From the IMG/VR virus record IMGVR_UViG_3300005526_000018, positions 1 to 34,498 of that record: a DNA stretch of 34,498 nucleotides; one strand, given 5' to 3'. The stretch is from a virus. A program made the translations under genes and the position numbers. The notes below the pieces were generated by a model, which saw only the letters and a list, made by a program, of their open reading frames with translations, was not told where the DNA came from and made no database searches. Position 1 is the stretch's first letter. Every line of letters begins with the position of its first letter. Of the stretch, positions 1-34,498 are shown piece by piece.

Positions 1-1
1 C

Positions 2-61
2 TCCAAAAATGCCCCGGGGGGACTAGTCGAAAAACCAATCCGGAAATTTGGAGGAGGATAG
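2..61 (+). CDS. 3' end of a gene cut by the window edge
   Basis: An open frame enters at the left edge and stops at TAG 59-61, directly before the next ATG at 62. The visible 19 residues read like a Lys/Gly/Pro-rich tail (KNAPGG near its start). The last codons double as the GGAGGAGG ribosome site of the next gene, a tight stop/start junction typical of this genome. The KNAPGG stretch resembles the KNPGG stretch of the 46-residue gene at 23700, in the same codon frame. No function can be assigned from so little sequence. Confidence 0.4.
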   Translation, partial: SKNAPGGLVEKPIRKFGGG

Positions 62-490
62 ATGCCGACTGCTCAGAGTGCGCCCATCAATAGGGCTGGA
101 TCTCCAACTCAGCAAGCTGTTCCGTCAAGTATCGCTTTATCTGGGCCAATGAAGGTGAATTTGTCTGTATACCGTGGCGATTCTGGTCGATTTCGACTTG
201 CGATTGGAGACTCTCTAGGAGCTCCTATTGATGTATCAACGGCCACATGGGATGCTGATATTCGCCTCAAAGCCGATGATGTAGATACAATTACTGAATT
301 TGACGTCGTGTTGGTAGCTGTGGCGGAAGCACCAGATAAGAACACAATTGATGTTATTCTCACCCCAACTAAGTCTGAAATGCTTCCTGCATCATGCGTT
401 TATGATCTGGAAATGACGCTCGGTGGTGAGGTGACAACGCTAATTTATGGCGCAATTACTGTGACATATGACGTCTCGAGGACGCCATGA
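62..490 (+). CDS. BppU-like tail/baseplate accessory protein (142 aa)
   Basis: Small beta-rich protein. After about 30 Ser/Pro-rich residues it follows the pattern seen in N-terminal domains of baseplate upper proteins: a V-x-RGDSG strand, a G-x-PIDVS turn, a DADIR strand, then alternating strands ending in [10 protein letters not shown]. The same pattern recurs in the 105-residue protein at 3391, so the two are probable paralogues on either side of the large fibre. Start ATG 62 has GGAGGAGG just upstream. The end overlaps the fibre start at 487 by four bases (ATGA), implying coupled translation. Likely role: attaching or completing receptor-binding fibres on the virion. The family call is by pattern only. 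Confidence 0.6.
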
Positions 491-3381
491 CTATCTTAAT
501 TACCACTGACGTAACCCCAGAAATCTCTGTAACTGTATCAGATGCACCGAGAGTTCTTGTCGGAATCACTGATCCATCAGCATTAACGACACTTGTAAGT
601 GTTCCACCTCCTCCGGAATTCCGTGTTTTGACTGCCGATGAGATTACCCTTTTGGCAAGTGTCGGAACAGCCGGTCCTCCGGGGCCACAGGGTGATCCAG
701 GTCCTCCAGGTCCTCCAGGTCCAGAAGGTCCCGAAGGCCCCGAAGGTGATGTTGGAGCAACAGGCGCAACAGGTCCTGCAGGATCAACTGGTGCTGCAGG
801 TGTTCAGGGTCCTCAAGGCCCACAAGGCATTCCAGGTTCGACAGGTCCTACTGGTGCCACTGGTCCCAAGGGTGACAAAGGCGATAAGGGCGATGTTGGT
901 GCAGATTCAACTGTACCAGGTCCTCCAGGTGCAACGGGCCCAGCAGGATCAACTGGTCCGGCAGGTCCAGCAGGAGCTGATTCAACTGTACCAGGTCCTC
1001 AAGGTCCAGCCGGTCCTCAAGGTGTAAAGGGGGATCAAGGTGCTCAAGGTCCTACTGGTGCAACAGGAACCGCAGGCGCCCCAGGTGCTACAGGTCCAAC
1101 AGGTGCAACAGGTGCCACAGGTGCTACTGGTCCAGGAGTTGCTCCTGGGGGGACTCTCGATCAAGTCTTGGCGAAAGCCAGTGCGGTAGACTATGAAACA
1201 AAATGGGTTACCCCAGCAGTGGGAGCAGGGACGGACAATGTCATTGGTTCCTTGGATGTTACATTCGTTGCTGATGCTAGCGCCAACACTACTCTCACGG
1301 CTATGGCCGCTGCTGAGGATTATCTAGCCACTTCCGTTCGTCATGTGACTAAGGTTGATCTAACTGCAGTCGGGCAAGTTCGATTTGTAGTTAAGCGTAT
1401 GGCAACGGCTGCTGCAGCTGGCGCAGTTCTAAATCTTAAGTATAGTCTTACTGATCCGGCGTCTGTATTCTCAGCTGCTGCGTGGAATGCAATTCCGGCG
1501 CAAGTTTCACTTGCTACGCCAAACGTCACGCTTGATACTGGCTGGATCAACATACCAGTTGGCATGAAGGTTAATAATGTATATCTGGCAGTTACTCAAG
1601 CTGGTGGTGATGGTAGTGCTGCCCCAGTGGTTGGTTCAATCCGAGCGTTCTTCAAGGGGACTGGGCCACTAGGTCCTCCGGGTCCAGAAGGTCCTCCAGG
1701 CACAGCAGGTCCTGATCTACGTATAAAGGTTAGACGCACAAGTGCCTTTAGTATTACATCAACGTTTTCGGATGTTATTTTCAACACTGAAATTTATGAT
1801 ACTAATAATGCTTATAATCCTGCAACCGGAGTATTTACAGCACCTCAAGCAGGAACATATAAAATCACAACTCAGATATTGGGCGTTGCGTCAGCTGTAG
1901 GAGTATGGTTTTACGTTTATTGTTTGGTTAATGGCACTAGTATAGCCAATAGTCCCTCTACTCCTGCAACAGCAGTTAATCAAATAGAGACGGCCCAAAT
2001 AACAACCACAGTAGTTCTTGCTGCCGGTGACACTGTTAAAATAAGTACACAAAGTATGGGCACTGGTTTCCTCGATCAAGGTCAAGCCAACGCTGATGTA
2101 AGTTTCCTTGTTATTGAATTAATTACCACAGGTGCGCAAGGTCCTATAGGCGTAACAGGTCCTCAGGGTCCGCAAGGTGCAACTGGCTCCACCGGTCCTC
2201 AGGGGCCACAAGGCGCAACAGGAGCGCAAGGTCCACCAGGACCTTTAGATCAAGCAACAGCTGACAGTCTTTATGTGAATGTTGCCGGTGACACCATGAC
2301 AGGGCCTCTCGTTGTAGGAGGCAATGTCACTGCTAACGGACTGATGGGAAAGCCAGCGACTGATCTTGTTATTTCTGGTATTGCTGGCGGTAAAATTGAT
2401 GTTCAATTAACACCTGTTACTGGTGTTCCTACGCCAACAGAATCAACTGGAGCCACCCCAAAGGGTTATGTCGATTCGTATGTTAATAATCTTACTACCA
2501 ACAAAGTAGCCAAAGCTGGCGATACTATGACCGGTACACTTATAATGAATACAGATGGTGTGTATGGTTTCATTGAATGTCCTCCAAATGGTTCGTTGCG
2601 TCTTGGTAAAGGTGCCGGAAGTTATATAGATTTAAATGGTGCTAAGATTAGTAATGCTAGTGATATTCAGACAGTTGGAGAGATCTTAGGTAGTGGGGCT
2701 CAAGATTTAAGTATTAAACCTACAAGTGGTTTTAAATTAAATCTAAATACTCGAGCTATCGGCAACCTTGGAACTTGTTTGCTTGACTATGATGCAGCGA
2801 ATAAGATTTATGTGGATGGTCAAGATAAATATCGTGTTTACTCTACTGTTGCACTTTTGAAAAGTTCATGGCCAACTCCTCCAACAGGAGCATTTGCATA
2901 TTGTTCAACTCCTCAGTCATGGCATATTTATCAAGGTGGATGGAAAATTTGGGCAATACCGTGGACTGCTTTTACTCCAACTCTTATTTGTCCAGGAGGA
3001 ACTAACCCAACTCTTGGCACAGGAGCCACTCAAATGGGTCGGTACAACATTGTTAGTGGTGGTGTTTGTAACTTCTCTTTGAATATTGCTTTTGGAACTG
3101 GTGGTGGTTTTGCTGCTGGTAATGGTCAGTATGTTGTAGCTGGTTTTCCGGTTCCTATGGGCGTAAACTTTGGAAACTATATGCCTGCCGGAACTGGTCA
3201 CCTTACTTTAACAGCAGGTAATGGTTTTAGATACAATCCTGCTGCATTGAAGTCACCTGGGAATAATGGATTTGAAATTTACACACCTGCGGCTTGGTGG
3301 AGTAACTCCCCTCAAGTTCCTGTAGCTGGTAATGCTATTCAGATTTGGGGTCAGTACGAAATTGACATGCAGGCATCCTAA
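487..3381 (+). CDS. Collagen-like / C1q-like tail fibre, putative receptor-binding protein (964 aa)
   Basis: Domains in order: N-terminal attachment region (residues 1-58); a long Gly-X-Y collagen tract (about 60-218) rich in GPPGP, GATGA and GPQGP; a beta-rich domain (about 225-390); a short collagen tract (about 393-410); a C1q/TNF-like jelly roll (about 412-545, with [20 protein letters not shown], the classic C1q signature); a third collagen tract (about 549-585); two fibre repeats starting AGDTMTG (about 600 and 677); and a C-terminal head (about 820-964) with WTAFTPTL and a Gly/Phe-rich region. Collagen tracts trimerise in phage fibres, and the C1q and terminal heads are the likely binding modules. 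The motif PGGTLDQVL...W right after the first collagen tract recurs in the protein at 3986. Host adsorption is inferred. Confidence 0.85.
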
Positions 3382-3390
3382 GGAGGTTAG

Positions 3391-3708
3391 ATGGCTAGCA
3401 AAGTTATTGTTCATAAAGGTCGAACTAACGTTCTTAGAGTTAATCTTGGTGTGAATATTACTGGCGATACTCTTACTAGTGAAATTCGAGCTGAGCCAGA
3501 TACAGCTTCTCTTTTAATTGCCACATGGGTTGTTACTGTTAGTGATGCTCTAAAAGGTGAACTTGTTTTGACGTTAGATGATGTCACAACTTCGCAGATT
3601 TCAGCTGCTAGTGGTTATATGGATATTAAAAGAATTACAGGTACAGAGCCAGTTGCTGTGTTTGATAGGCCACTCGAGGTTAGTTTCAGAGGGACGGTGA
3701 CTGAATGA
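3391..3708 (+). CDS. BppU-like tail accessory protein (105 aa), paralogue of the gene at 62
   Basis: A single beta-sandwich-like domain with V-x-KGRTNVLRV, GDTLTSEIRAEPD and a closing LEVSFRGTVTE. This matches the order of strands in the 142-residue protein at 62 and the general pattern of BppU N-terminal domains. AGGAGG lies just upstream of ATG 3391, nine bases after the fibre stop. The end overlaps the next gene by four bases (ATGA). Likely a structural partner of the adsorption apparatus; a capping or chaperone-like role for the fibre is possible. Confidence 0.55.
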   Translation: MASKVIVHKGRTNVLRVNLGVNITGDTLTSEIRAEPDTASLLIATWVVTVSDALKGELVLTLDDVTTSQISAASGYMDIKRITGTEPVAVFDRPLEVSFRGTVTE

Positions 3709-3989
3709 GCTATTTGACTCAGAATGAGATTGCTAGTAATCAGGCAATGCAGAATCGTGTTGCTCAAGCAGCAGCAAGAGAGCCGAAAGAAGTCATTGGG
3801 CCGGATCCAGATCAATGGATGTTTAACAATCGTCGTGATTGGGCATCTGCTCCAGGTTGGGATGCAGCTTGGGAATCGGCTCGTGTTAATCATCCTGATC
3901 CAGAAGAGGGTTATGATCCTGGTATGGATGAAGGAGTTATTACTGACAGTATGATTCTTTCTCAGATTCAAGCAATGGGGGCAGCATGA
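3705..3989 (+). CDS. Small phage protein of the fibre operon, unknown function (94 aa)
   Basis: A polar, acidic protein with a Trp-rich centre (DQWMFNNRRDWASAPGWDAAW) and a C-terminus of the form VITDSMILSQIQAMG. Small Trp-rich proteins of this look are common beside tail fibre genes in phages of Gram-positive hosts, and I know no assigned role. It overlaps both neighbours by four bases, so it is translated as part of the fibre set. No signal peptide or membrane helix. Confidence 0.7.
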   Translation: MSYLTQNEIASNQAMQNRVAQAAAREPKEVIGPDPDQWMFNNRRDWASAPGWDAAWESARVNHPDPEEGYDPGMDEGVITDSMILSQIQAMGAA

Positions 3990-4183
3990 GTGGTGAAATC
4001 AACGTTATTCAACGTACACAATATATCATTGTGGAGCCATCATCTGCATCAGTTTCAGTAATCAATGCTGGACCTGTTGGCCCTGCTGGGCCTGCAGCAA
4101 TTCCTCCCGGAGGAACGACTGGGCAAGTATTGAGAAAGAAGTCTAATACGAATTATGATGTTGAATGGGTAACACTACCATAG
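3986..4183 (+). CDS. Short fibre-linker-like protein (65 aa)
   Basis: The middle carries a miniature collagen-like stretch (AGPVGPAGPA), then PPGGTTGQVLRKKSNTNYDVEW, cognate to [21 protein letters not shown] in the large fibre (residues about 222-240). This 'GG-T-x-x-QVL ... W' unit is a frequent junction in phage fibres. The protein consists only of an N-terminal strand, the mini-collagen and this junction, as if a fibre had lost its distal domains or as if it were a stand-alone connector. Overlaps the previous gene by four bases (ATGA). Confidence 0.6.
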   Translation: MSGEINVIQRTQYIIVEPSSASVSVINAGPVGPAGPAAIPPGGTTGQVLRKKSNTNYDVEWVTLP

Positions 4184-4195
4184 AGAGGAGGGAAA

Positions 4196-4291
4196 ATGAG
4201 TACTACAGAGCCAGAAGATCCGGATGATGTTGAATTCGGAGACGACGATCCAGATGACGCAGTAGATGCGGAGGATGAAGATGGGAAGTAG
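4196..4291 (+). CDS. Very acidic 31-residue mini-protein upstream of the lysin
   Basis: ATG 4196 follows a strong GAGGAGGG ribosome site. The product is almost entirely Asp/Glu/Pro after the first five residues (EPEDPDDVEFGDDDPDDAVD). The reading frame runs through the ribosome site and start of the lysin and stops 11 bases inside it, so its main job may be to couple lysin translation to the tail operon; a DNA-mimic-like acidic peptide is an alternative with no other support. Confidence 0.5.
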   Translation: MSTTEPEDPDDVEFGDDDPDDAVDAEDEDGK

Positions 4292-5150
4292 ATATTTAAC
4301 TGATTTGGCTCAGGTTTGCCGAGCTACTGGTGCTGTTGTAAATGAGGAAGGTGGTTGGCAAACTAGAGCACGTAGTTCAGGCGGTTATAATTCTGGCCTT
4401 CCAAATCATGTTATGTGTCATCATACAGCTTCTAATCCGTCTAGTGATGGTCAATCTGACGTTGATTATATGTGTTATGGATCAGATAATAGGCCAATAG
4501 CGAATTTGTATCTTTCTCGCAAGGGTCATATTTGGGTTATGGCTGGTGGATGTACTAATACAAATGGCAAAGGTAATGATTATTGGGGTGGTGGAGTACC
4601 GAATGATAGTATGAATAGCTATGCTATTGGAATTGAAGCGGCTAATAACGGTGTTGGTGAACCATGGCCAATGGCTCAGCAAGATGTGTATGTTAGATTA
4701 GTCTCTGAGTTATGCGCACGTTATGGTATTCCTACCAATAATGTTAGAGCACATTTTGAATGGGCTCCAGATCGTAAGATTGATCCAGCAGGACAATCGA
4801 TATATGCTTCTGGCAGTAATAAGTGGAACATGGATGCGTTCCGTCGTGATTGTTCTGGTCCAAGACCTCCAACGCCGGGGCCTCAACCTCAAGGAGATAG
4901 AGAAGTGGCACTTTGTGTTCAATGTGACGACGGCAGTCCCGAGCAAAACTTTGCCACGTTCGCACTTAATCTCGGGACATCTATCGGATGGATCACTAGT
5001 CAAGCTCAGGTTGATGTAGGTCGTATTTGTGGAACTCTTGAATTTCATGGTGAAACGGGAGAACCATTGCATAATTTCGGGCATGCCGAACTTCAGGACA
5101 TGATTGACCGGTACTGGGCTGGAGGTCCTAAGCCACCAGGCTTTAATTAA
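4281..5150 (+). CDS. Endolysin, N-acetylmuramoyl-L-alanine amidase (Amidase_2), 289 aa
   Basis: Cleaves the bond between MurNAc and the stem peptide for host lysis. An Amidase_2/PGRP-type domain spans about residues 1-190: HH at 47-48 (VMCHHTAS), IGIEAANN with Glu119, AHFEWAP with His158, and KIDPAG with Asp168, which fits the usual His-His-Asp zinc site. A Pro-rich linker (about 192-207) leads to a C-terminal domain (208-289) that I do not recognise and that probably binds the cell wall. Start choice: ATG 4281 sits six bases after GGAGG (4270-4274); the in-frame ATGs at 4266 and 4275 have no usable ribosome site. No signal peptide, so a holin or other membrane protein is presumably needed. 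Confidence 0.9.
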   Translation: MGSRYLTDLAQVCRATGAVVNEEGGWQTRARSSGGYNSGLPNHVMCHHTASNPSSDGQSDVDYMCYGSDNRPIANLYLSRKGHIWVMAGGCTNTNGKGNDYWGGGVPNDSMNSYAIGIEAANNGVGEPWPMAQQDVYVRLVSELCARYGIPTNNVRAHFEWAPDRKIDPAGQSIYASGSNKWNMDAFRRDCSGPRPPTPGPQPQGDREVALCVQCDDGSPEQNFATFALNLGTSIGWITSQAQVDVGRICGTLEFHGETGEPLHNFGHAELQDMIDRYWAGGPKPPGFN

Positions 5151-5165
5151 TTGGAAGGAGGCCAA

Positions 5166-5498
5166 ATGGCTGCTAAGCGTGTACCTAAAAGAGCGCCAGC
5201 TACAACAGTTGAAGGACGAGAAAACCAATTGGTCTCCCTAGCAATTGATCTAGCTGAAAAGCAATTGTCTGAAGGAACTGCGTCGGCTCAAGTGATTACG
5301 CACTATTTAAAGCTTGGGTCGACTCGAGAACATTTGGAACAGGAGCGACTTAGTAGAGAAAACGACCTTCTTACCGCTAGAGTAGATACTTTAGCTTCCG
5401 CCAAGAAGGTTGAAGAACTATATTCAGCTGCTCTAGACGCTATGCGTTCTTATGCTGGTCGTTTAGCTGACATTGAAGATGTTTATGACGAAGAATAG
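5166..5498 (+). CDS. Helical protein, candidate small terminase subunit (110 aa)
   Basis: Basic N-terminus (AAKRVPKR), then helices with ENQLVSLAIDLAEKQLSEGTAS, HYLKLGS and a long coiled coil (about residues 54-95, EHLEQERLSRENDLLTARV), ending acidic. Proteins with 'NQL..LA.DL.E..L..GTAS....T.FLK.GS' occur just upstream of HNH/terminase genes in many phages of Gram-positive hosts. Position and size fit a DNA-packaging small subunit, but this is inference. ATG 5166 has AAGGAGG with five-base spacing; an upstream in-frame TTG (5151) would start before that site and is less likely. Confidence 0.55.
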   Translation: MAAKRVPKRAPATTVEGRENQLVSLAIDLAEKQLSEGTASAQVITHYLKLGSTREHLEQERLSRENDLLTARVDTLASAKKVEELYSAALDAMRSYAGRLADIEDVYDEE

Positions 5499-5898
5499 AT
5501 CATATTCCGAGCTACGTAGATTGCATACATTTGAAGAGAGATTTGAATATTTAAAGATGAATGGAGAAGTTGGGCGAGCTACATTTGGGTTTGATAGATG
5601 GATAAATCAACGTTTTTATACGTCATATATGTGGAAAAGAGCTCGTAGAGACGTTATATTAAGAGATAATGGATGCGATTTAGGTATTTCTGGATATGAA
5701 ATAGGCGGATCTGTTCTTATTCATCATATGAATCCAATGACTTCTGAAGACATTATCCATAGTGAAGAGTGGATATTCGACCTAGAATATTTGATAACTA
5801 CTACGCATAATACGCATAATGCTATACATTTTGGGGATGATAGACTGCTTCCAAAGGTAGTTTTAGATCGTGTTCCGAACGATACGAAGCTTTGGTAG
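5485..5898 (+). CDS. HNH endonuclease (137 aa)
   Basis: The beta-beta-alpha metal nuclease core is visible: RDNGCDLG, then LIHHMNP (catalytic/metal His pair), then LITTTHNTHNAIHFGD, where the Asn and His residues complete an HNH site. The cysteine pairs that often brace such folds are absent; only one Cys remains. HNH proteins beside terminase genes can act in DNA cleavage at packaging; a homing endonuclease role is the alternative, but no interrupted gene is seen nearby. ATG 5485 is chosen because it follows GAAG by six bases; TTG 5473 and ATG 5479 are also in frame. Overlaps the previous gene by 14 bases. Confidence 0.82.
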   Translation: MTKNRSYSELRRLHTFEERFEYLKMNGEVGRATFGFDRWINQRFYTSYMWKRARRDVILRDNGCDLGISGYEIGGSVLIHHMNPMTSEDIIHSEEWIFDLEYLITTTHNTHNAIHFGDDRLLPKVVLDRVPNDTKLW

Positions 5899-5906
5899 GA
5901 GGATAG

Positions 5907-6095
5907 ATGGCTCGCAAAAAGGATAAGCCAGAAGAGACTAAATGGACACCAGTAGTAGGAGAGGCTGAACCAGCAGAAGGAACTGTTGGCCCAGCAGAAG
6001 AAGTAGCGGTTGATCTAGATGAGTTTGAACCTCATCGTAAGCCAAATAAGGCACCAGTTGGTGTGGATCCAGACGAAGAAGATTCGACTGCGTAA
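5907..6095 (+). CDS. Acidic small protein, unknown (62 aa)
   Basis: Lys-rich start (ARKKDKPEE) followed by a long acidic, Pro/Ala-rich, probably disordered body (EPAEGTVGPAEEVAVDLDEFEP) and an acidic end. AGGAGG precedes ATG 5907, eight bases after the HNH stop. Its place between nuclease and connector genes suggests a virion assembly accessory, but nothing in the sequence shows a role. Confidence 0.65.
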   Translation: MARKKDKPEETKWTPVVGEAEPAEGTVGPAEEVAVDLDEFEPHRKPNKAPVGVDPDEEDSTA

Positions 6096-6114
6096 CCCTA
6101 GTCGGAGGTGAATT

Positions 6115-6480
6115 ATGGAAGAAAGCATTCTAAAAAGCACTAAGAAGATTCTTGGTCTTGCCGATACTTACACTCCATTTGATTTAGACATTATCACTCA
6201 TATTAATGCGGCTTTCTCCATTCTTTGCCAGCTGGGTGTTGGGCCGGAAGGGGGATTCTGGATTGAAGATGAAACTACTCAGTGGAACGAGTATTTAGTT
6301 CCATTCGATCAACTTCATTTGGTTAAGACATACGTATATTTGAAGACTCGAGTTCTATTTGATCCCCCAGGAACCTCGTTTCTGCTCTCGGCGGCGAATG
6401 ATCAAATTAAGGAATACGAATGGAGGCTTAACGTCTTCAGAGAGTACGCCCTATCCCCTCCCGAGGAGGCTGTTCCATGA
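6115..6480 (+). CDS. Head-tail connector-like protein (121 aa)
   Basis: Predicted all-helical protein with ILKSTKKILGL, DLDIITHINAAFSILCQLGVGP, VKTYVYLKTRVLFDPP and a C-terminal IKEYEWRLN. This matches the pattern of the gp6-like head-tail adaptor family found in phages of Gram-positive bacteria, where an oligomer sits below the portal. GGAGGTGA lies upstream of ATG 6115. The end overlaps the next gene by four bases. It lies upstream of terminase and portal, earlier than usual for this family. Confidence 0.65.
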   Translation: MEESILKSTKKILGLADTYTPFDLDIITHINAAFSILCQLGVGPEGGFWIEDETTQWNEYLVPFDQLHLVKTYVYLKTRVLFDPPGTSFLLSAANDQIKEYEWRLNVFREYALSPPEEAVP

Positions 6481-6908
6481 ATCAAGAAGCTGTCGATAGG
6501 TTCATTGAACATCATGGCGTTAAGGGAATGCATTGGGGTGTTCGGAAAGCCGTAGGTAGTAGAGTAGAAACAGCAAAGAAGAACCGAAAGCCTAGTAGTG
6601 AATCTAAGAAAGTAAAAGAACTTTCTAGAAGGCAACCACAAGCACTTACTAATAAACAATTAAAAAGTATTAATGAAAGAAAGAATTTAGAAACTCAGTT
6701 TAGGCGTCACAAAGGCCCAAATCCATTTTTACAAGGAAAGAATGTTGTTAAAGAGCTTTTGGGAATCGCTGGTATGATTACCACTGGATATGCATTTGTT
6801 AATAGTGATGCTGGAAGAGCTACTATTAGTAAAGGAAGAGCCTTGATGGCATCGGCGGCAATTAAAAAATCGATGTCATTACCATACGAACAGCTCACTC
6901 TTTTCTAG
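6477..6908 (+). CDS. HHGVKGM-motif protein 1, unknown (143 aa)
   Basis: Starts with a helix and then EHHGVKGMHWGVRKA (residues about 11-25), a motif shared with the next gene. The rest is Lys/Arg-rich, with one hydrophobic segment (about 96-110, LLGIAGMITTGYAFV) that could cross a membrane. HHGVKGM-type openings are common in proteins near head genes of Gram-positive phages; I know no proven role. The position between connector and terminase, the basic character and a single hydrophobic helix fit a protein packaged in or attached to the virion. Strong GAGGAGG before ATG 6477; overlaps the connector by four bases. Confidence 0.6.
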   Translation: MNQEAVDRFIEHHGVKGMHWGVRKAVGSRVETAKKNRKPSSESKKVKELSRRQPQALTNKQLKSINERKNLETQFRRHKGPNPFLQGKNVVKELLGIAGMITTGYAFVNSDAGRATISKGRALMASAAIKKSMSLPYEQLTLF

Positions 6909-7002
6909 GAGGTGATGAAATGCTTGAAATCAATGAGGATGAAGTACTCGATTATCTCGAACATCACGGCGTTAAGGGAATGCGTTGGGGTACTCGTAAA
7001 GC
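6507..7002 (+). repeat. Paired DNA repeat encoding the HHGVKGM motif (6507-6550 and 6959-7002)
   Basis: Two 44-base stretches, about 450 bases apart, both starting GAACATCA and sharing GGCGTTAAGGGAATGC. They differ at only a handful of positions, mostly wobble bases, while flanking DNA is unlike. This suggests duplication or recombination of a short module that supplies the N-terminal motif of both proteins. Confidence 0.7.
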
Positions 7003-7546
7003 AGCATCAACATCATCTGCTGGTGGTGAATCTCGTGCAGCAAAAGTAAAGAAAGCACTTACTTCTGATAGTGCAAAGAAAGCATATATTGTTAGCGCAG
7101 TTGTTGGTGCGGTTGTTGCTCGACAAGTTCTTAAGCAAAGAAAACAAACTAAATTAAAGACTCTTCGCATGGAACAAGTTCATCGAAATAATCATCTTAC
7201 TCTTTATAATATGATTCAAACAGAAAACAAAGGCGGTGCCCATGGGTTTAAAGAATCTTTTAGTGATTTAAAGACTATGCAAAAGAATAGAAACATGTCT
7301 GATAGTGATTTCTCAAGTTTCCTTTCTAGACGATTCTTTGCAACTTCAGAAGCTGGACATATGACAGGAACCGCACGAACAGTTCCAAAACGTGTAATGA
7401 CAGGCGTTAAGTCGGAGGGCGCTAGTCTTAAGAAATTGAAATCAGAAGTTAATACATTGTATGATGCTGCTAATGCTGACCTTAGAAAACGTGATATTGC
7501 ATTACAAATTCCTTATAGCGCTAGGACATATTTGAAAAAGCATTGA
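6920..7546 (+). CDS. HHGVKGM-motif protein 2, unknown (208 aa)
   Basis: Opens with an acidic helix and EHHGVKGMRWGTRKA, nearly identical to protein 1. A predicted membrane or buried helix follows (about 55-72, AYIVSAVVGAVVARQVL), then a Lys/Arg-rich body. Beyond the motif and general plan (motif, basic linker, one hydrophobic helix) it does not align clearly with protein 1. AGGAGGTGA precedes ATG 6920. Likely the same kind of virion-associated or injected protein; function unproven. Confidence 0.6.
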   Translation: MLEINEDEVLDYLEHHGVKGMRWGTRKAASTSSAGGESRAAKVKKALTSDSAKKAYIVSAVVGAVVARQVLKQRKQTKLKTLRMEQVHRNNHLTLYNMIQTENKGGAHGFKESFSDLKTMQKNRNMSDSDFSSFLSRRFFATSEAGHMTGTARTVPKRVMTGVKSEGASLKKLKSEVNTLYDAANADLRKRDIALQIPYSARTYLKKH

Positions 7547-7556
7547 GGAGGTTTAA

Positions 7557-9302
7557 TTGACTTTGTCAAACACTGCGACTCCTCAATATTATGGTGAATT
7601 TCGTGCAGCTGTTCTTCGTGGAGACATTCTAGTAAATAGAGAAGTTTCAATGGAGATGAATCGTATTGATGAATTAATTGACAACCCAAAGATTTTTTAT
7701 GATGACATGGCTGTTCATGGATTCATTAAGTATTGCGAGTTTGAACTTACTCTTACTGATGGAAGCGATTTGTATCTTCTTGATACTTTTAAACTTTGGG
7801 CAGAACAAATTTTTGGTTGGTATTACTTTGTTGAACGAAGTGTGTATGAACCAATTCCAGGTAGTCGTGATGGTCATTATGTTCAAAAACTTATTAAGAA
7901 GCGGTTGACAACCAAGCAGTATCTCATTGTTGCCAGAGGTGCTGCCAAATCCATGTATGCTCAATGTATTCAAGCCTACTTCTTGAATGTTGATACCGCA
8001 ACCACTCACCAGATTACAACTGCTCCAACTATGAAACAAGCCGAAGAGGTAATGTCGCCGCTTCGTACTGCTATCACTAGAGCTAGAGGTCCTCTATTTA
8101 AATTCCTAACGGAGGGGTCTTTACAGAATACTACTGGATCTAGATCTCAAAGAGTAAAGCTTGCTTCAACTAAGAAGGGCATCGAAAACTTTCTAACTGG
8201 TTCACTTCTCGAAGTTCGTCCTATGACCATCAATAAGCTTCAAGGTCTTCGGCCTAAGGTGTCGACAATTGATGAATGGTTGTCTGGAGACATCAGAGAA
8301 GATGTTGTTGGTGCAATCGAACAGGGCGCTTCAAAGATGGAAGACTATTTGATTGTCGCTATCAGTTCAGAAGGAACAGTTCGGAATGGTTCCGGAGACA
8401 CAATCAAAATGGAACTTGCCAGCATCCTTCGAGGAGAATACCAAGCGCCTCACATTTCAATCTGGCATTACAAATTAGATGAAATCGAAGAAGTAGCCGA
8501 TCCTTCCACTTGGATTAAAGCTAATCCGAATCTTGGCAAGACGGTTACTTATGATGTTTATCATTTGGATGTTGAAAGAGCGGAAAAGGCTCCTGCGTCT
8601 CGGAATGACATTCTTGCGAAGCGGTTTGGCATTCCTATGGAAGGCTATACGTATTTCTTTACGTATGAAGAGACGCTTCCTCATCGTGAAAGAGAATTCT
8701 GGGGTATGCCTTGTTCTCTTGGCGCAGACTTGTCGCAAGGTGACGATTTCTGTGCTTTTACTCTTCTTTTTCCTTTTCAGAATTTCTCATTCGGAGTAAA
8801 AACTAGAAGTTACATTACATCTTTGACATTGATGAAACTTCCAGGAGCTATGCGTGCTAAGTATGAACAATTTCTTAGTGAGGGTAGTCTTCATGTTCTA
8901 GAAGGAACTGTTCTAGACATGATGGAAGTTTATGATGATCTTGATGCTTTCGTTACAGCTAATCAGTATGATGTTCGTTGCTTTGGATTTGATCCATACA
9001 ATGCTAAAGAATTTGTTACCAGGTGGCAAGCAGAGAATGGCGATTATGGAATTGAAAAAGTCATTCAAGGTGCACGAACAGAATCGGTTCCATTGGGCGA
9101 ATTGAAGATTTTAGCTGAAGAACGAAAGCTAATCTTCGATCAGGATCTAATGTCATTCGCAATGGGTAACGCAGTTACTTTGGAAGATACTAACGGAAAC
9201 CGTAAACTTCTTAAGAAACGAGCTGACGAAAAGATTGATAATGTATCAGCAATGATGGACGCTTATGTTGCCTATAAAGCTAACAAGGAGGCATTTGAAT
9301 GA
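7557..9302 (+). CDS. terL: Terminase large subunit (581 aa)
   Basis: ATP-driven DNA packaging motor and nuclease. The ATPase site shows a shortened Walker A-like loop R127-GAAKS132 and Walker B VSTIDEW with Asp239/Glu240. The nuclease domain shows GADLSQGDD (Asp391), CFGFDP (Asp479) and a late KIDNVSAMMDAY (Asp561), the three acidic positions of the RNase H-like terminase nuclease. Length fits the Terminase_1 group. The start is TTG 7557, five bases after GAGGAGG; no nearby in-frame ATG has a ribosome site. It lies directly upstream of portal and capsid genes. Confidence 0.92.
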   Translation: MTLSNTATPQYYGEFRAAVLRGDILVNREVSMEMNRIDELIDNPKIFYDDMAVHGFIKYCEFELTLTDGSDLYLLDTFKLWAEQIFGWYYFVERSVYEPIPGSRDGHYVQKLIKKRLTTKQYLIVARGAAKSMYAQCIQAYFLNVDTATTHQITTAPTMKQAEEVMSPLRTAITRARGPLFKFLTEGSLQNTTGSRSQRVKLASTKKGIENFLTGSLLEVRPMTINKLQGLRPKVSTIDEWLSGDIREDVVGAIEQGASKMEDYLIVAISSEGTVRNGSGDTIKMELASILRGEYQAPHISIWHYKLDEIEEVADPSTWIKANPNLGKTVTYDVYHLDVERAEKAPASRNDILAKRFGIPMEGYTYFFTYEETLPHREREFWGMPCSLGADLSQGDDFCAFTLLFPFQNFSFGVKTRSYITSLTLMKLPGAMRAKYEQFLSEGSLHVLEGTVLDMMEVYDDLDAFVTANQYDVRCFGFDPYNAKEFVTRWQAENGDYGIEKVIQGARTESVPLGELKILAEERKLIFDQDLMSFAMGNAVTLEDTNGNRKLLKKRADEKIDNVSAMMDAYVAYKANKEAFE

Positions 9303-9361
9303 ACGATGAAGTTAATGTTTCCTTGTCGAGAATGGGAGGTGGTTCATCTTGCCGGTTTTAG
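9299..9361 (+). CDS. Possible 20-residue leader peptide before the portal gene
   Basis: ATG 9299 follows AAGGAGG with seven-base spacing and overlaps the terminase stop (ATGA). The 20-codon frame runs through the portal ribosome site and stops 13 bases inside the portal gene. It may serve only to carry ribosomes to the portal's weak TTG start. Coding value is uncertain. Confidence 0.35.
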   Translation: MNDEVNVSLSRMGGGSSCRF

Positions 9362-10581
9362 ATCGAATTAAAAGAGTTTGGAATGCCTTCCGTCAAAATC
9401 CAGAAGATTCTGGTCTTGATTATGCTTCAGGTGGTGCTTCTTATGGTGTTATTTCTCCATCAAGATCTAAACTACAGATTTACAACGAGCGTTCGCTAAT
9501 TTCATCTATTTATACAAGAATTAGCATTGACGTTGCGAGCATTCTTATTAAGCATGTGAAAATTGATAAAAATGATCGTTATTTAAGTGATATGAAGAGT
9601 TCATTAAACGATTGTCTTACTTTGGAGCCAAATCTTGATCAAGGGCCTAGGGCTTTCAGACAAGATATTTGTTTAACGTTGTTTGATAAAGGTGTAGCGG
9701 TTATTGTTCCTGTAGATACGACACGAAGTCCACAACCTTTCGATATTTTCACGATGCGTGTAGGTGACGTTGTTAATTGGTATCCAAAACATGTTAAACT
9801 TAGTGTTTATAATGAAAATCGTGGAAAACGTGAAGAAATCACGTTGGAGAAGAGTTTTGTAGCTATTGTTGAAAACCCATTGTTTTCTGTTATGAACGAA
9901 CCAAACTCGACTTTGCAAAGATTGATCAGGAAATTAGGCCTTCTTGATTCAGTTGATGAACAGTCAAGTTCTGGAAAACTAGACATTATCATTCAGTTGC
10001 CTTATGTCATTAAATCTGAAGCTAGAAGACAACAGGCTGTGCAACGAAGAGAAGATATTGAATTTCAATTGAGGGGCAGTCAATACGGCATTGCCTACAT
10101 TGACGGTACTGAAAAGATTACTCAACTCAATCGACCCGCCGAGAACAATCTTCTGAAGCAAGTTGAATATTTAACCAACATGCTGTATAGCCAACTCGGT
10201 CTTACCGAAGCGGTAATGAACGGCACGGCTGATGAACCAGCTATGTTGAATTACTTTGCCCGTACGATCGAGCCTATTGTCGATGCTGTTATCGAATCCA
10301 TGCAGAGAGCGTTCCTTGGGCCCCAGGGTACGCAAAGGAATGAACGGATTAGATACTTCCGAGATCCGTTCAAACTTGTTCCTGTTGGTGACATCGCTGA
10401 GATTGCTGATAAGTTTACTCGGAATGAGATTCTTACGGCAAATGAGATTAGACAGTTTATGGGAATCAAACCTTCTGATGATCCGAAGGCCGATCAACTT
10501 GTCAATAGCAACATGCCACAACCAGATCAGCAAATCCAACCAGATCAACAGGTCCAACCAGAAGATAGTTCAGGGGCCTAA
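9349..10581 (+). CDS. Portal protein, HK97-like (410 aa)
   Basis: Forms the dodecameric ring at the head vertex. Features: N-terminal helix (LDRIKRVWNAF), ERSLISSIYTRISIDVASILIKHV as in phage portal cores, a beta-rich middle (NPLFSVMNEPNSTLQRL), AIYIDGTEKITQLNRPAEN, MLYSQLGLTEAVMNG, and a C-terminal EIADKFTRNEILTANEIRQFMGIKP typical of SPP1/HK97-class portals. The tail is Gln/Pro-rich (QPDQQ repeats) and probably disordered. The start is TTG 9349, six bases after GGAGGTGG. The gene lies between terminase and protease-capsid as in canonical head operons. Confidence 0.9.
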   Translation: MPVLDRIKRVWNAFRQNPEDSGLDYASGGASYGVISPSRSKLQIYNERSLISSIYTRISIDVASILIKHVKIDKNDRYLSDMKSSLNDCLTLEPNLDQGPRAFRQDICLTLFDKGVAVIVPVDTTRSPQPFDIFTMRVGDVVNWYPKHVKLSVYNENRGKREEITLEKSFVAIVENPLFSVMNEPNSTLQRLIRKLGLLDSVDEQSSSGKLDIIIQLPYVIKSEARRQQAVQRREDIEFQLRGSQYGIAYIDGTEKITQLNRPAENNLLKQVEYLTNMLYSQLGLTEAVMNGTADEPAMLNYFARTIEPIVDAVIESMQRAFLGPQGTQRNERIRYFRDPFKLVPVGDIAEIADKFTRNEILTANEIRQFMGIKPSDDPKADQLVNSNMPQPDQQIQPDQQVQPEDSSGA

Positions 10582-10604
10582 CTCTTTCGAAAGGAACAGT
10601 CAAA

Positions 10605-12458
10605 ATGGAAGCAGATTTCAGCGGTTACGCGACCAAGGCTGGGCTTAAATGCTCCGACGGTCGAACCATTATGCCTGGAGCGTTCAAGCATCAAGATAAG
10701 ATGAAGGTTCCGCTTGTTTGGCAGCATGGTCATACTGATCCCGAAAACGTTCTTGGTCACGCCATCCTTGAAGGTCGGGATGATGGCATGTATGCTTATG
10801 GATTCTTCAATAAGTCGCAAAAGGCGATCCACGCACGAGGTCTTCTTGATCATGGCGACATTAGCATGCTGTCTATCTGGGCAAACGAACTCGTTGAGCG
10901 AAGTGGCAAGGTTCTTCATGGTGCGATTCGTGAAGTAAGCCTAGTTTTGTCTGGCGCTAATCCTGGCGCTCTTATCGAGAATGTTACCGTTCGTCACTCT
11001 GATGGTGATGAAGTTCAACTAGACGATGAGGTAATTATCTATACAGGCCTTGAGCTTGAAATCGAGCACGCAGCTGGTGATGCTACTGATACTACTGACG
11101 CTACTGACACCACTGATGGAGAAGAAACTATTCAGGATGTTTATGATTCTATGTCAGAGAAGCAGAAGAATGTACTTCATTACATGATCGGTCAGGCTCT
11201 TGAGAATGCTGGCCAGGGAGAAGCGCAACAGGATAATCTCAACGATGACTCTACCGATACCGATAAGGAAGGTACCTCAATGACCCGCAACGTTTTCGAG
11301 AAAGACGGGAAAGAGGCTAGCACGTCGCCTGTTCTCTCGCATTCCGACATCCAGGGAATTGTTGCTGATGCGACCAGGGTTGGTTCGCTGAAGCAGGCTG
11401 TTGAGAGCTATGCTCTTGCGCACGGGATTAATCAAATCGACGTTCTCTTTCCTGAGGCTCAGGCGCTTACTACGGCTCCTGAGTTCTATACTCGTCGTAC
11501 GGAGTGGGTGAACTCAGTTCTTGGTGGAGCTCGTAAGAGCCCCTTCAGCCGGGTGAAGACTCACTGGGCAGATCTCACGTATGATGATGCTCGGGCCAAG
11601 GGTTATATTACGGGTACGGAGAAGCAGGAGGAGTTCTACGGAACTGCTCGTCGTGAAACCAGCCCGCAGACCATTTACAAGAAGCAGAAGCTGGATCGTG
11701 ACGATATCCTCGACGTTACGGATTTCGACGTTGTCGCCTGGATGAAGGGCGAGATGCGGTTGATGCTTGATGAGGAATTGGCTCGTGCGATTCTTCTGGG
11801 CGATGGCCGTACTGTTCCTGATCCGGACAAGATCCTCGAGGATCGCATTCGTCCGATTGCTAAGGATGATCCGCTGTTCGTCATTCAGGTAGCGTGTGAT
11901 TTCTCTACCATTGATAAGTTTGTTGACGCTGTGATTCAGTGGCGGTCGCAGTATCGTGGGACAGGAACACCGACGCTGTATACCAGTGAGGCCCTCCTCT
12001 CTAAGGCTATGATGTTGAAGGACACGCTTGGTCGTCGGATTTACACATCTCTCGATCAGTTCGCTTCGGAGATTCGTGTTTCTTCGATTGTTCCAGTTGA
12101 CATCTTTGATCCAGCCGCTGGACAACCACAGGCGATCATCGTAAATATGAATGACTACGTCATTGGTTCCGACAAGGGTGGCGCTGTTAGTCTGTTTGAT
12201 GATTTCGACATTGATTTCAACCAGTACAAGTATCTGATGGAGACCCGTGTCTCTGGTGCGTTGGTCAAGCTCAAGTCAGCGTTGGTCTTCAAGCAGGGCA
12301 CGTTCGTTGCTCCTCCAGGTGGTACTGATCACGTCATCGTTCCTGAGCCGCCGAACGAGCGTCAGAGTAGCCCATCGGTTCACGGATCACTTCCTGATGA
12401 TGACGGGACTGTGACGGCCACTACGGCAAGGACTCCTAGAGGGAAGTCTTCTGAGTAG
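10605..12458 (+). CDS. Fused prohead protease and major capsid protein (617 aa)
   Basis: Residues about 1-150 resemble HK97-type prohead proteases (S78/U35): LVWQHGHTDPENVLG with His41, and REVSLVLSGANPGA with Ser112, the likely nucleophile. A Thr/Asp-rich linker (TDATDTTD repeats) and a helical delta-like segment (about 180-205, MSEKQKNVLHYMIGQ) act as scaffold. From residue 226 comes an HK97-fold capsid of 392 residues with a typical N-arm, HWADLTYDDARAKGYI, MLDEELARAILLGDGR, and TRVSGALVKLKSALVFK near the end. Residues from Met226 may also be made separately (see ribosome site at 11265). Capsid codons are richer in G/C than neighbouring genes, consistent with high expression. Confidence 0.88.
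   Translation: MEADFSGYATKAGLKCSDGRTIMPGAFKHQDKMKVPLVWQHGHTDPENVLGHAILEGRDDGMYAYGFFNKSQKAIHARGLLDHGDISMLSIWANELVERSGKVLHGAIREVSLVLSGANPGALIENVTVRHSDGDEVQLDDEVIIYTGLELEIEHAAGDATDTTDATDTTDGEETIQDVYDSMSEKQKNVLHYMIGQALENAGQGEAQQDNLNDDSTDTDKEGTSMTRNVFEKDGKEASTSPVLSHSDIQGIVADATRVGSLKQAVESYALAHGINQIDVLFPEAQALTTAPEFYTRRTEWVNSVLGGARKSPFSRVKTHWADLTYDDARAKGYITGTEKQEEFYGTARRETSPQTIYKKQKLDRDDILDVTDFDVVAWMKGEMRLMLDEELARAILLGDGRTVPDPDKILEDRIRPIAKDDPLFVIQVACDFSTIDKFVDAVIQWRSQYRGTGTPTLYTSEALLSKAMMLKDTLGRRIYTSLDQFASEIRVSSIVPVDIFDPAAGQPQAIIVNMNDYVIGSDKGGAVSLFDDFDIDFNQYKYLMETRVSGALVKLKSALVFKQGTFVAPPGGTDHVIVPEPPNERQSSPSVHGSLPDDDGTVTATTARTPRGKSSE
11265..11282 (+). promoter_or_regulatory. Internal ribosome site and ATG for capsid-only product
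   Basis: AAGGAAGG (11265-11272) lies seven bases before an in-frame ATG at 11280-11282. Starting there would give a 392-residue protein covering the N-arm and complete capsid fold, the usual size of an HK97-type capsid subunit. Codon usage changes at about this point. A fused and a capsid-only form would allow a few protease copies among hundreds of capsid copies. Confidence 0.6.
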
Positions 12459-12478
12459 CATCCGATAAAGGAGCTAAG

Positions 12479-12808
12479 ATGGCTAGATTCTTTGGGGAGG
12501 TTGGATACGGAGATTCCGTAGAAACACCGCCTGATTCAGGTGTTTGGGTTGATACAATCACCGAAACGTTATATTACGGTGATGTAATTCGAAACACGAG
12601 AAAGTTAGAATCCGGAGAAGACCTGAACGACGATATTACAGTTGGTAATTCAATTAGTGTTGTCGCCGATGAATATGCCATCAGTCACTTCTTTAAGATC
12701 AAGTACGTACGGTGGTCGGGGGTTCTATGGACTGTGACAAATGTCGAAGTCAGGAGCCCCCGTCTCATCTTGAGTCTCGGGAGTGTTTACAATGGCCCAA
12801 CGCCTTGA
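12479..12808 (+). CDS. Head-tail closure/connector protein (109 aa)
   Basis: Small beta-rich protein with FFGEVGYGDSVETPPDSGVWVDTITE, YYGDVIRNTRKLESGEDLNDDITVGNSISVVAD and YVRWSGVLWTVTNVEVRSPRLILSLGSVYNG. This order is that of the neck/closure proteins (Ne1 or stopper class) that follow the capsid gene in siphophages. AAGGAG precedes ATG 12479. Ends 17 bases inside the next gene's start, so the two are coupled. Confidence 0.7.
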   Translation: MARFFGEVGYGDSVETPPDSGVWVDTITETLYYGDVIRNTRKLESGEDLNDDITVGNSISVVADEYAISHFFKIKYVRWSGVLWTVTNVEVRSPRLILSLGSVYNGPTP

Positions 12809-13097
12809 GCTTCAAGCCGTTTTGACCGATCTTCTTGGGACTGATCAAGTATATTTTCAGCCACCACCTTCTGTTAAAATGGCTTATCCGTGTATTGTAT
12901 ATCATCGTGATTATGAATTGCAAACACATGCTGATGATATGCCATATTTGAGTAGAAGGCGTTATCAGGTAACGGTCATTGATCAAGATCCAGATAGTGG
13001 CATTCTCGATAAAGTTTCGGCATTGCCATTGTGCGTATACGATCGATTTTACACGGCTGATAACCTCAACCACGATGTTTACAAACTGTTCTTCTAA
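12792..13097 (+). CDS. Tail terminator/completion protein (101 aa)
   Basis: Mixed alpha/beta protein: an N-terminal helix (RLELQAVLTDLLG), then PCIVYHRDYELQTHADDMPYLSRRRYQVTVIDQDPDS and a C-terminal strand NHDVYKLFF. This matches the tail-completion family that caps the tail tube at the neck. ATG 12792 is preferred to the upstream in-frame GTG 12783 because GGGAG sits eight bases before it. Directly precedes the major tail tube gene. Confidence 0.7.
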   Translation: MAQRLELQAVLTDLLGTDQVYFQPPPSVKMAYPCIVYHRDYELQTHADDMPYLSRRRYQVTVIDQDPDSGILDKVSALPLCVYDRFYTADNLNHDVYKLFF

Positions 13098-13108
13098 GGA
13101 GAAACACA

Positions 13109-13816
13109 ATGCCTGGACCGCTTGTTTGGGATCTTGTCGGTGATCGTTTTTACGAGACTGGCGTAGATCATGGTGTACTTTACATTCCTAACGCAACAGG
13201 AGTGTACGATAAAGGAGTTGCTTGGAACGGCCTTACCACTGTTACGGAGTCGCCGTCAGGAGCTGAATCAACGGCGCAGTATGCTGACAACATCAAGTAT
13301 CTGAACCTCATCTCTGTCGAGGAGTTTGGTGCGACGCTCGAGGCGTTCACCTATCCAGAAGAGTGGGCTGAATTTGATGGGCTTGCCGTTCCTTCTGATG
13401 GTGTCTTTGTCGGGCAGCAGCCACGAAAGATGTTCGGCCTGTGCTATCGCACTAGAGTAGGTAACGACGTCGAGGGTGATTCTTATGGGTACAAGCTTCA
13501 CCTTGTTTATGGATGCATTGCCAGTCCTTCTGAGAAGGCTTACAACACCATTAACGATTCCCCGGAAGCCATTACCTTCAGCTGGGAGATCTCAACGACT
13601 CCTGTCCCAGTAACTGGTCTTAACCCAACCTCACTGGTTGTCGTTGATTCTGGGCTTGTGTCACCGACCGAACTTACTGCCCTCGAGACGATTCTTTATG
13701 GGGCAGCAGCTACTGAGCCGAAGCTACCTACTCCGGATGAAGTTATCGCTCTATTCCCTGGGACGGTTATGACGTCAGCAAGCGCAGCAGCAAAGGCTCC
13801 TCCGGCAAAGTCTTAA
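13109..13816 (+). CDS. Major tail tube protein (235 aa)
   Basis: Beta-rich tube subunit: LVWDLVGDRFYETGVDHGVLYIP, AWNGLTTVTESPSGAES, ATLEAFTYPEEWAEFDG, PRKMFGLCYRTRVGNDVEGDSYGYKLHLVYG and a C-terminal helix around TELTALETILYG. It shares this whole plan with the protein at 14395. This first copy has GC-richer codons like the capsid segment, marking it as the abundant tube subunit. AAGGAG precedes ATG 13109. Tail tube hexamers stack along the tape measure protein encoded downstream. Confidence 0.85.
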   Translation: MPGPLVWDLVGDRFYETGVDHGVLYIPNATGVYDKGVAWNGLTTVTESPSGAESTAQYADNIKYLNLISVEEFGATLEAFTYPEEWAEFDGLAVPSDGVFVGQQPRKMFGLCYRTRVGNDVEGDSYGYKLHLVYGCIASPSEKAYNTINDSPEAITFSWEISTTPVPVTGLNPTSLVVVDSGLVSPTELTALETILYGAAATEPKLPTPDEVIALFPGTVMTSASAAAKAPPAKS

Positions 13817-13840
13817 TCAAAATTGATGGGAGACTGAAGA

Positions 13841-14383
13841 ATGCTTAGAATCATTATACCTGGGGCGGAATACTTTAATGAAGAGTCGTCAACTTTCGAA
13901 AAGGCTGACGAGTTTGAATTAGAGTTGGAGCATTCTTTGGTCTCACTGTCAAAATGGGAGTCACGGTTTCAAAAGCCTTTTTTGAATTCAACCAATAAAT
14001 CTCCAGAAGAAGTTATGGGTTATGTAGAGGCAATGATTCTCACGTCGATTTATCCCAAAGATGTCTTTGCTAGAATTTCATCTGAGAACATAACTCAAAT
14101 CAATACTTACATTGAGTCTAAAGAATCAGCAACTACTTTTGGTTCTATGCCAGAACGTAAAGGACGAGGTGAGATAATTACGGCTGAATTAATTTATTAT
14201 TGGATGGTTGCGTTTGCTATTCCATTTGAATGTGAGCATTGGCATTTGAATCGTCTTTTCGCATTAATTCGTATATGCAACATTAAGAACTCTAAACCTA
14301 AGAAGATGGGCAGAAATGAGATGGCTCAGAGAAATCGTGATCTAAATGCTCAGAGAAGAGCCTTATACAATACCAGTGGTTGA
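13841..14383 (+). CDS. Tail assembly chaperone (180 aa)
   Basis: Features seen: LELEHSLVSLSKWESRFQKPFL, SPEEVMGYVEAMIL, EIITAELIYYWMVAFAIPFECEHWHLNRLFALIRICNIKN and a basic C-terminus KKMGRNEMAQRNRDLNAQRRA. The pattern 'LSKWE..F.KPFL ... EIITAELIYYWM ... CEHWHLNRLL.LIRICN' is that of chaperones that coat the tape measure protein in phages of Gram-positive hosts. I found no clear slippery site or second frame, so a frameshifted form is not supported here. Its place between the two tail tube paralogues is notable. GGGAG precedes ATG 13841. Confidence 0.75.
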   Translation: MLRIIIPGAEYFNEESSTFEKADEFELELEHSLVSLSKWESRFQKPFLNSTNKSPEEVMGYVEAMILTSIYPKDVFARISSENITQINTYIESKESATTFGSMPERKGRGEIITAELIYYWMVAFAIPFECEHWHLNRLFALIRICNIKNSKPKKMGRNEMAQRNRDLNAQRRALYNTSG

Positions 14384-14394
14384 TTGGAGGTTAA

Positions 14395-15216
14395 ATGACA
14401 GCCCTTGTTTGGGATCAAGTTGGTGAACATGTTTATGAAACTGGTATTAGTCACGGAGTTCTTTACGGTCATGATGGTTATGGAATTCCGTGGAATGGAC
14501 TTATCTCTATTGATGAAAACGGAACTAATAGTGCTGAGCCAGTTCATTTCGATGGTTGGAAATTCAACGACATTGTAACTATTGGCGAATATTCAGCTAC
14601 GATTAGGGCCTTTACTTATCCTGATGAATTCCAAAATTACGAAGGAACATTAGAAGATCAAACTGGGTTTTACGTTACAAATCAAGCGCAAAGTCGATTT
14701 GGTTTATCGTATCAAACATTAATTGGAGATGACGTTTCTGGTCCGATTGGGTATAAGATTCATCTTTTGTACAATTTAACTGCTCTTGTTGCTCAACGAA
14801 CTCATCAAACGTTGTCTTTGGAAACAGAGCCTCTTCAATTTGAATGGACATTAGCTGCAATTCCAGAAGAAATTGAATTTTTCCGTCCTACTGCACATGT
14901 AATTTTTAATAGTCTTGAGCTTGATCCTCATATGTTAACTGATCTTGAAGAAATTTTATATGGTAGTGAGGATAGTGATGCGCGTCTTCCATCGTTGAAA
15001 GGTCTTGCTGCTTTCGTTAGAAAGTGGAATCGATTCATCATTACAGATAATGGCGATGGTACTTGGACAGCTGATGAACAAACAGATGGCGAGTATATTT
15101 CCATGCTTGATGGAACTACGTTTCAAATTGATTCTGATACTGCGGTATATTTGGATGCGGTTTCATATGAGATTAGTAGCAGTCAAAAGAATCAGGAGGA
15201 TCTATGGCCACTGTAA
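14395..15216 (+). CDS. Second tail tube-like protein with extra C-terminal domain (273 aa)
   Basis: Residues 1-205 align with the major tail tube protein: LVWDQVGEHVYETGISHGVLYG, PWNGLISIDE, ATIRAFTYPDEFQNYEG, SRFGLSYQTLIGDDVSGPIGYKIHLLYN, LTDLEEILYGSEDSDARLP. About 65 residues are added at the C-terminus (ITDNGDGTWTADEQTDGEYI...), a beta-rich extension. AT-rich codons contrast with the first copy, suggesting lower expression: possibly a minor tube subunit, tail tip adaptor or decorated form. GGAGG precedes ATG 14395. Overlaps the collar-domain gene by 13 bases. Confidence 0.75.
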   Translation: MTALVWDQVGEHVYETGISHGVLYGHDGYGIPWNGLISIDENGTNSAEPVHFDGWKFNDIVTIGEYSATIRAFTYPDEFQNYEGTLEDQTGFYVTNQAQSRFGLSYQTLIGDDVSGPIGYKIHLLYNLTALVAQRTHQTLSLETEPLQFEWTLAAIPEEIEFFRPTAHVIFNSLELDPHMLTDLEEILYGSEDSDARLPSLKGLAAFVRKWNRFIITDNGDGTWTADEQTDGEYISMLDGTTFQIDSDTAVYLDAVSYEISSSQKNQEDLWPL

Positions 15217-15956
15217 CTGGATTTACCGCTGAGAGAATGCTGGTAATTGAGAACGAAACTGTTGTTGACGGTAATGTCGTAGGTACCGATCTTATTCTAA
15301 TTACTCGAGCAGGCACAGAAATTAATGCTGGAAGTGTGCAGGGTCCTCAAGGCGTTCAAGGCCCTCAGGGTAACCCTGGAGTTAATGGTGCAACAATTCC
15401 TACTGGTCAGCTTGCTAACTACCCGAAAACGCCAGTACCGGCTGGATGGCTTGTTTGTGATGGAGCGATTAGGCCTATCATACCAGCAGAAGCTGCTTTA
15501 GCTGCATATTTGGGTACTACGTTTGGTGGTGATGGCACAACCACGTACGGATTGCCAAACTATAAAGGACGAGTTCAAGTTGCCCTTGACGCATCGCAAA
15601 CAGAATTTTCCCCGGTGGGAAAAACTGGAGGAGAAAAGGCACATATTCTAACCGCTAATGAAATGCCACCTCACTCCCATCCTCATAACATGTCTGCGGC
15701 TAATCACCAGCACGATGTTAATCACTATCATACTACTGCAGATGGTGGTGAATTTGGTACTACCAGAACAGGAGAAGGCCTCTACGCTGGTGGTATTGGT
15801 GGTAGCCATGATACTACAACCGCTTGGTCGTCACAACCTATTAGTGGTTGGGCCAACGCTACTAACCTAGTTGGTGGTATTCAAAACACTGGAGGTGGCG
15901 CAGCACATAATCTTCTTTCGCCGTATGCGGTGGTTATTACTGCAATTAAGATTTAA
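15204..15956 (+). CDS. Collar-domain short tail fibre/minor tail protein (250 aa)
   Basis: N-terminal beta region, a short collagen tract (about 50-62, GPQGVQGPQGNPG), then a phage tail collar domain (about 65-125): PVPAGWLVCDGAI and TTYGLPNYKGRV. The C-terminal part has ILTANEMPPHSHPH, a His-rich stretch (NHQHDVNHYHTT) and AAHNLLSPYAVVITAIKI; in T4-like short fibres such His residues bind metal in the trimer needle. The C-terminal Pro/Tyr motif is standard for the family. CAGGAGG precedes ATG 15204. Likely a receptor-binding or tail-side fibre; its site before the tape measure gene is unusual. Confidence 0.8.
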   Translation: MATVTGFTAERMLVIENETVVDGNVVGTDLILITRAGTEINAGSVQGPQGVQGPQGNPGVNGATIPTGQLANYPKTPVPAGWLVCDGAIRPIIPAEAALAAYLGTTFGGDGTTTYGLPNYKGRVQVALDASQTEFSPVGKTGGEKAHILTANEMPPHSHPHNMSAANHQHDVNHYHTTADGGEFGTTRTGEGLYAGGIGGSHDTTTAWSSQPISGWANATNLVGGIQNTGGGAAHNLLSPYAVVITAIKI

Positions 15957-15961
15957 CCGCC

Positions 15962-16339
15962 ATGATTAGCGCTACATCCTCTGGCTCGTTCAAGAAAACT
16001 ATTTCATTTTTAGAATTTATGAAGAGTGGTAAAGTATTTTCTGATCTTGACCGTTACGGACGTGTGGGCGTTGATGCTCTTTCACGAGCAACTCCTAGGG
16101 ACACAGGAGCTACTGCTCATTCTTGGGTTTATACAGTTGAACGTTCCGCAGTTCGATGCGCTATCAATTGGTCCAATACACATAAGCATAATGGTGTGAA
16201 CATTGCCGTTATTGTTCAGTATGGACACGGTACCGGGACTGGCGGATACGTTCAAGGACGCGATTACATTAATCCAGCTATGAGACCCGTATTCGACAAG
16301 ATCCTCGAGGATATTTGGAGGCAGGTGACCAATGGCTAG
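15962..16339 (+). CDS. HK97 gp10-like tail completion/neck protein (125 aa)
   Basis: Pattern of the HK97 gp10 family: a helical N-terminus, 'ATPRDTGATAHSW' (the P-DTG-L/A-x-x-S/W element), a beta middle, and a C-terminal 'RDYINPAMRPVFDKILEDIW' helix. Such proteins usually sit among neck genes just before the tail tube; here it comes after the tube paralogues and collar fibre. No clear ribosome site before ATG 15962, so it may depend on ribosomes from the gene six bases upstream. Overlaps the tape measure start by eight bases. Confidence 0.7.
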   Translation: MISATSSGSFKKTISFLEFMKSGKVFSDLDRYGRVGVDALSRATPRDTGATAHSWVYTVERSAVRCAINWSNTHKHNGVNIAVIVQYGHGTGTGGYVQGRDYINPAMRPVFDKILEDIWRQVTNG

Positions 16340-19300
16340 TGTAGATGATCGCATTGTCCGAATGCAGTTTGATAATGCCGCATTTGAAAGAGGTATATCT
16401 ACTACACTCACCAGCCTCGGGAAATTGGAGAAGGCCTTAAAGTTTGAGGGGGCGTCCAAAGGTCTTTCGGATGTAACTGCCGCTGCCGACAAAGTTAGTT
16501 TTCATGGAATTGCTGATGGTATCGAAGGCCTCAGTAAGAAGTTCATTGCGCTCAGTACCATCGCCATTACTGCATTAGCAAACATCACCACCAAGGCAAT
16601 CGAAGCGGGCGCTCGTATTGCAAAGTCCTTAAGTTTGGATCAAGTTATTGCAGGATTCCATGAATATGAACTCAATATTGGTTCTATTCAGACCATTTTG
16701 TCCAATACTAAGGCCGATGGCACAAATCTCGAGCAAGTAAACGCTGCTCTTGATCAGTTGAACCAATATTCAGACAAGACGATTTATAACTTCGGCCAGA
16801 TGGCCAAGAACATTGGTACGTTCACCGCCGCCGGTGTTGATCTAAACACTTCAGTCATGGCTATCAAAGGTATTTCGAACCTTGCTGCCATATCTGGCTC
16901 GAGTGCAGATCAGGCGTCAACAGCGATGTATCAGCTGTCTCAAGCTATCTCAACTGGCACGGTCAAGCTGATTGACTGGAACTCCGTTGTTAATGCTGGC
17001 ATGGGCGGTGAGGTTTTCCAGAAGGCATTGTTCGAAACTGGTAAGACTCTTGGGACGATTAAGGACGTTCCAATTGGTCAAACTTTCGATCAATGGACCT
17101 CTGCTGGTAATTCATTTCGAGGTTCACTTGAATCAGGTTGGTTGACAGCAGAAGTTCTGACTACAACTCTTCAAGGCTTCACTGGAGATATGACCGATGC
17201 CGAACTAGCGGCTAAGGGGTTCACAGCAGAACAGATTGCGCAGATTCAAGAACTTGGTAAGACTGGTGTTGACGCAGCGACGAAAGTTAGAACATTTACT
17301 GGTTTAATGGGGACGTTGAAGGAATCTATTGGTTCTGGATGGTCTGCGACATTCCGTATTTTAATTGGTAACTTCACTGAAGCTACGGATTTGTTTACTG
17401 GAATCAGTGATGCTCTTGGCGGAGTGATTCAAAAGAACGCAGACGCTCGTAATGCGTTGCTACAAGGATGGAAAGATCTAGGCGGAAGAACCGTCCTAAT
17501 TGATTCCATCAAAACGGCTATTCAGAATCTTGGCGAAATTCTTAAGCCGATTAAGGACGCATTCAGAGAAATCTTTCCTCCTGCAACTGCGCAAGGTCTT
17601 ATGAATTTAACAAATGGATTTAAGGATTTTGCAAATGCATTGAAGCCTAGCCAAGCAACAATTGAGAATCTACATCGTATATTTAAGGGATTGTTCTCGA
17701 TTTTGGGAATCGGTTGGGAAATTGTTAAGCAAGGTGTAAGGTTTATTGGTGATCTACTTGGAAGCATTCAAGGCGCAAGTTCTGGAAAATTCCTTGATTT
17801 CGTAGCTAAGATTGGTGATTTCTTTACTGAATTATATTCTGCATTGGTCAAGGGCGAAGGGATTAAGGATTTCTTTGCTAAGTTAACTGATGCTGTAAAA
17901 GCTCCGCTGCCATTTCTTAGTGAATTAAAAGATAAGATTGTAGATTTCTTTACTGGATTTGATCCTAACGTTGGCGATAAGGTCAATGAAAGTCTTGGAC
18001 GAGTTGGGGATCGTTTCGCTAGCCTTAAAGGCATAATGGATAAGTTGAAGGATATTTGGAAGCCATTCTCTGAGGCTATGCAGAAGGTTGGTGAAGTTCT
18101 TGATAAGGTTTGGGATGCTATTAAGAATTTCTTCTCAGATCTTGGCAAGAAGATTGCTGACGTAATCGGAGAAGGCGATTTCGATACAGCACTTGATGCA
18201 TTGAATACGGCTTTGGTTGGCGGTATCGTAGCGATATTGGCAAAGTTTGTTCACTCTGGGTTCAAGATTGATTTCGGCGGAGGATTCCTCGATGGAATCA
18301 AGAAGAGTTTGGGTGAGCTAACTGGTGTTCTGAAAGCCATGCAAACGGATATTAAGGCTAATGCGTTGCTTAAGATTGCTGGAGCAATTGCAATTCTGAC
18401 AGCTTCAGTGCTTGTTCTTTCCATGATTGATTCTGCAGCGTTGACTAAGGCGTTAGCAGCAATGGCAGTTGGCTTTGGTCAGCTTATGGCTACGTTTGCC
18501 ATTGTTTCTAAGATGAATGCTGGCCCAATGAGTGCTGTTACTTTCACTATGTTGGCTGGTGGCTTAACTGTTCTAGCTGGGGCAATTCTTATTTTGTCTG
18601 TCGCAGCAAAGAGTCTAGCCGAACTAAGTTGGGAAGATTTGGCAAAGGGTTTACTTGGAGTAACTGTTCTTCTTGGCATTATGGTTGCAGCTATGATTCC
18701 ATTGTCTGCCATGGAAGGCAGCATGATTACTACTGGCATCGCTATGCTTGCTATTGCTGTTGCAATAAACATTCTTGCCGGTGCAGTAAAGATATTTGCC
18801 ACTATGTCCTGGGGTGAAATGGCATCAGGGTTTGCTGGTGTAGCTGGTGGACTTCTGCTTATTGCCGCAGCGCTTCGACTTATGCCTAAGAACATACTCA
18901 TGCAAGGCGCGGCCTTACTTGTCGTTGCTGTTTCGCTTAATGTACTAGCTGCCGCAATAAAGATATTTGGAACTATGTCCTGGGGCGAAATGGCTACAGG
19001 ATTTGTTGGTATTGGCGCAGGTCTTCTTATCATTGGTCAAGCAATGAGACTTATGCCTAAGAATATGGTTATGCAAGCAGCCGCATTGGTTCTTGTTGGA
19101 GCATCTCTTCTTGCTATTGCTACGGCAATGAAGATATTTGGTAGTATGTCTTGGGGTGAAATTGGCGCTGGTCTTGCTGCTCTAGCTGGTGCTTTAGTTA
19201 TTTTGGCAGTTGCAGCTAACGCTATGACTGGTGCTATCGGTGGCGCAATTGCCATTGGCATTATGGCTGTTTCGTTGTTGGCTCTTGCTTCAGTTCTTAA

Positions 19301-21008
19301 GGCATTTGCGTCAATCAGTTTTGGAGATCTTCTTCATGGTCTTCTTGGTATTGGTATAGCTCTAGCTGCGCTTGCTGTTGCTGCATTGCTTATTGAGCCA
19401 GCTATTCCTGCAATGATTGCACTCGGTGCAGCTTTGGTTGTTATTGGCGCTGGATTTGCTTTGCTTGGTTTCGGTGCAAATCAAGTAGCTAAGGCATTCT
19501 CAACTATTGCCAAAGTTGGAGCAAAAGGATCCGCAGCATTTGTTGAAGCGCTTAAGAATATGGGTCGGGCAATTCCAGCATTCGTTACTGGTCTTGTTGA
19601 AGGTACGATTCTGTTTATTCAACTCATTGGTGCAGCAGCTCCAGAAATTATGAAGGCTGTTGGCAAACTTCTTGATGCGCTTATAGTCACATTGACCAAA
19701 CTGGTTCCAAAGCTTGGCACACTTATCAGGACGTTAATTGAGCAAATATTCCTGATTATTCAGACTTATATTCCAAAGTTGATTGAAACTGGATTGGTTA
19801 TTATTACAAGTTTGCTGCAAGGAATTAGAGATAATATTCCAACAATTGTTACGCTTGTTGGCGAAATCATTACTGGATTCCTCGATGCATTTTCAACACA
19901 ACTTGCGGCTATCGTCGATTCCCTTGTTAATCTATGGGTGACAACACTAACTAGTGTAGCGGAAGCACTCGGTAAGGTTGCTTCTACACTGTTGTTCGGT
20001 GTTGCTGCCGCATTTATCAAGGGGTTCTTGGATGGTCTTACGACAGCTATGCCTGGGCCAATGGCGTTCTTCATGCAAATCCCAGGAAAGATTCTTGGTT
20101 GGATTGGTAATGTAATTTCAACTCTTTGGCAAAAGGGTGTTGATTTCCTTACTGGTTTGTATAATGGCGTAGTTAGTGCGGTTGGTCAAGTATCTTCATT
20201 CTTTAGTGGTCTTGTTAAGAATATTGTTGGATGGGTTGGCGATACTCTTAGCAGTCTTGTGTCTAAGGGTTACAGTCTTATTAGTGGTTTCTTTACTGGA
20301 ATTACAGACAGATGGACTGGTGTCGTAAACTTCTTTAGAGACATTGGCAGTAAAGTTGCATCGGCCATTGGAGATCTTGGAAGATCTCTTTATGATGCTG
20401 GTAGGGCAGTCATTCAAGGTTTATGGGATGGTATGCAGGCAGTTTGGAACAAGGCAACCGGCTGGTTGAATAGTCTAAACCCACTGAGTCATTTCAATGA
20501 TATGAACCTGGCCAAGGGGCACGCCATAAAGAATCTTGTTCCGGCTGGTAAAGCTGTTATGCAGGGTCTTTATAATGGCATGTACGATGAGTGGGGAAAT
20601 GTTACTTCATGGTTGAGTGAACTTGATCCGGCATCAGAAATGGATAAGGGCATTGGCGACCGTATGGCTGCGGTTATCAATGGTGCTATGACAGATCTAG
20701 TTACTCAACTTAATCTATCTCCAGATTTTAATCCTACCATCACTCCAGTTCTTGATTTGTCATCTGTTGCCCAGGACGCAAAGCAACTCAGTCGTTACAT
20801 TGAGCCATCATATTCATATGCACAAGCTAGTACAATCGCAGCTACTGCTAATACTCAGGCAGATGAAACGAACGTTGCTCCAGTTGTACCAGGTCAGGTA
20901 AGCTTTGAGCAAAACATCTATGCTCCAAAACAGTTGTCCACGAGTGATATTTACAGGCAAACTCGTAATCAAATCACGATGGCTAAAGAGGAGTTGAGTA
21001 TCCCATGA
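16332..21008 (+). CDS. Tape measure protein (1558 aa)
   Basis: Sets tail length and is ejected at infection. The N-terminus carries FDNAAFERGISTTLTSLGKLEKALKF and a TP901-type core (about residues 100-330: FHEYELNIGSIQTILSN, YNFGQMAKNIGTFTAAGVDL, SADQASTAMYQLSQAISTGTVKLIDWNSV). Residues about 680-1060 are strongly hydrophobic with tandem repeats (separate entry) that may span the membrane. The C-terminal third is helical with repeated Trp-containing units (FFTGITDRW, AVWNKATGWLNSLNPLSHFND). By the usual rule of about 0.15 nm per residue, the tail would be roughly 230 nm. GGAGG (16317-16321) lies upstream of ATG 16332. Confidence 0.92.
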   Translation: MASVDDRIVRMQFDNAAFERGISTTLTSLGKLEKALKFEGASKGLSDVTAAADKVSFHGIADGIEGLSKKFIALSTIAITALANITTKAIEAGARIAKSLSLDQVIAGFHEYELNIGSIQTILSNTKADGTNLEQVNAALDQLNQYSDKTIYNFGQMAKNIGTFTAAGVDLNTSVMAIKGISNLAAISGSSADQASTAMYQLSQAISTGTVKLIDWNSVVNAGMGGEVFQKALFETGKTLGTIKDVPIGQTFDQWTSAGNSFRGSLESGWLTAEVLTTTLQGFTGDMTDAELAAKGFTAEQIAQIQELGKTGVDAATKVRTFTGLMGTLKESIGSGWSATFRILIGNFTEATDLFTGISDALGGVIQKNADARNALLQGWKDLGGRTVLIDSIKTAIQNLGEILKPIKDAFREIFPPATAQGLMNLTNGFKDFANALKPSQATIENLHRIFKGLFSILGIGWEIVKQGVRFIGDLLGSIQGASSGKFLDFVAKIGDFFTELYSALVKGEGIKDFFAKLTDAVKAPLPFLSELKDKIVDFFTGFDPNVGDKVNESLGRVGDRFASLKGIMDKLKDIWKPFSEAMQKVGEVLDKVWDAIKNFFSDLGKKIADVIGEGDFDTALDALNTALVGGIVAILAKFVHSGFKIDFGGGFLDGIKKSLGELTGVLKAMQTDIKANALLKIAGAIAILTASVLVLSMIDSAALTKALAAMAVGFGQLMATFAIVSKMNAGPMSAVTFTMLAGGLTVLAGAILILSVAAKSLAELSWEDLAKGLLGVTVLLGIMVAAMIPLSAMEGSMITTGIAMLAIAVAINILAGAVKIFATMSWGEMASGFAGVAGGLLLIAAALRLMPKNILMQGAALLVVAVSLNVLAAAIKIFGTMSWGEMATGFVGIGAGLLIIGQAMRLMPKNMVMQAAALVLVGASLLAIATAMKIFGSMSWGEIGAGLAALAGALVILAVAANAMTGAIGGAIAIGIMAVSLLALASVLKAFASISFGDLLHGLLGIGIALAALAVAALLIEPAIPAMIALGAALVVIGAGFALLGFGANQVAKAFSTIAKVGAKGSAAFVEALKNMGRAIPAFVTGLVEGTILFIQLIGAAAPEIMKAVGKLLDALIVTLTKLVPKLGTLIRTLIEQIFLIIQTYIPKLIETGLVIITSLLQGIRDNIPTIVTLVGEIITGFLDAFSTQLAAIVDSLVNLWVTTLTSVAEALGKVASTLLFGVAAAFIKGFLDGLTTAMPGPMAFFMQIPGKILGWIGNVISTLWQKGVDFLTGLYNGVVSAVGQVSSFFSGLVKNIVGWVGDTLSSLVSKGYSLISGFFTGITDRWTGVVNFFRDIGSKVASAIGDLGRSLYDAGRAVIQGLWDGMQAVWNKATGWLNSLNPLSHFNDMNLAKGHAIKNLVPAGKAVMQGLYNGMYDEWGNVTSWLSELDPASEMDKGIGDRMAAVINGAMTDLVTQLNLSPDFNPTITPVLDLSSVAQDAKQLSRYIEPSYSYAQASTIAATANTQADETNVAPVVPGQVSFEQNIYAPKQLSTSDIYRQTRNQITMAKEELSIP
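18600..19350 (+). repeat. Tandem 56-60 residue repeats in the tape measure protein
   Basis: The S-W/F-G/E-E/D element recurs with its aromatic residue at 767, 827, 884, 941 and 997, giving spacings of 60, 57, 57 and 56 residues. The middle copies are close (KIFATMSWGEMASGF, KIFGTMSWGEMATGF, KIFGSMSWGEIGAGL), separated by RLMPKN turns and two hydrophobic helices each. At DNA level GATATTTG recurs exactly 171 bases apart at 18791, 18962 and 19133, so the array looks like recent tandem duplication. Confidence 0.85.
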
Positions 21009-21853
21009 GAGTTACTAGCGTAGTTCTATATTCAGCCCCTGGTGTAGAAGCTGTTAATTTTAGTCTCCGTGATGCGGATGCGCCTTATCAATACATTATT
21101 CGAAACATGACTGGCATTGACGCAGATGAGCTCGTTCCGAAATTTTATGGTTCTGGTCTAGTTACAAAACCTAGATATTATGATTTTGGACTGAAAACTA
21201 GAGAGATTGTAATGCGAATCGTTTTGAACCCACGATTTCGTATTGATGAATCATATTCTGACATTCGAGACGAGCTCTATCGCGCCATTTCGTCTACTAG
21301 AACTGGACAAGTTACATTACACTTCAATTCTGGAGCCACAACTGTATCTAGAATTCTTGGATTCATAACAAAGTTTGAGGTTCCATATTTCACTCAATTG
21401 CCAGAAGTTCAGATTACAATTCGATGTGATGATCCTATGTTTAGAGCGATTAATCCAGTTGAATATGAAGCATCTGATCTGAAGACAACTAACCCAATTA
21501 TCATTGCTGATAGCTTGTCAACAGCGCCTCATGGTTTCTGTATGGAACTTACATTTAAAGCCACAACGCCTTCCTTCACGATTCAGGACGTTCCAACCAA
21601 TCCAGAATGGGTGTTTAAGATCATCCCTAATGGTGGCTTTCTAAGCGGTGATAAACTTTATTTCTCGAGTGAGTTTGCCAATCGATATTTGTACATGGTT
21701 CGTGCTGGAGTTACTACACATCTTCTTGATCGAGTTCAACCTAATTCAGTTTGGCCGATTCTGTTTCCTGGGGCAAATGTTTTCAATTTCAATGATATTG
21801 CTTCGTTTAATTGGAACGAAATTGATTATTATGCGGCTTATTGGGGGGTCTGA
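21005..21853 (+). CDS. Distal tail protein, Dit (282 aa)
   Basis: Sequence pattern of Sipho_tail/Dit proteins: an N-terminal beta barrel with RDADAPYQYIIRNMTGIDADELVPKFYGSG, 'FGLKTREIVMRIVLNP', 'YSDIRDELYRAISSTRTGQVTLHF', 'FITKFEVPYFTQLPEVQITIRCDDPMF', then a galectin-like C-terminal half. Forms the ring joining tail tube and tip. ATG 21005 overlaps the tape measure stop (ATGA). Position directly after the tape measure gene agrees. Confidence 0.82.
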   Translation: MRVTSVVLYSAPGVEAVNFSLRDADAPYQYIIRNMTGIDADELVPKFYGSGLVTKPRYYDFGLKTREIVMRIVLNPRFRIDESYSDIRDELYRAISSTRTGQVTLHFNSGATTVSRILGFITKFEVPYFTQLPEVQITIRCDDPMFRAINPVEYEASDLKTTNPIIIADSLSTAPHGFCMELTFKATTPSFTIQDVPTNPEWVFKIIPNGGFLSGDKLYFSSEFANRYLYMVRAGVTTHLLDRVQPNSVWPILFPGANVFNFNDIASFNWNEIDYYAAYWGV

Positions 21854-21855
21854 TT

Positions 21856-22959
21856 ATGGAGTTATTCAAGTTTAATTATGTCACAGACCCTACCGTTCTT
21901 GAACGTGGAGAAGCTATTAACAACGTTAATAGTGTTATGTGGGCTGAACGATATCGTGATCCTGGTGAATTTGAGATAACTGGGCAACTTAGTTCTGGTT
22001 TGAGAGAATTTCTACCAATTGGTACACTTATTTCTCACGCAGATACTATGGAAGTAATGATTGTTGAGAATCATGAGATTACTGAAGAAGCTGAATCTGA
22101 TCCAACAATAGCAGTTACTGGTAGAAGTCTCGAATGTTATTTAGAGAACAGAATTGTCGGTGTTAATGGAGCTAGAACATCATCGACTGTCGTTGAGTAC
22201 GGTCTTGCGGCTGATTGGACTTGGAATCAAGCAGTAAAGTTGATCAATGATCATATTGTGAACACTGCAAATGCTAATGACGCTCTTGTTAATGTCGTTG
22301 CACAGGCTATAGCTGGCACAGGAGGAACGTCAGTAGCTCGAGCAGTTAGTAAGGGTACGGTTCATCAACGTTTACTGGATATTCTCGCTGTAGATGATCT
22401 TGGTGTAAGTAGTATCCGCAGAAACACATTTACTGGTTACGGTGGGAACAATACGCAGACTGTTTTATCTATATTTCCAGGTACTAACAAGTCAGCAAGT
22501 GTTAGATTCTCTTGGAAGTCTGGAGACCTCGAATCAGCTGAATATTTGTTCAGCAACAAGAGATCAAAAAACTCGGCATTAGTACTTGGGCGATATGTAT
22601 ATACAATGGTGGATACTGGGCCTACCAAGTACGATAGACGAATAATGATAGTAGATGCTGACGATATTGATGGAAATTTAACTGATCCTCCAGTTGGCGC
22701 AGCATTAACCAATATTCTAGCAAAAATGGTCGTTAGAGGTAACGAAGCACTTCAGTCTCAAAACGAAATTACTATAGCTAGAGCTGATATTTCAAAAATT
22801 ACGCAATATCAGTATCGTCGAGACTATAACATGGGTGATTTAGTCACTATAGATGGAAATTTCGGTCAAACTCAAATTATGCGTGTTGTGGAATACGTAG
22901 AAATTGAGGATGAAAACGGAAGCAGCGGACATCCTACGTTATCGATCCCAGGAGTATGA
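21856..22959 (+). CDS. Gp37-like tail protein (ReqiPepy6 Gp37 family), 367 aa
   Basis: MELFKFNYVTDPTVLERGEAINNVNSVMWAERYRDPGEFEI, then 'VENHEITEEAESDPTIAVTGRSLECYLENRIVG' and a C-terminal 'YRRDYNMGDLVTIDGNFGQTQIMRVVEYVEIEDENG'. This is the pattern of siphovirus ReqiPepy6 Gp37-like proteins, structurally akin to the N-terminal hub of tail-associated lysins. Likely the tail-tip hub. ATG 21856 is chosen over TTG 21841, as a G-run (21843-21848) sits seven bases before it. Follows Dit with only two bases between genes. Confidence 0.8.
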   Translation: MELFKFNYVTDPTVLERGEAINNVNSVMWAERYRDPGEFEITGQLSSGLREFLPIGTLISHADTMEVMIVENHEITEEAESDPTIAVTGRSLECYLENRIVGVNGARTSSTVVEYGLAADWTWNQAVKLINDHIVNTANANDALVNVVAQAIAGTGGTSVARAVSKGTVHQRLLDILAVDDLGVSSIRRNTFTGYGGNNTQTVLSIFPGTNKSASVRFSWKSGDLESAEYLFSNKRSKNSALVLGRYVYTMVDTGPTKYDRRIMIVDADDIDGNLTDPPVGAALTNILAKMVVRGNEALQSQNEITIARADISKITQYQYRRDYNMGDLVTIDGNFGQTQIMRVVEYVEIEDENGSSGHPTLSIPGV

Positions 22960-22961
22960 GT

Positions 22962-23195
22962 ATGAGCTATGCTTATTTGATTCTTTCGTATGTTTTCGGT
23001 TTAGGCACAATGTATGGCTATATTCGCTTAAAGACTAGACCGCATGACGGTCAAATGGTTGTTACGGTGAATGATGAAGGCAAAATGGTCTATGTTTTGG
23101 AATTGAATGGTGATCCTGCTGATCTTCAAGATCAAGAGGTTGTTTCTTTCAAGGTTACGACAGAACCCGATTCTGGTTACCATGATCCCGAGTAA
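22962..23195 (+). CDS. Small single-pass membrane protein (77 aa)
   Basis: One N-terminal membrane helix (residues about 3-20, AYLILSYVFGLGTMYGYI) followed by a cytoplasm-like polar tail ending acidic. It closes the tail operon. AGGAG (22950-22954) gives seven-base spacing to ATG 22962; the in-frame ATG at 22956 is too close to that site. Could be a holin-like or tail-tip membrane partner; a single helix and small size fit a holin or antiholin but do not prove it. Confidence 0.6.
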   Translation: MSYAYLILSYVFGLGTMYGYIRLKTRPHDGQMVVTVNDEGKMVYVLELNGDPADLQDQEVVSFKVTTEPDSGYHDPE

Positions 23196-23197
23196 TT

Positions 23198-23224
23198 CGC
23201 AAGTAAAACAACGTATATAATGAG
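23198..23224 (+). promoter_or_regulatory. Promoter-like element P1 (CGCA-N14-TATAATGAG)
   Basis: CGCA 23198-23201, exactly 14 bases, TATAAT 23216-23221, then GAG. It precedes the 98-residue gene at 23239. One of seven copies with the same spacing; no TTGACA-like -35 box at the usual place. CGCA lies slightly downstream of the normal -35 position. Confidence 0.8.
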
Positions 23225-23238
23225 ACTACAGAAGGGAC

Positions 23239-23535
23239 ATGGAATTGAGACGATTGTTTACGATCGAATCGTCAATCCTAGATGAGCCCATTGAGAAGGT
23301 TCTGACCGATATGAACACATATGGGCCAGATTCCGAGGAATATCCTAAGCTGATCGATCATCTTGAACGATTGACTCGAATGAAGGCAGAAGAAGGACGC
23401 CGACAGCGAGTCAGTCCGGATACGATGGCGATCGTGCTCGGAAACATCTTGGGGATACTGGTCATTGTGGCATACGAGCAGAAGCATGTCATGGTATCGA
23501 AGGGATTGGGGTTCGTTCTACGAACGAGGTCATAA
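23239..23535 (+). CDS. Small phage membrane protein (98 aa)
   Basis: Charged helical N-terminal half (EPIEKVLTDMNTYGPDSEEYPKLIDHLERLTRMKAEEG) and a membrane helix at about 63-80 (DTMAIVLGNILGILVIVAYEQ), ending 'VSKGLGFVLRTRS'. This plan, with a basic end after the helix, recurs in many phages and has no known role to me. Expressed from P1, with the start AUG some 15 bases downstream of GAG and an AGAAGGG ribosome site. A hairpin terminator follows, making a stand-alone promoter-gene-terminator unit. Confidence 0.7.
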   Translation: MELRRLFTIESSILDEPIEKVLTDMNTYGPDSEEYPKLIDHLERLTRMKAEEGRRQRVSPDTMAIVLGNILGILVIVAYEQKHVMVSKGLGFVLRTRS

Positions 23536-23560
23536 TCTAAGACCAGACGTAGTGGAAGGC

Positions 23561-23599
23561 ATAGAAGCTGTGTAAAGAGTACATGGCTTCTATGTTTTT
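23561..23599 (+). terminator. Rho-independent terminator after the 98-aa gene
   Basis: CATAGAAGC (23561-23569) pairs with GCTTCTATG (23586-23594); inner bases TGTGT and ACATG extend the stem to 14 pairs (two G-U), leaving a short AAAGAGT loop. TTTTT follows at 23595-23599. Confidence 0.85.
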
Positions 23600-23699
23600 C
23601 GCCATATTTACAAGGATTCTAAATTTTTTAACTCTTTTTGTAAAAAACTACCCTCTGTGTTGCGTTCTAAGCCACGAAAAAGGGTTAGGAGGTATAAAG

Positions 23700-23840
23700 G
23701 TGCCGGAAAGGGGGTCACGTCGCTCATATCACAAAAGAGAGGACTATCAGCCGGATTTGCGTATTTTTCATCAAAAAAATCCCGGGGGGAAGATTTCAAA
23801 AACTATTAATATACAAACGCAGATTATTCAGCTCATATAA
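23700..23840 (+). CDS. Small basic protein, unknown (46 aa)
   Basis: GTG 23700 has a strong AGGAGGT site seven bases upstream. The product is basic and polar (PERGSRRSYHKREDYQPDLR), with KNPGGKISK in the second half. The DNA of that stretch (CCCGGGGGG in an A-rich setting) resembles the left edge of the window in the same frame. About 100 AT-rich bases without a recognised promoter separate it from the terminator upstream. No domain recognised; the stop TAA lies inside P2. Confidence 0.5.
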   Translation: MPERGSRRSYHKREDYQPDLRIFHQKNPGGKISKTINIQTQIIQLI

Positions 23841-23844
23841 TGAG
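23818..23844 (+). promoter_or_regulatory. Promoter-like element P2 (CGCA-N14-TATAATGAG)
   Basis: CGCA 23818-23821, 14 bases, TATAAT 23836-23841, GAG 23842-23844. It overlaps the end of the 46-residue gene and drives the 71-residue membrane protein gene at 23865. Confidence 0.8.
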
Positions 23845-23864
23845 GTAATCACGAAAGGATTTAT

Positions 23865-24080
23865 ATGTTCAAGAACCGAACAGTACAAGTCGACGTGGTG
23901 AAGAAGAACACGAAGGCCACAGAGTCGAGCGTGATCGACGACATGAAACTCGAGAACAAGCGTATTTACATTACGAACTTGGTCCAGAGTAGCATCAAGA
24001 AGATCGCAATCGGCGTGTGCGCATACGTGATCTTGGACACCGTTCGTCAAGTAGCTGTGGAGAAGGCAAAATCACAGTGA
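23865..24080 (+). CDS. Small membrane protein (71 aa), P2 unit
   Basis: Charged N-terminus (KNRTVQVDVVKKNTKATESS) then a probable membrane helix (about 45-62, IAIGVCAYVILDTVRQV) and Lys-rich end. Codons are GC-rich (many -C and -G third bases such as GTC, GAC, AAG, CTC) compared with the AT-rich genes around, as expected of a strongly expressed gene or one matched to its host. AAAGGA precedes ATG 23865. A terminator hairpin follows directly. Confidence 0.65.
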   Translation: MFKNRTVQVDVVKKNTKATESSVIDDMKLENKRIYITNLVQSSIKKIAIGVCAYVILDTVRQVAVEKAKSQ

Positions 24081-24087
24081 ACCCAAA

Positions 24088-24116
24088 GCCTACATCCTGC
24101 AAGGGATTTAGGTTTT
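24088..24116 (+). terminator. Hairpin terminator after the 71-aa gene
   Basis: CCTA-C-ATCC (24089-24097) pairs with GGGAT-T-TAGG (24103-24112) around a TGCAA loop, with one internal mismatch, followed by TTTT. P3 starts at its T-run. Confidence 0.7.
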
Positions 24117-24143
24117 CGCAAGATTTTCACGTCTTATAATGAG
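24117..24143 (+). promoter_or_regulatory. Promoter-like element P3 driving structured RNA 1
   Basis: CGCA 24117-24120, 14 bases, TATAAT 24135-24140, GAG 24141-24143. No gene follows; the next bases begin a strong RNA fold. Confidence 0.8.
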
Positions 24144-24241
24144 AGGAAGTTCCATCTGGCTGATGGATAATGAACGATACGATTGCTTAACCAACAGCAG
24201 TTAGATAAGGACCACGGTTCGCTTCCTCTCATATAGTTTTT
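24141..24241 (+). ncRNA. Structured RNA 1 (about 100 nt), no coding content
   Basis: GAGAGGAAG (24141-24149) pairs perfectly with CTTCCTCTC (24222-24230), closing an 81-100 nt fold, followed by ATATAGTTTTT, a terminator-like end. Inside, TCCATC/GATGGA (24151-24156 with 24162-24167) makes a six-pair hairpin with a TGGCT loop; TTAAC/GTTAG is a weaker second. No ORF of use, no T-arm or CCA, so it is not a tRNA. The closing helix begins right at the last bases of P3, so it only forms if the transcript starts at or next to GAGAG. Function unknown. Confidence 0.65.
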
Positions 24242-24242
24242 C

Positions 24243-24269
24243 CGCAATATTTTCATGGTATATAATGAG
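24243..24269 (+). promoter_or_regulatory. Promoter-like element P4 (CGCA-N14-TATAATGAG)
   Basis: CGCA 24243-24246, 14 bases, TATAAT 24261-24266, GAG 24267-24269. It starts two bases after the T-run of RNA 1 and drives the 57-residue gene. Confidence 0.8.
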
Positions 24270-24289
24270 ATCAACCGAAAGGAAATGAA

Positions 24290-24463
24290 ATGACGTGGAA
24301 AGAGAAGCTCAAGAGGAACTTTGACGAGAACCCGCTTGCAGTCATCGCTATCGGAGCTCTGGCAGTTACGGCTGCTGCGAAGCTCATCGATTCGATGAGT
24401 GCGGCGCAAGGTCGCAAAGCCTACGCGAGACAGATCGACTACAAGATCATGCACAAGGGCTGA
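24290..24463 (+). CDS. Small membrane protein (57 aa), P4 unit
   Basis: Positively charged start (TWKEKLKRNFDENP), one membrane helix (about 16-33, LAVIAIGALAVTAAAKLI) and a basic C-terminus (GRKAYARQIDYKIMHKG). AAAGGAAA lies upstream of ATG 24290. GC-rich codons mark it, like the other small genes in this block, as unlike the AT-rich structural genes. A strong terminator follows. Confidence 0.65.
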   Translation: MTWKEKLKRNFDENPLAVIAIGALAVTAAAKLIDSMSAAQGRKAYARQIDYKIMHKG

Positions 24464-24470
24464 GAACAAT

Positions 24471-24502
24471 GCCTAAGACCCAACACGGGTTTTAGGCTTT
24501 CT
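24471..24502 (+). terminator. Rho-independent terminator after the 57-aa gene
   Basis: GCCTAAGACCC (24471-24481), loop AACAC, GGGTTTTAGGC (24487-24497) with one G-U pair, then a TTTCTGTTTC stretch. Confidence 0.85.
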
Positions 24503-24526
24503 GTTTCTATTAGAAAGGAGTACACA

Positions 24527-24976
24527 ATGAAGAAGATCCTACCCACTATTGGCGTTATCGCCCTAGTGGTGTCAACTACCAGCTGTACTTGGAATCAGAT
24601 TGCTTTCTGGAACACTAAGATAGCTGAAGTAGCTGCAACACCAGATCCTGCTGATGACATTGCTTTGAAGCAGATCATCGATTCCATTCCACCGGAACCA
24701 GATACTTCTTGTCGTGAATGGTATTGGTATGCCATCGAAGCTGGTTTCACTCATCAGCAGTGGATTTATCCATTGAGTGGCATCATGTGGAGAGAGTCAA
24801 ACTGTGATCCTAATGCGCATAATCCATCCGGAGCTACTGGATTGACTCAAGTGATGCCAATGTGGATCGATGATTGTGGTGGTGGCAATCTACGAGATCC
24901 AGTGTTCAATCTTGCTTGTGCTCATCATATTTGGGAAGTTTCAGGTTGGGGGGCTTGGAGTACTTATCCGCCGTGA
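24527..24976 (+). CDS. Lytic transglycosylase-like lipoprotein (149 aa)
   Basis: The N-terminus is a signal peptide with a lipobox-like end (KKILPTIGVIALVVSTTSC, Cys20). The rest has a lysozyme-like (SLT) fold pattern: IMWRESNCDPNAHNPSGATGLTQVM with catalytic Glu90, then DPVFNLACAHHIW and a Trp-rich end. Such an enzyme would cut glycan strands from outside the membrane, unlike the cytoplasmic-start amidase at 4281. Possible roles: assisting lysis or local wall opening, or changing the host surface against superinfection. AAAGGAG precedes ATG 24527. No P-element is visible directly upstream, so it depends on read-through. Confidence 0.75.
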   Translation: MKKILPTIGVIALVVSTTSCTWNQIAFWNTKIAEVAATPDPADDIALKQIIDSIPPEPDTSCREWYWYAIEAGFTHQQWIYPLSGIMWRESNCDPNAHNPSGATGLTQVMPMWIDDCGGGNLRDPVFNLACAHHIWEVSGWGAWSTYPP

Positions 24977-25003
24977 CGCAAGAAATACACCTTATATAAT
25001 GAG
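24977..25003 (+). promoter_or_regulatory. Promoter-like element P5 driving structured RNA 2
   Basis: CGCA 24977-24980 directly after the transglycosylase stop, 14 bases, TATAAT 24995-25000, GAG 25001-25003. It points into the structured RNA 2 region. Confidence 0.8.
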
Positions 25004-25128
25004 AGGAAGGTGAGACACGCCTGTGCGAGGAGAAGATCCTTGCCCACCTGGTGGAGCTCTGTCTGAGGACATCCCATAAATCACGATTTGCGATGGGTCG
25101 TGAACCCTAGTCCTCTCATTTCTTTTTT
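25001..25128 (+). ncRNA. Structured RNA 2 (about 128 nt) with pseudoknot
   Basis: GAGAGGA (25001-25007) pairs with TCCTCTC (25111-25117), closing a fold that ends in a T-run (25123-25128). Inside: AGGTG/CACCT (25008-25012, 25045-25049) encloses a hairpin GCGAGGA/TCCTTGC (25025-25031, 25037-25043, loop GAAGA). Further on, CCCAT (25073-25077) pairs with ATGGG (25093-25097) and TCACGA (25081-25086) with TCGTGA (25098-25103), an interleaved arrangement that makes an H-type pseudoknot. No ORF is present. Same ends and neighbourhood as RNA 1, unrelated interior. The ribosome site AAAGGAGG of the next gene follows the T-run. Confidence 0.68.
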
Positions 25129-25142
25129 CGAAAGGAGGAATC

Positions 25143-25271
25143 ATGTCCGATTGTAACTGCAAGAAGCATTATGGCTTCTTTAGCTTTATCTGGGATGTCT
25201 TTATGACTCTCTTAACGTGCGGATTTTGGCTTATTTGGATCTTCGTTCGAGAAATGCGCAAGGATAGGTGA
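25143..25271 (+). CDS. Cys-containing small membrane protein (42 aa)
   Basis: ATG 25143 after perfect AAAGGAGG. Starts SDCNCKKHYG, then one long hydrophobic segment (about 12-35, FFSFIWDVFMTLLTCGFWLIWIF) and a basic end (REMRKDR). Holin-like size and topology are possible. Stop TGA overlaps the ATG of the next gene, so translation is coupled. Confidence 0.6.
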   Translation: MSDCNCKKHYGFFSFIWDVFMTLLTCGFWLIWIFVREMRKDR

Positions 25272-25978
25272 TGAATCTAAGACCCGTTATTAAAGCTCAT
25301 TCACCCATAATTCTTTCTGTTCTGGCAGGATTAGGAACCCTTGCCACTGTATATTTGACAGGAAAGGCATCATTCGAAGCAGCTGAGATACTTAGAAAGA
25401 ATAAAGAAGCTTCTAGCTTAAAGGAACGTACTCGTCTTGTTTGGAAATGTTATATCCCAACAGCAATTTCAGCGACTTCTACGATCATTTGCATCGCAGG
25501 CTCAAATCGATTGGGAGCTCGAAAGACCCTTGCCGCTCAGACTGCATTCGCCATCACTGAGCGAGCATATTCTGAGTATCGAGATCGAGTCATTGAAGAG
25601 TACGGTGCACGTAAAGATCAATCCATTCGAGATTCGATTGCAGAAGAACAGATAAAGAAGAATCCACCTCCAGCACCAGATATTCTCATTAGCGGGCCTG
25701 GGAATGTCTTGTGCTGTGAGTTATTTACTGGGAGATATTGGACGAGCGATATGGAGACTTTGCGGAAGGCTCAGAACGAGCTTAATGCAAGGCTCTTGAA
25801 GCATGACTATGCCACATTGGACGATTTCTATTACATAATCAATTTAGGGCCAACTACATATTCTGGAGAGATGGGCTGGAAATCAGATAAATTAATGGAG
25901 TTGGAATTTTCCACTCTGCTCACTGAAGATGGAAGACCGTGTCTTGCATTTAGTTACAATTATACTACATCACTCTGA
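25271..25978 (+). CDS. DUF6353-like phage membrane protein, copy 1 (235 aa)
   Basis: Two hydrophobic segments (about 13-30, PIILSVLAGLGTLATVYL; about 61-79, YIPTAISATSTIICIAG) are followed by 'ALAAxxxFAITERAYSEYRDRVIEEYGARKDQSI', a soluble middle, and a beta-rich end with YIINLGPTTY. The protein at 27576 has the same plan, including Y.D.R-DRV-E-YG after the second helix. The family is widespread in phages of Gram-positive hosts, role unknown. ATG 25271 overlaps the upstream stop (TGATG) and follows AGGATAGG; GTG 25268 is in frame but less likely. Confidence 0.7.
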   Translation: MNLRPVIKAHSPIILSVLAGLGTLATVYLTGKASFEAAEILRKNKEASSLKERTRLVWKCYIPTAISATSTIICIAGSNRLGARKTLAAQTAFAITERAYSEYRDRVIEEYGARKDQSIRDSIAEEQIKKNPPPAPDILISGPGNVLCCELFTGRYWTSDMETLRKAQNELNARLLKHDYATLDDFYYIINLGPTTYSGEMGWKSDKLMELEFSTLLTEDGRPCLAFSYNYTTSL

Positions 25979-25989
25979 AAGCGGGTAAG

Positions 25990-26088
25990 ATGAAGAAGTT
26001 TTTCATGATCATAGGCGTTATTGCGACAGTCGTTACGGTTGTTGCTTTCATTAAGTTTAAGATCTTGAATGGAGCGCCAACGCAGTAA
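25990..26088 (+). CDS. Tiny membrane protein (32 aa)
   Basis: ATG 25990 after a weak GGGTAAG site. Basic start (KKFF), one hydrophobic stretch (MIIGVIATVVTVVAFIKF), short polar end. Its stop codon overlaps promoter element P6. Sequence features are only those of a small single-pass membrane protein. Confidence 0.5.
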   Translation: MKKFFMIIGVIATVVTVVAFIKFKILNGAPTQ

Positions 26089-26107
26089 TTTCATTGGTTA
26101 TAGTGAG
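26081..26107 (+). promoter_or_regulatory. Promoter-like element P6 (CGCA-N14-TATAGTGAG)
   Basis: CGCA 26081-26084, 14 bases, TATAGT 26099-26104, GAG 26105-26107. One base differs from TATAAT. Drives the 56-residue gene at 26130. Confidence 0.75.
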
Positions 26108-26129
26108 AACAAACTGAAAGGAATGGATA

Positions 26130-26300
26130 ATGGATGAAGCTGCTGCGCAGGTCGCAAAGATCGTGCTACCGACATCAGCAAAACTTCTGAGGTGGGCAAT
26201 TGCCGGAATGGCCGGACTTGCTGCCTCAGCGATTGCTGAGCAGGTATTCGACAAGGGATACGCGCAATACTTGATTCAGAAAACCGGCAGAATTCAGTAA
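26130..26300 (+). CDS. Small membrane protein (56 aa), P6 unit
   Basis: Amphipathic start (DEAAAQVAKIVLPTSAKLLRW), hydrophobic Ala/Gly-rich helix (about 22-37, WAIAGMAGLAASAIAE) and polar end. AAAGGA lies seven bases before ATG 26130. Terminator downstream completes a promoter-gene-terminator unit like those at 23865 and 24290. GC-rich codons. Confidence 0.65.
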   Translation: MDEAAAQVAKIVLPTSAKLLRWAIAGMAGLAASAIAEQVFDKGYAQYLIQKTGRIQ

Positions 26301-26311
26301 GAACTCAAAAG

Positions 26312-26342
26312 AGGAGGGAGCCCTACATGGGCTCTTTCCTTT
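26312..26342 (+). terminator. Rho-independent terminator after the 56-aa gene
   Basis: AGGAGGGAGCCC (26312-26323), loop TACAT, GGGCTCTTTCCT (26329-26340) pairs along 12 positions with two G-U pairs; the T-rich right arm serves as the U-run. No P-element follows before the next genes, so their promoter is not seen. Confidence 0.75.
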
Positions 26343-26361
26343 CTCATAGCAAAGGATATCG

Positions 26362-26817
26362 ATGCTTAAACGTGACATCACATACGAAGATTTCAATGGC
26401 GAGCAAGCCACAGATACGTTTTATTTCAATTTAACAAAGACGGAAATTCTCGATCTTGAAGTTCGTCATAATGGGGGCCTTGAGGCATCTATTACAAGGA
26501 TGGTCAAGGCTCAAGATGTTAAGGCGGTCATTGAAGAAGTAAAATATATCATTCTCATGGCTTATGGATTAAGAGAAGCTGATGGGAAACGATTTATCAA
26601 AAGTGATGAATTGCGTGAAGCATTCTCTCAAACAGCTGCGTTTGACGCCTTGTTCATGGAGCTTGCGGTAAACGACGAGGCTGCAACCAAATTCATTAGA
26701 GGCATCCTTCCCAAGGATGTGGTTGGGGAAATGACTGCACCTCTGACGTCTATGCCTCCTCCTCCAGCGACCACAGTTCCTCCAGATAAACTTCCGCCTA
26801 TGCGGGATAAGGAGTAA
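26362..26817 (+). CDS. Conserved phage protein, unknown (151 aa)
   Basis: LKRDITYEDFNGEQATDTFYFNLTKTEILDLE opens the protein with a small beta fold, then helices 'VIEEVKYIILMAYGLREADGKRFIKSDELREAFSQTAAFDALFMELA' and 'FIRGILPKDVVGEM'; the tail is Pro-rich. This pattern occurs in phages of Gram-positive hosts and looks like a small tail-chaperone-type fold, but it lies far from the tail genes, so I leave it unassigned. AAAGGA precedes ATG 26362. Opens an operon running to 34.3 kb. Confidence 0.65.
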   Translation: MLKRDITYEDFNGEQATDTFYFNLTKTEILDLEVRHNGGLEASITRMVKAQDVKAVIEEVKYIILMAYGLREADGKRFIKSDELREAFSQTAAFDALFMELAVNDEAATKFIRGILPKDVVGEMTAPLTSMPPPPATTVPPDKLPPMRDKE

Positions 26818-26818
26818 A

Positions 26819-27436
26819 ATGGATTACCAAGGTAACACCAATAAGGATAAAGAACCAAAAATTGAGAAAAAGCCTGAAATTGAAAAGGTTGTTACTGGAG
26901 AAGTTGTTCAAAAGCCGAAGCCTCTTACTCGTAAATTCAAAGAGACCTTCTTTGGCGGAGATCTCAAGATGTCCATGCGATATGTCGCCGGAGACGTTAT
27001 GCTTCCTGCCTTGAGGAACCTAATAGTTGATATGACGACAAAAGGCATGGAGCGTATTGTATTTGGTGAATCTTTGTATCGTCGTCGTCCAACAGAATAT
27101 CGTTCTAGGGTTCAATACAATAATCCAATCTATCGGCCAGATCCAAGAGAATTAAGTAGAGGACGACTTCCAGATCAACGTCCATATCGTACAAACAGAC
27201 GCGATATGAATGAGATTTTCGTTGAAGATCGTGGAGAAGCTGAACTTGTCGTAGAACGATTGATTGATATTATCGATAAGTATGAAGTAGTGTCTGTGGC
27301 TGATCTTTTGGACCTTCTTGGTCAACCGTCAGTTCACACAGATAACAAATGGGGATGGACATATTTGAAGAACATCGAGATTCGTCAAACTCGTGACGGA
27401 TATTTAATCGATCTTCCTGCACCAGAGGAAATTTAA
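26819..27436 (+). CDS. Conserved phage protein with basic middle, unknown (205 aa)
   Basis: Lys/Glu-rich disordered start (about 1-40), then 'AGDVMLPALRNLIVDMTTKGMERIVFGES', an Arg-rich stretch (YRRRPTEYRSRVQYNNP), and a C-terminal domain 'DRGEAELVVERLIDIIDKYEVVSVADLLDLLGQPSVHTDNKWGWTYL' ending 'GYLIDLP'. Such proteins recur next to DUF6353-type genes; no function is known to me. Helix-turn-helix-like spacing in the C-terminal part could mean nucleic acid binding, but this is weak. GGAGTAAA precedes ATG 26819. Confidence 0.65.
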   Translation: MDYQGNTNKDKEPKIEKKPEIEKVVTGEVVQKPKPLTRKFKETFFGGDLKMSMRYVAGDVMLPALRNLIVDMTTKGMERIVFGESLYRRRPTEYRSRVQYNNPIYRPDPRELSRGRLPDQRPYRTNRRDMNEIFVEDRGEAELVVERLIDIIDKYEVVSVADLLDLLGQPSVHTDNKWGWTYLKNIEIRQTRDGYLIDLPAPEEI

Positions 27437-27579
27437 TGTCAGAAACTGATCAATATCGAGAAGAACTAAAGAAGGCATATCCTTCTAAGCAATGGGCGGA
27501 GAAGGTTGATCGAATGCGCCCGGATCAAGTAACAGCCATTTATATTCGGCTTCGCTCGCAGGGAAAGTTGGCGAAATGA
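27436..27579 (+). CDS. Small conserved phage protein (47 aa)
   Basis: ATG 27436 overlaps the previous stop (TAATG). The product 'YPSKQWAEKVDRMRPDQVTAIYIRLRSQGKLAK' has a helical, basic pattern frequent in phage genomes beside DUF6353-type proteins. Its stop overlaps the start of the next gene (ATGA), so all three are co-translated. No role known to me. Confidence 0.7.
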   Translation: MSETDQYREELKKAYPSKQWAEKVDRMRPDQVTAIYIRLRSQGKLAK

Positions 27580-28442
27580 AGATACCAGTCAGTGTAACAA
27601 GGAATATTGGTAGAAGTATTCTTTTATTTAAGAAGCAATCTCCTAATATCTTCTTTACAGCAGGAGTTGCAGGAATTGTTACAAGTGCAGTTCTTGCTTG
27701 CAAAGCAACATTGAAGCTTAATGAAACGCTTGATGTAATTCAAAGTGATATTTCAGGCGTGAAGAAGCTTAACGAAGGTTCAGAGCAGTATCCGCTCGAA
27801 GAGTATCATAAAGATGTTCTTTATGCTTATGGTCGAGCAGGATTGCAAATGGCCAAGTTATATGGACCAGCAGTTATCATTGGCGGCGCTTCCATTGCTA
27901 TGCTTACTGGTTCTCACATTCAATTGACTCGTCGTAATTCAGCGTTGATGGCAGCTTATGCTGCGGTCCAGAAAGCTTATGATGATTATCGTGATCGTGT
28001 CCGTGAGAAGTATGGCGTAGACACCGAGCTTGATATTTATCATGCTGTGGAAAAGTACACAGAAGAAAAGAATGAAGATGGAACTAAGGAGCTTATTCCG
28101 CACGTAGATCCAAATAAGTGGTCTCCTTACGCACGATTCTTTGATGAGGGATCGCCGGAGTGGAAGAAGAATTCAGAACTGAATCGTTTGTATGTGCAGT
28201 GCCAACAGAATTATGCCAATAATCTACTTCGAGCCAGAGGACATGTATTTCTCAATGAAGTATATGACATGTTAGGCATCGACAGATCACAGGCAGGATC
28301 AGTTGTCGGTTGGGTAATTGGAACAGATGGAGACAATTACGTTGATTTCGGATTACAAAGAGCGTTTAGCTCTGGTCTAATTGGTGAGCGTAATATTCTA
28401 CTTGATTTCAACGTAGATGGTGTCATTTACGATAAGATCTAG
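27576..28442 (+). CDS. DUF6353-like phage membrane protein, copy 2 (288 aa)
   Basis: Hydrophobic helices at about 27-42 (NIFFTAGVAGIVTSAVLACKA) and about 105-122 (LYGPAVIIGGASIAMLTGS), then 'RNSALMAAYAAVQKAYDDYRDRVREKYGVDTELDI', 'YARFFDEGSPEWKKN' and a C-terminal 'LNEVYDMLGIDRSQAG.VVGW' domain. It shares the helix positions and the AYxxYRDRVxExYG motif with the protein at 25271, so these are diverged paralogues. Likely membrane-associated, role unknown. Overlaps the small gene upstream by four bases. Confidence 0.72.
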   Translation: MKIPVSVTRNIGRSILLFKKQSPNIFFTAGVAGIVTSAVLACKATLKLNETLDVIQSDISGVKKLNEGSEQYPLEEYHKDVLYAYGRAGLQMAKLYGPAVIIGGASIAMLTGSHIQLTRRNSALMAAYAAVQKAYDDYRDRVREKYGVDTELDIYHAVEKYTEEKNEDGTKELIPHVDPNKWSPYARFFDEGSPEWKKNSELNRLYVQCQQNYANNLLRARGHVFLNEVYDMLGIDRSQAGSVVGWVIGTDGDNYVDFGLQRAFSSGLIGERNILLDFNVDGVIYDKI

Positions 28443-28451
28443 GAGGATGAA

Positions 28452-29207
28452 GTGCGATTCCAACTCAAACGAGAATGGGTGATTCCTACAGTAGTTGGAG
28501 TCGTCTCATTCGTAGCAGGTGTAGGAGCAGAATATGGCTTCAGGCGATATAGAGAAGAGAAAATTAATAGAGATAAGAAGACAGAACTTGGAGCTACGGA
28601 AATTGAATCTGAAGATGGATACTTTGAACCAGAGCATGTCCAGCTTACTTTCGAGTTTGACGACCGCATGCGACAGTTTAACCGAGCTATCCAAGAAATG
28701 GCCCACGTAGTTAGAGAATTTAAAGAACGTGGATCGGTGTATCTAGCTGAACTTGATTCAGAAGGTCTACATGAAGCTAGACATGCTCATCCGTCCAATG
28801 GTGATAACGTAGTGAACATATTCCCAGTTGAAGAAGATGACTGGGATTATGATGTAGAAGTACCGCTACGTACACCAGATAAGCCTTATATCATTCATGT
28901 AGATGAGTACATGGACAAGGAAGAAGTGGATAATAGACAATCAACGTTAACGTATTATGATGGCGATAATATTCTGTGTGATACAGATGATACGCCAGTC
29001 TATGACGTAGAAAATATTGTCGGCTTCTTAAGGTTTGGTCATGGATCTAAGGATCCAAACGTTTGTTATGTTCGTAACGAGCGTTTAATGGCTGAGTACG
29101 AAATTCTACGTGATCCAGGATATTATCAAGTTCAGATACTAGGTGAGGCACTCGAAGAGAAAGATCTTAAACATTCGAAGCAACTCCCAAAGTTTCGAAT
29201 GGAGTGA
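28452..29207 (+). CDS. Conserved phage protein with N-terminal membrane helix (251 aa)
   Basis: GTG 28452 after AGGAGG. A membrane helix (about 9-27, WVIPTVVGVVSFVAGVGAEYGF) is followed by a coiled, acidic linker and a C-terminal domain 'PYIIHVDEYMDKEEVDNRQSTLTYYDGDNILCDTDD.PVYDVENIVGFLRFGHGSKDPNVCYVRNERL.AEYEIL'. This C-terminal domain is common in phages of Gram-positive bacteria and is of unknown function. Neighbours are DUF6353-like and replication genes, suggesting a membrane-tethered complex. Confidence 0.65.
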   Translation: MRFQLKREWVIPTVVGVVSFVAGVGAEYGFRRYREEKINRDKKTELGATEIESEDGYFEPEHVQLTFEFDDRMRQFNRAIQEMAHVVREFKERGSVYLAELDSEGLHEARHAHPSNGDNVVNIFPVEEDDWDYDVEVPLRTPDKPYIIHVDEYMDKEEVDNRQSTLTYYDGDNILCDTDDTPVYDVENIVGFLRFGHGSKDPNVCYVRNERLMAEYEILRDPGYYQVQILGEALEEKDLKHSKQLPKFRME

Positions 29208-29209
29208 TT

Positions 29210-29746
29210 ATGAGTGAGCCACTTGAAGCACTATATTTCAACTGGCTCTGTGCGAAAGTTGTAGTGACTGATAAGTCAACCCCATCGTTGACACATTGGA
29301 AGCTTTTAAGGACATTGCATCAAATTGAATTTGTATGGCAAATAATGGGTGATGACAATAGAGCTGAAGATGGGAAAGAGTTAAGATACTACTTTACACT
29401 TGCAGCTGATATCCCAGATGATCCGCAATGGAGAATTTTACCAGGATGTTCTCTTCTTGAGATGCTTATAGCTTTTGCTAAAAGAGCAGAATTTCAAACT
29501 GATGATCCAGTTAGAGAATGGTTTTGGGAATTTATAGATAATCTTGGATTAAGTGAGTTTACTGATGCTCACGATTTCACAGAAGAAGATGTAGAAGAAA
29601 TCGTAGAACCTTTTATTTGGCGTACGTATGATTCATCTGGATATGGCGGGTTGTTTCCAATGCATAATCCTAGAGCAGATCAAAGAAGGGTTGAGCTTTG
29701 GTATCAATTCTTTCAATATTTGGAAGATAGAGGACGAGTGGCTTGA
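29210..29746 (+). CDS. Conserved phage protein, unknown (178 aa)
   Basis: Sequence 'EALYFNWLCAKVV', 'LLRTLHQIEFVWQIMGDDNRAEDGKELR', 'GCSLLEMLIAFAKRAEFQTDDPVREWFWEFIDNLGLSEF', 'YGGLFPMHNPRADQRRVELWYQFFQYL' is a soluble, helical protein commonly seen just upstream of replication genes in related phages. No motif for a reaction is visible. ATG 29210 has GGAG six bases upstream; GTG 29204 is in frame but overlaps that site. Confidence 0.65.
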   Translation: MSEPLEALYFNWLCAKVVVTDKSTPSLTHWKLLRTLHQIEFVWQIMGDDNRAEDGKELRYYFTLAADIPDDPQWRILPGCSLLEMLIAFAKRAEFQTDDPVREWFWEFIDNLGLSEFTDAHDFTEEDVEEIVEPFIWRTYDSSGYGGLFPMHNPRADQRRVELWYQFFQYLEDRGRVA

Positions 29747-29757
29747 AAGGGGTGTTC

Positions 29758-32700
29758 GTGGATTTCTATAGAATAAGAACTAAAGAAGCCAAAGGCTTTG
29801 TGCAAGCGTACCCCGATTGGGTTGTTGATCATTTTGATGACTTAATGGTTCGAGGTGGTGCGTTTTATGCTGTATGGAATGAAACCACAGGTATGTGGTC
29901 CACTAATGAATTGGACGTGCAAAGAATTGTTGACAATGATCTATATTCATTCGTTGACGCAGCAGCAAACGATGGACAACTTGTAGAACCTCTGGTTACT
30001 AGGAATTTTAGCACAGGCAGTTGGGAGAGATTTAATAGGTATATTCGAAACCTTCCAGATAAGGGGAATTATCATCCACTAGATGAATGTATAACATTTG
30101 CTAATACCAAGGTCACGAAGAAAGATTATGTAAGTAAGAAACTATCATATCCTCTTGAAGAAGGAAAGACTGATGCCTGGGACGAGCTTCTTAGTGTTCT
30201 ATATTCTCCCAATGAACGAGACAAAATCGAATGGGCTATCGGATCGATTGTCGCAGGCGATTCTAAATGGATTCAAAAGTTCATTGTTTTCTATGGGCCA
30301 CCCGCAAGTGGGAAATCTACGATCATTGGAATTATTGAGAAGCTTTTCTCAGGGTATGTTGCAACCTTCGAGGCCAAAGCCTTAACTAGTAGTAATGGCA
30401 CATTTGCCATGGAGGCGTTTGAAAACAACCCGTTGGTTGCTATTCAACATGATGGTGATTTGTCTAGAGTTGAAGATAACACAAGACTAAATTCTATTGT
30501 TGGTCATGACTCCATGAGCATCAATGTCAAGTATCGGTCATCTTTTACTATTCGTCCGAACGCATTTTTGATTGTTGGAACTAACAAACCAGTCAAGATC
30601 ACAGATGCTAAGGCAGGTAATACAAGGAGATTAATTGATGTCCATCCGACTGGAACGCAAATTGAGCCTGTCCGGTACCATTTACTACTTGAGTCGATCA
30701 ACTATGAGCTTGGGGCTATTGCATATAAGTGCCTTCATCGTTATCGTGCCATGGGTAGATTCTATTACGAGAATTATATTCCTACGAAGATGATGATGTT
30801 GACAGACACTTTCTATAACTTTGTGGAGGCACATTTCGACATATTCAAAGGCTCTGATGGAATTCAGCTCAAACGTGCTTGGGAGCTATACAAGTTATAC
30901 TGCGAAGAATCCAATCTCATCAAGCGGCTTCAATACCACGAGGTTCGAGATGAACTCGGAAACTACTTTGAAGACTTCAAAGATCGATATGTCATGGGAG
31001 ATAGAGAATATCGAAGTGTCTATATCGGCTTTAAAGGCTTGCCTGAACAAGGACCGGTTCCCTTTGTTCCTGACACTTCCTATGTCATTGAACTAAATGA
31101 TTTTGATGATGAACATGGTTCTGCGTTCAATAATGCATATCCTGACCTACCAGCTCAAGAAGCTAAGCCAAGCGGATATCCTGGAAAGAAGTGGGAGAAT
31201 GTCACCACAACTTTGCAAGATATTGACACCACAAAGCTTCACTTTGTAAAGGTTCCAGAAAGTCATATTGTAATCGACTTTGACCTGGTAGATGAGGATG
31301 GAGAAAAAGACCTCGAGCGTAATATCGAGGAGGCATCGAAACTTCCACCAACGTATACAGAGTTAAGCAGGAGCGGAAAAGGATTGCATCTCCATTACAT
31401 ATACAATGGTGATGTGCATGAGTTAAATTCTGTATTGGATGTTGGTGTTGAGATTAAGACATTATTGGGAGATAGTTCCCTCCGGCGGAAACTTACGAAA
31501 TGTAATAATCTTGATATCAATACGCTTAATGGAGGCTTGCCTAAGAAAGAGAAAAAGATGATTGATGCTAAGACTGTTCAAACTGAAAAGGGATTACGTT
31601 TCCTCATTGAACGGAATTTGAGAAAAGAGATTCATCCTGGCACAAAGCCTTCGATTGATTTCATTCATCATATTCTCGAGGATGCGTATAATTCAGGGCT
31701 TAGTTATGATGTAACGGACATGCGTCCTATAATCTTGGCATTCGCCTCACGGAGTACCAATCAGGCGCAAGCTGCCATTAAGATGGTACAAGCGATGAAA
31801 TTTGTTGGTAAGACTGAGATGTCAGAACCTCTTGTTGACGACAAGCCATTGGTATTCTTTGATGTTGAGGTATATCCTAATTTATTCATCGTATGTTGGA
31901 AAACTCGTGGGTCACCAAACGTTGTTCGTATGATCAATCCTACTGGTGATGAAATTGAACCACTCTTTCATCAGAAGTTAGTAGGATTCAACAATCGTCG
32001 ATACGACAATCATATTTTGTATGCAAGGTATATGGGGTACTCACTTGAGGAACTGTTCGATTTAAGTCAACGAATAATTGTGGATACTGCCAGTAAACCT
32101 GATGCGTTATTTGGGGAAGCATACAACATCTCATATGCAGATATATATGATTTTAGTTCTAAGAAGCAGGGATTAAAGAAATTTCAAATTGAGCTAGGAA
32201 TTCATCATAGCGAACTAGATCTCCCTTGGGACCAGCCTGTCGAAGAAGGTATGTGGTCTAAGGTAGAGGAATATTGTGTTAATGATGTAATCTCCACGGA
32301 AGCTGTGTTCGAAGCAAGAGAACAAGATTTCGTAGCTCGTTGTATTTTAGCTGCATTGTCTGAACTGTCTGTTAATCACACAACACAACAACATACAGCT
32401 AGAATCATATTCGGAACCGATAAGAATCCGCAAAAGAAGTTTGTTTATACTGATCTAAGTGAGATGTTTCCAGGATACGTATTTGATGGGAAGGAGAGTT
32501 CTTACCGTGACGAACGTCCAAGTGAGGGCGGTTACGTCTATTCAGAGCCAGGTATATACCAGGACGTCGCTGTATTGGATGTGGCGTCTATGCATCCGAC
32601 GAGTATCATCGAACTTAACCTCTTTGGAAGCTATACACAAAACTTTGCAGCCCTCAAAGAAGCTCGTATGGCAATCAAGCGTAAAGATTATGACAGAGCC

Positions 32701-33516
32701 CGTGGCTTACTTGAAGGTAAGCTCGCCGAGTTTCTGGTTGATGCTGAAGACGACCCTAAAGGTATTGAGACTTTATCGTACGCTCTCAAGATCGTTATTA
32801 ATATCGTCTACGGACTTACAAGCGCTCGTTTCGAGAACGCTTTTCGAGATCACAGGAACAAAGACAACATAGTTGCCAAACGTGGCGCATTATTCATGAT
32901 CAATTTAAAGCACGAAGTGCAAGATAGGGGATTTCAAGTTGTCCACATCAAAACAGACTCGATCAAAATTCCTGGTGCATCGCCCGAAATTATTGATTAT
33001 ATCATACAATACGGAAAACAATACGGCTATGATTTTGACTGGGAGACTACGTACGAGAAGTTCTGTCTCATCAACGATGCTGTATATGTCGCTCGTAGCG
33101 GGGGTAGCTGGACTGCTGTGGGTGCTCAATTCCAGCACCCCTTCGTCTTCAAAGAACTCTTCAGCCACGAACCAATTGAATTCGACGACCTCTGCGAAAC
33201 AAAACACGTAACTCAAGGAACGATGTACCTCGATACTACTGGAGCTACCGATATTGGAGACATGAGACATGTCGGTCGTACTGGTAGTTTCATGCCTGTT
33301 CGCTACGATGGGGGAGATCTGTGGCGAGTAAAGGATGGCAAGAAGTATCATGTATCAGGAACTAAAGATTATAAGTGGATCGAACGTGAACTAGCGGCGT
33401 ATAGGGACAGCATCGACGATCTGCATACTGATATGGATTATTTCGAGGCGCTGAGACAAGACGCAATTAAAGCAATTGAACGATTCGGATCATACGAGGA
33501 GTTTGTTAATGCCTGA
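29758..33516 (+). CDS. Helicase–primase-like–DNA polymerase fusion (1252 aa)
   Basis: Residues about 1-425 form a D5/P4-type SF3 helicase: Walker A GPPASGKST (180-188), acidic QHDGDL (about 229-234), sensor FLIVGTNKP (about 268-276). Residues about 435-690 look like an archaeo-eukaryotic-type primase-polymerase: VIDFDLVD (about 505-512), SRSGKGLHLHY (538-548), VEIK (about 564-567). Residues about 695-1252 are a family-B-type polymerase with 3'-5' exonuclease: FFDVEVYPN (Asp702, Glu704), FNNRRYDNH (Asp750), Y839-CVN-D843; polymerase motif A DVASMHP (Asp941), motif B K1011-IVIN-IVYG, motif C HIKTDSI (Asp1067). The first Asp of the usual DTDS is Lys here. GTG 29758 is chosen because AAAGGGG precedes it by five bases; TTG 29743 is in frame. 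A replisome core on one chain. Confidence 0.82.
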   Translation: MDFYRIRTKEAKGFVQAYPDWVVDHFDDLMVRGGAFYAVWNETTGMWSTNELDVQRIVDNDLYSFVDAAANDGQLVEPLVTRNFSTGSWERFNRYIRNLPDKGNYHPLDECITFANTKVTKKDYVSKKLSYPLEEGKTDAWDELLSVLYSPNERDKIEWAIGSIVAGDSKWIQKFIVFYGPPASGKSTIIGIIEKLFSGYVATFEAKALTSSNGTFAMEAFENNPLVAIQHDGDLSRVEDNTRLNSIVGHDSMSINVKYRSSFTIRPNAFLIVGTNKPVKITDAKAGNTRRLIDVHPTGTQIEPVRYHLLLESINYELGAIAYKCLHRYRAMGRFYYENYIPTKMMMLTDTFYNFVEAHFDIFKGSDGIQLKRAWELYKLYCEESNLIKRLQYHEVRDELGNYFEDFKDRYVMGDREYRSVYIGFKGLPEQGPVPFVPDTSYVIELNDFDDEHGSAFNNAYPDLPAQEAKPSGYPGKKWENVTTTLQDIDTTKLHFVKVPESHIVIDFDLVDEDGEKDLERNIEEASKLPPTYTELSRSGKGLHLHYIYNGDVHELNSVLDVGVEIKTLLGDSSLRRKLTKCNNLDINTLNGGLPKKEKKMIDAKTVQTEKGLRFLIERNLRKEIHPGTKPSIDFIHHILEDAYNSGLSYDVTDMRPIILAFASRSTNQAQAAIKMVQAMKFVGKTEMSEPLVDDKPLVFFDVEVYPNLFIVCWKTRGSPNVVRMINPTGDEIEPLFHQKLVGFNNRRYDNHILYARYMGYSLEELFDLSQRIIVDTASKPDALFGEAYNISYADIYDFSSKKQGLKKFQIELGIHHSELDLPWDQPVEEGMWSKVEEYCVNDVISTEAVFEAREQDFVARCILAALSELSVNHTTQQHTARIIFGTDKNPQKKFVYTDLSEMFPGYVFDGKESSYRDERPSEGGYVYSEPGIYQDVAVLDVASMHPTSIIELNLFGSYTQNFAALKEARMAIKRKDYDRARGLLEGKLAEFLVDAEDDPKGIETLSYALKIVINIVYGLTSARFENAFRDHRNKDNIVAKRGALFMINLKHEVQDRGFQVVHIKTDSIKIPGASPEIIDYIIQYGKQYGYDFDWETTYEKFCLINDAVYVARSGGSWTAVGAQFQHPFVFKELFSHEPIEFDDLCETKHVTQGTMYLDTTGATDIGDMRHVGRTGSFMPVRYDGGDLWRVKDGKKYHVSGTKDYKWIERELAAYRDSIDDLHTDMDYFEALRQDAIKAIERFGSYEEFVNA

Positions 33517-33979
33517 CGAAGCTAAGACATTCATGGTGGAAGATGCTCGAATCATTTTCCGTAACTTTTCAGGAAAGGAAGGTCAATATAATCGAGAAGG
33601 TGATCGAAATTTCGCAGTCGTTCTCACAGATGATGTTGCGGTTCAAATGTTGGCTGACGGATGGAATGTCCGATATCTCGAAGCTCGTGAGGATGGAGAC
33701 GCAGACACACCGTACATCTCAGTCGCGGTTAATTTTAACAATCGACCTCCGAGGGTTGTTTTGCTTACTTCAACGACGCGCACGCAGCTGGATGAACATG
33801 CTGTCGAAGTTCTTGATTGGGCCGATATCAAGACTGCGGATCTCATTGCGAGGGGGTATGATTGGAGTGTCAATGGAAAATCGGGAACAAAAGCATATCT
33901 CCAATCGCTCTTCGTAACTATCGAGGAGGATGCACTAGAACGGAAGTATGCTATTCATGAAGACCCGCCTGCCAATTGA
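33509..33979 (+). CDS. Putative single-stranded DNA-binding protein (156 aa)
   Basis: FMVEDARIIFRNFSGKEGQYNREGDRNFAVVLTDD, WNVRYLEAREDGDADTPYISVAVNF, RPPRVVLLTS and GYDWSVNGKSGTKAYLQSLFVTIEEDALERKYA describe a beta-rich OB-like protein. It follows the polymerase with an eight-base overlap, a common place for single-strand-binding or replication partner proteins. The role is inferred from position and fold impression; no DNA-binding residues are proven. GAGGAG lies seven bases before ATG 33509. Confidence 0.55.
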   Translation: MPDEAKTFMVEDARIIFRNFSGKEGQYNREGDRNFAVVLTDDVAVQMLADGWNVRYLEAREDGDADTPYISVAVNFNNRPPRVVLLTSTTRTQLDEHAVEVLDWADIKTADLIARGYDWSVNGKSGTKAYLQSLFVTIEEDALERKYAIHEDPPAN

Positions 33980-34010
33980 AATAAAATCCCCGCTACAGAT
34001 TGGAAACCTT

Positions 34011-34325
34011 ATGGAATTCGCTACCTTTGTCCGCAAGCCTTTCGTCGTTGAGGCTGTGGAGGTAACCGCTGCGAACATAGCTGAAGTAGCTAAGTATGTA
34101 GGAGATCTTCGTGAGAAGGAGGATGGCACCCCCTATATCCTCGTAGATCGTAGACTGGTTCCGAACGTATTCCGGGTATATCCTGGATTCTTCATGACGA
34201 AGATGGGCGAGAATGTTCGTTGCTACTCGAGGAAGATCTTCAAGGAACAGTTCACGGAGACCACTGACAAGATCAATGCGTGGGTGGAATTCATGAGTAG
34301 CCCGGAACCTAAAGAGGCGCAATAA
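34011..34325 (+). CDS. Conserved small phage protein, unknown (104 aa)
   Basis: ATFVRKPFVVEAVEVTAANIAEVAKYVG, 'YILVDRRLVPNVFRVYPGFFMTKMGENVRCYSRKIFKEQFTE' is a widespread small phage protein pattern ('KPF.VEAV.VT..N....A'), function unknown. ATG 34011 follows TTGGAAA by six bases; in-frame upstream starts lie inside the previous gene. The final codons overlap promoter element P7. Confidence 0.65.
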   Translation: MEFATFVRKPFVVEAVEVTAANIAEVAKYVGDLREKEDGTPYILVDRRLVPNVFRVYPGFFMTKMGENVRCYSRKIFKEQFTETTDKINAWVEFMSSPEPKEAQ

Positions 34326-34344
34326 ATACATGTTATATAATGAG
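34318..34344 (+). promoter_or_regulatory. Promoter-like element P7 (CGCA-N14-TATAATGAG)
   Basis: CGCA 34318-34321, 14 bases, TATAAT 34336-34341, GAG 34342-34344. Eight kilobases from P6, yet with identical spacing. It is followed by a hairpin RNA, not by a gene. Confidence 0.8.
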
Positions 34345-34392
34345 AGAGGGGAGAATGTTGAGGGACACGCTCCTCTCTCTCATATAGTTTTT
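34342..34392 (+). ncRNA. Short hairpin RNA 3 (about 50 nt)
   Basis: GAGAGAGGGGAG (34342-34353) pairs with CTCCTCTCTCTC (34370-34381) along 12 positions with one G-U, loop of 16 bases, then ATATAGTTTTT, the same end as RNA 1. It may be a very short RNA or a terminator/attenuator directly at the promoter. The same GAGAG start and CTCTCATATAG end tie it to RNA 1. Confidence 0.55.
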
Positions 34393-34393
34393 C

Positions 34394-34496
34394 GATGGGT
34401 CTGGCACGAATAGTTTGCCAGAGGCAACTGGTGTTGACACTACGGCTTCCGTTCGCCTGGCAGCAGCGAGAAGGCACTAAGAGAACATCACCCATC
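34394..34496 (+). ncRNA. Possible structured RNA 4 at the window's right edge
   Basis: GATGGGT (34394-34400) pairs with ACCCATC (34490-34496). Inside, CTGGCA/TGCCAG (34401-34406 with 34416-34421, 9-base loop) is a perfect hairpin, and ACGG/CCGT a smaller one. A seven-pair closing stem and this size recall tRNA, but no T-loop or anticodon arm fits, so tRNA is not claimed. No coding frame with a ribosome site. The window ends two bases later. Confidence 0.4.
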
Positions 34497-34498
34497 CG

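Follow-up and report, generated by a model that had tools for sequence, protein, structure and literature searches.

What recognises a short sequence that recurs seven times on one strand of a phage genome, and what is transcribed from it, if it is a promoter? The window analysed here is an entire public virus record (linear, 34,498 bases), in which the pattern CGCA-N14-TATAnTGAG occurs at the following places:

23198..23224, plus strand: element copy 1; the start codon of the open reading frame (ORF) 23239-23535 lies 14 bases downstream
23818..23844, plus strand: element copy 2, upstream of ORF 23865-24080
24117..24143, plus strand: element copy 3, immediately 5' of predicted small RNA 1
24243..24269, plus strand: element copy 4, upstream of ORF 24290-24463
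24977..25003, plus strand: element copy 5, beginning one base past a stop codon and immediately 5' of predicted small RNA 2
26081..26107, plus strand: element copy 6 (TATAGT), upstream of ORF 26130-26300
34318..34344, plus strand: element copy 7, overlapping the final 8 bases of ORF 33948-34325

A sequence-only reading of this DNA had placed the seven copies at exactly these positions and had given a spacing of exactly 14 bases from CGCA to TATAAT (TATAGT only at 26081), and both hold. GAG directly follows the −10 in all seven copies, and −10 position 2 is A in all of them. The pattern did not occur in 100 dinucleotide shuffles of the window, which excludes chance, and a weight-matrix scan of the window returned these seven sites, at 24-39 bits, and nothing else at or above 12 bits (peak in five mononucleotide shuffles, 2.8 bits). 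The copies cluster in the small-gene region between the tail and replication genes, with a few beyond, and the weight-matrix scan found none upstream of the structural genes of the window. As the same reading had described, they lie in gaps, the sole overlap with a preceding gene being the 8 bases at 34318, and are followed by small ORFs or predicted RNAs. Its remark that the intervening bases differ needs qualification: the sequences vary but not freely, R-N-WWWWW-CA being kept at fixed places, and the bases common to the seven copies read CGCA-R-N-WWWWW-CA-N5-TATARTGAG. Likewise, a TTGACA-like −35 at 16-18 bases is absent upstream of six copies, as it had claimed, but the copy at 24977 has a chance 4/6 match at a spacing of 16.

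Scanning of relatives, which the reading had proposed, revealed a widespread element with fixed strand and spacing that is fuller than first described, namely TCGCA-NR-WWWW-ACA-N5-TATAATGAGA. The consensus of 323 copies is T(90%)-CGCA-N-R-WWWW-A(89%)-CA-N5-TATAATGAGA, with Y-G-S-C-N as the spacer (T-CGCA-N-R-WWWW-A-CA-Y-G-S-C-N-TATAATGAGA). Because some of these loci had been gathered by a pattern that already demanded CA, a search for the box only was rerun in 42 genomes. A −10-like sequence came exactly 5 bases after 225 of the 277 sense-strand sites, compared to 2 of the 70 sites on the antisense strand, such a sequence being counted only when GAG, GGA, GAA or AGG came next; distances other than 5 between the core box and the −10 hardly ever occur. 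In each of the 88 whole records tallied, all copies lie on one strand, and a reversed control pattern had zero matches in all 88. The twelve copies found in Gordonia phage Tanis are located in gaps, one of them overlapping a gene end by 10 bases. Across the relatives, the element always lies on the coding strand, in gaps ahead of small genes and small RNAs: a plausible start codon is found within 60 bases of the −10 in 169 of 222 copies, and some of the remaining copies sit at the head of small RNAs.

The phages with the element infect Streptomyces, Gordonia, Arthrobacter, Rhodococcus and Microbacterium. When the 33-base consensus was compared with 50,697 annotated phage records, matches were found in 198 records, all from phages of these 5 genera and two groups of human-derived contigs; one extra match, of 17 bases and antisense, in a Staphylococcus phage integrase, looks like chance. 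A protein of family PHROG 4291 is encoded in 250 records, which belong to the groups of the 198 records and additionally to Lactococcus, Curtobacterium and a few further ones, the two lists having been compared by genus and, for the records that were fetched (Microbacterium phage Count was checked individually), record by record. Among 27 contigs of at least 35 kb chosen by the DNA pattern alone, 24 encode PHROG 4291. The exceptions include G060 (247 kb), in which the two pattern matches miss the full consensus, and G068, which ends within an ORF at the expected place of the gene. Similarly, 11 of 15 contigs chosen by the terminase of the window encode PHROG 4291; the other four are fragments of 30-35 kb, one of them with a weak partial match only. 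Lactococcus phages 1706, P078 and CHPC971 carry 11-12 copies each of W4(A/T)CA-N5-TATA(A/G)T, with the spacing of 5, compared to a mean of 0.3-0.5 copies in shuffles of 1706 and P078. CGCA is mostly degenerate in the Lactococcus phage copies, which suggests that the W4ACA-N5-TATA(A/G)T core is the older part of the element. The spacing-specific core is absent from Greed and SHEF4, which are negative for the RNA polymerase and have a distant DNA polymerase match. The early promoters of phiC31 were considered as a source of the motif and rejected, phiC31 having neither a copy of the element nor PHROG 4291.

The PHROG 4291 protein, of about 900 residues, is encoded at the right end of the genome. 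The sequence SGADFDGD is invariant in 53 of its relatives and contains DFDGD, a motif of two-barrel RNA polymerases. In a Foldseek search, the AlphaFold model (mean pLDDT 79) matched QDE-1, plant RDR2 and the Thermus phage polymerases 8f5m and 8f72 with E-values of 1e-9 to 1e-6. The match to QDE-1 (E 1e-9) had a structural Z of 15.3 over 372 residues at 4.3 Å, and global TM-scores were low (0.3), indicating that the similarity is confined to the catalytic core (residues 224-717). Thus, with its DxDGD motif and modelled two-barrel fold, the protein is, judging by the model, a relative of QDE-1 and of gp64 of Thermus phage P23-45. A sequence search of the PDB with the polymerase profile matched only helix-turn-helix and helical-repeat proteins, so that the kinship with polymerases rests on fold and motif. 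A homeodomain-like helix-turn-helix match is present in all 53 relatives and a sigma-70 region 4 match in 44 of them; in the modelled protein, helix-turn-helix motifs lie near residues 87-110 and 850-873, and the protein of Streptomyces phage RosaAsantewaa has a further one at 42-66 (about 45-66). This helix-turn-helix/catalytic architecture is kept in 1706 and P078; the Lactococcus phage protein is 38-40% identical and is matched by the family profile along its length. Database records label the protein “RNA-dependent RNA polymerase” (Tanis, Bing, 1706), elsewhere helix-turn-helix DNA-binding domain protein or hypothetical, and, in ReqiPoco6, a structural protein, after gp75 of phage 1706.

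The polymerase gene is usually followed by a second conserved gene: in 28 of 30 phages tested, a gene of about 85 residues (PHROG 4303) comes next, and its product is possibly a partner protein of the polymerase. Examples are:

L128 34310-34558: PHROG 4303 gene
L129 42276-42548: PHROG 4303 gene
L371 47536-47778: PHROG 4303 gene

The window lacks the PHROG 4291 gene, its record stopping at 34498, short of the place where the gene is expected. The large terminase of the window is 83% identical to that of RosaAsantewaa and 91% identical to those of the public virus contigs L211 (G036) and L212 (G037), which also group with the window in the primase-polymerase tree. Both contigs are about 42 kb long, so that the window misses several kilobases, and both encode PHROG 4291. 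The sequence-only reading had advised looking for a sigma factor or RNA polymerase gene in the part it had not seen, and the nearest relatives indeed supply a polymerase gene; the virus of the window would be expected to carry its own in the missing part.

The element phages form one lineage, in which a primase-polymerase, a helicase and nucleases co-occur with the element as well; within a single clade, co-occurrence by itself does not pick the polymerase out among the core genes. Among the non-structural proteins common to nearly all of 30 phages, a helix-turn-helix was seen only in the polymerase, and queries with the RosaAsantewaa and Tanis proteins revealed no sigma factor or separate DNA-binding activator common to these 30 element phages. 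A tree test of whether the −10 variants track the polymerase or the replication genes gave 6 versus 5 changes; the polymerase and primase-polymerase trees are congruent and hence cannot separate the two causes. Collectively, sequence comparison gives good support to the view that the element is promoter-like and would be read by a dedicated phage factor, as the fixed spacing had suggested to the sequence-only reading. Of the three factors which that reading offered, neither a sigma factor nor a separate activator turned up in the scan of shared genes, and a single-chain RNA polymerase is the best supported, here one from the two-barrel (QDE-1/YonO-like) superfamily that carries helix-turn-helix domains.

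Several copies of the element are followed directly by predicted structured RNAs. In the window, these are:

24141..24230, plus strand: predicted small RNA 1, in which a 5' GAGAGGAAG would pair with a 3' CTTCCTCTC, then ATATAGTTTTT (fold z −4.4)
25001..25117, plus strand: predicted small RNA 2, of the R1 family, then a T run and a 42-aa ORF (25143-25271)
34342..34381, plus strand: predicted 40-base hairpin RNA or attenuator (−27.2 kcal/mol, z −5.1), then ATATAGTTTTT

No Rfam family matches the window or the small RNAs. Small RNA 2, the fold z of which is modest (−2.0), scores 83 bits against R1, a covariance model for which the window copy itself was among the 10 sequences used. Across 79 loci the model retrieved 14 copies, of which 4 were new to it:

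Window 25001-25117; L128 4818-4931; L371 13124-13243: R1 family copies
L321, L323, L330, L344, L368, L369, L370, L291, L318, L337, L366: R1 family copies in other loci

All 14 lie directly 3' of the element (2 of them behind variants outside the strict box pattern), and compensatory changes are seen at 11 of 17 base pairs. R1 is thus a conserved structured small-RNA family absent from Rfam. More generally, a helix opened at the element and closed before a T run is present behind 37 of 222 copies, compared to 33 of 2000 control GAG sites. The helix arms start within 3 bases of the −10 end in 28 of these 37 and often extend into the −10 by as many as 3 bases, so that the RNA start is not fixed to one base. 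An RNA starting 7 bases on, as from a sigma70 promoter, would miss most of the arm; the stems therefore favour a start at the −10 end, and longer transcripts could likewise form these arms. Genes for tRNAs (Ala-AGC, Ile-GAT) are also found a few bases 3' of element copies, and the putative phage polymerase may hence transcribe tRNAs too:

L321 11206-11280: tRNA gene behind the element
L326 16167-16255: tRNA gene behind the element
L371 12701-12776: tRNA gene behind the element

Most genomes with the element keep TATAAT, which is the sigma70 consensus as well. Sigma70 promoters have A at −10 position 2 and start transcription about 7 bases downstream of the −10. In T4, MotA-dependent middle promoters have a −10 of the TATAAT type and, instead of a −35, a phage box around −30, and it is conceivable, if unlikely, that TATAAT is recognised here by host RNA polymerase carrying its main sigma factor while a phage activator on CGCA-WWWW-ACA replaces the −35 in a MotA-like manner. 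The fit of TATAAT to a sigma70 −10, the absence of a proper −35 and the position of the box, near the usual one of the MotA box, agree with such an activator, and the authors describing Gordonia phage Vardy took the motif for a sigma70 promoter (PMC9671010). What argues for the polymerase over both host sigma70 and an activator is that A at −10 position 2 is lost across several whole genomes (G or C at every one of the six G026 sites; T at 4 of the 5 G031 sites, 4 of 7 in G033, 7 of 12 in G035 and 4 of 6 in G045), that the core is kept in Lactococcus phages, the hosts of which belong to another phylum, that the small-RNA arms begin at the end of the −10 itself, and that the shared-gene scan showed a helix-turn-helix in no common non-structural protein but the polymerase. 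Unlike in the case of T4 MotA, no common activator was found in that scan and the −10 itself differs between genomes.

The perfect TATAAT of most copies, and a leader, GAGACCCC-CTACGAAAGGA, conserved ahead of start codons in many of them, might alternatively reflect a plain family of host sigma70 promoters with an extended conserved leader that spread along with the small genes. We regard this as very improbable given the lack of a −35, the invariant box 5 bases 5' of the −10, and −10 variants that sigma70 should refuse. Sigma70-type sites are about as frequent antisense as sense, with no clear sense-strand excess, which is thin evidence given how weak −35 boxes are in actinobacteria. Since operators can occur as multi-copy intergenic repeats in actinophages, a non-promoter site, such as an operator bound by a repressor or a signal for processing or assembly, was also considered; yet the single orientation toward the next gene, the −10-like half, the ribosome-binding sites at a fixed distance downstream and the small RNAs starting at the element end leave it scarcely any room.

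Comparative genomics thus makes it very likely that the element serves as the promoter for PHROG 4291, the single-chain two-barrel RNA polymerase encoded by this lineage, and the phages of the lineage appear to transcribe some of their genome with an enzyme of their own rather than that of the host. We infer that PHROG 4291 binds the element, and the start site of the RNA and the timing during infection are inferred likewise. In this model, the TCGCA-NR-WWWW-ACA box, which would span about −30 to −12 relative to the first base of the RNA, is bound by the helix-turn-helix domains of the polymerase; the active site would thereby be positioned to begin RNA at the GAG after TATAAT or no more than about 3 bases from it. 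The units driven by the element would then be short and separate, lie in the central part of the genome and consist of small genes and small RNAs, many of them ended by a stem and T run. More tentatively, the polymerase might need no factor other than its own sigma-like helix-turn-helix modules, begin RNA directly behind TATAAT, and be carried in the virion, transcribing the first genes and structured small RNAs as the DNA enters.

The closest precedent is Thermus phage P23-45, in which two motifs, located as repeated conserved elements upstream of early genes, have been tied to two phage two-barrel polymerases, virion and non-virion, with mapped starts (PMC10770324). The repeated conserved motif and the co-occurring two-barrel polymerase are shared with that system, and the polymerase fold matches the Thermus phage structures 8f72 and 8f5m. 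By contrast, the motifs of P23-45 are AT-rich or GC-rich and come from mapped starts, whereas the element here is known from sequence, belongs to a different phage lineage and accompanies a polymerase with a helix-turn-helix domain at each end. The YonO protein of Bacillus phage SPbeta is likewise a single-chain two-barrel DNA-dependent RNA polymerase with D-x-DGD from a phage of a Gram-positive host (PMC5467207), but the PHROG 4291 profile gives no YonO match at E 100, and the core element was not found in the SPbeta stretch scanned, including the late region, or upstream of yonK. The motif itself has been seen before: for Vardy and Conley, two Gordonia phages of cluster DJ, a 43-50 bp intergenic motif holding a sigma70 −10 was reported (PMC9671010, PMC10868162). 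That motif and the present element are one and the same, the 33-base consensus occurring at 7 places in Vardy and 11 in Conley; those reports concern single genomes and describe neither a link to a phage polymerase nor the box or the wider distribution. In the open-access journal papers searched, we found no account of the element-PHROG 4291 link, the extended consensus or the small-RNA family.

At least 250 phage records encode PHROG 4291, mostly labelled helix-turn-helix, hypothetical or “RNA-dependent RNA polymerase”, and a defined candidate promoter makes the function of the protein directly testable with short DNA and purified protein. For YonO, which is distantly related through its fold class, the promoter sequence had yet to be established as of 2017 (PMC5467207). 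In a large group of phages, those of Streptomyces, Gordonia, Arthrobacter, Rhodococcus and Lactococcus, the element also gives a handle for annotating small RNAs and units of transcription, and the pair may be a new orthogonal polymerase-promoter system.

The surroundings of the element hold several further features. Among the small genes of the window, 24527-24976 encodes a predicted lipoprotein-like lytic transglycosylase with an SLT domain, and 26362-26817 matches the Pfam tail assembly chaperone TAC_17 (E 4.6e-41), apart from the tail genes. Two diverged copies of PHROG 2152 are located at 25268-25978 and 27576-28442; a relative of this family is present in all 30 phages tested, that of RosaAsantewaa matching DUF6353. 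Finally, repeats specific to each phage, e.g., TTAATACACGGT in Tanis, occur in long gaps that precede the nuclease-polymerase operon and are perhaps replication origins:

L128 29831-30129: long repeat-bearing gap
L129 37884-38179: long repeat-bearing gap
L130 41140-41640: long repeat-bearing gap
L374 33875-34309: long repeat-bearing gap
L373 43634-44083: long repeat-bearing gap
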